Assembly (NCBI RefSeq): GCF_013393385.1
Contig: NZ_AP023239.1
Location: forward strand, 1,178,001-1,242,000
DNA from: Paenibacillus sp. URB8-2
GTDB taxonomy: Bacteria > Bacillota > Bacilli > Paenibacillales > Paenibacillaceae
Length of the DNA stretch: 64,000 nucleotides
Reading direction: 5' to 3'
Below are positions 1 through 64,000 of this stretch, one piece after another. The notes under the pieces were generated by a model. The model had not been told where the DNA came from, did no database searches, and worked only from the letters and a program-made list of their open reading frames with translations. Both the position numbers and the translations under genes were made by a program. Numbering within the stretch: the stretch's first letter is position 1; every line of letters begins with the position of its first letter.

Positions 1-390
1 CGAATTCCAGATATGGCGCTCCTGATTGCGGATGGCCGTATGCAGGTTGCGTACGAACATCAGCATAAATCCGAAGATGACCTGGGAGATGGGTTCGGCG
101 TGTACGCCACTGGCGTTGGTCAGCACAATTCCCCGTTGTTCCAGCCGGTCAAGCGGCAGCTTCTCGACGCCCGCGGACCAAGCCTGCACCCAGCGGAGCG
201 GCGTGCCTTCGCGAAGCAGGCAATCGGAGATTCCTTTTGCCCAGCCGATAACGATCTCCGCCTCGGCAAGAGCGTCAAGGTCCGGCTGCTTGGCGTCGCT
301 GTGCACATAGGTATAGCCGGGAGCGGCCTTGCGGATCGCTTCCTCCTGTTCTTTCGTCAAAGACTGCAGACATACAATCGATTTTGCCAA
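1..390 (-). CDS. D-2-hydroxyacid dehydrogenase, N-terminal part (runs off window start)
   Basis: Translated from the complement, the first 130 residues read as the substrate-binding half of an NAD-dependent D-2-hydroxyacid dehydrogenase: an N-terminal strand ending in a Q-S-L-T-K segment, then EIVIGWAKGISDCLL, LRWVQAWSAGVEKLP, and GIVLTNASGVHAEPISQVIFG. The last motifs (A-G-V-[DE] and T-N-x-x-G-x-H-x-x-P-I) are family hallmarks around the substrate pocket. The start is a TTG at 390 preceded by GGGAGGG at 398-404 on the complement; no ATG fits this frame nearby. The NAD-binding domain lies outside the window, so substrate and completeness cannot be judged. It is transcribed divergently from the thpR-like gene. 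Confidence 0.8.
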   Translation of the reverse strand, partial: MAKSIVCLQSLTKEQEEAIRKAAPGYTYVHSDAKQPDLDALAEAEIVIGWAKGISDCLLREGTPLRWVQAWSAGVEKLPLDRLEQRGIVLTNASGVHAEPISQVIFGFMLMFVRNLHTAIRNQERHIWNS

Positions 391-434
391 AATGGTTCCC
401 TCCCGACAAAGAATTTCTATATTTAAGAAACAAA

Positions 435-451
435 ATATTCTTTAAGAATAT
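435..451. promoter_or_regulatory. Perfect inverted repeat between divergent genes
   Basis: ATATTCTT-T-AAGAATAT forms two perfect 8-bp arms around one base, between the dehydrogenase and thpR starts. This is a typical place and size for a dimeric regulator's operator, but no cognate regulator is adjacent, so this is inference from symmetry alone. Confidence 0.3.
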
Positions 452-479
452 CAAAACCGCGAAGAAAGGTGAAATGACC

Positions 480-1091
480 ATGAATGATGGAATGACGGAC
501 GGAATGACGGACGGCAAAAAAGACTTGGCTCCCGAGAGGCTGTTCACAGCGGTGAGATTATCCCCCGAACTTCGCGGAGCCGTGGGCGGCATGTGCCGCA
601 GGCTGTCCAGGGAGCTTTCCTTTTCCAAGTGGGTCCATGAAGAGGACTACCATATTACGCTCCAGTTTCTGGGGGATACCGACTCGCGGGCCATTCCGGC
701 GCTTGTATCGGCATTGAGGAAGGCCGCCGCGGACTTCGGGCCGTTCACTTTGTCGCTGCGTGAAGCGGGCGTCTTCGGGGCACCGGCTGCACCGCGCGTC
801 CTGTGGGCGGGATTAGGCGGCGAGACGGACCGGCTGCGGGAACTGCAAGGCCGGATTGTGGCGGCCACGCTGCCGCTGGGATTTCGCGCGGAGGAGCGCG
901 CTTACAAGCCTCATGTGACGCTCGCTCGCAAATACAGGGGAGAAGGGGCTTTCGCCCCCGGACAGCTTGATGAGCTCACACGGGAAGAGGCGGCATTGCA
1001 TGCGTCCTGGAGAGTTAATCAATTGGTTCTTTTTGCAACTCGGATGCATAATAAACCGATGTATGATATTGTTGAAAAGATAACCATTTAA
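480..1091 (+). CDS. thpR: RNA 2',3'-cyclic phosphodiesterase (2H family, ThpR/LigT)
   Basis: This is a two-histidine phosphoesterase that opens 2',3'-cyclic phosphates on RNA ends to 2'-phosphates. The two catalytic H-x-T motifs are plain: H58-I-T followed by LQFLG, and H145-V-T followed by LARKY, in a protein of about 203 residues, the usual family length. Two in-frame ATGs lie at 474 and 480; GAAAGGTGA at 464-472 sits too close to the first, so 480 is preferred. The N-terminus carries an odd repeated NDGMTDGMTDG stretch that is not part of the fold. It stands alone, with a short gap before the sleB-like gene. Confidence 0.88.
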   Translation: MNDGMTDGMTDGKKDLAPERLFTAVRLSPELRGAVGGMCRRLSRELSFSKWVHEEDYHITLQFLGDTDSRAIPALVSALRKAAADFGPFTLSLREAGVFGAPAAPRVLWAGLGGETDRLRELQGRIVAATLPLGFRAEERAYKPHVTLARKYRGEGAFAPGQLDELTREEAALHASWRVNQLVLFATRMHNKPMYDIVEKITI

Positions 1092-1173
1092 AAAAATAGG
1101 GGAAAAACATGTTCAAACCTCTCATTTTCGGTTACATATAGTTGGAATGTGCCTTAAAACTAGGAGGAATGAC

Positions 1174-2124
1174 ATGCACATATTCAAACAAAACCGCTGG
1201 GTGATGCCGCTGTTCGGCGTCATACTGGTGTGTTTCTCTGCGATAATTTTACTTTTGCCCAGTCAGGGCCGGAGCGGAGAGCGGGACAAGGTCCATATGG
1301 GCCGTTTGCAGTCGCCGCGGCTTTCGTCTGCGCCGGAGACCGGCGATATGGCCGTGAAAACGGCTAATAGGACCAAGCCGGCGGCGGAATCGGGCCTTGC
1401 ACCCGAAGCCGCCATAGTCCGGCAGGTCCAGCTCAAGCTGTCCACCGTATACCGGGCACCCCGGTCCGCCTGGAAACCGGCGCTCGCCGCTGAATGGCTG
1501 AGCGCGAAAGAATGGAACCGAAAGGGTCGAGCCGCCTCGGCCGTAACGGTAAAGGGCGGAACCTTCGCAGCCGCCGCAATGAGAATCCCGCAGAGCGTCC
1601 ACGAAGCGAGGCGGAAAGCGGCATCCGGGGCAGCGGCGGGTCAGCCTGCGGTCAAGAAGGCTGTCGTATCTCAGCAACATCCCCCCGCAATACTTTACTT
1701 CTCACGGAGCAGGCTGTTAAGCCGGGAAGAGCGAGACCAGGCGACCCGGAGCTACGCGGTATCCGAAGAAGATGTGCTTCTGCTGCAGAGAATCGTAATG
1801 GCAGAGGCGGAAGGCGAACCGTACGAGGGCAAGGTGGCAGTCGCCAACGTTGTTCTGAACCGGCTGCGGTCAGCCAATTTTCCCAATACAATTAAAAAAG
1901 TGATTTACCAAAGATTTCAGTTCAGCCCGGTAGCCAATGGGCGGCTGAACCGGGTCAAGCCGAATCGGGAGTCTGTCAGGGCGGTTGCCGCCGCGCTTAC
2001 CGGAGTCAAGGCCGTCACCGACGATACCTATTATTTTCTTTCGCTTACGCTGGCCCAGGATCTTACCGTGCACCACTCCCGCACATTTTCCAGGAAAATC
2101 GGAAATCATAGCTTCTATAGATAG
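1174..2124 (+). CDS. SleB/CwlJ-type cell wall hydrolase
   Basis: A membrane-anchored or exported peptidoglycan hydrolase of 316 residues. A short basic N-terminus is followed by one hydrophobic segment (about residues 9-28), then some 160 residues of low-complexity Ala/Arg/Lys-rich linker, then a C-terminal Hydrolase_2 domain (about the last 120 residues). That domain shows VMAEAEGEPYEGKVAVANV, VLNRLRSANFPNTIKKVIY, QFSPVANG and YYFLS, all typical of spore cortex-lytic SleB and CwlJ. The start follows AGGAGG at 1162-1167; an upstream in-frame ATG at 1147 lacks a site. The N-terminal peptidoglycan-binding domain of true SleB is absent, so a germination role is likely but not certain. Confidence 0.85.
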   Translation: MHIFKQNRWVMPLFGVILVCFSAIILLLPSQGRSGERDKVHMGRLQSPRLSSAPETGDMAVKTANRTKPAAESGLAPEAAIVRQVQLKLSTVYRAPRSAWKPALAAEWLSAKEWNRKGRAASAVTVKGGTFAAAAMRIPQSVHEARRKAASGAAAGQPAVKKAVVSQQHPPAILYFSRSRLLSREERDQATRSYAVSEEDVLLLQRIVMAEAEGEPYEGKVAVANVVLNRLRSANFPNTIKKVIYQRFQFSPVANGRLNRVKPNRESVRAVAAALTGVKAVTDDTYYFLSLTLAQDLTVHHSRTFSRKIGNHSFYR

Positions 2125-2179
2125 TTCATCTTTCTGTTATAGGGTAATCTAACTATATGAACAGAGGAGGGGAAATATT

Positions 2180-2863
2180 ATGAAAGTTACCTACTACGGC
2201 CATTCCGCGCTGCTGGTTGAAGCTGCCGACGCCAAGATTATTATTGATCCGTTCTTGTCGGGAAATCCCCATTCGGGTATCGCGCCCGGGGATATTCGGG
2301 TGGACGCCGTGCTGCTGACTCACGGTCACTCCGATCATCTGGGGGATGCGGTGGAGATTGCCAAGAACAACGACTGCCCGATATTCGCGGTGTATGAGCT
2401 TGCCGAATACTGCCGGATTAAAGGCGCTAAAGTCAAGCACCTGAATATAGGCGGCGCGCATACGTATTCGGGATTCACCGTAAAATATACCCCTGCTTTC
2501 CACTCCTCCTCCATACAGGAGGGTGACTACTGGATTTATCTTGGCCAGCCTGCGGGAATTCTGCTGAACCTTGAAGGCAAGACGCTGTTCCATGCCGGGG
2601 ATACCGCGCTGTTCGGAGATATGAGGCTGATCGGAGAGCGCAATGCCATCGACATCGCTGCGCTTCCGATTGGGGATATGCTGACGATGGGACCGGACGA
2701 TGCGCTGCTTGCTGCGCGCTGGCTGCGGGCCGCCAAGGTCATTCCGGTGCATTACAACACGTTTCCGGCTATCGAGCAGGACGGAACGCAGTTCTGCGAC
2801 CGGCTGAAGCAGGAAGGCATTGACGGCTATCCGCTCAAAGCCGGGGAAAGCCTGGAGGTTTAG
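2180..2863 (+). CDS. UPF0173 metal-dependent hydrolase (metallo-beta-lactamase fold)
   Basis: A 227-residue stand-alone metallo-beta-lactamase-fold protein like B. subtilis YtkL. The metal site is visible as T47-H-G-H-S-D-H53, followed by later ligands in FHAGDTALFGDM (Asp) and VIPVHYNTFP (His). The opening MKVTYYGHSALLVE and the IIIDPFLSGNP strand are characteristic of UPF0173. The ATG follows AGAGGAGGGG. Family members are conserved in Bacillota but their physiological substrate is not established, so no reaction is assigned. It is monocistronic and ends at a terminator shared with the convergent ugtP-like gene. Confidence 0.9.
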   Translation: MKVTYYGHSALLVEAADAKIIIDPFLSGNPHSGIAPGDIRVDAVLLTHGHSDHLGDAVEIAKNNDCPIFAVYELAEYCRIKGAKVKHLNIGGAHTYSGFTVKYTPAFHSSSIQEGDYWIYLGQPAGILLNLEGKTLFHAGDTALFGDMRLIGERNAIDIAALPIGDMLTMGPDDALLAARWLRAAKVIPVHYNTFPAIEQDGTQFCDRLKQEGIDGYPLKAGESLEV

Positions 2864-2965
2864 GAAGAAGACGCGGGTGGCACGCAGATTTTCTTTTATC
2901 GGGCGCTGCCCTGCCGGGGCTGCACCATAATACCCGAGAGAGCATGCCCAGCCCTTTCCGACGAC

Positions 2966-3007
2966 AAAAAGGATGACCGGCTTAATGGGCCGATCATCCT
3001 TTTTTTA
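2966..3007. terminator. Bidirectional terminator between ytkL-like and ugtP-like genes
   Basis: AAAGGATGA at 2968-2976 pairs with TCATCCTTT at 2994-3002, followed by a run of T and, on the other strand, flanked by a run of T as well (AAAAA at 2966-2970). It lies between two convergent genes and can serve both. Confidence 0.85.
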
Positions 3008-3047
3008 AATGCCTCCTTTACGGAGGATGGCGAAGCCGTTTATTCTT
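3008..3047 (+). repeat. Truncated copy (D) of the dispersed hairpin repeat
   Basis: The stretch ATGCCTCC...GGATGGCGAAGCCGTTTATTCTT is a diverged version of the 3' half of the repeat at 12679-12782 and 30711-30814 (ATGCCTTCC...GGACGGCGAAGCCGTTTCTTCTT). The 5' long hairpin is missing. Like the other copies it follows directly on a terminator T-tract. Confidence 0.6.
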
Positions 3048-3059
3048 ATTCGTCCAAGG

Positions 3060-4247
3060 TTAAGGCGTCAAATATACCGCTTCTTCGGTGCGCGGCTGAG
3101 CATGGGCGCTCCGGCTCCCGGACAGATCCTCCGGATTGCCGAGCATTTCCAGTACCGTTACCGCGCAGTGCCGCGGCTGGTAGCGGTCGGGCGAGAGCCG
3201 GCGGAGACGCTGTTCCTCAAGCTCCGCGTACTCGCGCCGCAGGAGCCGGAACCACTTATCGACGACCCTCTCGGAGTCCAGCACCTCGGCAAGCCCGAGT
3301 TCGACGAAGTATTGGGAGTTTTTCTCTTCCTGCCCGGGAATGGCTTGGTAGAACAGCATCGGAATGCCTTTGGCCAACGCCTCGGTGCAGGTCATGCCGC
3401 CCGGCTTCGTAATCAGCAGATCGGCGGCGTCCATCAGCTTGTTGACGTCGCTGCTGTATCCGAGAATGGTAACGTTCGGATGCCGGAGCCGGGGATCGCT
3501 GCGCATTTTTTCCACCATTTTATCATTGCTGCCCATGCAGAAGACGAGCTGAATCTGATCCATCTTGGCCGTCAGCGCGTTCATGAACCCTTCGCCGAAC
3601 ATTAGGCCCCAGCCGCCGCCCATAACAAGCACCGTAGGCATATCTGCAAGTCCAAGCTCCTGACGGAGCGTCTCTTTGCTCGATCGTTCCCAGAACTTGG
3701 GGTGGACGGGGATGCCTGTTACCGTTACCTGTTCGGCGGGAATACCGCGTCCCGTCAAAATCGACTTGACCCGGGAGGTGGAGACGAGATAGCGGTTCAC
3801 CTCTGCGTTAACCCAGCTGCCGTGCGCGTCGTAGTCGGTAATCAGCGTGTATAGCGGCACGTTCAGCCCCAGACGCTTCAGCCTGGAAACGACGGCGGCG
3901 GGAAGAGGGTGAGTACATATAATAAGATCGGGCTTAAGCTGCTCGATGACTTGCCGGGCATGAGTATAAAAAACCCGGTGCAGCGCCAATTTGGTGAAAC
4001 GGTTCAGCGATCTGTGATATTGCGTCTTGTACAGCATGCCGACCAGCTTCGGCTGGCTGCTGACAGTCTTGCGGTAGGCGGAAAGAATCCACGGAGCCAC
4101 CGTCGGGTTCAAAAATTTGCCCAGCTCGATGACCCGGCACTGGACTGCCGGATTGAGGCGCTTGATTCCTTCAGCCAGAGCATAGGCTGCCCCTGTATGG
4201 CCAGTGCCAAAGCCTTCCGAAAACAGCAGTACTCTTTTCTTTCGCAT
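3060..4247 (-). CDS. Processive diacylglycerol glycosyltransferase-like protein (MGDG synthase/UgtP family)
   Basis: A 395-residue GT-B glycosyltransferase of the monogalactosyldiacylglycerol synthase family. The N-terminal domain opens with RVLLFSEGFGTGHTGAA (the glycine-rich loop of MGDG synthases) and includes DLIICTHPLPAAVVSRLK and LITDYDAHGSWV; the C-terminal GT28-type domain carries VLVMGGGWGLMFG, ADLLITKPGGMTCTEALA and MLFYQAIPGQEEKNSQY, the nucleotide-sugar binding region. UgtP uses UDP-glucose to build the diglucosyl-diacylglycerol anchor of lipoteichoic acid at the membrane. The start at 4247 follows GGGTGA; an in-frame ATG 54 bases earlier has no site. Donor and lipid acceptor are inferred from family only. 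Confidence 0.85.
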   Translation of the reverse strand: MRKKRVLLFSEGFGTGHTGAAYALAEGIKRLNPAVQCRVIELGKFLNPTVAPWILSAYRKTVSSQPKLVGMLYKTQYHRSLNRFTKLALHRVFYTHARQVIEQLKPDLIICTHPLPAAVVSRLKRLGLNVPLYTLITDYDAHGSWVNAEVNRYLVSTSRVKSILTGRGIPAEQVTVTGIPVHPKFWERSSKETLRQELGLADMPTVLVMGGGWGLMFGEGFMNALTAKMDQIQLVFCMGSNDKMVEKMRSDPRLRHPNVTILGYSSDVNKLMDAADLLITKPGGMTCTEALAKGIPMLFYQAIPGQEEKNSQYFVELGLAEVLDSERVVDKWFRLLRREYAELEEQRLRRLSPDRYQPRHCAVTVLEMLGNPEDLSGSRSAHAQPRTEEAVYLTP

Positions 4248-4413
4248 AATGTCACCCGCTACTTTCCATATCAATAGAATTGCAAAGTCTGTTACATTCA
4301 CTATACGCCATATTCGCTCAGAAATTCTGTTCTCTTTTCACATTATACAAATAAGACGTAAATAGAAAGTTAAAACACTGCAAGAAATTAAAAATAAAAC
4401 ATTTGGGAATGTA

Positions 4414-4442
4414 TTGCAATCCGGCGGTCAAAGTGGTAAATT
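4414..4442 (+). promoter_or_regulatory. Promoter of the yhgD-like tetR gene
   Basis: TTGCAA (4414-4419), a 17-base spacer, and TAAATT (4437-4442) make a good SigA-type promoter. The predicted start point falls near 4449, just before the operator at 4457-4479, and argues against the upstream ATG at 4456 as the translation start. Confidence 0.65.
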
Positions 4443-4456
4443 AATCAGTGACTAAA

Positions 4457-4479
4457 TGACCATATTCGTAAAACGGTCA
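4457..4479. promoter_or_regulatory. Candidate TetR operator 1 (autoregulation)
   Basis: TGACC-N13-GGTCA is a perfect inverted repeat of 5-bp arms spanning 23 bp, placed just downstream of the -10 box. A second site with the same geometry lies at 5217-5239 before yhgE. The shared spacing suggests binding by the TetR protein encoded here. Confidence 0.6.
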
Positions 4480-4527
4480 GAATGCTTGAACAGCATTTCA
4501 CAGAGCGGCGGAAAGGACGTGCAAAGA

Positions 4528-5112
4528 GTGGCAGTGGTGGACCGAAGGCAGCAGGTGATCAAGGCGGCGGCGAAATCTTTTTCACTATTCGGGTACAAGG
4601 CGACAACGATGGATCAGGTGGCGAAAATCGCGAACGTCGGCAAAGGCACCATCTATACTTTTTTTTCGAACAAGGAGCAGTTGTTTGACGAGATTCTTCA
4701 CACGGTTATCCTCGAAATGAAAAATATCGCCGAACGGGAGATCAGGCGCGACAAGCCTTTCTTCGATAACCTGCAGCGGGTGCTGGACGCCCTGCTTGAA
4801 TTCCGGAGCGAGCATGAGCTGTTTATCAAGCTTTCCCAGGAAAAGCGCGAATTCGGCACGCCGCAGGCGCAGGAAGGCCTCGACAAGCTTGAGAGTGTCA
4901 TCCTCGGGTATATAGAACGGGAGGTGGAACACGCCATCGGGAAGGGAGAAGTCAAGCCGTGCGATCCCAAGGTCGTATCGGTGGTTATGCTGAAGCTGTA
5001 TATCGTGCTGACCTCCGAGTTAAACAAACTGCGCGAGCCTCTGGACAAGGAGCAGATCAAATCGTATTTCCGGCTGTTTCTGGCCGAAGGGCTGGAACAG
5101 AAGCAATCGTAA
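4528..5112 (+). CDS. TetR/AcrR family regulator (YhgD-like)
   Basis: An N-terminal TetR helix-turn-helix is clear: RQQVIKAAAKSFSLFGYKA, then TTMDQVAKIANVGKGTIYTF and NKEQLF, in the first 60 residues. The rest is an all-helical ligand and dimer domain, about 194 residues in total. The preferred start is GTG 4528 after AAAGGA at 4512-4517; GTG 4519 and ATG 4456 are in frame but are too close to the site or lie at the promoter start. It precedes a YhgE-type membrane protein, the same order as yhgD-yhgE of B. subtilis, and the paired operators suggest it represses both. The inducer is unknown. Confidence 0.85.
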   Translation: MAVVDRRQQVIKAAAKSFSLFGYKATTMDQVAKIANVGKGTIYTFFSNKEQLFDEILHTVILEMKNIAEREIRRDKPFFDNLQRVLDALLEFRSEHELFIKLSQEKREFGTPQAQEGLDKLESVILGYIEREVEHAIGKGEVKPCDPKVVSVVMLKLYIVLTSELNKLREPLDKEQIKSYFRLFLAEGLEQKQS

Positions 5113-5183
5113 GAGGGGGCGGAAGGCTGCCGGGGTGTAAGGCGCTTTTCGCTGCCGTGCCGATTGGGCGGGACTATCATTGG

Positions 5184-5205
5184 AAAAGCCGTGTGGGCTT
5201 TTTTT
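5184..5205 (+). terminator. Terminator of the tetR gene
   Basis: AAAAGCC at 5184-5190 pairs with GGCTTTT at 5196-5202 around a GTGTG loop and runs into a T-tract. It separates tetR from yhgE, so the latter should have its own promoter. Confidence 0.75.
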
Positions 5206-5216
5206 ATTCCTTTTAT

Positions 5217-5239
5217 TGACCAATCGGGGAAAATAGTCA
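5217..5239. promoter_or_regulatory. Candidate TetR operator 2, upstream of yhgE
   Basis: TGACC-N13-AGTCA keeps the spacing of the 4457-4479 site with one arm base changed. It lies 58 bases before the yhgE start, in the expected promoter region. Confidence 0.5.
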
Positions 5240-5296
5240 GCGGTTATTACAGCAATACAGCAAAAACATAAAAAAATTCATAAGGAGAGGACCGGA

Positions 5297-7651
5297 ATGA
5301 AATCATTATCTGTCTTTACCAAAGACTTGGGTACGGCATTCAAGAAGCCGATGACGCTGATTACCCTTCTGGTCGTGCTGTTCATTCCGATACTGTACAG
5401 CGGAGTGTATCTCAAGGCATTCTGGGACCCTTACGGCAATCTGGATAAGATGCCCATTGCGATCGTCAATGAAGACAAGGGCGCTGACTACGAAGGAACC
5501 AGGCTGAATGCCGGGCATGATCTGGTGGAGGAGCTTAAGAAAAGCAAAGATTTCGACTGGAGTTTTGTCAGCCGCGAGCAGGCGGCGGAGGGACTTACGA
5601 AAGACGAGTATTATGTGGCGATCATTGTGCCGGAAAATTTCTCCGCCAATGCGACGACGCTGCTGGATGATCATCCGACGCCTGCACAGCTCATTTACGA
5701 GCCGAAGCAGGGCGAGAACTTCACGGCAAGCACCATCGCGGGTTCGGCGGCCAAGGAGCTAAAAGCCAAAGTATCCGCGAAGATAACGGAGGCGTATGCG
5801 GATTCCGTCTTCGACAAAATCACCGATATCTCAAGCGGGCTTGGCGAAGCCAGCGACGGGGCGTCCAAAATCGCCGACGGCGCCGGCAAGCTGGACGACG
5901 GCGCGTCCAAGCTGAAGAGTAATCTGCTTGTCCTGAACGATGGCGCGGGCAAGCTGCTCAGCGGCGTCCAGCCGCTGAAGCAGGGCGCCGCGGCGATCAA
6001 GACCGGGGCCGCCCAGCTTCAAACGGGCGGCAGTTCCCTGGCCGGCGGGCTGAACCGGCTGTCCGCCGCCCATAAGCAGCTTGCGGACGGCGCAGCGAAG
6101 TCGGCGGCTGGCGCCAAGCAGTTGAGCGGCGGGCTGCAGCAGTCGGCCCAAGGAGCGGCGAAGCTTCAGACCGGAGCGGATTCCGTCGCGGGCGGCAGCG
6201 CGAAGCTCCAAAGCGGAGCGGATTCCGTCGCGGGCGGCAGCGGGAAGCTGCAAGCCGGCCTGGCTTCTTCAGTCGACGGCAGCGCGAAGCTGGCAGACGG
6301 ACTCAAGGCCTCGGCCGACGGCAGCGCGAAGGTAAGCGCCGGGGCCAAGAGCGTCTCGGATGGGCTTCAGCAGCTGGCAGCGGCCAATCCGCAGCTCGCG
6401 GCGAGCGCCGATGTGCAGAAGCTGATCGCCGCAAGCAAGGCGGTTGCCGAAGGCAGCGCGCAGCTTCAGCAGAGCCAGGCGCAGCTCGCGCAGGGCGCAA
6501 GCGATTTGCACAGCGGCCAGGAGCAGCTGGCGCAGGGCGCCGCGCAGGTGCATGACGGAGCGCAGCGGCTCGCGGCCGGTTCGGGCGAGCTGAACAGCGG
6601 AGCACAGCAGCTGAGCGCCGGCGCCTCGCAGCTGGCCGAGGGGCAGCAGCAGCTCGCTCAAGGCGCGTCGGCGCTTGCAGCCGGCGGCGGCAAGCTGTCG
6701 GCCGGCATGCAGCAGTTCGGGACCAAGCTCGGCGAAGCGGCCCAGGGCGGCAGCAAGCTGGCGGAAGGCAGCGCCAAGCTAGAATCGGGCGCGTCGGCGC
6801 TTGCGGCCGGAGTCGCCAAGCTTGGCGGCGGCATCGGCTCGGTGGCGGAAGGCTCGCAGAAATTGGCCGACGGCGCGGGAGATTTGAAGGACGGTACGAC
6901 CGACCTGAAGTCCGGATCTGCGGAGCTTGCGGGCAAGCTGGACGATGCGGCGGGTAAGACGGGCGCCGTCAAGAAGACAGACGAGACCGTCGGCATGTTC
7001 GCCGAGCCGGTCGAGCTGAATCAGGAAACGCTGAGCGAAGTGCCGAACTACGGTACCGGGCTCGCTCCTTATTTCCTGTCCCTGGGCCTGTTCGTCGGAG
7101 CGCTGATCTGCACGATCGTCATCTCGCTCCGTACCACTACGGTTGAGGAGGCAAGCCGGTTTAACCGGTTTGCCAGCCGCACGCTTATTTTCTCCACTAT
7201 GAGCCTTCTGCAGTCCCTGGTGGCGGCGTCGATCCTGCTCTACGGGCTTGGACTCGAGGTTCAGAGCGTGCCGAGGTTCTATGCGTTTACGTTTATCGTC
7301 AGCATCTCGTTCATGTGGCTCATCCAGGCTCTGGTGACCTGGCTGGATCAGCCCGGTAGATTCGTCGCGATTGTGCTGCTGATCTTCCAGCTCACGACAA
7401 GCGCGGGCACCTTCCCGCTTGAGGTCATTCCGAAATGGATGCAGTCGATCCATCCGCTGCTTCCGATGAGTTACAGCGTGCAGGGCTTCAGATCGGTCAT
7501 CTCTACAGGCGATTACGGCAGAATGTGGAGCGATGCGGGTACGCTGGCTATTTATGGCGTCGGCTTCCTTCTTCTGACACTTTTGTACTTTATGACCCGT
7601 GGACGCGATTCACAAGTTGAATTAAATAGTGAACAAGTTTTGTCTGTATAA
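5297..7651 (+). CDS. yhgE: YhgE/Pip family membrane protein
   Basis: A 784-residue membrane protein of the YhgE/Pip (phage infection protein) family, related to type VII secretion EsaA. One N-terminal span (LITLLVVLFIPILYSGVYL, about residues 21-39) is followed by a large extracytoplasmic region and a C-terminal bundle of about five or six spans (about residues 590-775). Residues 170-560 are a long run of degenerate repeats of the type xxLxxGAxxLxDG, expected to form an extended helical stalk. The ATG follows AAGGAGAGG. Homologues act as phage receptors or envelope proteins, but a precise function is not established. A 42-bp tandem duplication lies inside the repeats. Likely repressed by the upstream TetR protein. 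Confidence 0.88.
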   Translation: MKSLSVFTKDLGTAFKKPMTLITLLVVLFIPILYSGVYLKAFWDPYGNLDKMPIAIVNEDKGADYEGTRLNAGHDLVEELKKSKDFDWSFVSREQAAEGLTKDEYYVAIIVPENFSANATTLLDDHPTPAQLIYEPKQGENFTASTIAGSAAKELKAKVSAKITEAYADSVFDKITDISSGLGEASDGASKIADGAGKLDDGASKLKSNLLVLNDGAGKLLSGVQPLKQGAAAIKTGAAQLQTGGSSLAGGLNRLSAAHKQLADGAAKSAAGAKQLSGGLQQSAQGAAKLQTGADSVAGGSAKLQSGADSVAGGSGKLQAGLASSVDGSAKLADGLKASADGSAKVSAGAKSVSDGLQQLAAANPQLAASADVQKLIAASKAVAEGSAQLQQSQAQLAQGASDLHSGQEQLAQGAAQVHDGAQRLAAGSGELNSGAQQLSAGASQLAEGQQQLAQGASALAAGGGKLSAGMQQFGTKLGEAAQGGSKLAEGSAKLESGASALAAGVAKLGGGIGSVAEGSQKLADGAGDLKDGTTDLKSGSAELAGKLDDAAGKTGAVKKTDETVGMFAEPVELNQETLSEVPNYGTGLAPYFLSLGLFVGALICTIVISLRTTTVEEASRFNRFASRTLIFSTMSLLQSLVAASILLYGLGLEVQSVPRFYAFTFIVSISFMWLIQALVTWLDQPGRFVAIVLLIFQLTTSAGTFPLEVIPKWMQSIHPLLPMSYSVQGFRSVISTGDYGRMWSDAGTLAIYGVGFLLLTLLYFMTRGRDSQVELNSEQVLSV
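6172..6255 (+). repeat. 42-bp tandem duplication inside yhgE
   Basis: The 42-base unit starting CGGAGCGGATTCC at 6172 is repeated from 6214, identical over the first 29 bases and nearly so after. It encodes two copies of a 14-residue block (GADSVAGGS plus a linker), in frame with the stalk periodicity. Confidence 0.8.
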
Positions 7652-7687
7652 CGCCATAATGGAACCGCTGCAAGCGGTTTTCACCGG

Positions 7688-7710
7688 AGCGCCCTTTTAG
7701 GGCGCTTTTT
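7688..7710 (+). terminator. Terminator of yhgE
   Basis: AGCGCCC (7688-7694) pairs with GGGCGCT (7700-7706) around TTTTA, then a T-run. A second small hairpin, AACCGC/GCGGTT, lies just before it at 7663-7679. Confidence 0.85.
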
Positions 7711-7997
7711 GGTTTATACAGGTAAAAAAAACGCTTTCCCATTAATATTACAAAAGGATTACATGTGTATAGCGCTTTCAATTTATAAGACCTTATTCAA
7801 TTATTATGTATAAATATTCATCAGGGAGATGATTCAGGCTTTATTTCGCTAAAGCTGTGACGCAAAAGCTAATCTTAATCAGTATAATAAAAAAGTTTAA
7901 ATTGCGCTCATGTGAGGTCGATGATAAAATAATATAACCACTCTGCGTTGAATAATTATTAATAATGCCCCACTTTATTATAGAAAGGTTGCGTAAG
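7711..7997 (+). promoter_or_regulatory. gltB upstream region with promoter at 7902-7930
   Basis: Within this 287-base gap TTGCGC (7902-7907), a 17-base spacer and TAAAAT (7925-7930) form a good promoter 68 bases before the gltB start. A cre-like site reading TGAAAGCGCTATAC on the complement lies at 7767-7780, two mismatches from the CcpA consensus, too weak to insist on. I saw no clear GlnR/TnrA or GltC box. Confidence 0.5.
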
Positions 7998-10900
7998 ATG
8001 AGACACACAGAACTGCCCCCTAAACAGGGCCTTTACGATCCCCAGTTCGAGAAAGATGCCTGCGGCATGGGCTTTGTCGCCCATATCAAAGGAAAGCCTT
8101 CTCATGAGATTGTCAGCAACGCCTTAACCATGCTCGCCAATATGGAGCATCGCGGAGGCCAGGGAAGCGAGCCGAATTCCGGCGACGGCGCGGGTATTAT
8201 GCTGCAAATTCCGCACCTATTCTTCTCCGAAGAAGCGAAAGCGCTCGGCTTTGAACTGCCGGAGGCGGGCCGTTACGGTGTCGGCATGCTTTTTGTGTCT
8301 CATAACGAAGGCATCCGCGCAGCTCACGAGCGCATTCTGAGCGACATTATCGCCGAAGAAGGGCAGACGCTGCTGGGCTTCCGCGACGTTCCTACCTGCG
8401 ACGACATGCTGGGCAAGACGGCAAAGGCCGCCAAACCTTATGTACGCCAGGTATTTATCGGACGCTCCGGCGATGTTCAGGGCGATCTTGCCTTCGAACG
8501 CAAACTGTACGTGATCCGCAAACGGGCGGAGCTGGCTGTCCGCTACGGCGGATTGGAAGAGGGAGACTCCTTCTACCTGCCGAGCTTGTCCTGCCGCAAA
8601 ATCGTTTACAAAGGAATGCTGACCACCGAGCAGGTTGGTCAGTTCTATCTCGATCTTCAGAATGAAAAGCTGGAATCGGCGATCGCACTCGTCCACTCCC
8701 GGTTCAGCACCAACACGTTTCCGAGCTGGGAGCGCGCGCATCCGTACCGCTTCATGATTCACAACGGCGAAATCAACACGCTGCGCGGCAACGTGAACTG
8801 GATGCACGCCCGCCAGTCGCTGTTCAAGAGCGAAGTGTTCGGCAGCGATCTGGACAAAATCAAGCCGATCATCAACCCGGACGGGTCCGACACGGGGATG
8901 TTCGACAACACGTTTGAGTTCTTGTACCTGAGCGGCCGTTCCCTGCCTCATGTGGCGATGATGATGGTTCCTGAGCCGTGGAGCAACCACGACAGCATGG
9001 ACGAGAAGAAGAAGGCGTTCTATGAATACCACAGCACCCTGATGGAGCCATGGGACGGGCCTGCCGCCATGGGCTTCACCGACGGCGTGCAAATCGGCGC
9101 GATCCTTGACCGCAACGGTCTGCGGCCTTCGCGCTATTATGTAACGAAGGACGATTTGATTATTTTGTCCTCCGAAGCGGGCGTACTGGATATCCCGCCG
9201 GAAAATGTGCTGTACAAGGACCGGCTGAGACCGGGCCGCATGCTGCTGGTCGACACGCAGGAAGGCCGCATTATTTCCGACGAGGAAGTGAAAGCGTCCA
9301 TCGCTTCCGAGCATCCGTACCGCGACTGGCTCGACGAGCATCTGATCGGCCTCAGCGAGCTTCCGGATGCTCCGGAGCTGCCGAATCCGAAGCATGACAA
9401 CGTTCAGCAGCTGCAGCAGTCTTTCGGTTATACGTTCGAGGACCTGCGCAAGGTGCTGGAGCCGATGGCTTCCAGCGGCGCCGAAGCGATCGGCTCGATG
9501 GGCTATGACGCTCCGCTGGCGGTGCTGTCCGACCGTCCGCAGCGGCTCTATAACTACTTTAAACAAATGTTCGCCCAGGTAACCAACCCGCCGATCGACG
9601 CTATCCGCGAAGAGCTGGTTACTTCGACGACAACGACAATCGGACCGGAGCGCAACCTGCTTAAACCAGAACCGGAAAGCTGTCGACAGATCGCGCTTGA
9701 GACACCGATTCTGTCCAATGAGGATTTCGCGAAGATCCGACATGTGCGCCGCGCCGGCTTCAAGGCGATGACTATTCCGATTCTGTTCCCGGCGGAGCTG
9801 GGGGCCGAAGGGCTGCGTACCGCGCTTGACCGTCTGAGCGAAGCCGCTGACCGGGTTATCGATAAGGGCCACAATATTCTTATTCTGTCCGACCGCGGAG
9901 TAGACCGAGAGAATGCGGCCATTCCGGCTCTACTTGCCGTATCGAGCCTGCATCACCATCTGATCCGTCAAGGTACGCGGACCAAAGTTACGATTTTGCT
10001 GGAATCCGGCGAACCGCGCGAAGTGCATCATTATGCGCTTCTGCTCGGCTACGGCGTGAGCGCGGTAAATCCGTACCTGGCGTTCGAGAGCTTGGACGAC
10101 ATGATTGCCCAGGGCTTGCTGAGAGGCGTTTCGCATGAGAAGGCCGTAAAGAACTACATTAAAGCCGCGACCAAGAGCGTCGTCAAAATCCTGTCCAAGA
10201 TGGGCATTTCCACGATCCAGTCATACCGTGGCGCCCAAATCTTTGAGGCGGTCGGCCTGAATTCTGAGTTCGTTGACCGCTACTTCACCTGGACTCCGTC
10301 CCGCATTGGCGGCATCGGTCTGGAAGAAGTGGCTGCGGAGACTCTGGTACATCACAACCGTGCCTTCTCCGATAAGGACGGCAAGGACAAAGTGCTGGAT
10401 TCCGGCGGTGAATACCAATGGCGCAGCGACGGGGAGGATCATCTGTTTAACCCGCAGACAATCCACATGCTTCAGCATTCCGTACGCAGCGGCGATTACG
10501 ATATGTACAAGAAATACTCCGCCCTTGTTCAGGGCGAGAGCAAGAAGCATCAGACGCTTCGTTCCCTGCTTGAATTCAAGCAGGTAGGTGAGCCGATTCC
10601 GCTGGAAGAAGTGGAACCGGTGGAATCGATCATGAAACGCTTCAAGACCGGAGCCATGTCTTTCGGCTCGATCAGCAAGGAAGCGCATGAGACGCTGGCG
10701 ATTGCGATGAACCGCATCGGCGGCAAGAGCAATACCGGTGAAGGCGGGGAAGATCCGGCGCGCTTCACTCCGGATGCCAACGGGGATTCCCGCCGCAGTG
10801 CGATCAAGCAGGTCGCATCCGGCCGATTCGGCGTAACGTCGAATTACCTGGTGAACGCCGATGAGATTCAAATCAAGATGGCACAGGGCGCGAAGCCGGG

Positions 10901-12593
10901 CGAAGGTGGACAGCTTCCGGGACGCAAGGTATATCCTTGGGTTGCCGAGGTTCGCGGTTCAACGGCGGGCGTGGGTCTGATCTCGCCTCCTCCTCACCAT
11001 GACATTTATTCCATCGAGGATTTGGCGGAGCTGATTTACGACCTGAAGAACGCCAACCCGCGCGCGAATATCAACGTGAAGCTGGTATCCGAGGTTGGTG
11101 TCGGAACGATTGCCGCAGGTGTGGCAAAAGGCCGTGCCGACGTTATCCTGATCAGCGGATACGATGGAGGAACAGGCGCGTCGCCAATGAACTCCATCCG
11201 CCATGCCGGCCTTCCGTGGGAACTGGGTCTTGCCGAAACGCATCAGACGCTGATGCTGAACAATCTGCGCGACCGGGTCGTCCTGGAATCCGACGGCAAA
11301 ATGCTGAGCGGCCGCGATCTGGCCGTAGCCGCGCTGCTGGGCGCCGAAGAGTTCGGATTCGCCACAGCGCCGCTGGTGGCTGTAGGTTGCATCATGATGC
11401 GGGTCTGTCAGATGGACACCTGTCCGGTCGGCGTCGCAACACAGAATCCGGATCTGCGCAAGAACTTTGCTGGCGATCCGCAGCATGTCGTTAACTTTAT
11501 GACTTTCGTCGCGCAGGATCTGCGCGAAATTATGGCCAGCCTCGGCTTCCGCACCATTCAAGAAATGGTCGGACGCACCGACTGTCTGGATGCTGTTCAA
11601 GCTTCGTATCATTGGAAGAAGAAGGGCGTCGACCTCAGCGGATTGCTGCATACGCCTGAACTGCCTGAAGGCAGCACGCGTTTCAACAGCAAGAAACAGA
11701 ATCACGGGCTGGAAGAGACGCTGGACGTATCCACGCTGCTTTCTCTTGCGGCTCCGGCGATCGAGAACGGAACGGTTGTGGAGGCATCCCTGCCGATTAC
11801 GAACGTCAACCGCGCCGTCGGCACGATTCTCGGCAGCGAATTGACGCGCAAGTACGGCGCGGTCGGCTTGCCGGAAGATACGATTCGCCTGCATTTCACC
11901 GGCTCTGCAGGACAAAGCCTTGGAGCTTTCATGCCGAAGGGCATTACCATTACGGTCGAGGGCGACACGAACGACTACATCGGCAAAGGCCTTTCCGGCG
12001 GCAAGCTGATCGTTAAGCCGTCTCCGAAGGCGACATTTGCCGCCGAGGAGAACATCATTGTCGGCAACACCGGATTCTACGGAGCGACAAGCGGTGAAGC
12101 CTATATCAGCGGTATTGCCGGCGAACGCTTCGCGGTCCGGAACTCCGGCGCCAAGGTTGTCGTTGAAGGCGTGGGCGACCACGGCTGCGAATACATGACC
12201 GGCGGACGCGTTGTCGTCCTGGGCGGAACCGGACGCAACTTCGCGGCGGGAATGTCGGGCGGCATCGCCTATGTATTCGATCCGGACAATACGTTTGTAA
12301 ACCGCTGCAACCTGGAAATGGTTCTGCTGGAGCGCGTTGAGGAGAGCGAAGAGATCGAAGATCTGCACGGCATGATCGTCCGTCATACAGAGCTGACGAG
12401 CAGTGCTCTTGGACAGCGTGTGCTGGATAGCTGGCAGGATAATCTGCCGAAATTTGTCCGTGTCATTCCGAAGGATTACAAACGGATGATGGACCAAATC
12501 CGCAAGGTGGAAGAAACCGGCCTGACCGGCGAAGCCGCATTGATGGCCGCTTTTGAAGCGAACATGCGCGAGTTGGCACGGGTTGGCGGCTAA
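7998..12593 (+). CDS. gltB: Glutamate synthase, large subunit
   Basis: The 1531-residue large subunit makes glutamate from glutamine and 2-oxoglutarate in the cytoplasm. The order is class II amidotransferase with nucleophile Cys22 (CGMGFVAH, exposed after removal of a 21-residue leader), a central domain, the FMN/2-oxoglutarate barrel ([46 protein letters not shown]), the 3Fe-4S cysteines in [15 protein letters not shown], and a C-terminal GXGXG helix domain. The ATG at 7998 follows GAAAGGT; an earlier in-frame codon at 7965 would add a non-family extension. Its partner gltD is not downstream: a terminator and a repeat follow. Confidence 0.97.
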
Positions 12594-12638
12594 GCGGCAA
12601 GCTAACACTTTCTTATATTTTTAAATAACGCAATGCAA

Positions 12639-12678
12639 GCGGCAGTTTGGAGCAAGGCTCCGAGCTGCCGCTTTTTTT
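12639..12678 (+). terminator. Terminator of gltB
   Basis: GCGGCAGTTTGGAGC (12639-12653) pairs almost fully with GCTCCGAGCTGCCGC (12657-12671), followed by seven T. This confirms gltB as the last gene of its transcript. Confidence 0.92.
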
Positions 12679-12782
12679 GAAATATCAGGTTAAGGATAAG
12701 CTTCGCGCTTATCCTTAACCTGATATTTTTACGAGAAACGGATGCCTTCCTCTTCCAGAGGACGGCGAAGCCGTTTCTTCTT
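12679..12782 (+). repeat. Dispersed hairpin repeat, copy A (104 bp)
   Basis: This copy starts immediately after the gltB terminator T-run. A perfect 22-bp stem (12680-12701 with 12707-12728, loop TTCGC) is followed by ACGAGAAACGG, a spacer with CCTC/GAGG arms, and GGACGGCGAAGCCGT ending TTTCTTCTT. It is identical base for base to 30711-30814; related copies lie at 29271-29407 and 3008-3047. No ORF is present. Confidence 0.9.
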
Positions 12783-12890
12783 GCTAATCAGAGAAAGATA
12801 CAGAAAAATTTGCAGTATGTTTACTGTCGGAGTCGTCTAACCTAGTATAGGGAATTTTTGCAAAATTCATAACGGAAGGATGGTGCAATA

Positions 12891-13820
12891 ATGACGGCAA
12901 ATATAGCGGTTCAGGAACCGGTCGCCCGGCTCCTTGGCGTGACCAAACAAATCGGCAAGAAAACGCTGGTCAGCGACTTGACGCTCGATATCCCAGCGGG
13001 ACAAATCTTCGGCTTTCTGGGCCCGAATGGCGCGGGCAAGACAACAACCATAAGGATGATGGTTGGGCTGATCTCGATTAGCCGGGGCGACATTATGATT
13101 GGCGGAAGAAGCATCAGGACGAATTTTGAAGAGGCGGTGGCGCAGGTCGGAGCGATTGTGGAAAATCCGGAAATGTACAAGTTTTTGACCGGATACCAGA
13201 ATTTGCGGCAGTATGCGCGTATGGTCAGTGGAGTAACGAAGCAGCGCATTGATGAAGTCATCCAGCTCGTCGGACTGAACAATCGTATTCATGACAAAGT
13301 GAAGAGCTATTCGCTCGGCATGCGCCAGCGTCTCGGGGTAGCCCAGGCTTTACTTCACCGTCCCAAGCTGCTCATTCTGGACGAGCCGACCAACGGTCTT
13401 GATCCCCAGGGCATCCGTGAACTGCGCGATTATTTGCGGCGGCTCTGCCGGGAAGAAGGAACAAGCGTGTTTGTCTCCAGCCACTTGCTGTCCGAAATGG
13501 AACTGATGTGCGACAGCGTGGCGGTCATTCAGAACGGCAAACTGGTCGACGTGCGTCAGCTTAAGAGTGTGGGGGATGCTAATGCAGGGCCGCAGAGCAG
13601 GGAGATCTTGTTCGAAGTGAATGATCCGGGAGCCGCACAGGCACTTATCGGCGGAACTGTGGAGGCGGAAGGCCTTGTCGTGAGAGCTCTCCGGAGCGAT
13701 ATTCCCGGGCTGAACGAACGGCTGGTAGGCGGCGGAATTCAAGTATACGGCATAAAAGAAGTTGTCGTTTCGCTTGAGGACCAATTCCTGAAGATGACAG
13801 GAGGTGAAGGCATTGAGTAG
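12891..13820 (+). CDS. ABC transporter ATP-binding protein (exporter type)
   Basis: A 309-residue ATPase with all key motifs: Walker A G44-PNGAGKTT, Q-loop region VGAIVENPEMYKFLTG, signature YSLGMRQRLG, Walker B LLILDEPTNGLDP, and the H-loop SSHLLSEME. A C-terminal 80-residue extension is typical of the BcrA/CcmA-like subfamily that pairs with ABC-2 permeases. It powers export or membrane remodelling with the permease encoded next, whose start overlaps its stop. An SD-like GGAAGGA precedes the ATG. The transported substrate cannot be read from the sequence; bacitracin-type peptides are one possibility for the family. Confidence 0.88.
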   Translation: MTANIAVQEPVARLLGVTKQIGKKTLVSDLTLDIPAGQIFGFLGPNGAGKTTTIRMMVGLISISRGDIMIGGRSIRTNFEEAVAQVGAIVENPEMYKFLTGYQNLRQYARMVSGVTKQRIDEVIQLVGLNNRIHDKVKSYSLGMRQRLGVAQALLHRPKLLILDEPTNGLDPQGIRELRDYLRRLCREEGTSVFVSSHLLSEMELMCDSVAVIQNGKLVDVRQLKSVGDANAGPQSREILFEVNDPGAAQALIGGTVEAEGLVVRALRSDIPGLNERLVGGGIQVYGIKEVVVSLEDQFLKMTGGEGIE

Positions 13821-14595
13821 TTTCTCGGCGCTTGTACATAACGAGAATATTAAAATATACAGCCGCATCCGTACCTGGATCATGCTGTTTCTGCTCGTTG
13901 TTTTGAGTATCCTGGTGCCGGTGCTTACGTACGTAACCAGCGAACCGCAGTACCGGCCGACCATGTGGAACAGTTTTCAAATGACGATAAGCGTAATGTT
14001 CTTCTTGAATACGATTTTTACAGTTGTCATCGCTTCGGATGCCGTGGCGGGCGAATTCTCTTGGGGAACGATCAAGCTGCTGCTGATCCGGCCCTGGAGC
14101 CGCTCGAAAATCCTGCTTTCAAAATATGTTGCGATGGTGCTGTTCAGCATCCTCACGACGGTTCTGCTGGCAGTTTGTGCGTTCGGAGCGTCGCGCATCC
14201 TGTTTTCCGCGGAAGGAACGTCCATGCCGCTTGGGGGCTGGAGTCCCGAAACCTACAGCCTGATGGATATCGGCTGCCGATATATCGAACTGTTCCTGAC
14301 TGCGGCGATTGCCTTTATGGTCTCCAGTGTGTTCCGCGCAAGCGGACTGGCGATCGGCCTGTCGCTGTTTATTATGTTCGCCAAGGATGTATTTACCGCT
14401 ATTTTCAATCCCGAACGGTATGAATGGGCGCAGTATTTGCTCTTTACCCATATGGACTTAAGCGCCTATCTGGTGGCGGACAAAGGACCCGGAGGCGTGA
14501 CGCTGGGCTTCTCCATTGCGGTGCTTGTCGTCTATTATGCCGTTTTCCTGCTGTTGTCCTGGGTTGTGTTCAGCCGCAGAGACGTTGCCGGTTGA
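13813..14595 (+). CDS. ABC-2 type permease subunit
   Basis: A 260-residue integral membrane protein with about six spans (residues 20-40, 55-80, 105-135, 150-175, 185-200 and 228-252) and the conserved ABC-2 segment GEFSWGTIKLLLIRPWSR near the second span. TTG 13813 lies 8 bases after the AGGAGGTGA site within the end of the ATPase gene, so it is preferred over GTG 13804, which overlaps the site. The 8-base overlap implies translational coupling. The two genes are alone after gltB and before the convergent bactofilin gene. No immunity or biosynthesis gene is nearby to indicate the cargo. Confidence 0.82.
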   Translation: MSSFSALVHNENIKIYSRIRTWIMLFLLVVLSILVPVLTYVTSEPQYRPTMWNSFQMTISVMFFLNTIFTVVIASDAVAGEFSWGTIKLLLIRPWSRSKILLSKYVAMVLFSILTTVLLAVCAFGASRILFSAEGTSMPLGGWSPETYSLMDIGCRYIELFLTAAIAFMVSSVFRASGLAIGLSLFIMFAKDVFTAIFNPERYEWAQYLLFTHMDLSAYLVADKGPGGVTLGFSIAVLVVYYAVFLLLSWVVFSRRDVAG

Positions 14596-14647
14596 TTGAA
14601 AAAAATAAACAAGAAGCCGGGCCTAGCCCTATCCTGGAGGTCTCCTC

Positions 14648-15091
14648 CTAAGAGGCGTGTCCGTCTTGCTGAAAATCGTCTTCCGCATTTGCGGCGCATT
14701 CTGCGGTCCATACTGAACCGTTCGCTCCTTCCGGAGTGGACGGTTCTTCCATTTCCACCAACCCGTTCAAGATTCCTCCCTCCATAATGGAGAGCCTGCC
14801 TGCCGCCGCGCTGCCGTGCAGACATCCTGTCGAGGTCAGAATCAGGCTGTGCTTCGCGGTTACATCCCCGAATACTTTACCGGCGATTATAACATCGGCG
14901 GCGATAATGCTGGCATGGACGCGTCCTTGCTCGCCAATCGTTAACGTGCCGCTGCAGCGGATTTCTCCCGTAAAACCGCCGTCAATGCGCAAGTTGGTGT
15001 CACATTGGACTTTTCCTTCCGGCGTTCCTCCATGGCCGAACAGAGAATCTGTTGAAGGGCTGGGCTTTCCTTTTCCTTTTTTATTCCACAT
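14648..15091 (-). CDS. Bactofilin family protein
   Basis: A 147-residue bactofilin (DUF583). A flexible N-terminus is followed by the beta-helix core, recognisable by its repeating short strands and glycine turns: DTNLRIDGGFTGEIRC, GTLTIGEQGRVHASI, AADVIIAGKVFGDV, SLILTSTGCLHGS, GRLSIMEGGILNG. Bactofilins polymerise into cytoskeletal filaments at the membrane and position cell wall enzymes. The start follows GGAGGA seven bases upstream. It is encoded 35 bases after an M23 endopeptidase gene on the same strand, a pairing found in many bacteria that suggests the filament places this hydrolase. The C-terminal tail is acidic and probably disordered. Confidence 0.9.
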   Translation of the reverse strand: MWNKKGKGKPSPSTDSLFGHGGTPEGKVQCDTNLRIDGGFTGEIRCSGTLTIGEQGRVHASIIAADVIIAGKVFGDVTAKHSLILTSTGCLHGSAAAGRLSIMEGGILNGLVEMEEPSTPEGANGSVWTAECAANAEDDFQQDGHAS

Positions 15092-15126
15092 GCTTCATTC
15101 CTCCATTTCTTCATCGCGGGTTCATT

Positions 15127-16263
15127 TCAATTCGGTTGGACATAGGACAAGGGGTTGACGGTCTCGTTCTGTTTGCTGACCTGGAAATGCAGATGAGGGC
15201 CGGTGCTTCTTCCGGTGTTGCCGACCTGTCCGATTCGCTGGCCTTTGACGACCTTGTCTCCGGCGGACACCGCCGCACTGCTGAGATGCATGTAGGAGGT
15301 CTGCAGCCCGTTTCCGTGGTCAATCACGATGTAATTGCCGCGCGCAGCTGACCATTCTGCGGCAAGGACTGTACCCCTCTGAGCTGCAAATATAAAATCG
15401 CCTGTCTGAGCCGCGATGTCGATTCCGGCGTGAAAAGAAGAACTTCCTTTGAAAGGATCGGTACGGTAGCCGAAGCTGGAGGAGACGGTCCGGGAAGAAG
15501 TGGGCCACAGGAAAGACTGCGTCTGGCGGGCGTTATGCCGAAGCTTCTGCTGCTCCAGATCCGCCTCCGCTTTGTGGGCATCCAGTACCGTACGGGAAAG
15601 GCTCCGGACCATCTCTTCGAGCATGCCGCTTAGTTCCGCAAGCTCGTCCTTTGTCTCCAGGATGGTACGGAGTTCCCCGTTCCCGTAGGTGGCGACATAT
15701 TCGCCGCCTACCCGTAAGGCGGGGGTGTCCTCGATGGCGGCGGTAAAAGCTCCGATACGGATGGTGATCGCTGAAGGAGAAGCGGAATGGGCAGGTGTCG
15801 CGAATATGGCCTTTGACTCGGAGCCTGCGCCGGACGAGGAACGCTTCCCTTGAATTGAAATGTCCGCTGTCGATTCCTTGCCGTTAGCATCCTCCTCTTG
15901 TTGATTAATCAGGTTTTGCAGTTCTTTTTCCAGCGCATCTACGCTTTTTAACCGTTCCTTGATCGTTTTGGCTTCTTTCGAGAGCCCGGCGGCTTCACTT
16001 TGAACCTGTTGCAGCGTTTTTTCCTTATCCGCGATCTTTGCCTCCAGACGAACATTCTGCGAGGACAGGGCGGCGGCTTCCGCTTCAAGTTCCTGTATGG
16101 AGCGGGAAGCATGATAATGCATGGAGCTGATCAGACTGGACAAGGACAGAACGGCGGCGGCCGGGAGGGCCAAAGCCATCGGTCTGGAAAGCTGAAGCTG
16201 TCTGACCGGACGCTCGGCATCCCGGACGACGAGAAGGGTAATCTTATCCGATTGACTTTTCAT
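15127..16263 (-). CDS. M23 family peptidoglycan endopeptidase with coiled coil
   Basis: A 378-residue membrane-anchored LytM-type metallopeptidase that cuts peptide cross-links in peptidoglycan. A short cytoplasmic tail and one span (about residues 29-47) are followed by a coiled coil (about residues 55-122), a linker, a second helical region, and the C-terminal M23 domain. Zinc ligands are visible in HAGIDIAAQ (H-x3-D) and in GPHLHFQVS (H-x-H), with SSSFGYRTDP at the domain start. The ATG follows GGAAGGAGA. The topology matches cell-shape and division peptidases. It is transcribed with the bactofilin gene. Confidence 0.9.
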   Translation of the reverse strand: MKSQSDKITLLVVRDAERPVRQLQLSRPMALALPAAAVLSLSSLISSMHYHASRSIQELEAEAAALSSQNVRLEAKIADKEKTLQQVQSEAAGLSKEAKTIKERLKSVDALEKELQNLINQQEEDANGKESTADISIQGKRSSSGAGSESKAIFATPAHSASPSAITIRIGAFTAAIEDTPALRVGGEYVATYGNGELRTILETKDELAELSGMLEEMVRSLSRTVLDAHKAEADLEQQKLRHNARQTQSFLWPTSSRTVSSSFGYRTDPFKGSSSFHAGIDIAAQTGDFIFAAQRGTVLAAEWSAARGNYIVIDHGNGLQTSYMHLSSAAVSAGDKVVKGQRIGQVGNTGRSTGPHLHFQVSKQNETVNPLSYVQPN

Positions 16264-16466
16264 AACATCTCCTTCCTGCGCCCGGACCGTAAGGCTCGCG
16301 GCCGGAAGCTTTGTTGTTCACGTTGTCCATATTACTTTATGTATTCCGGCCCGCACGGGATCATGACATGTGATTGATTGAATAAAGCGGGGGAGTTTCG
16401 GCAAAACCTGTACTTATGCAGCTTACACGGTCTGTTGCGGACGATAGCAAAGGGGACTCGGACGGC

Positions 16467-17897
16467 ATGAAAATATTCATTGCGGTGCTGTGCTTGATTA
16501 TTATACAAATCATTGTGATTCTGTTTCTTGAATATCGCCGTCCTCAGAGAGCGATCGCCTGGCTGTTTCTGCTCTTTTGCTGTCCGCCGCTCGGTCTGCT
16601 GGTCTATTACTTTTTGGGCCGGGATTACAGGCAGGGCCGCAAGCTTAAAGCCTGCGCCGCAGGAACGCGCCGCGGACTCCACGGGCACGCCGAAGAACGG
16701 AGCCATTCCGTAATCCGCGCAGAGGATACCGGTAACCCGGAATTGGCCGGCCGAACCGAACTGCTCCGCCTGCTGTCCGGGCTGTCGGAAAGCCCGGTTA
16801 CCGGCAGAAACGCCACCCGGATTCTGGTTAACGCGGGCGAAACCTACACTTCCATGCTTGAAGCGATGGAAGCGGCTTCCGAGCATATCCATCTGGAGGT
16901 ATATATTTTTCGCGATGACGGTATCGGGGAGAGATTCCAGGATGTCATGATCCGAAAAGCCCGGCAGGGTGTAAAAGTCCGTTTGCTGTGCGACGGGCTC
17001 GGCAGCCACAAGCTGAGCAGGCGCTTTCTTCGCGCATTATCCGGCGCCGGGGTAGAGACGCATTTGTTTCTGCCGCCGCTCACGTCGCTGCTCGGCGGGC
17101 GCTTCAACTACCGCAACCATCGTAAAATCCTTGTGGTGGACGGTCTTGTCGGCTTCACCGGCGGGATCAACATCGGCGACGAATACTTGGGCAAAGACCC
17201 GAAAATGGGATTTTGGCGCGATACCCATCTGAAGCTGGAGGGAGACGCCGTCTACTTTATCCAACGCATTTTCCTGAAAGATTGGCGGCTGGCTTCCGGT
17301 GAGCGTTTAAGCCATCCGCGCCTGTTCCCCGTCCATGCCTGTGAAGGCAAAGAGGGAGTTCAAATCATCAGCAGCGGTCCGGACGGCGCAATCGACTCCG
17401 CGCAGGCCATGATTTTTGCCGGGCTCAGCGCGGCGGAGAAGCGGATTTGGATCGAGACGCCTTATTTTATACCTGATCCGGCAATTTTACGGGCGCTTAA
17501 AACCGCCGTTCTGCGAGGAGCGGATGTGCGGATTATCATTCCGGGCAAACCTGACAACGCGTTTGTCTATAACGCCTCTCTTTCGTACTTGGATGATTTG
17601 CTGGATGCTGGCGTGAAATTTTACCGTTACCGCAAGGGCTTTATGCATGCAAAGGTATGGATCGCCGACGGTCTGCTGGCTTCTGTTGGCAGTGTCAACC
17701 TGGATATGCGGAGCTTCTATTCCAATTTCGAGCTGTCCGCTGTGCTGCTTCAGCCGTTGCGCATCGAAGAACTGGCCGATCAGTTTCGGTGCGACCTGGA
17801 GGACAGCGAGGCGGTTGATCCGGATGTTTTCAGCAAACGGGGCAATGCCGCCCGGAGAAAAGAAGAAATTTGCAGCCTGCTTTCTCCGCTTCTGTGA
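16467..17897 (+). CDS. cls: Cardiolipin synthase
   Basis: A 476-residue phospholipase D-family enzyme that condenses two phosphatidylglycerols to cardiolipin in the membrane. Two N-terminal spans (about residues 3-22 and 30-49, FLEYRRPQRAIAWLF between them) precede two catalytic HKD motifs: HRKILVVDGLVGFTGG and HAKVWIADGLLASVGS. IETPYFIPD and SVNLDMRSFYSNFE are further Cls signatures. The ATG at 16467 follows AAAGGGGA about ten bases upstream; an in-frame ATG at 16416 lacks a site and would precede the first span by a polar stretch. It is monocistronic and divergent from the M23 gene. Confidence 0.93.
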   Translation: MKIFIAVLCLIIIQIIVILFLEYRRPQRAIAWLFLLFCCPPLGLLVYYFLGRDYRQGRKLKACAAGTRRGLHGHAEERSHSVIRAEDTGNPELAGRTELLRLLSGLSESPVTGRNATRILVNAGETYTSMLEAMEAASEHIHLEVYIFRDDGIGERFQDVMIRKARQGVKVRLLCDGLGSHKLSRRFLRALSGAGVETHLFLPPLTSLLGGRFNYRNHRKILVVDGLVGFTGGINIGDEYLGKDPKMGFWRDTHLKLEGDAVYFIQRIFLKDWRLASGERLSHPRLFPVHACEGKEGVQIISSGPDGAIDSAQAMIFAGLSAAEKRIWIETPYFIPDPAILRALKTAVLRGADVRIIIPGKPDNAFVYNASLSYLDDLLDAGVKFYRYRKGFMHAKVWIADGLLASVGSVNLDMRSFYSNFELSAVLLQPLRIEELADQFRCDLEDSEAVDPDVFSKRGNAARRKEEICSLLSPLL

Positions 17898-18022
17898 AAT
17901 GAAATAGGGCAGAAGATCATATTCAGCAAGGGTTATTTGGGTTGTCCATTCATTATCGGGTATTGCAATGTGATATAATATAATGACTATCGAAAAATAA
18001 CGGCAAAGACAGGGGGAGTTCT

Positions 18023-18931
18023 ATGAGTACGAGTCCACACATTCTAGTTAATGAAGAGCCGAATAAACCCCGGAAATCCGGGACAGCCAAGACAGCCAGA
18101 CTGGCGCAGCGTACCGTGATGATGGTGATCGGAGCAGGCATGATGGCCGTGGCGCTTGAAATTTTCCTCGTTCCGAATCAGATGGTCGATGGCGGCATAA
18201 CAGGCATTTCGATTATGCTGTCGCATATTTTTAATATTCCCCTCGGCATTTTGCTAACCCTTCTCAACCTTCCTTTTCTCATCGTCGGATATAAGCAAAT
18301 CGGCAAGACCTTCGCTTTGTCCACGCTGTTTGCGGTCGTCGTCATGTCGATTGGCACACAACTGCTGCATCCTGTGCAGCCGATTACTGTGGAACCGCTG
18401 CTTGCGGCGGTATTTGGCGGCGTTATTCTCGGCGTCGGCGTCGGACTTGTGGTACGCTATGGCGGATCGCTGGACGGGACGGAAATTGTGGCGATTCTGG
18501 TTGCCAAAAGACTGCCTTTTTCAGTGGGCGAGGTCGTTATGTTCTTCAATCTGTTTATTTTGACGGGAGCGGGCTTTGTGTTCGGCTGGAATAACGCCAT
18601 GTTCTCGCTGATTGCCTACTATATTGCATTCAAAATGATCGATGTCACCCTCGAAGGTCTGGATCAGTCGAAGTCGGTCTGGATCATCAGCGATAAATAC
18701 CGCGATATTGGCGAAGCGCTGACGGAGCGGCTCGGCCGGGGCGTAACTTACCTGCAGGGGGAAGGCGGATTTTCGGGCGAAGACAAGAAAGTTATTTTCG
18801 TCGTGATCACCCGTCTGGAAGAAGCCAAGATGAAGGCGATCGTCGAAGACTGGGATTCCGAGGCTTTTGTTGCCGTCGGGAATATTCATGATGTCAAAGG
18901 CGGACGCTTCAAAAAGAAATCCATTCACTAA
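18023..18931 (+). CDS. YitT family membrane protein (DUF161-DUF2179)
   Basis: A 302-residue protein with a polar N-terminus, five or six spans (about residues 28-190) and a C-terminal soluble DUF2179 domain (about residues 212-295, starting KSVWIISDKYRDIGEALTE and containing GEGGFSGEDKKVIFVVITR). ALEIFLVPNQMVDGGITGIS and RYGGSLDGTEIVAILV are family signatures. Members are common in Bacillota; DUF2179 resembles ligand-binding domains, but transport activity has not been defined. The ATG follows AGGGGGAG. It is monocistronic with its own terminator. Confidence 0.9.
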   Translation: MSTSPHILVNEEPNKPRKSGTAKTARLAQRTVMMVIGAGMMAVALEIFLVPNQMVDGGITGISIMLSHIFNIPLGILLTLLNLPFLIVGYKQIGKTFALSTLFAVVVMSIGTQLLHPVQPITVEPLLAAVFGGVILGVGVGLVVRYGGSLDGTEIVAILVAKRLPFSVGEVVMFFNLFILTGAGFVFGWNNAMFSLIAYYIAFKMIDVTLEGLDQSKSVWIISDKYRDIGEALTERLGRGVTYLQGEGGFSGEDKKVIFVVITRLEEAKMKAIVEDWDSEAFVAVGNIHDVKGGRFKKKSIH

Positions 18932-18960
18932 GCACTCATACTCGAAAATACGCATATTCA

Positions 18961-18998
18961 AAACCTCCGCATCGCAGCCTGCGAAAGACGGAGGTTTT
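18961..18998. terminator. Terminator between yitT and the convergent NHEJ operon
   Basis: AAACCTCCG (18961-18969) pairs with CGGAGGTTT (18989-18997) across an internal GCAGCCTGC region. T and A runs on both sides let it act for both strands. Confidence 0.8.
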
Positions 18999-19029
18999 GC
19001 CGTTTATGGCGCCAAAGATGGACAATCGC

Positions 19030-19914
19030 TTACCGCAGGCCGGCGATAACAAGCTCCACCGGCTGCGGAGGCAGCTTCGAGATCAGATCGCCCTTGGCGC
19101 GCAGGCGTTCTTCAATATTGAGCAGATGAAAATCCTCCGGCGAGACATTGCTTTCAACCTCGTCCCATGTCAGGGGCGTGGATACGGTAGCCAGCGGACG
19201 GGCGCGGGGGGTATAAGGGGCGGCGAGCGTCTTGCCGCCGTAATGCTGAAGGTAATCGAAGTAGATTTTATCTCCGCGCTGTTTCTTGAGCCGCTCCAGT
19301 GTGAACAACCCAGGGTGTTTCTCCGTAACATACCGGCCGACAAAATGCCCAACCTTCCGCAGTTCGTCAAACGAAACTCCTTGTTTAATCGGCACAATAA
19401 TCTGGACGCCGGTCGCTCCCGACGTCTTTGGCACCGAAGCCAGCCCGAGCGAATTCAGCACCTTCCCGACAATCGCCGCCGCTTCCATAATCCTCGGTTC
19501 CACCTCACGGGAAGGATCAAGGTCGATCATCCATTCGCAGGGCAGGCTGCTGCCGGCATAATGCAGTGAGGGATGAAACTCCAGGGCGGCCAGATTGCCC
19601 AGCCAGAGCAGCCCGGGAAGCCCGTCCAGCGAGATGTAATTAATCTCTTCATGCATAACGGTGCGGACAAAGGGCGGCAGCGGGTCCGGAGCGTTCTTTT
19701 GGTAAAAGGACTTGCCCGGGACTCCATGCGGGTAGCGGATCACCGTCAGCAGCCGGTTCTTGAGATAGCGCAGCAAATACGGCGACAGGGCGGCAAGCTT
19801 CTCTAGATAGATGCGTTTGGTTATTCCGCGCTCCGGCCACAGCGGTTTATCGGGATTGGTAATGGGGACCGTTTGTCCTTCGATGGTAATGGAGCCTTTG
19901 ACGGCGGCTGGCAT
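19030..19914 (-). CDS. LigD polymerase domain protein (NHEJ primase-polymerase)
   Basis: This is a free-standing version (294 residues) of the archaeo-eukaryotic primase-like domain of LigD, which fills in and adds ribonucleotides at double-strand break ends. The sequence shows ITNPDKPLWPERGITK near the start, GKSFYQKNAPD, EFHPSLHYAG, the metal-binding WMIDLDPS (D-x-D), and later KTSGATGVQIIVPI and IYFDYLQHYGGKTLAAPY. The start at 19914 follows GGAGGA. It is the last gene of the ku-ligase-polymerase operon, 37 bases after the ligase stop. In many bacteria these domains are fused in a single LigD; here they are separate. Confidence 0.92.
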   Translation of the reverse strand: MPAAVKGSITIEGQTVPITNPDKPLWPERGITKRIYLEKLAALSPYLLRYLKNRLLTVIRYPHGVPGKSFYQKNAPDPLPPFVRTVMHEEINYISLDGLPGLLWLGNLAALEFHPSLHYAGSSLPCEWMIDLDPSREVEPRIMEAAAIVGKVLNSLGLASVPKTSGATGVQIIVPIKQGVSFDELRKVGHFVGRYVTEKHPGLFTLERLKKQRGDKIYFDYLQHYGGKTLAAPYTPRARPLATVSTPLTWDEVESNVSPEDFHLLNIEERLRAKGDLISKLPPQPVELVIAGLR

Positions 19915-19951
19915 ACGGCATTCCTCCAAATGAATGAATACAGGGCGGCAA

Positions 19952-20896
19952 TTAACGATTCGGCAGCAGGCACTCGGAAGGAGAGAGATCGAGCCTGGCT
20001 TGAATGCTGGGATGGCGAAGCGTGCCCGATTCGTTCCACTCCAGGAAATGGATTTTGAACACCAGTTCCGGACGAATCCAGAATGCTCCTTTGACCCGCT
20101 GGGGGATGGAAGCGAACGGCATGTAGTTCACGGCTAAACTTTGTGAAAGCACGGTCAACTCTTGCCAGTCCTTAACTTTCATCTTCCCGGTGCCCGCGTG
20201 TCCGATATAATGCAGACGTCCGTCATCGCCATATAAGCCTAGCAGCAGAGCATTGACCGTGCCGTCCCGGAACGTGACGCCTCCGGCGACGGCATTGAGA
20301 TCAGAAATGATTTTGCACTTGAGCCAGCGCTTGTCTTTCCCGCCCGGTGTGTAGACGCCGTTCACATCCTTGCAGACAATGCCCTCAAGTCCCTTCTCCC
20401 GGACGGCAGCGAGCAGCGCGGCGGAATCGCTGTAGCTCGGAACAGCCTGAACATGCGGATGAGGCAGCAGCATTTCTTCAAGCAGACTCCGGCGCTCGGA
20501 GAAGGGCCGGTCCATAGTCCATAACCCGTTGCAGTACAAAATGTCGAATACCATATACAGAACCGGAATTTGCCGGACCGTTGAAGCAATAGCGGAATCG
20601 TTCTTCAAACTGTCGCGGCGCATCACTTCGTGAAAAGAAGGTTTTCCCTCACTAAGCGCAATAACCTCACCGTCCAGTATGACGGAATCCGCTTTGCAGT
20701 AGCTTTCCGCTGCCGAGATTTCCGGGTACTGCCTTGTGCGGTAATTTTTCCGCCGATTGATCAGCTCCGTGGAACTTCCGTCATAATAGGAGAGCATGCG
20801 GACGCCGTCCCATTTAATCTGGGCAATCCACTGCTCTCCGGCAGGCGGCCGGTCTGTTATCATCGGTTCAAACGGAATGATGGGCGTAAATTTCAT
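19952..20896 (-). CDS. ATP-dependent DNA ligase (LigD ligase domain)
   Basis: A 314-residue ATP-dependent ligase that seals nicks during end joining. Motif I is IKWDGVR with Lys28 as the adenylated residue; motif III-like VLYMVFDILYCNG, motif IV EGIVCKDVNG, and motif V-like KRWLKCKI follow. The C-terminal OB-fold region includes LLLGLYGDDGRLHYIGHAGTG. There is no nuclease or polymerase domain on the same chain. It begins nine bases after the ku stop codon, indicating one transcript. The partner polymerase is encoded next. Confidence 0.93.
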   Translation of the reverse strand: MKFTPIIPFEPMITDRPPAGEQWIAQIKWDGVRMLSYYDGSSTELINRRKNYRTRQYPEISAAESYCKADSVILDGEVIALSEGKPSFHEVMRRDSLKNDSAIASTVRQIPVLYMVFDILYCNGLWTMDRPFSERRSLLEEMLLPHPHVQAVPSYSDSAALLAAVREKGLEGIVCKDVNGVYTPGGKDKRWLKCKIISDLNAVAGGVTFRDGTVNALLLGLYGDDGRLHYIGHAGTGKMKVKDWQELTVLSQSLAVNYMPFASIPQRVKGAFWIRPELVFKIHFLEWNESGTLRHPSIQARLDLSPSECLLPNR

Positions 20897-20905
20897 CGCG
20901 CAGCC

Positions 20906-21904
20906 CTATGATACCGTTTGCTTGCTCTTCGAGCTGCGTCGCTTCGGCTTGGGCGCGATAACAGGCGCCGGGGAAGAAGTGGCGGCCGCTCCGTCGGATG
21001 GTATCGTGCTTCCGGCTGCCGCGGCACCCTCTGCCGTGACGCCGGCGGCTTTGGGAGCTGCTTTCTTCCGCTCGCCCGCCGTTTTGCGGGGTTTGGCCGC
21101 AGGAGCGCCCGCCGGGCTACCCGGATCGGACGGAATATGCTGCACGGCCTCTATGCTGGCCTGAAGCGCGGCCATCAGATCGATGACATTCGTCTCCTGA
21201 CGCGCCGGAGCGATGCGGATTTCCTCGCCGGCCACTTTGCTTGAGATCAGGTCCAGCATCCGCTGGCGGTAATCATCCGTATATTTTCCCGGCTCGAACG
21301 GCGTCGACAGCTGCGATATAAGCAGTTTGGCCATATCCAGCTCCTTGTCGTTCACCGCACCGGCTTCCGGCAGACTCGGCACCTGGGACACCGGCCGGAT
21401 CTCGTCCGGGTAGAACATCGTCTCGATCGACAGGCAATTTTCCAGTACCCGAATTGCGGCAAGACTGCTTTTGGAGCGGATGGATATTTTGGCGACACCG
21501 ATTTTTTCCGTCTGGCGCATTGCTTCCATCAGCAGGCGATAAGCACCTGCCCCGGCTTGGTCCGGAGAAAGGTAATACGTTTTCTGAAAATAAATCGGAT
21601 CGATTTCCTTCAAATCTACAAAGTCGAGGATCGTAATATTCTTGGTGCTTTCTTCCGTCAGTGTGTCCAGCTCGTCTTTGTCAAAGACGACGAATTTCCC
21701 CTTTTCATACTCATAGCCTTTGCCGATTTCTTCCCAGGCCACTTCCTTGTCGCACACCGGACATTTTCGGACATAGGACAAGGGACTGCCGCAAGCCTTA
21801 TGGATATAACGTAAGGAGACATCCTTATCCTCAGTGGCCGAGAACATTTTGACCGGAACATGCACAAGTCCGAAGCTGATGGCGCCTTTCCAAACGGTAT
21901 GCAT
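20906..21904 (-). CDS. ku: Ku protein (non-homologous end joining)
   Basis: The 332-residue bacterial Ku homodimer binds DNA ends and recruits LigD. The start MHTVWKGAISFGLVHVPVK is canonical, with the conserved VRKCPVCDKEV (CxxC) and KGYEYEKGKFVVFD. The core ends near residue 255; the last 75 residues are a basic Ala/Pro/Lys-rich tail, as in many bacterial Ku proteins, probably contacting DNA or ligase. ATG 21904 has GAGGTG eight bases upstream; the earlier ATG at 21919 overlaps this site. It is first in the operon ku-ligase-polymerase. In spore formers this set protects spores against desiccation and radiation breaks. Confidence 0.95.
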   Translation of the reverse strand: MHTVWKGAISFGLVHVPVKMFSATEDKDVSLRYIHKACGSPLSYVRKCPVCDKEVAWEEIGKGYEYEKGKFVVFDKDELDTLTEESTKNITILDFVDLKEIDPIYFQKTYYLSPDQAGAGAYRLLMEAMRQTEKIGVAKISIRSKSSLAAIRVLENCLSIETMFYPDEIRPVSQVPSLPEAGAVNDKELDMAKLLISQLSTPFEPGKYTDDYRQRMLDLISSKVAGEEIRIAPARQETNVIDLMAALQASIEAVQHIPSDPGSPAGAPAAKPRKTAGERKKAAPKAAGVTAEGAAAAGSTIPSDGAAATSSPAPVIAPKPKRRSSKSKQTVS

Positions 21905-22099
21905 CGAATAACACCTCATTTTCTAAAAAAATTCCGCTTTGACTTAGTATGAACGGCGTCTGTCTTTTTACACCTTGAAGAATTTCGGTTGTGCCTTCCG
22001 CCGGATAGAATAGATCTTTTTGCTGCCGGGGAACATAACATTGTCCGGTTTCGGCAAATTCATGGCATGGCGTTATCGCGAATGGAGGCGGGAAGATCG

Positions 22100-22309
22100 A
22101 TGTTTCCGGAAAACGGATGGCAGGAGCAAGAGGGATATCCCGACAGATGCGGGACGGCCGTGAACTGGGAAGAGCTTACCGTGCGGCGCCGGGAAGAGGA
22201 GATTGTTCCGGGCACGGACAATCTGGATGCGGACCGGACAATCGGCGGACAGACGCAGGACAATCCGGACGATCTGGACGATCGGGATGAGAAGATCAGG
22301 ATGAGCTGA
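22100..22309 (+). CDS. Small acidic hypothetical protein upstream of sspH
   Basis: A 69-codon frame with a plausible site (GGAGGCGGGAAG) and ATG at 22100. It is rich in Asp/Glu and Gln (MFPENGWQEQEGYPDRCG near the start, NPDDLDDRDEKIRMS at the end) and has no recognisable domain. It sits 32 bases before sspH on the same strand, so a sporulation-time product is possible. Low complexity and short length keep this tentative. Confidence 0.4.
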   Translation: MFPENGWQEQEGYPDRCGTAVNWEELTVRRREEEIVPGTDNLDADRTIGGQTQDNPDDLDDRDEKIRMS

Positions 22310-22341
22310 AACAAGGTTTTGTATAAAAGGGAGGAACAAAC

Positions 22342-22533
22342 ATGGACATACAGCGTGCGCAGGATATTTTCGCTTCCAAGGATAACATTTCCGTACATCT
22401 GGACGGGGAGCCGGTATGGATCGAGCATGTGGATGCGGCAAACGGCATGGCGACTGTTCAGGTCGGTTCGCGGCCAACCAATGTGCATACGGTTGGCGTG
22501 GACCGGCTGGAAGAGCAGAAACGGCAGCGGTAG
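22342..22533 (+). CDS. sspH: H-type small acid-soluble spore protein
   Basis: A 63-residue SASP of the SspH family: MDIQRAQDIFASKDNISVHL, then DGEPVWIEHVD and ATVQVGSRPTNVHTVGVDRLEE. It is expected to be made in the forespore under SigG, although I could not place a convincing SigG promoter. The start follows GGGAGGAAC. It directly supports a spore-forming host. A 12-bp hairpin follows. Confidence 0.92.
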   Translation: MDIQRAQDIFASKDNISVHLDGEPVWIEHVDAANGMATVQVGSRPTNVHTVGVDRLEEQKRQR

Positions 22534-22565
22534 AATGCCATAGGTGTACTACTGATTAGAGTATC

Positions 22566-22598
22566 AGAATAGCCATGTTTTTGACGCATGGCTATTCT
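22566..22598 (+). terminator. Hairpin after sspH
   Basis: AGAATAGCCATG (22566-22577) pairs perfectly with CATGGCTATTCT (22587-22598). There is no T-tract, so termination is likely but not standard. The next 110 bases hold nothing I recognise. Confidence 0.5.
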
Positions 22599-22712
22599 CA
22601 AATTCAGATCCCTTCATTCACACCATCTCGGGATTAGGGGATAGTTTAGTGGAAATATGATGCTGTCCCGATTTCCTTTTTTTTGCAGCGCCTCCCCGAT
22701 TAATTCCTCCGG

Positions 22713-22832
22713 TCACCCGTTGAGCTTTCTTTCGGCCAGCGGCAGTGTTCCTATTTTTTCATAGTAACGGATAGTATCCACACTTGTTTGGCATTGTTCC
22801 AGAATTTCTTTCATTGTAAAGCTGTAGCTCAT
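22713..22832 (-). pseudogene. MerR-type regulator stub (39 codons)
   Basis: An ATG at 22832 with an AGGTGAG site opens a frame reading MSYSFTMKEILEQCQTSVDT, then IRYYEKIGTLPLAERKLNG, and stops. This is the first helix-turn-helix half of a MerR regulator (compare TIRYYEKIGLLPP in intact proteins). The usual continuation (NGYRRY and the dimer helix) is missing; a TGA interrupts at exactly that point and the following bases show only PEELIGEALQK-like remnants. It begins 24 bases after the MFS gene stop on the same strand. Most likely a decayed regulator; a functional micro-repressor is unlikely. Confidence 0.65.
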
Positions 22833-22855
22833 TTGGACTCACCTACATAAAATTT

Positions 22856-24139
22856 TTATTGCCTAATGAACAACGCGCTGACGGCGCCTGCCGCAGCCAT
22901 GGCAACGCAGATATAGAGCGCTATAATGCCGCTGCCCGCCGCTTCGCTGAAGTAAGCCAGAATGGGCGAGGCCACGGCTCCGCCGCCATTGCCGAATATT
23001 GTGTACATGGAGCTGGATCGAATGGCCGCTTTCGAATCGACCAGTTCGGAAGGCAGTGACCAAAAGGGACCGCTGACAATGGACGTCGAGGCGAACGCCA
23101 GAATAAGCATGAAGCCCAGCCACTTGATGGAAGTATGCGGTACCGCAACAATCGTGACGACCGACAGCAGGGCTCCGATCAACAGAACGGGATAACGCCG
23201 TCCTTTAAACACAAAGTCGGAAATAATCCCGCCCAGAGGCGCGGCCACGAAGGTAACGAAAAAAGTGGCTCCCAGCATCGCTGACGCGGTCTTTTCCGGA
23301 ATCTCCAAATCGACGGACAGCAGGCGCGGCAGGAAGGAGCTCAGACCGTAAATAAGCCAGCCGTTGACGAATACATAGACGGCAGCCGCCCAAACCCTTG
23401 ACCGGCGCAGCGCTTCTCTCATGGTTTTAGGCTTGATATACTTCAAATTTCCCGTCGCCGTTCTTGGGTTCTGCTGCGGAACGTTATTTCCGCCCAGCAA
23501 ATGATCGATCGAAGTCACACCGGGATATACCTCGTTCAAGCCTTTTACAGTGAAAAACACCACAGCGGCCAGGATCATTCCCGGCACGCAGACCATTATC
23601 GCGCTAGCCATTTGCCATGACATGCCTGCATCGGTCAGCATCGGGCCGACAATCGAGGGGACGGAAAACCCTACGCCCTGAAACCCGAACAAAATGCCTG
23701 AAGCGATGCCTCTCTGCCTTGTAGGAAACCATACCGAAGTCCCGCCGACGATCGCGCCGATGATTAGCCCGCCCGAAATGCCCTGAAAGAAACGCAGCGC
23801 CAATATGGCCGTATAGCTGTCTCCCAACACGGGAAAGAGCAACGTTACGGCGGTATTGATCAGAATACCGGCTGTAACGGTTTTACGCGGACCCCATTTT
23901 GCGCCCCATGCCCCTCCGATGAGCGGAAATAGGGTATAAGCGATCATGGAGGATGTGATCAGAAGGGTAACCTCCGTCGCCGTAATTTTCCATTCTCTTT
24001 GAATGGTAATTCCGAATACGGAAATCAATTGCAGACTCATAAAAAAATGTGCGAAAACAATCACATGGATGATTAATACGTACCAGCGATAGACAGGGGG
24101 AGCATCGAGTTTCTTAACTGGATTCTTCGATTGTCTCAT
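22856..24139 (-). CDS. Major facilitator superfamily transporter
   Basis: A 427-residue 12-span transporter. Family features include the loop 2-3 motif region GGAWGAKWGPRKTV, the span containing RFFQGISGGLIIGAIVGG, and a central cytoplasmic loop (about residues 195-235) before the second six-span half. The start at 24139 has AAAGGAGATGAG; the longer in-frame ORF up to 24328 has no site and a non-membrane extension. Substrate is not evident. It is followed by a broken MerR gene, which may once have controlled it, and is divergent from the DMT transporter. Confidence 0.85.
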   Translation of the reverse strand: MRQSKNPVKKLDAPPVYRWYVLIIHVIVFAHFFMSLQLISVFGITIQREWKITATEVTLLITSSMIAYTLFPLIGGAWGAKWGPRKTVTAGILINTAVTLLFPVLGDSYTAILALRFFQGISGGLIIGAIVGGTSVWFPTRQRGIASGILFGFQGVGFSVPSIVGPMLTDAGMSWQMASAIMVCVPGMILAAVVFFTVKGLNEVYPGVTSIDHLLGGNNVPQQNPRTATGNLKYIKPKTMREALRRSRVWAAAVYVFVNGWLIYGLSSFLPRLLSVDLEIPEKTASAMLGATFFVTFVAAPLGGIISDFVFKGRRYPVLLIGALLSVVTIVAVPHTSIKWLGFMLILAFASTSIVSGPFWSLPSELVDSKAAIRSSSMYTIFGNGGGAVASPILAYFSEAAGSGIIALYICVAMAAAGAVSALFIRQ

Positions 24140-24420
24140 ATGCTCATCTCCTTTCTCAATATCGGACCGTAACAACATGATGATGATATTTAAAAATTCT
24201 CGTTCAGGTGCAAAAATGCTGTTATAATTTTGTTGACCAGAGAGACCGAAAACTTTCCGGTCGCATTTCAGTGAACCGTGGCAGTCGCCAAGACAAGAAA
24301 TGATTAAACACAAACCGACAGCACCCAAACATCTGTTAAAGTAGGGCTTGCTGCTCCTTAGTTGGTTAAATTTGGTATTTACAAGCTTTAGCTTTATACA
24401 AAAAGAAATGAGTTGATCAC

Positions 24421-25416
24421 TTGAAACCTTTGCTTTACGGCGTCTGTTCGGCGCTGTTCTTTGCCATTACCTTTGTACTAAACCGCCGGATGGAGCTGTC
24501 CGGAGGAAGCTGGGCATGGAGTTCCTCGCTCAGGTATTTCTTCACACTGCCCTTTTTACTGGCCCTCGTGGCCGGTCGCCGCAGATTGAAGCCGCTCCTT
24601 CGGGAGATGGCTGACAAGCCCTGGTCCTGGCTGCTGTGGGGCACGGTCGGCTTCGGCTTGTTTTATGCCCCAATTACCTTTGCGGCGGCTTACGCCCCGG
24701 GCTGGCTGACGGCCGGAACGTGGCAAATTACGATTATTTCCGGCTCCTTGCTCGCGCCGCTGTTCGTTACCCGGATACAAGGACCTCAAGGAATTGTGGC
24801 TGCAAGGGGCAAAATTCCGCTTCGCGGACTTGGCCTCTCTGTAATCATTCTCGCTGGCGTTGCGGTGCTTCAACTGGAGCATGCCCAGAAGCTGTCGGTT
24901 TCACAGGTGCTTCTCGGCATCCTGCCCGTGCTCGTCGCTTCCTTTGCCTATCCGCTCGGCAACCGCAAGACGATGGAGCTGTGCGGCGGCAGGCTGGACG
25001 TATTCCAGCGCATTCTTGGAATGACGCTTGCCAGCATGCCCTTCTGGGTATTGGTCGCGCTGTTCGGCTGGAAGGAGTCCGGCCTTCCCTCTCAGGGCCA
25101 ACTGGTCCAGTCAGCCATTATCGCGCTTTCATCGGGCGTTGTGGCGACGGTGCTGTTCTTCCGGGCCACCGATATGGTCAGACACAGCATGACGGGACTG
25201 GCGGCGGTGGAGGCAACGCAGTCGTTTGAGGTGCTGTTTGCTCTGCTTGGGGAAATGCTCATACTGTCCTCTCCTGCTCCGACAATTCTGTCTTGGGCCG
25301 GAATTGCCGTTATTATTATTGGCATGATCCTGCACAGCTTATTCTCCCATTCCAAACCGGTGAAGGAACGCACCGGAAAGCAAACTGAACGGGAGAGCGT
25401 TTCTGCGGCGCAGTGA
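24421..25416 (+). CDS. DMT-superfamily efflux transporter (EmrE-like multidrug family)
   Basis: A 331-residue protein with about ten spans, built as two five-span halves typical of the drug/metabolite superfamily. It begins LLYGVCSALFFAITFVLNRR, with YAPGWLTAGTWQITIISGSL and GLAAVEATQSFEVLFALLGE in the halves. The C-terminal 25 residues are polar. The start is a TTG at 24421 with only a weak site (AATGAG), so it may shift by a few codons. The substrate cannot be inferred. The 281-base divergent gap to the MFS gene contains no operator I could recognise. Confidence 0.8.
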   Translation: MKPLLYGVCSALFFAITFVLNRRMELSGGSWAWSSSLRYFFTLPFLLALVAGRRRLKPLLREMADKPWSWLLWGTVGFGLFYAPITFAAAYAPGWLTAGTWQITIISGSLLAPLFVTRIQGPQGIVAARGKIPLRGLGLSVIILAGVAVLQLEHAQKLSVSQVLLGILPVLVASFAYPLGNRKTMELCGGRLDVFQRILGMTLASMPFWVLVALFGWKESGLPSQGQLVQSAIIALSSGVVATVLFFRATDMVRHSMTGLAAVEATQSFEVLFALLGEMLILSSPAPTILSWAGIAVIIIGMILHSLFSHSKPVKERTGKQTERESVSAAQ

Positions 25417-25438
25417 GACCCGGGAGGTCCCGGGCGTG

Positions 25439-25467
25439 TTGCGGTAAGGCTGTGGGACCGATATAAT
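25439..25467 (+). promoter_or_regulatory. Promoter of the tsaE-tsaB-rimI-tsaD operon
   Basis: TTGCGG (25439-25444), a 17-base spacer and a perfect TATAAT (25462-25467), about 60 bases before tsaE. Confidence 0.65.
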
Positions 25468-25528
25468 AAAAAGTATTCAAAATTTCGGACGATAGCTGCG
25501 GATACGCCGCTCTGTCAAAGGATGGTTG

Positions 25529-26017
25529 TTGCAGTTGGAAAATAATCCGGAAGCGGTATTTACCTTCCGTTCCCGCAGCCTGCGGGAGACGGAAGCACTG
25601 GCGGCGGAGCTGGCCGCAGCGGCAGCTCCGGGCTGGGTCATCGGACTCGACGGCGATTTGGGCGCCGGCAAGACGGCGTTCTCGCAGAGCTTTGCCCGGC
25701 ATTTGGAAGTCCCGGGTATCGTCAGCAGTCCTACGTTTACTATTATCAAGGAATATGCGGGCCGTGTCCCGCTGTACCATATGGATGTGTACCGGCTGTC
25801 TCTTGAGGAGGCGGACGAGCTTGGCTTGGACGAATATTTTTTTGGACAGGGCATTTGCCTGGTGGAATGGAGCAGCATTATTGCGGAGCTGATGCCTGAA
25901 CGGCATTTGCATATCCGCCTGGAGTCGACCGGGCCGGAGGAACGCGTGATTACAGTGGCCGGAACCGGAGAGCCTTATGCGGGCGTCTGCCGCGGACTGA
26001 TACAGAAGTGGGGTTAA
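25529..26017 (+). CDS. tsaE: tRNA threonylcarbamoyladenosine biosynthesis ATPase TsaE
   Basis: TsaE is the P-loop ATPase that drives turnover of the TsaB-TsaD complex making t6A37 on ANN-decoding tRNAs. The P-loop DGDLGAGKTAFSQSFA is clear, with SSPTFTIIKEY and LYHMDVYRL after it and LVEWSS near the end; about 162 residues, normal length. Start choice among TTG 25526, 25529 and 25535: 25529 lies six bases after AAAGGA and fits best. It is the first gene of a conserved block (ydiBCDE in B. subtilis). Confidence 0.93.
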   Translation: MQLENNPEAVFTFRSRSLRETEALAAELAAAAAPGWVIGLDGDLGAGKTAFSQSFARHLEVPGIVSSPTFTIIKEYAGRVPLYHMDVYRLSLEEADELGLDEYFFGQGICLVEWSSIIAELMPERHLHIRLESTGPEERVITVAGTGEPYAGVCRGLIQKWG

Positions 26018-26023
26018 GAAAGA

Positions 26024-26857
26024 ATGACGAGTGCAAATGAACAGCCGCGCAAGCGGTTTTTGGCGTTGGATACGGCGACGGCATCGCTGGGCGTGGCGGT
26101 GACTGAGAGCGGCAGAGTGGTGCATGAAATCAATGCGTCGGGAGAACGCAACCATTCCGTGCATCTTCTGCCGATCATCGGGGAGGCGCTGCAGGCTTCG
26201 GGCGGCGCCGAAATGCTGGAAGGCATCACCGTCGGCGTGGGCCCGGGCTCCTATACGGGAACCCGGATTGCCGTGACGGCGGCCAAATCGCTGGCGTGGA
26301 GCTGGAAGCTCCCCGTCTGCGGCGTGTCCACCCTTCAGGCGCTGGCCTGGGGCGGCTGGAATGCCGGTGCGGGAAGCCCGGAGGAAGCCGCCGCCGAAAG
26401 CGCGCGGCCAGAAGGCGGCTTCGGGCCGGACTGGATTGTTCCGCTGCTCGACGCGCGGCGAGGGCAGGCTTATACGGCGCTGTTCGCCGCAGACGGCGGA
26501 AACGCGCCGCTGCGTCTGGCGCCGGACTCGATCCGCCTGATGGCGGACTGGGTGCAGTCCCTTGCGGAGCGCCTGGAGGAAGTGAAGGCGCAGGGTGAAC
26601 GTCCCCGCCGCCTATGGTTTGTCGGCGAGGCGGCGGTGCATGGCGGGGCGGATTCGCTGAAGCCGCTTGAGGGCGCCGCCGAACTGCGCGTCCTGCCTTA
26701 TGATCTAGAAGGGCGCTGGATCGGATTTCTGGGGGAAGCTCGGCACGCGTCCGGAGACATCGACGATGTGCACAGCCTGATCCCGAATTATACGCAGCTT
26801 GCGGAAGCGGAAGCGAATTTGCTTAAAGCCGGCAAAGGGGGCGTGAAATCGAAATGA
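26024..26857 (+). CDS. tsaB: t6A biosynthesis scaffold protein TsaB
   Basis: TsaB is an ASKHA-fold relative of TsaD that serves as its dimer partner. The N-terminal core RFLALDTATASLGVAV, ERNHSVHLLPII and VGVGPGSYTGTRIAVTAAK are diagnostic. At 277 residues it is somewhat longer than usual because of an Ala/Glu-rich insert at about residues 110-135. It starts six bases after tsaE and overlaps rimI by four bases (ATGA). Confidence 0.93.
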   Translation: MTSANEQPRKRFLALDTATASLGVAVTESGRVVHEINASGERNHSVHLLPIIGEALQASGGAEMLEGITVGVGPGSYTGTRIAVTAAKSLAWSWKLPVCGVSTLQALAWGGWNAGAGSPEEAAAESARPEGGFGPDWIVPLLDARRGQAYTALFAADGGNAPLRLAPDSIRLMADWVQSLAERLEEVKAQGERPRRLWFVGEAAVHGGADSLKPLEGAAELRVLPYDLEGRWIGFLGEARHASGDIDDVHSLIPNYTQLAEAEANLLKAGKGGVKSK

Positions 26858-27348
26858 TGGAAGCTGAACCGGCAAAAGGGCGGGAAGAAGGCCTTGTTTT
26901 TCGGCTCATGAAAGTGGAGGATATCCCGGATATTCTCGTAATCGAACGGGAAGCCTTTACGATGCCCTGGACGGAAGAAGCCTTCCGCAATGAGCTGACG
27001 CATAACCATTTTGCCAAATACATGATTATGGAATTTGACGGCCGCATTATCGGCTACGCGGGAATGTGGGCGATTGTGGATGAAGCGCATGTCACGAATA
27101 TCGCGCTGCTGGAGGCGTACCGGGGGCGCAAATGGGGCGAAAGGCTGCTGGACGAGCTGATGAAGACCGCTTCCTATCTCGGGATGAAATCGATCACCCT
27201 GGAAGTGCGGGTATCAAACGAAGTCGCCCAGAATTTGTACCGCAAAAAGGGTTTCCGGCCCGCCGGACTCCGCAAAGGATATTACTCCGACAACCGCGAG
27301 GATGCGATGATTATGTGGGCGGATCTGCCCTCATATCTGGATATGTAA
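26854..27348 (+). CDS. rimI: Ribosomal protein S18-alanine N-acetyltransferase RimI
   Basis: A 164-residue GNAT acetyltransferase. Acetyl-CoA binding motif A is seen as VTNIALLEAYRGRKWGERLL, with EREAFTMPWTEEAFRNEL upstream and VRVSNEVAQNLYRKKGFRPA downstream, the RimI signature. The glycine-rich loop reads R-G-R-K-W-G, slightly off the usual R-x-x-G-x-G/A. Its start overlaps the tsaB stop. It lies between tsaB and tsaD as in many Bacillota. Confidence 0.92.
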   Translation: MMEAEPAKGREEGLVFRLMKVEDIPDILVIEREAFTMPWTEEAFRNELTHNHFAKYMIMEFDGRIIGYAGMWAIVDEAHVTNIALLEAYRGRKWGERLLDELMKTASYLGMKSITLEVRVSNEVAQNLYRKKGFRPAGLRKGYYSDNREDAMIMWADLPSYLDM

Positions 27349-27385
27349 TAGCGTACAGGGTTATGGAAGGAAGAGTGGGATTGGA

Positions 27386-28435
27386 ATGAAGGACGAAACG
27401 GGCGCTGAAAAGCCTGTCTATATATTGGCGATTGAAACAAGCTGCGACGAGACGTCGGCGGCTGTCGTAAAGAACGGCTACGAAGTACTGTCAAACATCA
27501 TTTCCAGCCAAATTGAAACCCACCGCGCTTTCGGCGGGGTAGTGCCCGAAGTGGCCTCCCGCAAGCATGTGGAGGTTATTACCCTGATCGTTGAAGAGGC
27601 GCTTGCCCGGGCGGAAATATCGCCGGATAGGCTGGACGCAGTGGCGGTAACGCAGGGCCCGGGCCTGGTCGGAGCTTTGCTGGTCGGCGTTGTGGCCGCC
27701 AAAGCGCTCGCGCTGGCCTGGAATAAGCCGCTGATCGGGACGCATCATATCGCCGGACATATTTACGCGGGCCGGCTGGTGAAGGAACTGAAGTACCCGT
27801 GCATGGCGCTGGTAGCTTCCGGAGGGCATACGGAGCTGGTCAGTCTGGAATCCGAAGGGCGCTTCCGGATCATCGGGCGCACACGCGACGACGCGGTCGG
27901 CGAGGCTTACGACAAGGTAGCCCGGGCGCTCGGGTTCCCTTATCCCGGAGGCCCGCATGTGGATAAGCTGGCGCATGAAGCGGTGGAAGCGGCGGCGCTC
28001 CCCCGGGTATGGCTGGAGCCGGACTCCTACGATTTCAGCCTCAGCGGCTTGAAGTCGGCGGTCCTGAATCTCGTGAACCAGAGCCGGATGAAAGGGCAGG
28101 AGCCCGATGCGGCAGCTATCGCCCGGGGATTTCAGGAGTCCGTCGTCGAGGTGCTGGTCGAAAAAGCCGTCCGCGCCGTCCGCGCCACCCATGCACGGCA
28201 GCTGCTGCTCTGCGGCGGGGTCGCCGCGAACCGGGGTCTGCGTGAAGCGCTGACGGCCCGCTGCGAAGATGAGGGCATCGAACTGATCATCCCTCCCGCC
28301 GTCTACTGTACGGATAACGCCGCCATGATTGGCGCTGCGGCCTACACAAAGTGGCGGCATGACGGCGGCACGCCGCTGGATATGGTAGCCGATCCCGGCT
28401 TCTCTCTTGAAAATTGGTCGGTACAGACCTATTGA
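27386..28435 (+). CDS. tsaD: tRNA N6-adenosine threonylcarbamoyltransferase TsaD
   Basis: TsaD transfers the threonylcarbamoyl group to A37. The 349-residue protein has ILAIETSCDETSAAVVKNG at the start, the metal-binding HHIAGHIYAG (H-x3-H), ASGGHTELV, DDAVGEAYDKVARALGFPYP, and LCGGVAANRGLRE before a final Asp in CTDNAAMIG. The ATG follows GGAAGAGTGGG. Its TGA stop codon is overlapped by the -35 box of the T-box promoter, so tsaD ends the operon and a new transcript starts at once. Confidence 0.95.
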   Translation: MKDETGAEKPVYILAIETSCDETSAAVVKNGYEVLSNIISSQIETHRAFGGVVPEVASRKHVEVITLIVEEALARAEISPDRLDAVAVTQGPGLVGALLVGVVAAKALALAWNKPLIGTHHIAGHIYAGRLVKELKYPCMALVASGGHTELVSLESEGRFRIIGRTRDDAVGEAYDKVARALGFPYPGGPHVDKLAHEAVEAAALPRVWLEPDSYDFSLSGLKSAVLNLVNQSRMKGQEPDAAAIARGFQESVVEVLVEKAVRAVRATHARQLLLCGGVAANRGLREALTARCEDEGIELIIPPAVYCTDNAAMIGAAAYTKWRHDGGTPLDMVADPGFSLENWSVQTY

Positions 28436-28461
28436 CAGCAGGGAAGGTCCGCGCGTATAAT
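28432..28461 (+). promoter_or_regulatory. Consensus promoter of the tandem T-box leader
   Basis: A perfect TTGACA (28432-28437) and a perfect TATAAT (28456-28461) separated by 18 bases. The -35 box overlaps the tsaD stop codon. Initiation is expected near 28468. No second promoter of this quality lies before the downstream T-box. Confidence 0.85.
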
Positions 28462-28467
28462 CGTGGC

Positions 28468-28852
28468 AATCATAATGACAAACGCGATGATCGGAAACAG
28501 TAGGGTAATTCCGGGGATAAAGAGAGCTGCGGGGCGGTGCGACGCAGCCGAAGGAGACCTGAACTCGTCCGGGAGCGGAGCGGCGGAATAAGTGCATGTC
28601 TGGCTGGAATCATCATTAGCCAGGCGTCAACCCGGCAGTGCACGGCCGGGGGGAAGTACGCCGTTACGGGTCGTCCCCGTGAAAGGACGGTCACACGGAA
28701 AGGAGGAAGCCTTCAGGCTTTACCGGACCGGATGACAGCAAAGTGGATATCTCGAAGAAACCTGTCTGTTCGCAGGAGAGCTGAGATATCAACAAGAGTG
28801 GTACCGCGAAGGCACAGCCTGTCGTCTCTTGAAGAGACGACGGGCTTTTTTT
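28468..28852 (+). ncRNA. T-box riboswitch 1 (leucine specifier CUC)
   Basis: A 5' leader with all T-box elements: an AGTA motif (ACAGTAGGG), the Stem I distal region AGAGAGCTGCGGGGCGGTG, the specifier stretch CTGAACTCGTCC with CTC at 28564-28566, a long Stem II/III region, the T-box AGAGTGGTACCGCG (about 28795-28808), and a terminator in which 28817-28830 pairs with 28832-28845 before seven T. The bulge TGGT pairs with tRNAs having discriminator A, consistent with tRNA-Leu. It senses uncharged tRNA. No gene lies between it and the second T-box. Confidence 0.9.
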
Positions 28853-28876
28853 GTTTAAATAAATGATTGCTAAGAC

Positions 28877-29264
28877 AGCATAACGCGATGAACGGGAGCA
28901 GTAGAAGGAAAGATGGCATGCAGAGAGCTGCGGGTCGGTGCGACGCAGCGGCCACCACCTTTGAATCTCGCCCGGGAGCGTAAGCGGCGGAAACCGCAGC
29001 TTGCAGCCCTGCTGATTTGGAATCCGGGAATGGCCATCCGGGTATTCTGGCAGCAGGCCAAGCAGCGGCGGGTACGCGGCTTACGGATTGTCCCCGTTAC
29101 CGGACATTCTCTGCAGGACGCCGCTCGAATGGTGCGGCGCTTCAAGAGAAGATAAGCTGGACGCAGCCAGGGAAAATGCATGAATTCCCGTTTAGGCGCG
29201 TCAAGAAGAGTGGTACCGCGGAGGGGAAACCCGCCGTCTCTTTGAAGGAGACGGCGGGTTTTTT
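28877..29264 (+). ncRNA. T-box riboswitch 2 (probably leucine), upstream of leuA-like gene
   Basis: A second, related T-box: GCAGTAGAAG, AGAGAGCTGCGGGTCGGTG, TTTGAATCTCGCCCGGGAGC, then the T-box AGAGTGGTACCGCG (29207-29220) and a terminator pairing 29230-29240 with 29248-29258 before six T. The specifier region has one extra base compared with leader 1, so the triplet is CTC (28967-28969, Leu) or TCT (28966-28968, Ser). The TGGT bulge needs discriminator A, which tRNA-Ser normally lacks (G), and the downstream gene is leuA-like, so Leu is favoured. Confidence 0.88.
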
Positions 29265-29270
29265 GCGTTC

Positions 29271-29407
29271 AAATATAAGAAATGTATAAGCCGTGCGCTT
29301 ATCATTGGGTCTTATATTTCTACGAGAAACGGTACCTAAAAGCGATACTCGTATCGCTACTTCGGAAGCTTAAGCTCCCTAAAAGGACGGCGAAGCCGTT
29401 TCTTCTT
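29271..29407 (+). repeat. Dispersed hairpin repeat, copy C (diverged, 137 bp)
   Basis: AAATATAAGA (29271-29280) pairs with TCTTATATTT (29310-29319), with an inner ATAAGC/GCTTAT stem, followed by TACGAGAAACGG, an AGCGATAC/GTATCGCT hairpin replacing the middle of the other copies, and the shared end GGACGGCGAAGCCGTTTCTTCTT (29385-29407). It sits between the T-box 2 terminator and the leuA-like start, so it is part of that mRNA leader. Confidence 0.8.
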
Positions 29408-29472
29408 GTCAACACAACATGAATATAACGCTTAAAGCAGGCTTAAAACTTTAAATTCGGGAGGAATTCACA

Positions 29473-30651
29473 ATGATTGTACAGCCGCGAAAGAAAATTC
29501 ATATTTTCGATACGACGCTGAGAGACGGGGAGCAGGCGCCGGGCGCAAGCCTGACACCGGAGCACAAAATGGTGCTCGCCGGCAAGCTCGCCGAGCTTGG
29601 GGTGGATGTGCTGGAGCCGGGATTTCCGGTCTCAAGCCCCGGAGATTTTGCGGCGGTGCAGGCGATTTCCCGCCAAATCCGGAACGTGGAAATTTGCGGC
29701 TTTGCCAGGGCCGTCAGAGGTGATATCGATGCGGCCGTCAAGGCGACGCAGGATGCGGAGAGACGGCGCATCCATCTGTTTATTTCCTCGTCCGACATCC
29801 ATCTGCGCCATCAGCTGCGCAAGACCCGGGCCGAGGTCGTTTCGACGGCGCGGGAAATGACCGCATACGCCCGCCAGTTCTGCGATGCCGTGGAGTTTAC
29901 GGCCATGGACGCCGCGCGCACGGGCATCGACGACCTGATTGAAATGGTCGAGGCGGTCATTGAGGAAGGCGCGACGATTATCAATCTGCCGGACACCGTA
30001 GGCTATGCTCTGCCGCAGGAATACGGCGAGATGTTCCGCCGGGTGCGGCAGGGAGCCAGAGGCGGCGATAAGGTCAGCTACAGCGCCCACTGCCATAACG
30101 ACCTGGGCCTGGCGGTTGCCAATAGCCTTGCCGCGATTGCCGGCGGCGCGACACAGATCGAAGTGACCGTCAACGGGATCGGAGAGCGGACGGGCAACTG
30201 CGCAATGGAGGAACTGGCGATGGCGCTGGAAACCCGGGGAGAGGCGCTGAACGCGGCTACGGGGCTGGCACTGGGCAAGTTGTACGAAACTTCGCGCCTT
30301 GTCAGCGAGACGATGCATTTTCCGCTTGCTTATAACAAGCCGGTCGTCGGCCGGAACGCCTTCCAGCATGAATCGGGCATTCATCAGGACGGGCTGCTCA
30401 AAGACCGCAGCACCTATGAAATTATGGACCCGGAACGTCTCGGCATTCCCCGGAGCATGATCATTCTGGGCAAGCATTCCGGCCGGCACGCCCTGAAGGA
30501 CCGGGTCGCCAAATACGGCATCACCCTGCAGCCTGCCGAACTGGAGGAATTGTACGAATCCTTCAAGGCGATTGCCGACCGCCAAAAGACCGTTAGCGAC
30601 GACCAACTGCTGCAAATGGTAAGCCAATCCACCGGCCGGCTTTTACCCTGA
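29473..30651 (+). CDS. 2-isopropylmalate synthase-type enzyme without regulatory domain
   Basis: A 392-residue Claisen-condensing TIM-barrel enzyme of the LeuA/homocitrate synthase family. It shows [40 protein letters not shown] (metal-binding H-x-H), [15 protein letters not shown] and [13 protein letters not shown]. Family LeuA proteins usually have about 510 residues, the last 120 being the leucine-binding regulatory domain; this one ends after the short linker region, so leucine feedback at the protein level is probably absent. The ATG follows GGGAGGAATTC. Control by two leucine-type T-boxes supports a role in leucine synthesis; homocitrate or citramalate synthase activity remains possible. 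Confidence 0.85.
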
Positions 30652-30673
30652 TCGGCGCATCGCAAGCCGGCGC

Positions 30674-30710
30674 AGCCCGCTGCCCTTCACAGGGCGGCGG
30701 GTTCTTTTTT
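30674..30710 (+). terminator. Terminator of the leuA-like gene
   Basis: AGCCCGC-t-GCCC pairs with GGGC-g-GCGGGTT across TTCACA, followed by a T-run ending at 30710. Confidence 0.85.
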
Positions 30711-30814
30711 GAAATATCAGGTTAAGGATAAGCTTCGCGCTTATCCTTAACCTGATATTTTTACGAGAAACGGATGCCTTCCTCTTCCAGAGGACGGCGA
30801 AGCCGTTTCTTCTT
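30711..30814 (+). repeat. Dispersed hairpin repeat, copy B (104 bp, identical to copy A)
   Basis: Base for base the same as 12679-12782, again starting directly after a terminator T-run: a 22-bp perfect stem with loop TTCGC, then ACGAGAAACGG and the GGACGGCGAAGCCGT hairpin ending TTTCTTCTT. Full identity between copies 18 kb apart points to recent spread or gene conversion. Confidence 0.9.
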
Positions 30815-30859
30815 ACATAAATCGCGGATCGGTCCATAGAGGGACGTTTTTTGTCAAGC

Positions 30860-31118
30860 TGTGGACAAGGTTATCCACATATTCCGTCTAATCTGTGCAA
30901 AAATCGTGTAATGTCAGCATTCAAGCCAGTTTTTTTAACACCAGAAACAGGGAATAAGTTTTCAACAGAAAGCTGTAAAAAATGTGGATAATGTGGATAA
31001 TGCGGTGGATAAAAAAGTCTTGACAGCACAAATAGCGATTTGACGCATAAAAAAGGACCCGAAGGTCCTTTTTTTGGTAATAGTTATACACGATATCTGG
31101 GGACAACCTTGTGGATAA
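30860..31118. other. DnaA-box cluster in a convergent intergenic region
   Basis: Four perfect DnaA 9-mers (TTATCCACA or its complement TGTGGATAA) lie at 30871-30879 (+), 30983-30991 (-), 30992-31000 (-) and 31110-31118 (-). Near matches lie at 30860-30868 (TGTGGACAA), 31004-31012 (GGTGGATAA) and 31084-31092 (TTATACACG). The first pair forms an inverted repeat and the second a direct tandem. The flanking genes converge and each has a terminator, so these boxes are unlikely to control a promoter. No dnaA, dnaN or other origin gene is nearby. A DnaA-titration or replication-timing locus is inferred. Confidence 0.75.
31049..31075. terminator. Terminator of the ABC-F gene (bidirectional)
   Basis: AAAAAAGGACC (31049-31059) pairs with GGTCCTTTTTTT around CGAA. 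It is symmetrical and lies within the DnaA-box cluster, 60 bases beyond the ABC-F stop on the minus strand. Confidence 0.85.
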
Positions 31119-31135
31119 TTATTTAGGATCTGATC

Positions 31136-33094
31136 CTAATTCGCATCGTCAGCCAGAACTTCCCATTCGCTAAAAAATTCGGCGAGCCGCTGTTTTTTTT
31201 CATTTAAATCCCGTTCATGCTCCTGCAGCGCCATATAGTCCTGGTAAATCTCCGGCTTCGTCATCTCCGTTTCGATTGCCGCGATGTCTTCTTCCAGCTT
31301 GGCGATAGCGTTCTCCAGTTCGGTCAGCCGCCGCTGACGGCCCCGTTCCTCGCGTTTGGCCTGTTTGTCGGTTTCGTATGAAGCGGCGCCTCCTTTATCG
31401 GCAGCTGCCCCCCCTCTTTCAGCGCTATTCGAAGGAGAAGACGCCACACTCCCGGCATCCTCGCTGGCGAGATCCTCCAGTTCTCCTTTTTTCGCGATAT
31501 AGTCGTCGTAATTTCCGAGATAAGGGTTGATTCCGTCCGGATGAAGCTCCAGCACACGCTCGGCCATTTTATTCAGGAAATAACGGTCATGGGAGATAAA
31601 GAGCAGGGTTCCTTCAAAATCGATCAGCGCGGATTCGAGCACCTCGCGGCTGACAAGGTCGAGATGGTTGGTCGGTTCGTCGAGAATAAGCATGTTCGCG
31701 CCCCGCAGCATTAGCTTGGAGAGCGCCACCCGCGCTTTCTCGCCGCCGCTGAGCGCGGCTATTTTCTTCTGCACATCTTCGCCGCTGAACAGGAAATTGC
31801 CGAGAATCGTCCGGATTCGCGCCTCCTCCAGCATCGGATATTCGCTCCAGAGCTCCTCCAGTACAGTATTCTTCGGATTCAGCCGGGTCTGTTCCTGGTC
31901 GTAGTAGCCGATCTTCACCTTGGCTCCCCAGTTCACGCTTCCGGCGGACGGTTCGCGGGTGCCGATCAGGCATTGCAGCAGAGTCGACTTGCCGATGCCG
32001 TTCGGACCGATCAGGGCGGCTGTCTCGCCGCGGCGAAGTTCGAAGGACGCATGCTTGAACAGAGGATCGCCCTCTCCGAAGGCTACGGCGACTTCCCTGA
32101 CCTGCAGCACTTCCCTGCCTGAATGAAACGCCGGTTCGAAGGAAAAGTTCGCTTTTTTCAGCTCGCCGGGCGGCCGATCGATCCGGTCCATTTTTTCCAG
32201 CGCCTTGCGCCGGCTCTGCGCCCGTTTCGTTGTGGAGGCCCGCACGATGTTGCGCTGCACGAATTCCTCCATCTTGGCGATCTCGTCCTGCTGCTTCTCG
32301 TACTGTTTGAGCCTGCTCTCATACTCGGCGGCCTTGAGATCCACATAGCGGCTGTAATTGCCCGTATACCGGCGGGACTCATGCCGTTCGATTTCCACAA
32401 TGGCCGTCACCAGCCGGTCAAGAAAATAGCGGTCATGGGATACGACCAGTATGCCGCCGGAATAACCGCGCAGATAGTCCTCCAGCCAGGTCAGCGTTTC
32501 GATGTCCAAATGGTTGGTCGGTTCGTCCAGCATCAGCAGGTCGGGAGCCTGGAGCAGGATGCGGGCGAGCGCGAGGCGGGTCTTCTGCCCTCCGCTTAAG
32601 GTCGAAATCGGCGTGTCGGCAGGGAAGTCCCCGAAGCCCATTCCATGAAGTACGCTGCGGATGCGCGTATTCATTTCATAGCCGCCGTGGTCCTTGAACC
32701 AGTCCGACCGCATGGCATATCGTTCAAGCAGCTCCTCATAGCGTTTCTCGTTCTCCGCCGCTGCCGGATCGGCAATTTGTTCCTCAAGCTGCCGCAGTTC
32801 GGCCTCCGCCTCGATTAGGGGCGCGAATACGGCCAGCATTTCCTCATGAATGGTGCGGTCAGACTGCAGCCCGCTGTTCTGGGCCAGATACCCGACCGTC
32901 GTTTCCTTGGATTTATAAATTTGACCGCCGTCATAGGACAGCTCTCCGGCCAAAATTTTAAGCAGGGTCGACTTGCCGGCTCCGTTGACGCCGACGAGCC
33001 CGACCCGTTCTTTCTCGTTTACCTGCAGGTTGATGCCTTCCAGCACGGGCTGGATGCCATATAATTTCGTGATTCCTGACGCTTGAAGAAGCAT
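31136..33094 (-). CDS. ABC-F family ATPase (YdiF-like ribosome-associated factor)
   Basis: A 652-residue soluble protein with two ABC domains and no membrane domain. Walker A motifs GVNGAGKSTLLKILAG and GPNGIGKSTLLQCLIG, signatures LSGGQKTRLALAR and LSGGEKARVALSK, and Walker B LLMLDEPTNHLDIET and MLILDEPTNHLDLVS are all intact. The domains are joined by the charged ABC-F linker (about residues 238-310, containing TTKRAQSRRKALEKMD) and followed by a coiled-coil C-terminal extension, as in B. subtilis YdiF. ABC-F factors act on the ribosomal E-site. ATG 33094 lies 11 bases after GGAGG. It keeps the ydi-block position next to tsaD but is inverted relative to it. Confidence 0.92.
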   Translation of the reverse strand: MLLQASGITKLYGIQPVLEGINLQVNEKERVGLVGVNGAGKSTLLKILAGELSYDGGQIYKSKETTVGYLAQNSGLQSDRTIHEEMLAVFAPLIEAEAELRQLEEQIADPAAAENEKRYEELLERYAMRSDWFKDHGGYEMNTRIRSVLHGMGFGDFPADTPISTLSGGQKTRLALARILLQAPDLLMLDEPTNHLDIETLTWLEDYLRGYSGGILVVSHDRYFLDRLVTAIVEIERHESRRYTGNYSRYVDLKAAEYESRLKQYEKQQDEIAKMEEFVQRNIVRASTTKRAQSRRKALEKMDRIDRPPGELKKANFSFEPAFHSGREVLQVREVAVAFGEGDPLFKHASFELRRGETAALIGPNGIGKSTLLQCLIGTREPSAGSVNWGAKVKIGYYDQEQTRLNPKNTVLEELWSEYPMLEEARIRTILGNFLFSGEDVQKKIAALSGGEKARVALSKLMLRGANMLILDEPTNHLDLVSREVLESALIDFEGTLLFISHDRYFLNKMAERVLELHPDGINPYLGNYDDYIAKKGELEDLASEDAGSVASSPSNSAERGGAAADKGGAASYETDKQAKREERGRQRRLTELENAIAKLEEDIAAIETEMTKPEIYQDYMALQEHERDLNEKKQRLAEFFSEWEVLADDAN

Positions 33095-33399
33095 GACAAA
33101 TGAAACCTCCACCCTATAAGACTTCGCTGCGGCCGGCGATTCTGGCACTGTGCCGCTTTTGGACCTTTATTCCTAATATTAGTGTACATGAAAAGACTTT
33201 TTTGCGCGAGGTTAAAGGGTTCCGGGGGCGTCTTGGCGAATTCGGAGCAACAGTGGTAAACTGGAGGTAAGGATTTGCCCTGTAATGAAAGACATTTATT
33301 CCGCTTCCGGCCGAGGGATACGGCTTCGCCTTAAGCGGGAATCTATAAATCTTGACCAACGAAGGATAACGGCAAGACGATTATTAAGGAGGCAGAAGG
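33095..33399. other. Intergenic region upstream of ABC-F and cyclo-ligase genes
   Basis: This 305-base divergent gap carries no ORF I trust. TTCCGCTT (33299-33306) can pair with AAGCGGGAA (33333-33341), and ACGGCTTCGCC at 33320-33330 is the complement of the GGCGAAGCCGT core of the dispersed repeat, possibly a relic in opposite orientation. No clear consensus promoter was found for either gene. Confidence 0.4.
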
Positions 33400-34053
33400 T
33401 TGAAAGACGTGGACTTGCAGCTTCCCGCCTACAAGCGCGCGCTGCGCCGAAGCGCCGCCTCTGTCCGTGACGGAATACCTCCGCGGCGAAGAGAGGAGTT
33501 GTCCTCGCTCGTATGCCGCCATGCATGGAGATTGCTGGATGAGACTTGCGCGGACTCGCTTATGGTCTACGTTCCGTTCCGCTCCGAGCTGGATACGCGC
33601 CCTTTGATTGAGCGGTGCTGGAAGGAGGGGCGCAGAGTCATTCTCCCCCGCGTCCATGGCGATTCCGGGGAGCTGTCCCTGCACGGCGTAGAATCATGGA
33701 GCGAGCTTGCCCAGGGAATGTTCGGCATTCCGGAGCCCGCGGAGACCTATTCTGTAATCGAGGAAGGAAGCGAGCCGCCGGTAGTTTTCGTTCCGGGTCT
33801 GGCCTTTGATGCCAGGGGAGGGCGGCTTGGATACGGCCGTGGCTATTATGACCGGCTGCGGGCCCGCCTTTCCGGAGCCGCGGCGCCCGGCACGCAGAAG
33901 AATTCGGTGTGGATCGGCCTCGCTTACGGAGCGCAGATCTTGCCCGAGGTGCCCATGGAAGCCCATGACGCTTTTATGGACATGCTGATTACCGAGAAAG
34001 GAATACTGCACTGCACTGCCGAAGGAAAGGGGGTTGACGCAAGATGGAGTTGA
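33400..34053 (+). CDS. 5-formyltetrahydrofolate cyclo-ligase
   Basis: A 217-residue enzyme that converts 5-formyl-THF to 5,10-methenyl-THF using ATP. Family motifs are present: [43 protein letters not shown], and the phosphate-binding [20 protein letters not shown], followed by [18 protein letters not shown]. The start is TTG 33400 after GGAGG. The C-terminal 15 residues extend beyond the usual end and overlap moaC by ten bases. Position next to moaC is common in Paenibacillus-type gene orders. Confidence 0.92.
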
Positions 34054-34520
34054 CGCATTTCAACGGTCAGGGAAGAGCCCGCATGGTTGACGTGAGCGAC
34101 AAGGAAGTGACCAAGCGCGAGGCGACCGCGCAGAGCAAGGTGACGATGGCGCCGGAAACGCTGGACGCTATCAAAGCCGGAGCCGTCGGCAAAGGCGATG
34201 TGCTTGCCGTCGCCCAGGTCGCCGGCATTATGGCCGCCAAGAAGACGGCCGACTGGATACCGATGTGCCATCCGCTGCCTTTAACGGGCATCGATATCCG
34301 ATTTTCGGACAACACCAAAGATGAACTATATATAGAAGCGACAGTTAAGACCACCGGCAGGACGGGAGTTGAAATGGAGGCGCTGACAGCCGTCTCCGCC
34401 GCCGCGCTGACGGTGTATGACATGTGCAAGGCCCTGCAAAAGGACATGATCATCGGGCCGACGCTGCTTGCGTCCAAGACCGGCGGCAAGAACGGCGACT
34501 ATGCACGGGAAGAAGCGTAG
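34044..34520 (+). CDS. moaC: Cyclic pyranopterin monophosphate synthase MoaC
   Basis: MoaC closes the cyclic phosphate to form cPMP in molybdenum cofactor synthesis. The 158-residue protein reads [20 protein letters not shown] at the start, then [20 protein letters not shown] (active-site M-C-H-P), [16 protein letters not shown] and [13 protein letters not shown], all diagnostic. The ATG overlaps the cyclo-ligase 3' end, implying coupling. moaB follows 42 bases later. In B. subtilis the gene after this is rex; here it is moaB. Confidence 0.96.
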
Positions 34521-34562
34521 TTCATATCAGTACATAATGAACATAGAGAGGAAGGAGAACCT

Positions 34563-35048
34563 ATGGCGTGGAAGACAGCAATCCTGACGGCCAGCGACAA
34601 GGGGGCCCGGGGCGAGCGGGAGGATACGAGCGCCCAAGTCATCCGCGAACTGGTGGAGGAGGAGCTTGGAGGAGAGATCGTAGAGTACCGGATTGTTCCC
34701 GATGAGCCGGATGAAATTATTGCGGCTCTCATCGAATTGACCGATTACTTTCAGGCCGATCTGGTGCTGACCACAGGCGGCACCGAGCTGGCGATCCGGG
34801 ACGTGACGCCGGAAGCGACGCGCCGGGTTGTTGAACGGGAAGTGCCGGGTATGTCGGAGGCGATGCGCAGTACGGTGATGCAGAAGAATCGCGCCGCCAT
34901 GCTGTTCCGGGGGATCTGCGGCATCCGCGGCCGAACGCTGATCGTCAATCTTCCGGGCACGCCGAAGGGTGTGCATGAGCATTTAGCCGCCATTATGGAT
35001 CAACTGCCGGAGGCGCTGCTGATGGTGACCGGACAATACCGGCAGTAA
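34563..35048 (+). CDS. moaB: Molybdenum cofactor biosynthesis protein MoaB/MogA
   Basis: A 161-residue MoCF-domain protein for adenylylation of molybdopterin. It has AILTASDKGARGEREDTSAQ, VPDEPDEIIAALIEL, LVLTTGGTELAIRDVTPEAT (molybdopterin-binding TTGGTG region with E-L in place of G-x), and IVNLPGTPKGVHEHL. The ATG follows AGGAAGGAG. A single MoaB/MogA protein is usual in Bacillota. The 120-base gap to tatA carries no terminator that I can see. Confidence 0.92.
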   Translation: MAWKTAILTASDKGARGEREDTSAQVIRELVEEELGGEIVEYRIVPDEPDEIIAALIELTDYFQADLVLTTGGTELAIRDVTPEATRRVVEREVPGMSEAMRSTVMQKNRAAMLFRGICGIRGRTLIVNLPGTPKGVHEHLAAIMDQLPEALLMVTGQYRQ

Positions 35049-35238
35049 CGCTTTCGAATCGTAGAATCGCAGGTTTACTTACAGATCGTAGGGTTGCTGA
35101 CTATGCCATCTTCTCCAAACAACTGCTTCCGTTTGGGTTTCGACACAGATTACAGATGCAAGTGTGATCTAAGTTATGGTACTATATAATTGTCGAAAAC
35201 GGTATCACGAACGGAATAGGGAACAAGGAGGAATGAAC

Positions 35239-35472
35239 ATGTTAAACGGTATTGGGGCTCCGGGTATTATACTGCTTGTCATTCTGGCGCTGCTGCTCTT
35301 TGGTCCGAACAAGCTGCCCGAATTGGGCCGTGCAGTTGGAAGAACCTTCCGTGAGTTCAAGGAAGGGACCCGCGATATGATTGCCGACTCCGAGCCGGAG
35401 GTCAAGAGCGAAGCTCCTGCACCGGCGGCGCAGAAGGCACCCGTTTCCCTGGAGAAGCGTTTGCCCGAATAA
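35239..35472 (+). CDS. tatA: Twin-arginine translocase subunit TatA
   Basis: A 77-residue TatA/E protein: a short N-terminus, one span (IGAPGIILLVILALLLFGP), the hinge GPNKLPELGRAVGRTFREFK amphipathic helix, and an acidic/Ala-Pro tail. TatA oligomers form the path for folded proteins across the membrane. ATG 35239 lies seven bases after AGGAGG; ATG 35233 is too near the site. It pairs with tatC after a terminator-like hairpin, as tatAy-tatCy in B. subtilis. Confidence 0.94.
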   Translation: MLNGIGAPGIILLVILALLLFGPNKLPELGRAVGRTFREFKEGTRDMIADSEPEVKSEAPAPAAQKAPVSLEKRLPE

Positions 35473-35510
35473 CATCAACATCCGCAAGGTTAAATGATAA
35501 GACTGCACGC

Positions 35511-35556
35511 GGAGGCGCCCTTAAGTCCCCGGACTTTACGGGGTGTCTCTTTTTTT
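35511..35556 (+). terminator. Hairpin between tatA and tatC
   Basis: AAGTCC/GGACTT forms the inner stem and GGAGGCGCCC with GGGGTGTCTC the outer, followed by seven T. It may partly terminate so that tatA exceeds tatC, which fits the excess of TatA needed by Tat systems. Confidence 0.7.
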
Positions 35557-35588
35557 GAACTTGCAGCAGGAAGAGGGGGGGCCTGTTT

Positions 35589-36353
35589 TTGGAACCCGGA
35601 GAAATGACGGTAGTCGAGCATCTCACGGAGCTGCGCAGAAGAATCGTATACGTGCTGGTCGTCTTTGTAATCGGCCTGGTTGGCGGGCTGTTCTGCGCGA
35701 AGCCGGTCTATGAGTATCTGATCCATGCCGACATGGCTCAGGGCTTCGTGCTGCACGCATTCGCTTTCTGGGACGGCATCGGCATGTACATGAAGATTGC
35801 CATGGCCGTGTCGCTAACGGTATCCGTACCGTTCATCGTCTATCAGTTATGGGCGTTCGTCAGTCCCGCTCTGCGGCCGGCGGAACGGAGTGCAGCCCTG
35901 CGGTATGTGCCGTATGCGCTTGTTCTGTTTGTGGCCGGTCTTCTCTTCGCTTATTATATCGTGTTCCCGATGGCGCTTTCCTTCACCGTCTCGGTTACAC
36001 GCGATTTGGGACTGGAGGAGACATACGGCATTGCGCAGTATTTCAATTTTATGTTCAGCCTGGTGCTGCCGATGGCGCTGCTGTTCGAACTGCCGCTGAT
36101 CGTCATGTTCCTGACCAAGATCCGGCTTCTGAACCCGCTCCGGCTGCGCAAAGTGCGGCGCTATGCCTATTTTGCGCTGGTCTTTATCGCCGTGGTCATC
36201 ACGCCGCCCGATTTCATCTCGGATTTTCTGGTCACCGTTCCTCTGCTCGTTCTCTACGAATTCAGCGTGTTTCTGTCCGCGGTTGTTTACCGCAAGCAGC
36301 TTGCCGCTGACGCGGCGCTGGAGGCAAGATACGCAGCAGGCGACCATGCCTGA
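35589..36353 (+). CDS. tatC: Twin-arginine translocase subunit TatC
   Basis: A 254-residue six-span protein that recognises twin-arginine signal peptides. Signature parts are TVVEHLTELRRRIVYVLVVF at the N-terminus, YQLWAFVSPALRPAERSAAL after the second span, FNFMFSLVLPMALLFELPLI, and ITPPDFISDFLVTVPLLVLY. The start is TTG 35589; the site upstream (GAAGAGGGGGGGCC) is spaced about ten bases. An internal ATG nearby (35604) would cut only five residues. It ends the ydi/tat block before the groESL region. Confidence 0.94.
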   Translation: MEPGEMTVVEHLTELRRRIVYVLVVFVIGLVGGLFCAKPVYEYLIHADMAQGFVLHAFAFWDGIGMYMKIAMAVSLTVSVPFIVYQLWAFVSPALRPAERSAALRYVPYALVLFVAGLLFAYYIVFPMALSFTVSVTRDLGLEETYGIAQYFNFMFSLVLPMALLFELPLIVMFLTKIRLLNPLRLRKVRRYAYFALVFIAVVITPPDFISDFLVTVPLLVLYEFSVFLSAVVYRKQLAADAALEARYAAGDHA

Positions 36354-36775
36354 CGGCGTCAGCCCCGGACCTTTCGTACCGGCGGATGAAAGCGGCGAGG
36401 TGCCTTTTAGTGTTGGTGTCTAATATTGGAAGAATCAGCTGCGATATGCCGTTTGCCCAAAGAAGCAGGCATATTTTGCCGTGCTATGGATAGAATGAAA
36501 GAGGGTATAGCCTGGGACAACCTGGCTGGCCGGCTTTTTTCCAAATTCGTGTAGAAAAAAGAGCAAAAGGGCTTGAAATCCGCAGTCAAGTTGAGTAATA
36601 TAAAAATTGTTGTTAGCACTACTGACTGTCGAGTGCTAACAGACCAAAAAGATATGCTGAGCCGGGCTGCCGACTCTCACATTTCATGAATGCGACGGAA
36701 TCTTATTTCCGGCAACGTCATTCTCAAACCCTGTGTTCAAGCATAACAACATAATCTAAAAGGAGGCTATTTTTC
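36354..36775 (+). promoter_or_regulatory. groESL control region with CIRCE element
   Basis: A promoter TTGAAA (36573-36578), 17 bases, TAATAT (36596-36601) is followed by a CIRCE operator at 36613-36639: TTAGCACTA-N9-GAGTGCTAA. One base in the left arm departs from the TTAGCACTC consensus. CIRCE is bound by HrcA, which represses groESL without heat stress; hrcA itself is not in the window. The first 200 bases of this gap hold no recognisable gene. Confidence 0.92.
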
Positions 36776-37057
36776 ATGATCAAACCTTTAGGTGAACGCG
36801 TATTGGTGGAACCGATCGAGCAGGAGGAAACGACTTCGTTCGGAATCGTGCTTCCGGACTCGGCCAAGGAGAAGCCGCAGGAAGGTAAAATCGTGGCCGT
36901 GGGCAGCGGCGCTCTGAAAGACGGAGTTCGTGTACCGCTGGAAGTGAAGGAAGGCGACCGCGTTATTTTCTCGAAGTATGCAGGAACCGAAATCAAATAT
37001 GAAGGCAAAGAGTATTTGATTATGAAAGAAAGCGACATTCACGCGATTCTGGGTTAA
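36776..37057 (+). CDS. groES: Co-chaperonin GroES
   Basis: The 93-residue lid of the GroEL chamber. [20 protein letters not shown], the mobile loop [20 protein letters not shown], and [20 protein letters not shown] are standard. The ATG follows AAAAGGAGG. Transcribed with groEL 65 bases downstream, under the CIRCE promoter. Confidence 0.98.
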
Positions 37058-37107
37058 TTCCCGAGGACCGTCTATAAGATTTCAATACCGATACTTACAA
37101 TTCATAG

Positions 37108-38751
<1,644 letters not shown>

Positions 38752-38769
38752 TCCCATATGTATATTTTC

Positions 38770-38805
38770 GAGGCCTCCCAGGATACCCTGGGAGGCCTCT
38801 TCATT
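38770..38805 (+). terminator. Terminator of groESL
   Basis: GAGGCCTCCCAGG (38770-38782) pairs perfectly with CCTGGGAGGCCTC (38787-38799) around ATAC, then a T-rich stretch. Confidence 0.88.
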
Positions 38806-39254
38806 TTGGTAATAAAATTGACTATTCCAATAGTTATGGTTTAATATACATAAAGTAAGGCTCCAACAAGCAGCTGGCAGTCCTACAGCTAACCGATTCA
38901 TCACATGTGTATTAGTAAATCTGTAGTTTTGATCTGTCTCCAAATGATTTTTGATATAAATTACATGTTATGAAACATAACATTTTGCAGTGATATTTTT
39001 AATATTATTTCTATTTTTTTCGACAATAAACATTATAATGTGATTAAAAATGACACAAAACTGTAGACAATCACGTATTCTGTATGTATTATATAGCTAA
39101 TTCTACAAGATGATCTGACAGATGTAAGGTTTCGATTTTAGTCGCAAGCTGAGAGAAAATGGACCGGGGTAGACTAATTAAAATAATTGTATACAATTAT
39201 ACAGTTATACTTTTAGAGCCGGAACTAGCAGATTTTTGACTAGGAGATGGATAT
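38806..39254 (+). promoter_or_regulatory. AT-rich control region of the GntR operon with two palindromes
   Basis: This gap of 449 bases marks a sharp drop in GC. It carries ATAATTGTATACAATTAT at 39183-39200, an 18-bp perfect palindrome of the TTGTATACAA kind used by FadR/GntR regulators, 55 bases before the gntR start. A second one, ATGTTATG-AAA-CATAACAT, lies at 38965-38983. The first site probably mediates autoregulation. I could not fix a promoter with confidence, although TATACT at 39206-39211 is a possible -10 box. Confidence 0.6.
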
Positions 39255-39935
39255 ATGAACAGTTCTGTTATGCGAACACGCAGGTTATCCAAGGATAATA
39301 CTTATTTTGCGTTAAAACAAAAAATTATTGATAGCGAGTTAAAGCCCGACGAAAATGTACATGAAGAAAGTTTGGCAGCTTTATTGGGAGTTAGCCGCAC
39401 TCCACTAAGAGAGGCTATCCAAAGGTTGGAGAATGAGGAGTTTCTCGTCCGGCAGCCGAATGGCAGGTTGAAAGTGGCGCCAGTGACAATGGAAGAGGTT
39501 AAAGAAATCTTTCTTATTCGCAGCATGCTGGAAGGTTATATTGCCAAGAGTGCGGCCAAAAATGCTACGGATAAAGATATTCAAAATTTAACGGCTATGA
39601 TTGGGAATATTAAACAGTCGTTTCAGTCAGGCGAGAGTCAGGATTTTGTTTCATATGGCTTTGAGTTCCATGATTATTTATCTGAAATGAGTGATCTTAA
39701 AACCTTTGTGAAAATCTTGAATCATCTAAGAGATCATTCGCTTCGCTATTGTCGGTTTGTTTCGCTGCATGGGGATTGGAACAAGCAGGCAGATGAAGAA
39801 CATAACCTTATCTTACAAATGATAGCCGACAGAAATGAAGACGGCGCTGAAAAAGCGATGCAGGAACATATATTAAGCAGTCTATCCGCTGCATTGGAGA
39901 GAATAAAAGGAATTCAAGCAAACAGAGAGGATTGA
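39255..39935 (+). CDS. GntR/FadR family regulator with FCD domain
   Basis: A 226-residue regulator. The winged helix is at residues 10-75: AALLGVSRTPLREAIQRLEN is the recognition region, followed by FLVRQPNGRLKVAPVTMEEV. The rest is an all-helical FCD ligand domain (metal or small acid binding), including FLIRSMLEGYIAKSAAKNAT and EFHDYLSEMSD, with a final AMQEHILSSL. The ATG follows TAGGAGATGG. It heads a same-strand cluster and stops five bases before the next gene, so it most likely controls the cluster in response to its substrate. Confidence 0.9.
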   Translation: MNSSVMRTRRLSKDNTYFALKQKIIDSELKPDENVHEESLAALLGVSRTPLREAIQRLENEEFLVRQPNGRLKVAPVTMEEVKEIFLIRSMLEGYIAKSAAKNATDKDIQNLTAMIGNIKQSFQSGESQDFVSYGFEFHDYLSEMSDLKTFVKILNHLRDHSLRYCRFVSLHGDWNKQADEEHNLILQMIADRNEDGAEKAMQEHILSSLSAALERIKGIQANRED

Positions 39936-39940
39936 GTTTT

Positions 39941-41155
39941 ATGAAAACAAAATGGAGTATGGACACGAAGATTATTCATGAAAACCAGTTTCCGGACCCT
40001 CAAACGGGGGCCATCTCTCAAAGCATCATACCTGCAGTCGCTTATGCCTTCCCTGATGCAGAAACAGCGGCGGCAGTTGTAGCTGGCGAAGAAGAAGGCG
40101 TTTATTACGGCAGATATGGAAATCCCACATCCCGTACATTGGAAAAAAAGATAGCTGCATTAGAGGGTGGAGAAGATGCGTTAGGCGTTTCCAGTGGAAT
40201 GGCGGCAATCTCCATTGCTCTGCTCGGATTCTTGAAGCATGGCGATCATGTCTTTGTGACTAAGGATGTATATGGAGGCACCTATAGCTTCCTGACTTCT
40301 TTGGCGCCCCGATTTGGCATACAATTTGATTTTGTCGATTGTACGGATATAGATTCAATGATTAAGGCAATTAAGCCAAATACAAAAGCAGTATATATTG
40401 AAACTCCTTCTAATCCAAGATTAACCATTCTTGATATCGGAAAAATCTCGGAAGTCTGCAAATCGTATCAGCTCCCCGTCATTGTCGATAACACCTTTAT
40501 GAGCCCTTGCTTGCAGAAGCCTTTGAAGCTTGGGGCCGATGTTGTGGTACACAGCGCTACTAAATATATAAATGGTCATGGGGATGTCTTGGCAGGATTT
40601 ATTGTTGGAAAAAAAGACATCATCCAGTTTATGAGAAAGAAACTGATGGGCGATTTGGGACAAAATTTAAATGCTTGGGACGCATTCCTGATTTTAAGAG
40701 GAATGAAGACCATGGCCTTGCGGGTAGAGAGACATTGCAGCAACGCCCAGAAAATTGCTGAATACCTCGAGTCTCATCCTTTCATCGATAAAGTCTTTTA
40801 TCCAGGTTTAAAGTCTCATCCTCAACATGAGCTGGCCAAAGAACAAATGAAGGGAATGGGAGGCATTGTTTCTTTCGAAGTAAAGGGAGGCTTAGTTGAA
40901 GGGAAGAAATTAATAAACTCGTTGAAATTAGCGATGATTTCTTTCAGCTTGGGAGACCCGGAAACATTAGTTCAGCATCCGGCATCAATGACTCATGCTT
41001 CTATTCCAAAGGAAGAAAGAATGAAATTTGGAATCACGGATGGATTAATTCGCGTTTCGGTCGGGTTAGAGGATGCGGATGATATTATCAGCGATTTCGA
41101 TCAAGCTCTGACCGACTTATTTTCTGCTTCTGAAGTGAAAATAATAACGAAATAA
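39941..41155 (+). CDS. Cys/Met metabolism PLP-dependent lyase (cystathionine/methionine gamma-lyase type)
   Basis: A 404-residue fold-type I PLP enzyme. It has VYYGRYGNPTSRTLEKKIAA (phosphate-binding from the neighbouring subunit), SSGMAAISIALLGFLK, YIETPSNPRLTI, the PLP-binding lysine in SATKYINGHGDV, and SLGDPETLVQHPASMTHASI. Known methionine gamma-lyases have a Cys in the loop that here reads DVYGGTYSF (Gly), so cystathionine gamma-lyase/synthase-like chemistry is as likely. ATG 39941 is ten bases after GAGAGG. With MetNIQ in the same operon, the substrate is probably a sulfur amino acid. Confidence 0.85.
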   Translation: MKTKWSMDTKIIHENQFPDPQTGAISQSIIPAVAYAFPDAETAAAVVAGEEEGVYYGRYGNPTSRTLEKKIAALEGGEDALGVSSGMAAISIALLGFLKHGDHVFVTKDVYGGTYSFLTSLAPRFGIQFDFVDCTDIDSMIKAIKPNTKAVYIETPSNPRLTILDIGKISEVCKSYQLPVIVDNTFMSPCLQKPLKLGADVVVHSATKYINGHGDVLAGFIVGKKDIIQFMRKKLMGDLGQNLNAWDAFLILRGMKTMALRVERHCSNAQKIAEYLESHPFIDKVFYPGLKSHPQHELAKEQMKGMGGIVSFEVKGGLVEGKKLINSLKLAMISFSLGDPETLVQHPASMTHASIPKEERMKFGITDGLIRVSVGLEDADDIISDFDQALTDLFSASEVKIITK

Positions 41156-41169
41156 AAGGGAGGAAGTAC

Positions 41170-42333
41170 ATGTCTTCTAAACTGGGTGAGATTGAACAAG
41201 TTCTAGGTGGTCAGTTAATTGACGTTCGAAGAAACCTTCATCGGGAGCCAGAATTATCTTATGAAGAGTTTAAAACGACAGAGAAACTTCGTAAATGGCT
41301 GACAGATGCCAATATTCGCATGTTGGACCTCCCTTTACAAACGGGACTTATCGCAGAAATCGGACAAGGGGAAGGGCCAATCGTAGCCATTCGCTGTGAT
41401 ATCGATGCACTCCCGATTGAAGAACAGACCGGATTGCCTTTTGCGTCAGAGGTTCCAGGGAAAATGCACGCATGCGGTCATGATTTTCACACGGCTGTTA
41501 TCTTAGGTGCTGCATACTTGCTCAAAGCCCGCGAAGCTGAACTGCCCGGAAGGGTTAGAATATTGTTTCAACCGGCAGAAGAAACCGGTCACGGGGCTGA
41601 AAGCGTCTTGGCCTCGGGTGGGCTTGAAGATGTAGCTGCCATATTTGGTCTTCATAACTCACCAGAAATGCCTGCAGGATCGTTTGGAACGAGAACCGGT
41701 GCTTTAACAGCCGGGGTTGACCGGTTTGAAATCACGGTGAAAGGCATCGGCGCCCATGCCGCCACTCCGGAGAATGGTGTGGATGCCATTGTAACAGCGG
41801 CTCAAATTATTACCGCTCTTCAAACGATTGTAAGCCGCCAGAACAAGGCAGGAGAGCCGGTTGTGCTGAGTGTAACCCGAATCAATGGAGGGTTCACCTG
41901 GAATGTGCTACCGGAGATGGTGGAATTGGAAGGCACGGTTCGAACTTATAATGAGGAGATTCGCCGTATTATTCCGGAAAAAATGACCCAAATTATAGAA
42001 GGAATTGCCGCGGCAGCCGGGGCGGAGGCCAGCCTGCATTGGTATCCAGGCCCGCCGGCAACGATAAACGACGGATATTGGGCTGATTTTACCAAAGAGA
42101 TCGCCAAACAGTCAGGTTATGAAGTGCATGATATCGCACCGCAAATGGGAGGTGAAGATTTCTCATTGTATTTACAGAAGATACCCGGTGCTTTTGTGAA
42201 TATCGGAACGGGTCCCGCTTATGCGCTGCATCATCCGCGTTTCGATGTAGATGAGACTGCATTATTGCCGGCCGCCAAATATTTTGCTTTGTTGGCAGAG
42301 CAAGCACTGGTGAAACTGAAAGAGAAAGGTTAG
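41170..42333 (+). CDS. M20 family amidohydrolase (N-acyl-amino acid deacylase)
   Basis: A 387-residue M20D metallopeptidase-like deacylase. NLHREPELSYEEFKTTEKLR opens the catalytic domain; the metal site is visible as MHACGHDFHTAVILGAA, the catalytic glutamates in FQPAEETGHGAESVL, and His in VKGIGAHAATPENGVDAIV (lid domain), with MGGEDFSLYLQKIPGAF near the end. Relatives such as YxeP and SndA of B. subtilis remove acyl groups from N-acetylcysteine derivatives, which fits the neighbours here. It starts 15 bases after the PLP enzyme with AGGGAGGAAG. Confidence 0.9.
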   Translation: MSSKLGEIEQVLGGQLIDVRRNLHREPELSYEEFKTTEKLRKWLTDANIRMLDLPLQTGLIAEIGQGEGPIVAIRCDIDALPIEEQTGLPFASEVPGKMHACGHDFHTAVILGAAYLLKAREAELPGRVRILFQPAEETGHGAESVLASGGLEDVAAIFGLHNSPEMPAGSFGTRTGALTAGVDRFEITVKGIGAHAATPENGVDAIVTAAQIITALQTIVSRQNKAGEPVVLSVTRINGGFTWNVLPEMVELEGTVRTYNEEIRRIIPEKMTQIIEGIAAAAGAEASLHWYPGPPATINDGYWADFTKEIAKQSGYEVHDIAPQMGGEDFSLYLQKIPGAFVNIGTGPAYALHHPRFDVDETALLPAAKYFALLAEQALVKLKEKG

Positions 42334-42367
42334 CCCCAAATCCGATAACGAAATGAGAGGAATGTAT

Positions 42368-43411
42368 ATGATTGAATTAAAGGATATTTATAAAACGTAC
42401 ACCCGTAAAGGGATCTCGATTGATGCCTTGAAGGGGATAAATGTAAAGGTCGAAAAAGGCGATATATTTGGGGTTATCGGCTATAGCGGTGCCGGAAAGA
42501 GTACGTTGATCCGTTTAGTCAATTATTTGGAAAAACCCACAAAAGGACAGGTTTTTGTCGATGGGCATGATTTAGGCAAATACAGCGATAAAGAGCTGCG
42601 TGCAGCCAAAAAGAATATCGGCATGATCTTTCAGCATTTTAACCTGCTGGAATCGAAAAAAATATTTGATAATGTGGCCATTCCCCTCGTTTTGTTGAAA
42701 AAAAATAAAAATGAAATCCGCAAGCGTGTTCTGGAGCTGCTGGAGTTTGTTGGATTATCCGACAAAGCGAACAGCTATCCGAGTGAATTGTCAGGCGGAC
42801 AGAAGCAGCGCGTCGGGATTGCAAGAGCGCTTGCCTCGAACCCCTCCATTCTGCTGTGCGACGAAGCGACGTCGGCGCTTGATCCGCAGACGACGCGATC
42901 CATTTTACAGCTGCTCAAGAAAATCAATGCGGAATACAATATCACAATTATGATCATCACCCATGAAATGTCGGTCATTCAGGAGATCTGCAACAAGGTG
43001 GCGGTCATGGAAGAAGGACGAATTATCGAGCAAGGAAGCGTTCTGGAGGTATTCGGACATCCACAGCATCCGACCACGCAAAATTTTGTGAAGACCGTTA
43101 TTCAGAACAGCATCACAAGCAGCGTGCAAAAAACGATAAAAAAAGAACCGGGCAGCGGCATTTACAAATTGGAATTTGTCGGGCAAAGCGCTTCTGAGCC
43201 GATTTTGTACAAATTGATTCGTTCCTATGATGTGAAGGTCAATATTCTATTTGCCAATATGACCGAGATTCAGGAAACGACATTGGGAAAAGTGATTATT
43301 CAGCTGCAAGGAGAGACGGCCGAGGTTAACAAGGCTCTGTCTTTCTTGAAAAATAGCGGAGTCGGTGTAGAGGAGGTGGAAAAGCATGATGTCAACTACA
43401 GTTACAACTGA
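42368..43411 (+). CDS. metN: Methionine-type ABC importer ATPase MetN
   Basis: A 347-residue ATPase with Walker A GYSGAGKSTLIRLVNYLE, signature LSGGQKQRVGIARAL, Walker B ILLCDEATSALDPQT, and the C-terminal NIL domain (about residues 265-340) that binds methionine and inhibits transport in the family. Three in-frame ATGs occur (42353, 42362, 42368); GAGAGG at 42355-42360 fits 42368. It overlaps metI by 26 bases. Confidence 0.93.
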   Translation: MIELKDIYKTYTRKGISIDALKGINVKVEKGDIFGVIGYSGAGKSTLIRLVNYLEKPTKGQVFVDGHDLGKYSDKELRAAKKNIGMIFQHFNLLESKKIFDNVAIPLVLLKKNKNEIRKRVLELLEFVGLSDKANSYPSELSGGQKQRVGIARALASNPSILLCDEATSALDPQTTRSILQLLKKINAEYNITIMIITHEMSVIQEICNKVAVMEEGRIIEQGSVLEVFGHPQHPTTQNFVKTVIQNSITSSVQKTIKKEPGSGIYKLEFVGQSASEPILYKLIRSYDVKVNILFANMTEIQETTLGKVIIQLQGETAEVNKALSFLKNSGVGVEEVEKHDVNYSYN

Positions 43412-44045
43412 ACAATTTATGGAGGCGATCATTGAAACCATTCATATGGTAGGGATGTCCTTGTTCGTAGGGTCATTAATTGGAATACCTATCGGGATTT
43501 TACTTGTGGTCACCCGTCCAGGGGGTGTTTTGGAAAGCAAATTGCTGTATTCCATTTTAAATCCCATTATCAACATTATTCGCTCCCTGCCATTTATTAT
43601 ATTGCTCGTCGCCATTATTCCGTTTACCCGGTTGATTGTTCAAACTTCGATTGGGACAAGCGCAGCGATCGTACCGCTTATTCTCTACATTGCACCTTAT
43701 ATCGGGCGGTTGGTAGAGAACTCCATACTTGAAGTCAATCCGGGAATTCTTGAAGCGGCAGAGGCAATGGGGGCTACACCGTTTCAAGTCATTTGGTACT
43801 TTTTATTACCCGAGGCAATCGGATCGTTAATCCTGTCCTTGACGACTGCGACCATTGGGTTAATTGGTGCAACTGCGATGGCTGGAACGGTTGGCGGCGG
43901 TGGAGTCGGAGACTTGGCTATTGTATATGGATACCAGCGATTTGACACTGTCGTAGTCATTGCCACCGTAATTGTCCTTATTATTTTCGTTCAAGGCATT
44001 CAATCATTAGGCAACACTTTGGCGAGAAAGATTCGCCGTTATTAA
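43386..44045 (+). CDS. metI: Methionine-type ABC importer permease MetI
   Basis: A 219-residue permease with five spans. The coupling helix region is EAAEAMGATPFQVIWYFLLP, and LNPIINIIRSLPFIILLVAI and AMAGTVGGGGVGDLAIVYGY are typical of MetI. GGAGGTGG inside the metN 3' end serves as its site, so translation is coupled. It forms the transporter with MetN and MetQ. Confidence 0.93.
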   Translation: MMSTTVTTEQFMEAIIETIHMVGMSLFVGSLIGIPIGILLVVTRPGGVLESKLLYSILNPIINIIRSLPFIILLVAIIPFTRLIVQTSIGTSAAIVPLILYIAPYIGRLVENSILEVNPGILEAAEAMGATPFQVIWYFLLPEAIGSLILSLTTATIGLIGATAMAGTVGGGGVGDLAIVYGYQRFDTVVVIATVIVLIIFVQGIQSLGNTLARKIRRY

Positions 44046-44074
44046 TGATTACTTAACAAGGAGGAAGACAACAA

Positions 44075-45109
44075 GTGAGTGAATGGAGCAAACAAGACCG
44101 ATTTAACGCATTATTATCCGGTGAACTCGCGGATCGTCCGATTGTAAGCGGATGGCGTCATTTCATCGACAAAGAACAAAATGCAGAAGATTTGGCAGAA
44201 ACGACGGTCACCTTTACAAAGAAATATGAATGGGACTGGGTCAAAATTAATCCTAGAGCAACCTATCTGGCGGAAGCTTGGGGAAATGTGTATGACTTTC
44301 AGGACTATCAAACCGTATTCCCGAGGCAGCAAACGACGGCTGTTCCAACGGCTGCAAATCTTTGGGATCTTGATGTGAAAAAGGCTGCACAGTCAACGCC
44401 GTTATTAGAGCAATTAGAAGCGGTGCGCAAAATTCGTCAAGGGCTGCCTGATACACCTTTGATTCAAACGGTCTTTTCACCTTTAACCGTTTTGCTATTT
44501 ATTGTAGGCCGGTCTGCATATGTAACAAAAACGGTGTTTGGCATTGAAAATCCTGTCACCCTGGATTCTTTGTTTACAGAGCACAGAGCAGCAGCGCATC
44601 ATGCGTTGCATGTGATTTCATTAACCTTGGCTGATTATGTAAAAGAGCTGCAGCAAGCAGGATCGGATGGTCTGTTTTATGCAGTGACGGGTACAGCCCA
44701 TCCTGGCTTATTTGATGAAGCGATGTTTAATGAGTTTTCCAGACCTTATGATTCCATTGTACTCGAGGCTGCGAATTACGGGAAAAATATCCTTCATACT
44801 TGTGGAGCATGCTCCCAGCCCGAAAGATTTAACGACTACCGGATAGACGGGATCAGCTGGGACACAAAGGCTGAGGGGAATCCGGACCTGGATGCGGCTT
44901 TAACGGCAACCAAGGTAGGCGGCGTCGATCATGCTTTATTTGCGGCAAATGACATTGCTCAAATTGGGAAGCAGGCTGAGGAAGCTTTAAACTTAATGAA
45001 AGATCAACCTTTTATTCTCGCTCCAAATTGCGCAATCCCGCTTAACGTAACCGATGAGGCTCTAAAACAACTAAAAAAATCTGTTTTTGAAAAGGAGACA
45101 AAAAAATGA
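44075..45109 (+). CDS. URO-D superfamily protein with methyltransferase-type zinc ligands
   Basis: A 344-residue member of the uroporphyrinogen decarboxylase fold, but not a convincing HemE: it lies between metI and metQ and carries H241-T-C243 (ILHTCGAC) and a late C319 (LAPNCAIPLNV). H-x-C plus a distant C is the zinc-thiol site of the MtaA/MtbA/CmuA methyltransferases in this superfamily. This suggests methyl transfer to or from a thiol, perhaps in handling a methylated sulfur compound. No corrinoid protein is encoded nearby. The GTG start at 44075 follows AAGGAGG. It overlaps metQ by four bases. Confidence 0.75.
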   Translation: MSEWSKQDRFNALLSGELADRPIVSGWRHFIDKEQNAEDLAETTVTFTKKYEWDWVKINPRATYLAEAWGNVYDFQDYQTVFPRQQTTAVPTAANLWDLDVKKAAQSTPLLEQLEAVRKIRQGLPDTPLIQTVFSPLTVLLFIVGRSAYVTKTVFGIENPVTLDSLFTEHRAAAHHALHVISLTLADYVKELQQAGSDGLFYAVTGTAHPGLFDEAMFNEFSRPYDSIVLEAANYGKNILHTCGACSQPERFNDYRIDGISWDTKAEGNPDLDAALTATKVGGVDHALFAANDIAQIGKQAEEALNLMKDQPFILAPNCAIPLNVTDEALKQLKKSVFEKETKK

Positions 45110-45951
45110 AAAAATTACTGCTTATTGTTTTAGTTGGGGTTGTAGTGTTGTTGACGGCTTGTGGCCAAAACTCGGCAAATAGCTCAGATTCAGGTGCAGC
45201 GCAAGAAGAAAAGAAAGAGATTACCGTTGGATTTGGCGTTGGGACGTATGAAGAGCAATTCCGCCAATCGATTCTGCCGATTTTAGAGGAAAAAGGCTAC
45301 AAGGTTGATATTAAAACCTTCTCTCAAAACATGCAGGTAAACCCGGCCATGAAGGAAGGCTCCATTGATGCAAGCATATTCCAAAGTACGGCGTATATGG
45401 AGGCGATTAACAAAGAAATTAGTGCGGATATGGTTGGAATCGCCTATGTTCCGGGCGCGCCGCAAGGTCTGTACTCTGTAAAGCACACCACACTTGATGA
45501 TGTAAAAGATGGCACTACCGTTGCTGTCCCCAATGATCCGGTTAACCAGGAACGTGCTCTTCGTATTCTGGAGGAGCTTGGTTGGGTAAAGATTAAAGAA
45601 GGGGCAGGTGTAGAGGACTTTAACATTAACAGCATGGAGCCGGACAAGTTTAACATTGATATTAAAATTCTGGACCCTGCGCAAATCCTGGTATCGCTGG
45701 AAGACGTTGATTATGGTGTTGTTAACGGAAACTACATTGCAAACGCCGGCAAAAAAATCACAGACGCATTGAAGATCGAAAACACACCAATGCAGCACAG
45801 AATCATCGTATCCATCAATAAGAAAGATGAAAACACCCAATGGGCCAAAGATTTGAAAGCCGCCTATGAGTCAAAGGAGTTTGAAGAATATATCACCGGA
45901 ATAGAGAAATATGACGGTTTCATTCTGCCTGAAGCTTGGAAAAACAATTAA
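45106..45951 (+). CDS. metQ: Methionine-type substrate-binding lipoprotein MetQ
   Basis: A 281-residue NlpA/MetQ lipoprotein: signal KKLLLIVLVGVVVLLTAC with the lipobox LTAC (Cys19), a short Ser/Asn linker, then the binding domain with VGFGVGTYEEQFRQSILPIL, TVAVPNDPVNQERALRILEE and YGVVNGNYIANAG. Several pocket positions differ from standard MetQ (for example the region HNKPYLD is replaced by FQSTAYMEAIN), so the ligand may not be plain methionine. ATG overlaps the preceding stop (ATGA). Confidence 0.9.
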   Translation: MKKLLLIVLVGVVVLLTACGQNSANSSDSGAAQEEKKEITVGFGVGTYEEQFRQSILPILEEKGYKVDIKTFSQNMQVNPAMKEGSIDASIFQSTAYMEAINKEISADMVGIAYVPGAPQGLYSVKHTTLDDVKDGTTVAVPNDPVNQERALRILEELGWVKIKEGAGVEDFNINSMEPDKFNIDIKILDPAQILVSLEDVDYGVVNGNYIANAGKKITDALKIENTPMQHRIIVSINKKDENTQWAKDLKAAYESKEFEEYITGIEKYDGFILPEAWKNN

Positions 45952-45968
45952 GTAAGGAAGTGGACGGG

Positions 45969-46775
45969 TTGATCAACAAACAGATTCACTTTATTGGCGG
46001 CGGACAAATGGCCGAGGCCATCATTCGGGCTGTTATCTCCAATCAAACCGTATCCGCAGGTCAGATCAGCGTAACCGACATCAATGAGGCGCGTCTTCAG
46101 TTTTTAAGTGAGACTTACGGAGTGAAGACAGAAAGCTCTCCTGAGAAAGGTTTGGCTGAAGCAGAATTGATTGTGGTTGCTGTCCGGCCGCAGGACAATT
46201 TGGCTGCATTAGGACAAGCTGTACGGGGATTCGCTGCACCAACCGCCGCAATCGTTTCGATTGTGGCGGGTGTAACGATAGAGAAGCTGGCCGGATTTTT
46301 TGGAGCCGAACGCCCCATTATCCGGGTCATTCCAAATACGTTGACCGATACAGGATACGGCTATAGCGGCGTTGCCTTAAATGCCTACGCTACTCAAGGC
46401 CAAGTAGACGACTTCTTGCTCGGATTCGGAAAAGTGCAATACTTGGACGAAGCATTGATTGATATCTTTACCGGATATGGTGTGGCCGGACCGAATTACA
46501 TTTATTATTTTATTGAATCGCTTGCGGATGCCGGTGTCCTCGCCGGGTTGCCGCGGGAACAAGCGTGGAACGTTGCGCTGGAAAATGTCTTTGGAGCTGT
46601 CGTCATGCTGAAGCAGACCGGTCTGCATCCAAGACAACTCCTTGACATTAATAACTCGCCCGGCGGTGTAGGCATTCATGGCTTATACGAACTGAACAAC
46701 AGTGATTTCGCTGCCGGCCTGCAAAGAAGTGTCCTGGCAGCCGTAAAGCGGACGACCGAGTTAGGGGCGGAATAG
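45969..46775 (+). CDS. Pyrroline-5-carboxylate reductase-like protein (ProC family)
   Basis: A 268-residue NAD(P)H-dependent imine reductase of the ProC family: IHFIGGGQMAEAIIRAVI at the nucleotide site, VVAVRPQDN, VSIVAGVTIEKL, VIPNTLTDTGYG and ESLADAGVLAGLPREQAW. The substrate region departs from true ProC: GSGPAY is GVAGPNY, and the SPGGTT signature reads SPGGVGI. A different imine is therefore likely. The TTG at 45969 follows AAGGAAGTGG; starts at 45936 or 45960 would overlap metQ or its own site. It is in the same operon. Confidence 0.8.
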   Translation: MINKQIHFIGGGQMAEAIIRAVISNQTVSAGQISVTDINEARLQFLSETYGVKTESSPEKGLAEAELIVVAVRPQDNLAALGQAVRGFAAPTAAIVSIVAGVTIEKLAGFFGAERPIIRVIPNTLTDTGYGYSGVALNAYATQGQVDDFLLGFGKVQYLDEALIDIFTGYGVAGPNYIYYFIESLADAGVLAGLPREQAWNVALENVFGAVVMLKQTGLHPRQLLDINNSPGGVGIHGLYELNNSDFAAGLQRSVLAAVKRTTELGAE

Positions 46776-46778
46776 ACA

Positions 46779-47543
46779 ATGGCAAGCAAAAATTGGGATC
46801 ATCTTGTTCATTACGTCAATGATTTAGACCAATCGGTTGAAATCTTTAAGGATCATGGTTTAGTTGCCTTCAGGGGAGGTTCGCATACGGAATGGGGAAC
46901 CTTTAATACTTTAAGTTATTTTGGCATAACCTATATCGAGTTTCTGGGCATTGAGAATCTTGAATTGGCGAAGGCGACGGAACATAACCGTGTGGTGAAA
47001 GATGCGGTTGACACATTGCCAGACCATGAAGTTTTGAGCAGAGTCGTTATTCGGACCGATGATATCGAAGAAATGGCCGCTTCTTTGGAAGCGGCAGGCT
47101 TAAGTCTCTCTCCTATCATGGATGGCAAGCGTCTGGATAACAAGGGCAGATTAATCGAGTGGCGAATGATGACCATTGACGGCGATTTTGGGGGATTGGT
47201 CTATCCGTTCATTATTCAATGGAAAGGGACAGATGCGGAAAGATTGGAGCGGTTAACGGAATCCGGCATCATTCAGCCTCATCCTGCCGGTAATGCCGAA
47301 ATCAAGAGAGCGGTATTCCACGTCTCCGATCCGGCAGCTGCCGCTGAGCATTGGGAAAAGTTATTTGGACTGACTGCCCTAGAGTCAGAAGACAAATCAG
47401 TCACCCTTAAGATTGGCGACAAGTTTTTTGATTTCGTAACAGGGGACGAGAACCAATTCAAACAGGTGATTTTTGAAACGGATTCTGAAAAGCTAAAAGG
47501 GAAAACTATTCGGATTGGTGAAGGAGAATATGTTTTCGCTTAA
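46779..47543 (+). CDS. VOC/glyoxalase-like domain protein
   Basis: A 254-residue protein of the Glyoxalase_3-like group with two VOC halves: an N-terminal one beginning WDHLVHYVNDLDQSVEIFKD, with GGSHTEWGTFNTLSYFGITY, and a C-terminal half with KRAVFHVSDPAAAAEHWEKL. Metal-type residues His7, His36 and Glu55-like positions are present in the first half. The function is unknown; members isomerise, cleave or bind small ligands. It starts three bases after the ProC-like stop and ends the operon. Confidence 0.75.
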   Translation: MASKNWDHLVHYVNDLDQSVEIFKDHGLVAFRGGSHTEWGTFNTLSYFGITYIEFLGIENLELAKATEHNRVVKDAVDTLPDHEVLSRVVIRTDDIEEMAASLEAAGLSLSPIMDGKRLDNKGRLIEWRMMTIDGDFGGLVYPFIIQWKGTDAERLERLTESGIIQPHPAGNAEIKRAVFHVSDPAAAAEHWEKLFGLTALESEDKSVTLKIGDKFFDFVTGDENQFKQVIFETDSEKLKGKTIRIGEGEYVFA

Positions 47544-47573
47544 AAGCGATGTCCCAGAAAGATTTTGATACTA

Positions 47574-47623
47574 GAGGCTCTCCCGTTAGGTCACTGAACC
47601 TTGGGAAGCCTCTTTCTTTTTTG
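47574..47623 (+). terminator. Terminator of the GntR/Met operon
   Basis: AGAGGCT-ct-CCC pairs with GGG-a-AGCCTCT (47574-47614) and is followed by a T-rich tract, eight or more T with one C. Confidence 0.8.
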
Positions 47624-47750
47624 TATACTGAATTTTCATTCCATAGTCCCAAAACCAATACTTTTCACATAAAAATATTAATCCAAAAGTCCTTCGAAAA
47701 GCGTAAATTTACCTTGATTCACAATGAAGAATATGGTAATTTCTTATCGT

Positions 47751-47764
47751 TGTAAACGCTTACC
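47751..47764 (+). promoter_or_regulatory. cre-like site upstream of the GH66 remnant
   Basis: TGTAAACGCTTACC matches the CcpA consensus TGWAANCGNTNWCA in all but the last base. It suggests that the now broken glucan enzyme was under carbon catabolite control. The rest of the 47624-47886 gap shows nothing else clear. Confidence 0.5.
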
Positions 47765-47886
47765 CAAAAGCGAACAATACAATGTTTAAGCCGCCTTTCC
47801 TGCTCTAGTCCCAGTCCTTTCGTACTTGATTTGAAAAATAAACATTGCCTGTTGTAAACCAATTAAACAGGAAAGAAGAGTGATTT

Positions 47887-48978
47887 ATGAAAAAAGCTAT
47901 GGTTTCCCTGCTCTTGTTTCTTTTAGTTTGTTCCACGCTCGGTTTGTGGGGGGCAGAACCTCAGCAGGCCTATGCGGGTGTAAATAATAAATTGATTAAG
48001 CTGGTGAATACGGACAAAGCAAGTTACAGCCCGGGCAATGTGGTTACCGTTTATGTGGATATGTTAAACTCGACCGGAAGTGCCTTCTCGGGAGATGTCT
48101 CTTTGTATTTCCGTTATCTCGGCAATTTACACATCCAGTCCCAACGGTGAAGCAGGCAAGATTTGGACGATCTCGAAAGCAAAAGACGGCTACGATATCG
48201 TTCACCTAATTAACTTGAAGCAAAACACCTCGACAAGGTGGCGTGATGATAATGCCACCTATGTTGATCCGGGTGTGCTGAGCAATGTTTCCGTAAAAAT
48301 TTATTATGAAGGTTCCTTGGCTTCAACGCCAAAAGTTTGGTGGGCTACACCCGACTCCATCGGTACGGACCCGGCTAACTTCCAGTACGGAAAGGCTAAT
48401 CTTCTGACACAAGGCAGCAACTGGACAACGGGAAGCGATGCTAACGGCAACTTCATTACATTGACCGTACCGCAGCTTAACTATTGGGATATGATCTGGA
48501 TTGAGAAGGATGCGGATGAAACCGTCGGCTCGCAAGTAATGCTGCAGGACTTTGAATCTACAGGTACGCTCCCGTCAAATTGGACCCCGATTACGACATC
48601 GGACGCTCCGGCTCCGCTGGGCGGGTCCTGGTCCCTTACCCAGCCGGCCGGATCGACCAAAGAACTGACAGTAGGCTCAGGCGGAGGAATCATCAAGTAC
48701 GACAAAGGCAGCTGGAGCTGAAAAACGGCACCACATGGGATCTGTATAAGTATAGCGGCACTTCATGGACGCTGCTTGGTTCCGGGGCATTTTCTTATTC
48801 GGCAGGGTATCATTACTTGAAATTAAGCTGTGTAGGCAACAAACTGACCGTGGAAGTTGATCTGGCCAACAAAGGATCGTATTGGGACCTGAATGATCCG
48901 TTCCTGGATGGAACCGTTGGGGCACGCAGCGAAGTAGGCAATCATCGCTTCGATAATCTGAAAGTCACAGCTTTGTAA
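47887..48978 (+). pseudogene. GH66 dextranase/cycloisomaltooligosaccharide glucanotransferase remnant
   Basis: Three frame-shifted pieces make one broken secreted enzyme. Piece 1 (from 47887): signal peptide ending QQAYA, then KLIKLVNTDKASYSPGNVVT, the N-terminal beta domain of GH66. A frameshift near 48115-48140 leads to AIYTSSP, and the sequence jumps straight to DGYDIVHLINLKQNTSTRWR and YWDMIWIEKDAD, the C-terminal beta domain, so the whole catalytic barrel (several hundred residues) is gone. A following laminin-G-like domain (LQDFESTGTLPSNW) is broken again near 48715 and resumes as NGTTWDLYKYSGTSWTLLGS to 48978. The site AGGAAAGAAGAG precedes the start. Family call from remembered motifs. 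Confidence 0.75.
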
Positions 48979-49017
48979 GCGGTTTCCCATCTGTGGGAAT
49001 TCGAGCATCACACTCTA

Positions 49018-49049
49018 CCCGTCAAGCCGAAGGCTCGGCGGGATTTTTT
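49018..49049 (+). terminator. Terminator after the GH66 remnant
   Basis: CCCGTC-a-AGCC pairs with GGCT-c-GGCGGG around GAA, followed by six T. Confidence 0.75.
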
Positions 49050-49211
49050 CGTTCAGAAACTTCAGACAAAAATATAGTCTCAATTAGAGATCAACACTGT
49101 CAAAATTCGACAAAACATCTGTTCTATCGATGATAAAATAAGGTTGCGGTTCAGTTATGGTTTCGCTTTCCAGGCCCAATTTACGAAGGCGGTGTTGGGA
49201 GATTGCATGAT

Positions 49212-49913
49212 TTGATTTTTATAATATTGGGCATATTTGACGCTTTCGCTATGTTAACAATAATACTCAAACTGTATATGCTTCCGGTGCGGGAGTATTT
49301 TGTTAGAATACTTCTGTTCGCTTCATTTATTGCTCTATTCTCGTACTTGATGCGAATTGCTATAGGAGTACCGGAGTGGGATTTGCCCTTGCAATATTTG
49401 CTCATCATTCTTTTTTTGAGATTGGGTTTGAAAATTAAAGTACATCTGGCATCTTTTATAGCCGGAGCGGGAATTTGCGGATATGCCCTGATTCAAGTGG
49501 CCTTGTATTATTTTTATGCCTGGACCAACCTGATGAATGTTGGCGTGTTAAAAGAAAATAGCGGATTCTATATCAGTCTGCTTCAAGTTTCGACCATTGT
49601 TGCAGCTTTTGTTTTATCCTGGGCGCTGACCAGATTTAATCTCGGATTCTCTTTTATCATTGTTCCTCCGCATGACTTTCTGGTGAAGGAGAACTACTTC
49701 ACTAACCGAAATTTAATTCTTGTTATCGGCAGTTTGGCTTCGTTGGCAACAGTCTCCGTAACGATCCTGTTTCTATACAACGCAAATCCGTTGGGGTTAC
49801 TATTGATAGCGGCTGTGGCTTTTGGATTATCTTTTTATTTCTCGGGTTGGAGTGATCGGGATGATATTAGAAGAGCTCTCGAAGCGTATCGCAATAAAGG
49901 TAAAAAAGTATGA
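49212..49913 (+). CDS. Multi-span membrane protein of the Agr-like locus (possible peptide receptor or LytTR antagonist)
   Basis: A protein of about 233 residues with six or seven predicted spans covering almost its whole length and a short basic C-terminal tail (DDIRRALEAYRNKGKKV). The topology resembles the sensor half of AgrC-type kinases, but the chain ends without any histidine kinase or ATPase domain. TTG 49212 lies ten bases after GGGAG; TTG 49203 is too close. Its 3' end overlaps agrB by 53 bases in another frame, a strong sign of co-translation. By analogy with streptococcal LytTR systems it could hold LytTR proteins at the membrane, or it could be a peptide receptor. I do not recognise the family. 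Confidence 0.7.
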   Translation: MIFIILGIFDAFAMLTIILKLYMLPVREYFVRILLFASFIALFSYLMRIAIGVPEWDLPLQYLLIILFLRLGLKIKVHLASFIAGAGICGYALIQVALYYFYAWTNLMNVGVLKENSGFYISLLQVSTIVAAFVLSWALTRFNLGFSFIIVPPHDFLVKENYFTNRNLILVIGSLASLATVSVTILFLYNANPLGLLLIAAVAFGLSFYFSGWSDRDDIRRALEAYRNKGKKV

Positions 49914-50391
49914 CCCCGAAGGACCGGGTTCACTGGAAGTATTAAGCTATGGTATCGGATTAAAGCTGAATCTGTTCACAGGGATACTTCTTACGGTTCT
50001 GTTCGGCTTATTATTTAGTAGCGTGCTTCACTCACTGTTGGCTCTAGTTTCTTTTATGATCCTGCGGAAATTTTCCGGGGGCTACCATTTGCCTATTACT
50101 ATCTGCTCGTTCGCTACCGGGCTTACGGCTTCCTTGGTACCGTTGGTCCGTCTTGATCAAGAAGGAACGATTCTGTTAACGGCACTGTCGCTGCTTATTG
50201 CGCTTTTTTTTGCGCCTAACAACTATGAAGAGTTATACAATGTGGAGTTTGATTCCTGGTCCAAGGGGATTTCAGTTTTAATTATCTTGTCAAATCTTTA
50301 TTTTCAATCGACGATTGTGGCGGTGGCATTCCTAATTCAATCCCTGCTGCTGCTGCCGGTATACCCCAGGAAAGGAGGTGTTAACCTATGA
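49861..50391 (+). CDS. agrB: AgrB-like autoinducer-processing protease
   Basis: A 176-residue AgrB-family membrane endopeptidase that cuts the AgrD precursor and closes the ring. The catalytic pair is visible in RKFSGGYHLPITICSFATGL: His76 and Cys82, six residues apart (seven in S. aureus AgrB, from memory). Four or five spans follow. The ATG at 49861 lies inside the upstream gene after TTGGAGTG. The stop overlaps agrD by four bases. Confidence 0.85.
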   Translation: MILEELSKRIAIKVKKYDPEGPGSLEVLSYGIGLKLNLFTGILLTVLFGLLFSSVLHSLLALVSFMILRKFSGGYHLPITICSFATGLTASLVPLVRLDQEGTILLTALSLLIALFFAPNNYEELYNVEFDSWSKGISVLIILSNLYFQSTIVAVAFLIQSLLLLPVYPRKGGVNL

Positions 50392-50513
50392 AGAAAGCAA
50401 TGGCGCGTTATTTTGCCGAAAGAATTGTGAAGTCAGCCGTGAAGTCTTCCCGAAGCCGGAAGTCGATTGCTGGTTCTCTGCCAGTTCCCCAAGAATTAAA
50501 AAAGGTAAAGTAG
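50388..50513 (+). CDS. agrD: AgrD-like cyclic autoinducer precursor without cysteine
   Basis: A 41-residue peptide with a perfect site (AAAGGAGGTG, 50371-50380). It has an amphipathic basic N-terminus (MKKAMARYFAERIVKSAVKS), a Ser-rich core (SRSRKSIAGSL) and the conserved AgrD-type tail PVPQELKK (compare EVPKEL of S. aureus AgrD). There is no Cys, so a mature ring would have to be a lactone through Ser23 or Ser26. Position, overlap with agrB and tail motif make the call firm despite the short length. Confidence 0.8.
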   Translation: MKKAMARYFAERIVKSAVKSSRSRKSIAGSLPVPQELKKVK

Positions 50514-50517
50514 TTCC

Positions 50518-51255
50518 ATGGAAGAAGGACAGCGTAACATCGTCGGCGTTCAAGTCTCTGATTCGGCAAACGGGACTTTGAAAAAGGAGTTTCGAGAGAA
50601 CGAGATTATGAGCATCGAAATGTGGAAGCCGAAAAAAAATTACAGTGTTCCTATTTTCTACACCAGAAGCGGCAACTTTACCGTGTTGACCACTCTGGAG
50701 GAATGCGGCTGCGTTTTTTCGGCTTTCGCCTCTTTGGACACCTGGAATCTTGTGAATTTGAAAAAAGGGGAGCGCCTGGAGACCGGAAGCTACGGGGGAA
50801 GGCTCTATTTTCAGAACTCATCCATCTATACCGGAGTGAATCTCAAGAGCATGGGGATGTGGGATGACCTCGTTGCCAGGTCGAAAGAGGCGAAGGAAGA
50901 TGACAGGGATATTCTTGTAAACCGGATCGAATGTTCCGGCAGGCTGGACCAAGGACAATTCATCAAGGCAAGCGAGGTATTCTATATTGACACTTGGGAG
51001 CCTAAACGAAATTATCATGTTCCCCGGTTCTACACGGAAGAAGGCTGCTTTACGGCCGGATTGACCTTTCAGAGCTGCAAAGAAGCCTTCCCCCACTTTT
51101 TCCCCGCGTATAACGGAAGCCTGGTCAACATGGACTGGATCGACCGTATCGAAGAAAAGATCTATGGAGACACCCTTCTATTTAAAGATTCCGAACATAA
51201 GACAGGCATCGCCCGCAATAAAGTGAAGTATCTTAAATCTATTCTTAACCAATAA
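50518..51255 (+). CDS. Tandem LytTR-domain protein
   Basis: A 245-residue soluble protein made of two LytTR-like DNA-binding domains (about residues 28-112 and 152-240) and no receiver domain. The halves align: MWKPKKNYSVPIFYT with TWEPKRNYHVPRFYT, then WNLVNL with GSLVNM, and GGRLYFQN with GDTLLFKD. This fits the 10-stranded LytTR fold in which the F-x-x-x-H-x-S-x-L-V-N segment is conserved. It follows agrD by four bases. ATG 50518 has a modest site (AAGGTAAAG); ATG 50608 is an alternative. One polypeptide could bind both half-sites of a direct repeat. Regulatory role inferred. Confidence 0.7.
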   Translation: MEEGQRNIVGVQVSDSANGTLKKEFRENEIMSIEMWKPKKNYSVPIFYTRSGNFTVLTTLEECGCVFSAFASLDTWNLVNLKKGERLETGSYGGRLYFQNSSIYTGVNLKSMGMWDDLVARSKEAKEDDRDILVNRIECSGRLDQGQFIKASEVFYIDTWEPKRNYHVPRFYTEEGCFTAGLTFQSCKEAFPHFFPAYNGSLVNMDWIDRIEEKIYGDTLLFKDSEHKTGIARNKVKYLKSILNQ

Positions 51256-51284
51256 CCCTCTACTCCTTGCGAGAGAGGGTTATT
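51251..51284 (+). terminator. Hairpin after the tandem LytTR gene
   Basis: AATAACCCTCT (51251-51261) pairs perfectly with AGAGGGTTATT (51274-51284). It has no long T-tract, so it may terminate weakly. Confidence 0.55.
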
Positions 51285-51364
51285 GTCATATTGTGGATAA
51301 AAAGTCAAGAAAAATCTATACTAGGAAAGCCCATAATCTTCCGATTTTTTTCGACAAATTATTT

Positions 51365-51383
51365 GTTTATCATAATGATAAAC
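51365..51383. promoter_or_regulatory. 19-bp perfect palindrome upstream of the single LytTR gene
   Basis: GTTTATCAT-A-ATGATAAAC is perfectly symmetrical and lies 168 bases before the LytTR start. It may be an operator; which protein binds is unknown. LytTR proteins usually bind direct repeats, so another regulator is possible. Confidence 0.4.
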
Positions 51384-51550
51384 TAATCATAAAGGCTTTT
51401 CATTCAAGCGGCAGAATGATATTATTCGTGGGCTATAACGAGATTTTCGAGCCAGATTACCTGGGACATCCCTCGGAGATTGAGCCAATGTTGATACAAG
51501 GTATAATCCCATGAAAATTTTAAGAATAGATAAAAAAGGTGAGGGATTGG

Positions 51551-51931
51551 ATGCTTAACCTGACAGTAACCGAGGACGAACAAGGGGCAGGCATGCAGCA
51601 ATTGCCGGTCGATGAGATTTTGTTCCTGCAATCGAATGCTAACGATTTTATAGATGTCCACACCAAATACAAACAGTATTTCGTCGTGGGATCTCTAAAA
51701 TTTTGGGAGAGCGCATTTGAACAAACGGACCTGAATTTTTTGCGTTTGGATCGCGGCGTTCTGACCAATATGGATAAGATTAGATGCATCAATACCTCCT
51801 TGAAGGTTGCTTACTTCGATTACCCGCTGAAAAGGGATACCAAGTACTGTACGATTTCCTACGGAAGGTATATAACGATTCTCAATAAACTCCCGCCGGA
51901 ACTGCCGAAAATCGAGACGACATTGTTATGA
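51551..51931 (+). CDS. Single-domain LytTR transcriptional regulator
   Basis: A 126-residue protein consisting almost only of a LytTR DNA-binding domain: LPVDEILFLQSNANDFIDVH (strand-rich start), FWESAFEQTDLNFLRLDRGV and TNMDKIRCINTSLKVAYFDY, where LytTR proteins have F-x-R-x-x-R-x-x-x-V-N. The receiver domain normally found in AgrA is absent. ATG 51551 has AGGTGAGGG just upstream; an earlier GTG at 51539 overlaps that site. It is likely the output regulator of the locus or of nearby genes. Confidence 0.75.
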   Translation: MLNLTVTEDEQGAGMQQLPVDEILFLQSNANDFIDVHTKYKQYFVVGSLKFWESAFEQTDLNFLRLDRGVLTNMDKIRCINTSLKVAYFDYPLKRDTKYCTISYGRYITILNKLPPELPKIETTLL

Positions 51932-52067
51932 CCCTACCAAAAGTTAAAGATTTGTGAAAGGTAAGCATTATTCTGCTTAATCTTATATAATATGGATTAA
52001 TTCATAGTTGACTTGTAGGGATTATAGGTTTAAAGTGTGAGTTAAAGAACAACCGACCATGCAGATG

Positions 52068-52101
52068 GAGGCATTTTCCTTGGAGAATGCCTCTTTCTGT
52101 T
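52068..52101 (+). terminator. Hairpin before the nitroreductase gene
   Basis: GAGGCATT (52068-52075) pairs with AATGCCTC (52086-52093), followed by TTTCTGTT. It ends the LytTR transcript or acts in the nitroreductase leader. Confidence 0.6.
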
Positions 52102-52128
52102 AATCAAAATTGAGAGGTGGATGCCCAA

Positions 52129-52755
52129 ATGAGTCAACAAACGTTCAATCCGACCCAGGAGCTTTCTGAAGAAGTAGAAGCCAATCGTCAAGCCGATCAC
52201 CCGATTAACCCCTTGTTTGTAAACCGTTGGTCACCGCGCTCGTACTCTGACCGTGTCGTGCGCGAAGAGGATCTGCTCACCGTACTGGAAGCTGCTCGCT
52301 GGGCGCCGTCCGCCAGAAACGGACAGCCCTGGCGTTTTGTCCTGGCCAAGACGGAGGAGCAGCTGCAAACCTTCCGTGAATTGATCTTCCCCAACAATCG
52401 GCTGTGGGCGGACCAGGCTCCCGTCATTATTGCGCTTGCTTCCTACAAATTATGGGATGATGGCCAGCCCAACCGGTTCCATGCGTTTGATTCCGCCGCG
52501 GCTTGGCAGGCGCTTGCGCTTCAGGCTTCCCTGCTGGGCTTGTCCACACGAGCCATCGCCAGCTTCGATCAGGAGAAAGCCCGCACCGAACTGAATGTTC
52601 CGGACGATTATGACGTTCACCTGCTTATTACGCTCGGCTACAAGGGTGATCCCGATAGCGTTCACCAAGACTATCGCGACCTTGAGAAGCCGAACAAGCG
52701 CCGTCCGTTGAATGAAAGCATCATTGAAGGAAAATGGGGTGCGCCGCAAGCTTAA
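52129..52755 (+). CDS. Nitroreductase family protein
   Basis: A 208-residue FMN-dependent oxidoreductase. The family start is FVNRWSPRSYSDRVVREEDL, then ARWAPSARNGQPWRFVLAKT (FMN-binding S-x-x-N-x-Q-P-W), a WQALALQASLLGLSTRAIAS helix and LITLGYKGDPD near the end. Substrates (nitro or quinone compounds, or protein-bound cofactor) are unknown. ATG 52129 is eight bases after TGAGAGGTGG. Flanked by its own hairpins, so monocistronic. Confidence 0.88.
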   Translation: MSQQTFNPTQELSEEVEANRQADHPINPLFVNRWSPRSYSDRVVREEDLLTVLEAARWAPSARNGQPWRFVLAKTEEQLQTFRELIFPNNRLWADQAPVIIALASYKLWDDGQPNRFHAFDSAAAWQALALQASLLGLSTRAIASFDQEKARTELNVPDDYDVHLLITLGYKGDPDSVHQDYRDLEKPNKRRPLNESIIEGKWGAPQA

Positions 52756-52783
52756 ACCCCTTCTCAAACAAAAAAGACAAAAA

Positions 52784-52828
52784 GGCCGTCCGCCAAGCGA
52801 TGCTTGGACGGGCGGCTTTTTTTGCGTC
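52784..52828 (+). terminator. Terminator of the nitroreductase gene
   Basis: GCC-g-TCC-gc-CAAGC pairs with GCTTG-ga-CGGGCGGC across GAT, followed by seven T. Confidence 0.8.
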
Positions 52829-52972
52829 TGGAAACGCATCGTCTTTACGGGCGAAGGAAAATACAAAAAAATTAATTAATCTTGCATAAACAAAATTCGA
52901 CATTACATTTGATACTCTACCCCCAAAATAAGTTTAATACACAATTTGGCAATGAAGGAGGAGAAACAGGGT

Positions 52973-53809
52973 TTGCAGCACGTACGACTTTCAGAGAAAG
53001 AGATGGCAGAGCAGATTCCTGCTTTACCCCCGTCCCGTTACCATGTGGCTTCATTTAATATTCGCTTTGACAATCCCGAGGATCAGGGAAACCGCTGGGA
53101 ATTTCGCAAGCCCAATCTTCTGGGAATGCTTCATTACTATTCTTGGGACATTATCGGTCTTCAAGAGGTTTGCGGAAATCAGCTGACCGAATTGGCCACG
53201 CTCTCCAGCTACCGTTATGAGGGCGAAGGTCGCGATGGAGGGCTGAACGGCGAACATTGTCCCATATTCTATCGCAAGGATATTTTCGAGAAGGAAGCTG
53301 GAGGAACGTTTTGGCTTTCCTTGTCTCCGGGAGAACCCTCAATATCCTGGGAGGCGGACTGCCGCCGGATATGCACCTGGGCGAAATTGCGGGACAAGAG
53401 AACCGGACAGGCTCTTGTCTTTCTGAATACGCACCTCGACCATATCAGCGAAGAAGCCCGATTTCAAGGGGCGAGATTGATTACCGACTGGATAGCCTCG
53501 TATGTCCCGGATACTCCGGTGATCATGACGGGCGACTTTAATGCAGGCCGGGAAGAACGCTGCTACCGTAAATTAAACGGTTTTTTAAGGGATGCCAAAT
53601 GGGTTTCAGAAGAGATTCCGTACGGTCCTGAAGGCACTTTTTCAAATTTTGATTACCACATGCCGTGGCCGGGAATGAAGGAGATCGACTATATCCTGGT
53701 CAGTGAACAAGTCAAGGTTGTCTCGGTGCGAACGGTGACCGACAGCTTTGACGGACAGTACCCGTCCGATCATTTTCCTGTAACCGCTGAGGTGGAAATC
53801 CGGAAATAG
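52973..53809 (+). CDS. Endonuclease/exonuclease/phosphatase (EEP) family hydrolase
   Basis: A 278-residue metal-dependent phosphoesterase of the EEP/DNase I fold. Motifs in order are ASFNIRFDNPED, IIGLQEVCGNQ (catalytic Glu), FLNTHLDHISEEA, MTGDFNAGREER and PSDHFPVTAEVE (Asp-His). No signal peptide is evident, so it acts in the cytoplasm. TTG 52973 is ten bases after AAGGAGGAG; the earlier in-frame ATG at 52952 overlaps that site. It is followed within 40 bases by an ABC importer, suggesting cleavage of an imported phosphoester. Confidence 0.87.
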   Translation: MQHVRLSEKEMAEQIPALPPSRYHVASFNIRFDNPEDQGNRWEFRKPNLLGMLHYYSWDIIGLQEVCGNQLTELATLSSYRYEGEGRDGGLNGEHCPIFYRKDIFEKEAGGTFWLSLSPGEPSISWEADCRRICTWAKLRDKRTGQALVFLNTHLDHISEEARFQGARLITDWIASYVPDTPVIMTGDFNAGREERCYRKLNGFLRDAKWVSEEIPYGPEGTFSNFDYHMPWPGMKEIDYILVSEQVKVVSVRTVTDSFDGQYPSDHFPVTAEVEIRK

Positions 53810-53847
53810 AACCGAAGACTAACAAACAAAGGGGAATTTCAAAGATT

Positions 53848-54954
53848 ATGAAAAAAACGATAAGCCTGATGATGATTTTTACGCTGTGTTTGCTGCTGGC
53901 CGCCTGCGGGAACGGAAATTCTTCCCCTGATCAAGGGGCTTCCTCACCGGCAGCATCCAATGGACAAACGGAGCCGCAGAGCAGCCAGGCTCCTGTAAAT
54001 GAGAAATTGATTGTCTATACCAATTCCAATTCGGATGGCAGAGGCGAATGGCTGATCGACAAGGCGAAGGCAGCCGGATTCGATATTGAGATTGTGGGTG
54101 CGGGCGGCGCCGATCTTACCAACCGTCTGATAGCGGAGAAGAACAATCCTATCGCCGATGTGGTGTATGGCTTGAACTCTATGCTGTATGAAATTCTGAC
54201 CCAGAACGATGTGCTTGAACCCTTCACTCCGGAGTGGGCCGGTGAGGTTGAAGAGGGTTTGAATGATCCCGACGGTTACTATCACAGTTTGGTGAAGCAG
54301 GCCATTTTGCTGGCTTATAATCCGGAAAAATACACGCCGGAAACCGCGCCCAAGGATTGGTCCGATCTGTGGAACAAAGCGGAATACAAGGGCATGTACG
54401 AAGCGCCGACCTTGCTGGGACAAGGTACGCCGCGGATCGTCGCAGCGGGCATTCTGACGCGTTATCAGGACCCAAGCGGAGAATACGGCATTTCGAAAGA
54501 AGGCTGGGAACAAATCAAGAAGTTCTATGATAACGGCGTTCCCGCAGTGGAAGGAGAGGACTTCTACTCCAAGCTGGCCGGCGGCCAAACGCCGATCGGC
54601 GCGATGGTATCGGGCGTATTGGCATCCAAAGAGAAGCAGTACGGCGTTAAATCCGGCATAGTATCACCGGAGATCGGCGTTCCGGTCATTGTTGAACAAA
54701 CGGCAATCGTAAAAGGGACAAAGAAGCGGGAAACGGCGGAACGTTTCATCAACTGGCTGGGAAGCAATGAGACGCAGGGCGAATTTGCGAAAGAGTTTAA
54801 CTCGATGCCGGCCAACGTCATAGCCGCGGAACAGGCCAATGAAGATGTGAAAAAACTGTACGACTCCATTAAAACGCAGACGATGGATTGGGCCTTTATC
54901 GCCCAGAATATTGACAATTGGGCCGAGAAAATCGAGCTGGAAGTATTGAAATAA
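53848..54954 (+). CDS. ABC importer substrate-binding lipoprotein (Fe3+/2-aminoethylphosphonate-type)
   Basis: A 368-residue lipoprotein: signal peptide ending LLLAAC (lipobox, Cys20), a 30-residue Ser/Gln-rich linker, then a family 1 solute-binding domain with KLIVYTNSNSDGRGEWLIDK, NNPIADVVYGLNSMLYEI and GQGTPRIVAAGILTRYQDP. Proteins of this class bind iron(III), phosphonates or related anions through open clefts. The tyrosines needed for direct iron binding in FbpA are not clearly conserved, and a neighbouring phosphoesterase hints at a phospho-compound. The site AAAGGGGAA precedes the ATG. Confidence 0.85.
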   Translation: MKKTISLMMIFTLCLLLAACGNGNSSPDQGASSPAASNGQTEPQSSQAPVNEKLIVYTNSNSDGRGEWLIDKAKAAGFDIEIVGAGGADLTNRLIAEKNNPIADVVYGLNSMLYEILTQNDVLEPFTPEWAGEVEEGLNDPDGYYHSLVKQAILLAYNPEKYTPETAPKDWSDLWNKAEYKGMYEAPTLLGQGTPRIVAAGILTRYQDPSGEYGISKEGWEQIKKFYDNGVPAVEGEDFYSKLAGGQTPIGAMVSGVLASKEKQYGVKSGIVSPEIGVPVIVEQTAIVKGTKKRETAERFINWLGSNETQGEFAKEFNSMPANVIAAEQANEDVKKLYDSIKTQTMDWAFIAQNIDNWAEKIELEVLK

Positions 54955-54958
54955 GCAT

Positions 54959-55969
54959 ATGATTACATTCAAAGATATTCATATTCAGTTCGGAGAACTA
55001 TCGGTTATTCCCAACCTGAACCTGCAGATCAGGGAAGGTGAGTTTTTTACCTTTCTGGGTCCGTCCGGCTGCGGAAAGACGACCATTCTTCGCAGTCTGG
55101 TCGGCTTTATCAACCCGTCGGGCGGACAAATTTTGCTGAACGACCGGGACATCACCAATGTTCCAATCGAAAAGAGAGGGATCAGCATGGTGTTTCAGAG
55201 CTATGCGCTGTTTCCCACTTTGAATGTCTATGAGAATATCGCTTTTGGACTGCGGGTGCAGAAGATTCCTTCCGCCCGCTTGGATGAAGAAGTACGCGAT
55301 ATCGCGCGAAAGGTCGACTTAAGCGAAGAACAGCTCTTCAAGAAAGTATCCGAATTGTCCGGCGGACAGCAGCAGCGGGTGGCCATTGCCAGAGCGCTTG
55401 TGCTGAAGCCGAGCATTCTGGCTCTGGACGAGCCTTTATCCAATCTGGATGCCAAGCTTCGGGTGCAGCTGCGCAACGAGCTGAAGAGTCTGCAAAAAAA
55501 GTTTGGCATCACCACGATTTACGTTACGCATGACCAGGAAGAGGCCTTGACTCTTTCGGACCGGATCGCGGTGTTCCATAAAGGGGTTGCCGAGCAGGTA
55601 GGGACGCCGCAGGAGATTTATAACCATTCCGCGACCGAGTTCGTATGCAACTTCATCGGGAGCAGCAATCGGCTGGACCCCGCTCTTGCCGGCGGTCCGT
55701 TGAAGCCTTGGGCAGATCCGGGGAAGAACGTGTATATCCGCCATGAAAAAGTCAGCCTTCATCCTTTTTCGAGCGAGGAAACTGCGGTTGTACTCAAAGG
55801 CAGAATTGTGGAGCAGGAATTTTACGGTATTTACACCAAGTATACGATAGATACCGGCGGATACGGCATGCTGAAAAGCGTGGAAATCGCTAATAGCCTG
55901 AACAGCCGATCGGCCGGAGACGAAGTTGAGGTATATCTCAATGTCCAGGATATTTTGCAGTATGACTAA
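54959..55969 (+). CDS. ABC importer ATP-binding protein (PotA/FbpC-type)
   Basis: A 336-residue ATPase with Walker A GPSGCGKTTILRSLVGF, Q-loop VFQSYALFPTLNVYENIAFG, signature LSGGQQQRVAIARAL, Walker B ILALDEPLSNLDAKL, H-loop THDQEEAL and a C-terminal TOBE-like regulatory domain (about residues 240-330). It starts four bases after the binding protein stop and overlaps the permease gene by eight bases, so the three genes form a tight operon. Confidence 0.92.
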   Translation: MITFKDIHIQFGELSVIPNLNLQIREGEFFTFLGPSGCGKTTILRSLVGFINPSGGQILLNDRDITNVPIEKRGISMVFQSYALFPTLNVYENIAFGLRVQKIPSARLDEEVRDIARKVDLSEEQLFKKVSELSGGQQQRVAIARALVLKPSILALDEPLSNLDAKLRVQLRNELKSLQKKFGITTIYVTHDQEEALTLSDRIAVFHKGVAEQVGTPQEIYNHSATEFVCNFIGSSNRLDPALAGGPLKPWADPGKNVYIRHEKVSLHPFSSEETAVVLKGRIVEQEFYGIYTKYTIDTGGYGMLKSVEIANSLNSRSAGDEVEVYLNVQDILQYD

Positions 55970-57674
55970 AATCAGATCCGCCTTGTCGTCGATCCCCGTC
56001 GCTGCCTGGCTCATGTATGCTTTTCTTGGATGGTTTATCGTCGCTTTTCTGATTTATCCCAATCTTAATGTTTATTACGAGATTTTTTGGGGCGGCGGTT
56101 CATTCTCGCTGGATGCGGTTCACAAATTAATTTCCTCCGAGCGGGCGATGAAAAGTCTGTACAACAGCTTCATTCTTGCCTTATCGCTGGTTGTCACGGT
56201 TAATCTGGTCGGCATCTTTCTCGTTCTGGTTACGGAGTATTTTGAGATTAAGGGCGCCAAAATACTGAGGCTCGGTTATTTTACCACATTGGTATACAGC
56301 GGGGTTGTCCTGGTATCGGGCTATAAGTTCATATACGGGGACTCCGGCTTTATCACCAGGGTTCTGTCTCATCTGTTTCCTGCTATCAATGTCAACTGGT
56401 TTCACGGATATGGGGCGGTGCTGTTTGTCATGACCTTCGCCTGCACCTCCAACCATGTGATCTTCCTGACCAATGCGATCCGCAAGCTGGATTTCCAAAC
56501 GGTAGAAGCGGCGAGAAATATGGGTGCCTCCACATTGTATATCTTGAGGCGCGTCGTACTGCCGGTGCTGAAACCGACGATTTTTGCACTGACGGTTCTG
56601 CTTTTTCTCACCGGGCTTGGAGCGACATCGGCGCCGCTGATTTTGGGCGGTTCCGAATTTCAGACCATTACGCCCATGATTCTTACCTTTGCAAGAAGTG
56701 TAACTTCAAAGGATCTGGCGGCTCTTCTGGCCCTTGTCTTGGGAGTGGCCACGCTGCTGCTTCTGACCTTGATGATCCGGATTGAAAAAAACGGGAACTT
56801 CATGTCGGTATCCAAGGTGAAATCCGCGCTGGTTAAGCAAAAAATCAACAATAGAATATGCAATGTGCTGGTTCATACCGCCGCGTATCTCTTGTTTGTC
56901 ATTTATATCATTCCCGTTGTGCTTATTATTTTGTTTTCTTTTACCGATGCCCGGAGTATTTCCACAGCCACGCTGTCTTCCGGCGAATTTACACTGGACA
57001 ACTATATCACCGTTTTTTCCAATATGACCGCGTTCAAACCGTATTTGGTCAGCATTTGTTATGCGGCGGTTGCTTCATTGGCTGTGGTGGTGCTAACCTT
57101 GATGGCTTCCCGAATACTGCATAAATTCAATAATATCTGGAGCCGGACGCTGGAATACGCCTTGCTGATTCCCTGGATGTTGCCCTCCACGCTGATCGCC
57201 ATCGGACTGATTGTCACCTTTGACACACCCAAGCCAATTTTGGGGAATACCGTGCTGCTGGGCACTTTGTGGCTGCTGCTGATCGCTTATGTGATCGTCC
57301 ATATTCCGTTTACGCTCCGAATGGTGAAAGCCTCTTTTTTCAGTATTGACGGTAATTTGGAGGATGCCGCTAAAAATCTGGGGGCGCGTTCCTTCTATTC
57401 GTTCAGAAGAGTGCTGCTGCCGATTATTCTTCCGTCTGCCTTGGCGGTATTGGCGCTTAATTTCAATAGCATACTGGCGGATTATGATCTTACGGTATTT
57501 CTGTACCACCCGTTATATCAGCCGCTCGGCATTGTAATTAAAAACAGCACCGACGCGCAGGCGCTGGCCGACACTCAGGCATTGACCCTGGTGTATTCCG
57601 TAATCCTGATGATCATGTCAGCCATTACGCTGTATGGCGTATACGGCAGAAGTAGCCGCAGCAAAACAAAATAA
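55962..57674 (+). CDS. Fused ABC importer permease (two BPD domains)
   Basis: A 570-residue permease formed from two fused halves with about six spans each. Each half has its EAA coupling motif: EAARNMGASTLYILRRVVLP (residues about 180-199) and EDAAKNLGARSFYSFRRVLL in the second half. This double permease is typical of Fe3+ (FbpB) and aminoethylphosphonate transporters. ATG 55962 lies inside the ATPase stop region; earlier in-frame codons lack a site. A long hairpin follows. Confidence 0.9.
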   Translation: MTKIRSALSSIPVAAWLMYAFLGWFIVAFLIYPNLNVYYEIFWGGGSFSLDAVHKLISSERAMKSLYNSFILALSLVVTVNLVGIFLVLVTEYFEIKGAKILRLGYFTTLVYSGVVLVSGYKFIYGDSGFITRVLSHLFPAINVNWFHGYGAVLFVMTFACTSNHVIFLTNAIRKLDFQTVEAARNMGASTLYILRRVVLPVLKPTIFALTVLLFLTGLGATSAPLILGGSEFQTITPMILTFARSVTSKDLAALLALVLGVATLLLLTLMIRIEKNGNFMSVSKVKSALVKQKINNRICNVLVHTAAYLLFVIYIIPVVLIILFSFTDARSISTATLSSGEFTLDNYITVFSNMTAFKPYLVSICYAAVASLAVVVLTLMASRILHKFNNIWSRTLEYALLIPWMLPSTLIAIGLIVTFDTPKPILGNTVLLGTLWLLLIAYVIVHIPFTLRMVKASFFSIDGNLEDAAKNLGARSFYSFRRVLLPIILPSALAVLALNFNSILADYDLTVFLYHPLYQPLGIVIKNSTDAQALADTQALTLVYSVILMIMSAITLYGVYGRSSRSKTK

Positions 57675-57690
57675 GCCGACATATCATAAA

Positions 57691-57752
57691 GCGAGCCTCC
57701 TTAGCCGGCTGTCCAGGTAAGTGACCTGAACGGCTGCTGCAAGGAGGCTCGC
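57691..57752. terminator. 62-bp long hairpin between convergent operons
   Basis: GCGAGCCTCCTT (57691-57702) pairs with AAGGAGGCTCGC (57741-57752); inner arms AGCCG/CGGCT and CAGGT/ACCTG extend it, making an almost continuous stem. There is no T-tract on either strand, so it may block transcription or stabilise the 3' ends of both messages. Confidence 0.6.
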
Positions 57753-57780
57753 CATGTTATGGGGCTATTTTATAGCTATT

Positions 57781-59085
57781 TTACTGCTTAACGATATCCT
57801 GAATGGCTTTATCCAGCTTCTCAAGCAGTTGGTCGCGGTTGACTTGACCGCCCAGGTATTCCTGCATGGCTGCGCCGAAGCCTTGAGTCACGCCATCCGG
57901 GAATCTGTCCCAGTTCCAGCTCAGGGCTGTTGCCGATTTCTCTTGTACGGCTACAGCGACTTGACCGATATCTTCGGCAGTGGTCGAGATATTAGACAGA
58001 GCCGGAATGAATTTAAAATCTTTCGTCAAATATTTCTTGCCGGTTTCCGAGCTGACCATCCAATTGAGGAATGCTTTGGCTTCTTCCGGATGAGCTGATT
58101 TGCTGTTCACGATCCAGTTGTTCGGCACGCCGACGAAAATTTGTCCTTCTTTGTCGCCTATCGGGATCGGAAGCAGGCCCAGCTTCAGGTTCGGATCGAT
58201 CTTGTCGATGTCGCCCTGCGTCCAGTTGCCCTGCATCATCATGGCTGCCTTGCCGGAAGCAAAATCGGCGACTTGAGTAGCATAGTCTGTCGTTACTTTA
58301 TTGTCTTGTGAGTTATTGAAGACAACGTCAACGAAATCCAGCCATTGTTTGAAAATATCATTGCCCTTGATCGTTTGTTTGCCTGCTTTCAGGTCCTCGA
58401 TATATTGCGCAGGATCGGCTTGGTTGGCCATGGCCACATTCACCATGTGAATACCCAACGACCACCATTCATTGGTTGCTTCGAAAGGCGTGATGCCTGC
58501 GGCTTTCAGCTTGGCTGCGGCATCTTTCAGCTGCGGCAGCGTCTTCGGTTCTTCGGTAATGCCGGCTTTGGCGAACAGGTCCTTGTTGTAAATCAGGCCG
58601 TAGCCTTCAACGTTCATCGGCAGGCCGTACAGCTTGCCGTCCACCGTTGTCGGGATTTTGGAGGTAGGGATCAGGCTGCTGACCCAAGGTTGATCCGACA
58701 GGTCGGTTGCACGGTCCATGTATGGGACGAGAGCAGCGAAACCGCCGTTGTTGAAGATTTCGGGTTCAGAGCCGGATGCGATTTCCGCTTTCAGCAGCGC
58801 GCCGTAGTCTTCGCCGCCGCCGTGAGTTTCAACCTGGACTTTGACGCCGGTTTCCTTCTCATACTCTTCGGCCAGCGCATTGATCTGTTCCGCAATTTCA
58901 ACCTTGAACTGGAACACTTTGATCGTTACGTCTTTTTTGGGCGCTTCCGATGCAGCCGGAGCCGCGGTCTCTGAGGTGCCGCTGTTGGTGCTCTTAGCGG
59001 AGGAATTGTTATTTCCGCCATTGCCGCAGCCTGCAACAATCAGGATGCAAACGATTGCGATCAGAAATGCGAATCGTCTCTTCAT
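57781..59085 (-). CDS. Sugar ABC transporter substrate-binding lipoprotein
   Basis: A 434-residue family 1 binding protein: signal peptide with lipobox IVAGC (Cys20), a Ser/Thr/Asn linker, then DVTIKVFQFKVEIAEQINAL, EYEKETGVKVQVETHGGGED, GLPMNVEGYGLIYNKDLFAK and FVGVPNNWIVNSKSAHPEEA. It delivers an oligosaccharide to the two permeases upstream. The start at 59085 follows GGGAGG. It is the last gene of the transcript, unusual since binding-protein genes more often come first, and has a cre-like site in front, hinting at an extra promoter. The sugar is unknown. Confidence 0.9.
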   Translation of the reverse strand: MKRRFAFLIAIVCILIVAGCGNGGNNNSSAKSTNSGTSETAAPAASEAPKKDVTIKVFQFKVEIAEQINALAEEYEKETGVKVQVETHGGGEDYGALLKAEIASGSEPEIFNNGGFAALVPYMDRATDLSDQPWVSSLIPTSKIPTTVDGKLYGLPMNVEGYGLIYNKDLFAKAGITEEPKTLPQLKDAAAKLKAAGITPFEATNEWWSLGIHMVNVAMANQADPAQYIEDLKAGKQTIKGNDIFKQWLDFVDVVFNNSQDNKVTTDYATQVADFASGKAAMMMQGNWTQGDIDKIDPNLKLGLLPIPIGDKEGQIFVGVPNNWIVNSKSAHPEEAKAFLNWMVSSETGKKYLTKDFKFIPALSNISTTAEDIGQVAVAVQEKSATALSWNWDRFPDGVTQGFGAAMQEYLGGQVNRDQLLEKLDKAIQDIVKQ

Positions 59086-59105
59086 TTTAGTGCCTCCCTG
59101 TATTT

Positions 59106-59119
59106 TGTAAGTGTTTACA
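59106..59119 (-). promoter_or_regulatory. cre-like site before the sugar-binding protein gene
   Basis: TGTAAGTGTTTACA departs from the CcpA consensus at one position (T for C) and is almost palindromic. It lies 21 bases before the start codon on the minus strand, within the 110-base gap after the permease gene. Confidence 0.5.
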
Positions 59120-59195
59120 TTATGATCGTAAATCAATGTAACCGTAACCAACACTTAATATTTTGTCCGAAAAGGTGGATATTGTTGTCGGCATG

Positions 59196-60032
59196 TCAGC
59201 CTTTAACGGAACCGGCGGTTACTCCTTCTACGATATACCGTTGCAGAATGAGGAAGAACAGCAGAATCGGGGTGATGGCCATCACCAGACCTGCCAGGGC
59301 GAGATCCCACTTCTTGGTATACTGCCCGAAAAATTTCGTGACGGCAAGCGGCAGCGTCGTCAAATCCTTGTTGCCCCCGATAATCAGAACGGGCAGAAGG
59401 TAGTCGTTCCAGATCCACAGCGTATTCAGGATAACAACCGTGACCATAATAGGCATCAGCAGCGGAAAGACAATCCGGAAAAAGACGCCGTACGGATTGG
59501 AGCCGTCCACCCGGGCTGCTTCTTCCAGCTCAAACGGTACGGTCTTGATGAAGCCGTGGAACAGGAAGACCGACAGCGGCATGCCGAAACCGAGATAACA
59601 GGCGACGATCCCGTACAGTTCTCCGCGGAGCTCAAGCAAACTGGTAACCCTTACAAGTTGAAGCATCAGCGATTGAAAAGGAATGATCATGGCCGAAACC
59701 AGCAGCAGGAAGACAAACGAGTTGAATTTCGTAGGTTTTCTAACGATCTGGTAGGCGGCCATCGAGCTGAACAGAACGATGAGTAAGACGCTAAGCAGCG
59801 AAATTTGCACGGAATTCCAGAACGCCTGCGGGAAATCGATCATTTTCCAAACACTAGTATAGTTGCTCCAGTGAAAAAGCTGGGGAAACGAGGCGGCGTC
59901 CAGCAGAATTTCCTTTAACGTTTTTACCGAGTTCGTCAGCACCAGGTAGAAGGGCGCCAGAAACACGAAAGCAAGCAGGATGGCAAGAACTTCGAGAACA
60001 AAGGTTTTGGTCTTGTACTGGCTGACTTTCAT
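59196..60032 (-). CDS. Sugar ABC transporter permease (MalG/CUT1-type)
   Basis: A 278-residue six-span permease with the EAA motif region EEAARVDGSNPYGVFFRIVF and a short cytoplasmic N-terminus (VSQYKTKTFVLEVLAILL begins the first span). AAYQIVRKPTKF and WIWNDYLLPVLIIGG are common in CUT1 MalG-type subunits. Its ATG overlaps the stop of the MalF-type gene by one base, implying coupling. The ending AGSVKG is standard. Confidence 0.93.
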   Translation of the reverse strand: MKVSQYKTKTFVLEVLAILLAFVFLAPFYLVLTNSVKTLKEILLDAASFPQLFHWSNYTSVWKMIDFPQAFWNSVQISLLSVLLIVLFSSMAAYQIVRKPTKFNSFVFLLLVSAMIIPFQSLMLQLVRVTSLLELRGELYGIVACYLGFGMPLSVFLFHGFIKTVPFELEEAARVDGSNPYGVFFRIVFPLLMPIMVTVVILNTLWIWNDYLLPVLIIGGNKDLTTLPLAVTKFFGQYTKKWDLALAGLVMAITPILLFFLILQRYIVEGVTAGSVKG

Positions 60033-60979
60033 TATGCGGATACCTCCTTGCGCTTCGTAATCAGTACCTGGGTGATCGTAATCAGCGATACGGCGGCGAA
60101 GAACAGCAGCGCCTTGGCAGTGCCCAGGCCGTAGCGGTTATTGATCAGGGCTTCCGAGTAGATGTTATACGCCAGCGACTGTGTCGAGGTTCCCGGTCCG
60201 CCTTTGGTCAGCGACAGGTTGAGGTCGAACATTTTGAACGCGTTGGAGATCGTCAGGAACAGGCAAATCGTGATGGCCGGCATGATCAGCGGCACGTACA
60301 CGCTTGTAAAGAGCTGATAGGGACGCGCACCGTCAATTTTGGCGGCTTCGATCAAATCCTTAGGAATGCCTGCGAGCGACGCGATATAAATGATCATCAT
60401 ATATCCCGCGGTCTGCCAGACGAATACGATGACGAGTCCCCAGAATCCGGTGTTCGGCGTTCCAAGCCACGGAAGCTTGAAGAAAGCAATGTTCGTCAGG
60501 TCGCCGATTGTGGCGAAGCCTTTAGTAAAGATGAACTGCCAAATGTAGCCGAGCAGAATGCCGCCGATGACATTGGGCATGAAGAAGACGGTCCGGAGCA
60601 CATTCTTGGTCTTGAGCGAAGCCATCAGCAGGAAGGCCAGCACCAGCGCCAAGATATTGGCGATCACTACGGAAATGACGGTAAACCGGAGCGTGAAAAA
60701 TAACGATTTCCAGAAATTGTCGTCATGCAGAATTCGGCTCCAGTTGGCCGAGCCTGTCCACACCGCTTTATCCAAATCAAGCCCGTTCCAGTCGGTGGAA
60801 GAGTAATAAAAGCCGAGAATAAAGGGGGTTATCACAATGGTCAGAAAGAACAGCAGGCAGGGTCCCAAAAATACGATCTGCTGGCTCCAGCCTTTACGTG
60901 TACCGAAAGCTCTTTTTACAGCGGTTCTCCTATTTACGGACTGTTCCCAGCCCTCTTGAATGCCGATCGCTTTTTTCAT
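60032..60979 (-). CDS. Sugar ABC transporter permease (MalF/CUT1-type)
   Basis: A 315-residue permease, six spans, with a longer cytoplasmic N-terminus (about 32 residues, basic). It has LGPCLLFFLTIVITPFILGF, the EAA region IEAAKIDGARPYQLFTSVYV, and NAFKMFDLNLSLTKGGPGTS, typical of MalF-type proteins. The ATG follows AAAGGAGATC. The gene is divergent from the YesM-like sensor, which probably controls this transporter. Confidence 0.93.
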   Translation of the reverse strand: MKKAIGIQEGWEQSVNRRTAVKRAFGTRKGWSQQIVFLGPCLLFFLTIVITPFILGFYYSSTDWNGLDLDKAVWTGSANWSRILHDDNFWKSLFFTLRFTVISVVIANILALVLAFLLMASLKTKNVLRTVFFMPNVIGGILLGYIWQFIFTKGFATIGDLTNIAFFKLPWLGTPNTGFWGLVIVFVWQTAGYMMIIYIASLAGIPKDLIEAAKIDGARPYQLFTSVYVPLIMPAITICLFLTISNAFKMFDLNLSLTKGGPGTSTQSLAYNIYSEALINNRYGLGTAKALLFFAAVSLITITQVLITKRKEVSA

Positions 60980-61128
60980 GGCGGATCTCCTTTGTACGTA
61001 GTATCATTGCCTTACACCTTCATTATAGGTAGGGTGGGGAGCCGTCAACACTCAATTTGATGACATTTAAGGTGGATTATATTGCTGCTTGTGAAAGCAG
61101 GGCGGAAGAGCCAAGGAGGAATAGACAC

Positions 61129-62970
61129 TTGTTCAAACACAGTATCCGCAATCGGCTGATGGCTCTTGTGCTGCTGGCTGCCGTTATTCCCGCCGGCGTC
61201 TCGGTCATGTTCTCATACCTTTATACGAAGCAGTCGGTTACCGAGCAGTCCGTGGGACAGAACCGCAAGCTGCTGACGCTGGGAACAGCTAATCTGGATA
61301 ATTATTTCCAGGGGATCAACCAGCGGGCGCTGAGCATATACAGCGGAATTAATATACAGAGTTCATTCTATACCTCCATCCTGGAGGTCAAAGATCCGAA
61401 CGGGCTTCCCAAAGGAACCGTCCAACCGGATAACCGGAATGTCGTATTATCGCAGTTGTACAATCTTTTTTTGTCCGACCGGAATATTTTTAAAATCCAT
61501 CTATATATAAGAGCAAATAAACAGTCCAATATGCTGTTGAAAGGGCAATTCCGCCGGGAGATCAACACCTTGTATTTGCCGCTTTCCAACCCGAACGGCT
61601 CGAACCGCCCTTTCGTGGAAGTGACCCATCCGGATTATTCCTACGACATGAAATCGGGATTTCCGAACTTCAAGCCCGGGGAGACGCCGGTATTCAGCGC
61701 CCATTTCCCGATATACAAAACGCCCAGCGACGAGGTGATCGCCGATTTGTCGATCGACTTCCGGCTGTCGGACCTGGAGAAAATTGCAAAATCCATGTAC
61801 AACTCCGACACCGAGCTTCTCTATATAGCCAATGAACAGGGAAAGATTCTGTACGCTCCGGGCAGCGATTGGATCGGAGGGGCAATTGACAATGAATGGA
61901 GAAAGCGGTTTCAGGGAGGGGGGAGCGGACATTTTTCCTGGAGAGATAAGGAATTTAAGGGTATTGTTATGTATAGGCATATTGACTCGGCAATCTTTAA
62001 AGGCGATATTATTAAACTGGTGCCCTATGAAACTCTGTACAGCGACGCAAGGACCATTAGCCGCATCAATACCGGAATCGGCGTGCTTTTTCTGATTATA
62101 GCGGGCATCGCGGGCGTATTGATCTCCATCGGCTTTACAAGACCGATCAAGAAGCTGATTTCCTATACGCAGAAGGTGCAGATCGGACAGCTGGACGCTT
62201 CCGTCGATTCGGTGAGCGAGGATGAGTTCGGGCTGCTGGCCCGTAAAATTACCGATATGACCCGGACGATCAACGATTTGATCCTGCAGGAATACCGGCT
62301 GGAAATCGCCAATAAGACCAATCAGTTGAAGGTTCTTCAGGCCCAGGTCAACCCGCATTTTCTGTATAATGCGCTGCAGTCCATCGCCAGCTTGTCCCTG
62401 CGGTACAACGCTCCCAAAATCTATGATCTCATTTATTCGCTGGGCAGCATGATGCGGTATTCCATGACGACGGACGGGAACCAGGTGACGCTTCAGAACG
62501 AGATCGAGCATGTGGAGAATTACGTCATTCTGCAAAGGGAGCGCTTCGGGGAAGAGAACTTGCGGATGGATGTTGATATCGGGGAAAGCGCCCGCGCCGT
62601 GATCGTGCCCAAAATGATTCTGCAGCCGCTCGTCGAGAACATATTCAAGCACGGTTTCCGGGACGGCATCAAGGACGGCATAATTTCAATCGCCGCCAAG
62701 CTGGATGATGAAGGTCGGCTGGTCATCACGGTCCGGGATAACGGCATGGGCATTGCGGGCGAACGCCTGGACGAAGTGAGAAACTGCCTTAAGCGGGTGG
62801 AGCCCGGCGGGTTCTGCGGAATCGGACTCCGCAATGTACTCGCAAGACTTCGGCTTCAGATCAGTGAGAGATCACAGCTTCTGCTGCAAGGCGGCGAAGG
62901 CGGAGCGGAAGTCGTCTTGATTATCCCTCTTGATAATACAGGCAACAGGAAGGAGAAGGGAACGGAATGA
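61129..62970 (+). CDS. YesM-type sensor histidine kinase
   Basis: A 613-residue membrane sensor of the YesM/LytS-like class. A first span (about residues 10-32), a large extracellular domain (about 35-275, Cache-like), a second span (IGVLFLIIAGIAGVLISIGF), a HAMP domain ending near residue 355, then His_kinase QAQVNPHFLYNALQSIASLS with the phosphorylated His in NPHF, and HATPase DNGMGIAGERLDEVRN. TTG 61129 lies nine bases after AAGGAGG; the longer ORF from 61057 has a non-membrane extension without a site. It overlaps the response regulator by four bases and is divergent from a sugar transporter, the usual arrangement for carbohydrate sensing. Confidence 0.92.
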   Translation: MFKHSIRNRLMALVLLAAVIPAGVSVMFSYLYTKQSVTEQSVGQNRKLLTLGTANLDNYFQGINQRALSIYSGINIQSSFYTSILEVKDPNGLPKGTVQPDNRNVVLSQLYNLFLSDRNIFKIHLYIRANKQSNMLLKGQFRREINTLYLPLSNPNGSNRPFVEVTHPDYSYDMKSGFPNFKPGETPVFSAHFPIYKTPSDEVIADLSIDFRLSDLEKIAKSMYNSDTELLYIANEQGKILYAPGSDWIGGAIDNEWRKRFQGGGSGHFSWRDKEFKGIVMYRHIDSAIFKGDIIKLVPYETLYSDARTISRINTGIGVLFLIIAGIAGVLISIGFTRPIKKLISYTQKVQIGQLDASVDSVSEDEFGLLARKITDMTRTINDLILQEYRLEIANKTNQLKVLQAQVNPHFLYNALQSIASLSLRYNAPKIYDLIYSLGSMMRYSMTTDGNQVTLQNEIEHVENYVILQRERFGEENLRMDVDIGESARAVIVPKMILQPLVENIFKHGFRDGIKDGIISIAAKLDDEGRLVITVRDNGMGIAGERLDEVRNCLKRVEPGGFCGIGLRNVLARLRLQISERSQLLLQGGEGGAEVVLIIPLDNTGNRKEKGTE

Positions 62971-64000
62971 AGGTACTGATTGTAGATGACGAAAAACATG
63001 TACGGGAAGCCATCCGCTACTTTGTTCCTTGGGAAAAATACGATGTTCGCGATATATACGAAGCCACGAATGGCCAGGAAGCGATGGAGATCATTCTGGA
63101 ACAGCAGCCGGCGGTCGTGTTTACGGATATGCGCATGCCGCTCATGGACGGCGCCGAGCTGCTGGAATGGCTGCACCGCTACTCACCGTATACAAAGACG
63201 ATTGTAATCAGCGGATACCAGGATTTCAGCTATGTGAAGCCTGCCATCGTATACGGGGGAATCGACTATCTGCTTAAGCCGCTGAACAGCAAGCAGCTGA
63301 TATCCGCAGCCGAGCGCGCCTTTCAGAAATGGAAGGAGGAGAAGCAGGAGCGGGAGCGGACCTTCCGCCAAAATATTCAACTGAACATCCTTCGTCCGCT
63401 GTATTGGGACAAGAAGCTGTCGGAGCTGGCGGGCGGCACGGTTTCCTTTCAGGAGCTGGAGGAAGCGCTGATTGAGGAACTGGGGCTTCCGAGGAACGCG
63501 AAGCGCTGCCGGATTGCCGTTATTTCGCTCCAGTCTTCGGGCGGCCTGCTGCTGAAAAAGTTCCGCGGCGATATCCAGCTGACATCTTTCGTTCTGGCCA
63601 ATGTCTGCAATGAGACGGTCAGCTTGCGGAAGCAGGGCTTTGCCTTCCGCTACTGGCATGAAGGCGCGGATGTGGTCGTTCTGTTCTGGGACGGCGTGGA
63701 AGAGGCCGCGGACCGGCTGCTTGAGATTAATGAATCGGTCAAACAGGCATACTGCATTCCGCTCGATGTCGGTCTGAGCCGGATTCTCCCCTTTCCGGAG
63801 GGGGTCAGCGACGCTTTCACGCAGGCGAGACAGAGCCTTGCGGAGCGTAACCTTTTGCTATTAGGTAAACGTATACATGAGTACCGCGAGGATTCCTCGG
63901 AAGCTGAACGGACAGGCGGGGCGAAGGCCGCGGCTCTTCTGGAGAAGCTTGGACTTTCACTTTTGTCGGGCGATATCGATAAATTTATCCGGAGTTTTGA
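62967..64000 (+). CDS. YesN-type response regulator (runs off window end)
   Basis: The first 344 residues are visible. The receiver domain opens MKVLIVDDEKHVREAIRYFV, with the phosphate-accepting Asp in VVFTDMRMPLMDG, the Thr/Ser switch in TIVISGYQDF and Lys in YLLKPLNS. A coiled linker (FQKWKEEKQERERTF) and a middle domain follow; the AraC-type DNA-binding domain expected at the C-terminus lies beyond the window. ATG 62967 overlaps the kinase stop (ATGA) and follows AAGGAGAAGGG. It likely activates the divergent sugar operon. Confidence 0.92.
   Translation, partial: MKVLIVDDEKHVREAIRYFVPWEKYDVRDIYEATNGQEAMEIILEQQPAVVFTDMRMPLMDGAELLEWLHRYSPYTKTIVISGYQDFSYVKPAIVYGGIDYLLKPLNSKQLISAAERAFQKWKEEKQERERTFRQNIQLNILRPLYWDKKLSELAGGTVSFQELEEALIEELGLPRNAKRCRIAVISLQSSGGLLLKKFRGDIQLTSFVLANVCNETVSLRKQGFAFRYWHEGADVVVLFWDGVEEAADRLLEINESVKQAYCIPLDVGLSRILPFPEGVSDAFTQARQSLAERNLLLLGKRIHEYREDSSEAERTGGAKAAALLEKLGLSLLSGDIDKFIRSF

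Follow-up and report, generated by a model that had tools for sequence, protein, structure and literature searches.

A four-gene cassette of Paenibacillus sp. URB8-2 probably encodes a phosphorylation-free variant of the agr circuit, in which a kinase-less membrane receptor controls a LytTR protein without a receiver domain. Canonical agr comprises AgrB, AgrD, the histidine kinase AgrC, and AgrA, which joins a receiver to a LytTR domain; canonical AgrD forms its ring through a Cys (or Ser) at –5 relative to the cut. The AgrD-like peptide of the cassette has no Cys or Ser at this position and carries a Lys at –4, a feature that is new here.

A recurrent cassette without kinase or receiver

The window, the whole stretch of 64,000 nucleotides that was analysed, comes from a soil Paenibacillus. 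At 49203–51255 it holds the genes for a membrane protein (TM), AgrB, an AgrD-like peptide, and a tandem LytTR protein (Table 1). A 53-base overlap joins TM to AgrB and a 4-base overlap joins AgrB to AgrD; 4 bases, with no overlap, separate AgrD from the tandem LytTR gene, and a further 283 bases separate the latter from a single LytTR gene. The preliminary description had recognized these five open reading frames and both overlaps, and had noted that kinase and receiver domains are missing; it was right on each count, as Pfam profiles matched no HATPase or receiver domain in the five frames of the locus. Its grouping of five genes stands only in part. The first four recur as a cassette, whereas the single LytTR gene is found at two of the 21 named loci (L019 and L020, the closest relatives) and is probably a separate transcription unit. 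A hairpin at approximately 51257–51283, read by eye and not called by a program, lies between the two LytTR genes.

Table 1. Features of the agr-like locus (window coordinates)
Feature	Position	Strand	Remarks
TM protein, 236 aa	49203..49913	+	start TTG 49203 or TTG 49212; 7 long predicted helices; kinase-less receptor candidate
AgrB peptide protease, 176 aa	49861..50391	+	PF04647 1.5e-12
AgrD-like precursor, 41 aa, without Cys	50388..50513	+	predicted cut after Ala28, Lys25 at –4
Lys25 codon of AgrD-like peptide	50460..50462	+	Lys at –4 in 29/37 sorted peptides without Cys/Ser at –5
Tandem LytTR protein, 245 aa, without receiver	50518..51255	+	PF04397 2.2e-5, C-terminal half
Single LytTR protein, 130 aa (126 aa from ATG 51551)	51539..51931	+	PF04397 4.4e-8; probably separate unit

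Two paralogous cassettes with the identical four-gene order lie elsewhere in the same genome, and AgrB directly follows TM at all 21 named loci; the arrangement is therefore not due to chance. In one of the paralogous cassettes, locus C, the LytTR protein falls just under the Pfam cut-off (21.9 vs 22.6 bits). A wider survey covered 134 of the 144 AgrB matches in Paenibacillaceae. TM lies directly upstream of AgrB in 117 of these, a LytTR gene lies within 450 bp downstream of AgrB in 100, and 99 have both. Open reading frames with kinase motifs occur in 7 of 132 stretches, all of them inside L040–L047, a set of eight AgrBs on one side of a branch with an SH-aLRT value of 100, whose agr loci have no TM. 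The search for the gene order in this family, proposed in the preliminary description, thus finds TM-AgrB-AgrD-LytTR at most of the 134 AgrB loci, which supports a kinase-free circuit. The cassette is also present on three phages and one plasmid that were examined. Since relatives and some phages share it, it appears to be a real agr variant rather than a broken copy.

In the tandem LytTR protein, only the C-terminal half passes the Pfam cut-off; the two halves share 32% identity. The closest PDB relative of the tandem profile is ComE (4.4e-5), with the match running across the LytTR end of ComE.

Kinship of the membrane protein

The start of TM at TTG 49212 has a Shine-Dalgarno sequence that is, by eye, better spaced than that of TTG 49203. 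An AF2 model of the protein (pLDDT 84.4, pTM 0.79) places helices at residues 2–24, 33–54, 57–74, 80–107, 122–144, 168–192, and 196–235. Homologues are uniform in length, spanning 211–247 aa across 39 proteins, itself included, in a search that admitted only proteins of about 130–413 aa; TM is a single open reading frame of 217–253 aa at 20 of the 21 named loci (it is split in L037), and the three matches in its own genome are all stand-alone frames. The uniform length and the single frame rule out the possibility, raised in the preliminary description, that TM is an AgrC truncated by a frameshift.

TM matches the N-terminus of proteins of 406–450 aa that are encoded directly upstream of AgrB-AgrD in other families of Bacilli. 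Seven of these proteins are pseudokinases that retain a degenerate kinase-like tail; the kinase His, the N-box Asn, and the G-box are missing from all seven (motifs read by eye), and no HATPase family gives a match in them. Alignment of TM with the N-terminal domains of these pseudokinases by hhalign gives 99.3% (E 1.3e-20). The match is weaker, at 93.2% (E 2.9e-7), with L205 and L206, kinases beside AgrB that have clear HATPase domains (8.6e-17 and 7.9e-18); the best PDB match of L205 is the kinase module of S. aureus AgrC (1.2e-10). Negative controls gave 0.3% for TM against AgrB and 0.25% for AgrB against the pseudokinase N-terminal domains. Judged from sequence, TM is thus homologous to the N-terminal domains of AgrC-like proteins beside AgrB. 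In the comparison with AgrC sensors that had been suggested earlier, the hhalign score against the sensors of ordinary agr kinases of the same family (L040–L044, L046, and L047) is 1.4%, with no relation detected by sequence.

The AgrD-like peptide and its possible ring

AgrB carries the motif GGYHLPITIC, in which His76 and Cys82 are invariant in 7 aligned sequences. The window peptide, with Arg at –5 and Lys at –4 relative to the predicted cut, gives no match to the NCBIfam AgrD profile (TIGR04223), which the Ser-type locus C peptide of the same genome matches at 2.1e-6. From Lys25 to the predicted cut its residues are Lys-Ser-Ile-Ala. Lys at –4 recurs among sorted peptides (Table 1) and is found in 20 of 21 near relatives; Lys-type peptides may have a single origin. 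The missing ring-forming Cys or Ser had been overlooked in the earlier account.

It is possible that the Lys at –4 closes a lactam. The hypothetical ring would have 16 atoms, seven from Lys and nine from three residues, as many as the five-residue ring of Cys or Ser, including the thiolactone. With rings of one size, the receptor could retain its geometry even though the closing bond is now an amide, which resists hydrolysis. We tentatively entertain, as a rather doubtful extension, that the window cassette belongs to an agr subclass that both dispenses with phosphate, a kinase-less receptor acting on a receiver-less LytTR protein, and uses a macrolactam signal, AgrB joining the Lys side-chain amine to the new C-terminus. 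If this is true, the staphylococcal AIPs would have a natural relative of greater stability in this lactam autoinducer.

A proposed phosphate-free route and its alternatives

In the circuit that we favor, AgrB would cleave the AgrD-like precursor and a small, probably cyclic, peptide would be released. This peptide may be bound by the seven-helix TM, a stand-alone relative of the AgrC-like sensor domain. In place of driving a kinase, TM would act on the LytTR protein, itself without a receiver, whose gene closes the cassette: contact would activate this regulator, or TM would let it go from the membrane. The survey lends support to the kinase-free circuit proposed in the preliminary description; direct contact between TM and LytTR, and the sign of the response, are what we infer. 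The receiver of AgrA-type proteins normally supplies phosphorylation-driven dimerisation, for which the two covalently joined LytTR domains of the window's protein may substitute. If correct, the proposal gives agr-type quorum sensing a large branch without a two-component phosphorelay, and receiver-less LytTR regulators gain a defined class of ligand. The kinase, pseudokinase, and kinase-less relatives would then form a series for how a peptide receptor drops its kinase.

TM might instead be a maturation or export partner of AgrB and AgrD, acting for example in N-terminal processing, with LytTR controlled by something else. This is unlikely, though the TM and AgrB genes, overlapping as they do in the window, are probably translationally coupled, and the TM motif PHxF/L tracks a Gly at AgrD +1, the residue that is cut away (both 13, Gly only 3, motif only 0, neither 93). 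The latter link may, however, reflect clade membership alone, and agr loci that do without TM exist in L040–L047. The N-terminal domains to which TM is kin belong to kinases and pseudokinases encoded next to AgrB, which points to sensing.

A further alternative retains the receptor role of TM and has it pass the signal to a histidine kinase that is either unlinked or soluble, with phosphorylation still involved. Genes for receiver-LytTR proteins do adjoin the pseudokinase relatives in 4 of 7 cases, and in L196 and L204 the pseudokinase gene is immediately preceded by one for a soluble kinase-like protein of ~270 aa. The window's LytTR proteins, however, have no receiver to accept phosphate, and no open reading frame with kinase motifs lies near the examined TM cassettes of Paenibacillaceae, so that we regard this route as improbable.

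It is very improbable that the window peptide is sensed by a standard AgrC/AgrA pair encoded at another place in the genome. A PF14501 search found no AgrC outside the locus, its four matches reading as other kinases, and the orphan pair considered in the preliminary description did not appear. The sole receiver-LytTR gene noticed in the genome adjoins a LytS-like kinase (L013), so that a LytS/LytT-like pair does exist, but the cassette supplies LytTR proteins of its own; a profile of the L205/L206 sensors found no match in the genome, in a search run without a positive control. Decay to a non-functional locus, which the fragmented GH66 gene alongside and the absence of Cys from the peptide might suggest, is equally far-fetched given five open frames, a gene order kept in paralogues and relatives, phage and plasmid copies, and an AgrB His/Cys motif preserved at 31 of 31 Lys-type loci.

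The cassette shares with staphylococcal agr an AgrB family protease with the His/Cys motif, an AgrD-like precursor with a PxEL tail, a polytopic sensor-like protein, and LytTR output; it differs in having neither kinase nor receiver, in placing the membrane gene first, in the ring position of its peptide, and in a TM not detectably related to the ordinary sensors. In LytTR regulatory systems, direct repeats spaced by ~21 bp precede the operon promoter, and the membrane protein inhibits the LytTR regulator. Such repeats were not detected at the cassette, and 115 upstream regions, for which start sites are approximate, show no excess at offsets 20–23. With HdrRM and BrsRM, as presented in the available part of PMC6193735, the cassette has in common a receiver-less LytTR protein and a membrane protein without a phosphorelay. 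In S. mutans-type systems the regulator gene is upstream of the membrane protein gene, whereas here it is last; Bacteroides "LRS-like" operons place the regulator downstream and have other membrane domains, and AgrBD is not described for LytTR regulatory systems in that part of the source. The likeness to streptococcal systems drawn in the preliminary description is only functional: the gene order departs from the S. mutans type, no repeat signal was detected with these approximate start sites, and TM is kin to the sensors of kinases and pseudokinases beside AgrB.

A search of open-licence literature, preprints apart, yielded no paper that describes this cassette together with its LytTR partner, and none on an AgrD product closed through Lys. 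In the available part of PMC3901668, Clostridioides difficile agr1 has AgrB and AgrD without AgrC or AgrA, and differs from the cassette in that neither a TM nor a LytTR partner is named for it. The same part of that source, in print in 2014, describes a kinase-less AgrC-like membrane protein beside AgrB and AgrD in phages Davies, Emery, and Abouo, with no mention there of a LytTR-type gene behind AgrD or of the Lys residue. The sequences of Emery and Abouo examined here carry the window-type cassette.

The cassette and its paralogues

The cassette opens with a membrane protein (TM, a candidate kinase-less receptor), whose gene overlaps that of AgrB by 53 bases; the AgrB gene in turn overlaps that of an AgrD-like peptide by 4. 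The halves of the tandem LytTR protein that follows are 32% identical to each other, and only the second passes the Pfam cut-off. A single LytTR gene (Pfam LytTR, 4.4e-8) starts 283 bases past the cassette, and because of this gap and an intervening hairpin, seen by eye and uncalled by the terminator scan, it is treated as a separate unit. The preliminary description held that the locus lacks kinase and receiver. This is borne out: a domain search matched neither in any of the five genes.

The word TTGTCGAA, which we take to be Spo0A-box-like, lies before both units. Related words occupy the equivalent position before TM in loci L019 and L020 of compared genomes, and before the single LytTR gene in L019. 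The window holds 7 words of this type versus 2.8 expected (at least 7 in 4 of 100 shuffles), and they overlap -35-like TCGACA words.

The source genome (5.58 Mb, a single contig) probably belongs near P. rhizophilus and P. sabinae, judged by TM homologues of 84 and 81% identity. It contains two more AgrB genes, each within a cassette of identical gene order; the LytTR protein of locus C scores 21.9 bits against a Pfam cut-off of 22.6. The remaining LytTR genes found are a LytS-LytT-like pair, an ABC-like plus LytTR protein and a 112-aa orphan. A genome search confined to PF14501 gave four matches, and none reads as AgrC; from their sequences, these read as other kinases.

Cassettes, related loci and neighbouring features
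Feature	Location	Strand	Size	Remarks
Four-gene cassette	49203-51255	+		TM-AgrB-AgrD-like-tandem LytTR; ORF reading
TM		+	236 aa	first cassette gene
AgrB		+		second cassette gene; PF04647 1.5e-12
AgrD-like peptide		+	41 aa	third cassette gene
Tandem LytTR protein		+	245 aa	fourth cassette gene; two LytTR halves
GH66 gene in pieces	47887-48978			upstream of cassette
TTGTCGAA	49106-49113			upstream of TM
TTGTCGAA	51350-51357	minus		upstream of single LytTR
Paralogous locus B	L010		TM 219, peptide 39, LytTR 109 aa	TM, AgrB, peptide, LytTR; same order as window
Paralogous locus C	L011	minus	TM 215, peptide 51, LytTR 133 aa	TM, AgrB, peptide, LytTR; same order as window
Weak ABC-like region, C-terminal LytTR domain	L014:1574-2551			ABC transporter genes adjoin
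Whole cassette on mobile elements	L209, L210, L211, L212			phages Paisley, Abouo, Emery; plasmid pAP1
Pseudokinases with TM-type sensor	L199-L204, L207			upstream of AgrB-AgrD; other Bacilli

Distribution

In 21 named loci (genome contigs), picked for the presence of a TM relative, AgrB always follows TM directly (TM is split in L037). By phmmer a LytTR gene lies directly behind these genes in 15, with none shown in the other six; nine of the 15 carry a tandem in one ORF, five a single LytTR, and one (L024) two ORFs near a contig end. More broadly, AgrB is present in 83 of 118 sampled Paenibacillaceae genomes. Neighbourhoods were counted for 134 of 144 listed matches (132 stretches), the 10 omitted being among the weakest. 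TM lies directly upstream of 117 of these AgrB genes, and 100 have a LytTR gene no more than 450 bp downstream; 99 are accompanied by both, 16 by neither.

Eight of the 16 form an ordinary agr group (L040-L047), whose AgrBs are set apart from the rest by a branch with full support (SH-aLRT 100); in this group a Cys AgrD is followed by a long ORF. A kinase-motif scan matched 7 of the 132 stretches, all within this group; in the eighth member, L042, the stretch end cuts the ORF at the motif. Pfam HATPase_c_5 exceeds its cut-off in L046 (4.7e-11), falls below it in the L043 ORF (0.003), which is cut short by its stretch, and is absent from the L042 ORF, likewise cut short. Since cassette loci and this group coexist in the sample, the Paenibacillaceae hold both the kinase-free cassette and ordinary agr. 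Among the other eight, L080 is a rearranged cassette (AgrB, TM-like protein, LytTR), L150 is cut off where its contig ends, and several consist of an isolated AgrB gene; no TM, AgrD or LytTR was seen near the AgrB-like genes of L124, L126, L145, L156 and L162.

Cassettes also occur in two other Bacilli families, with LytTR matches of 5.1e-12 (L182), 8.3e-7 (L186) and 21.2 bits, just under the cut-off (L179); in all, the TM profile matched 32 of 299 Bacilli genomes. On mobile elements, a LytTR-type protein lies behind AgrD in all three phage stretches, two over the Pfam cut-off and that of Emery below it (19.1 versus 22.6 bits), and the LytTR of pAP1 is over it. Phages Harrison and Davies also gave AgrB matches.

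The membrane protein and its kinase relatives

TM is predicted (AF2) to have seven long helices (pLDDT 84.4, pTM 0.79). Its profile also hits proteins of 406-450 aa whose genes immediately precede AgrB-AgrD; the match covers their N-terminal part, which profile comparison relates to TM at 99.3% (E 1.3e-20, 187 columns). By eye, the kinase His, N-box Asn and G-box are lost in all seven aligned proteins and kept in four comparison kinases; none of the seven pseudokinases matches HATPase families. A receiver plus LytTR gene (Pfam) lies behind AgrD at four of their seven loci, and none is seen nearby at two. The pseudokinase genes of L196 and L204 are each directly preceded by a gene for a soluble, kinase-like protein of ~270 aa (by eye).

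The profile also weakly matches L205 and L206 (3.2e-6 and 2.3e-5), genes directly upstream of AgrB that encode real HATPase domains; among PDB entries, L205 comes closest to the S. aureus AgrC kinase module (1.2e-10), followed by PhoQ (1e-9). Their N-domains are related to TM at 93.2% (E 2.9e-7) and to the pseudokinase N-domains at 86.2% (E 4.9e-6); negative controls gave 0.3% (TM versus AgrB) and 0.25% (AgrB versus pseudokinase N-domains). With ordinary agr kinase sensors, represented by seven of the eight group members, no relation is detectable for TM (1.4%) or for L205/L206 (0.8%). These comparisons favour reading TM as a sensor domain that belongs to a second AgrC-like lineage and has no kinase attached, rather than as a degraded form of the AgrC ordinary in this family. 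The series from intact kinase through pseudokinase to no kinase may reflect stepwise loss. Kinase and receiver losses are not strictly coupled, since L185 combines a stand-alone TM with a receiver plus LytTR regulator. A TM homologue on a 5.9-kb contig deposited as Mycobacterium tuberculosis (P0036) is probably contamination.

The peptide and a possible circuit

AgrD of S. aureus and Listeria is cut five residues before the Pro of its PxEL tail. With the cut placed by this rule and ring residues given no bonus, AgrD-like peptides were found at 121 of the 134 AgrB loci. Counting back from the cut, 52 have Ser(-5), 31 Cys(-5) and one (L096) Ser(-5) with Lys(-4); 29 of the remaining 37 have Lys(-4). 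Of the last eight, six with Ser(-4) and one with Cys(-6) represent a one-residue shift, and L155, mis-parsed, has Ser(-5) by eye; none has Arg(-4). The other five core positions of Lys types vary (commonest residue in at most 11 of 29).

In 20 of the 21 named loci, which are closely related to the window's own, Lys(-4) stands in register; the exception is L039, where it is out of register, and L034 has Ser(-5) in addition. In the source genome the window and locus B are of Lys type, locus C of Ser type. Outside the family, L179 and L180 have Lys(-4), with FKASI and FKAGI before the cut. Four peptides independent of rule-finding, from three of eight phage records (Paisley, Abouo, Emery) and one of three plasmid records (P. 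polymyxa pAP1), all have Lys(-4) and no Cys/Ser(-5). The NCBIfam AgrD model exceeds its cut-off for all five tested Cys/Ser types, one from the ordinary agr group, and for none of five tested Lys types; the AgrB His/Cys motif is kept at all 31 Lys-type loci. The hypothesis that every Lys type belongs to one clade survives a tree test and even gives the better fit, so the mutual exclusivity of Lys and Cys/Ser is weaker than the counts suggest.

The known AgrD product is described in PMC4979651 as a 16-membered thiolactone. A ring from the Lys(-4) side chain to the cut carbonyl would count 7+9 = 16 atoms, equal to the 4+12 = 16 of Cys/Ser(-5), and this equality makes Lys(-4) an attractive candidate for closing a lactam. 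Alternatively, Lys(-4) could be a recognition residue, or the peptide could stay linear and use the residue in its N-terminal processing.

With its AgrB, AgrD tail and AgrC-like sensor, the cassette is a variant of agr, from which it departs in kinase, receiver and Cys/Ser. The LytTR regulatory systems described in PMC6193735 work somewhat alike; the cassette is not filed with them, because its genes are arranged unlike those of the S. mutans type and include peptide genes, and because repeats are undetected. No LytTR-type repeats were found upstream of cassettes. On balance we favour a phosphate-free circuit, in which the peptide would bind TM as its receptor and TM would control LytTR directly, by either activation or relief of inhibition. 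Phosphorylation of AgrA-type regulators promotes dimerisation on paired sites, and the window's tandem LytTR may be a ready-made dimer. Most cassettes encode single LytTR proteins, judged by ORF length, and such a dimer would thus be a refinement, not a requirement.
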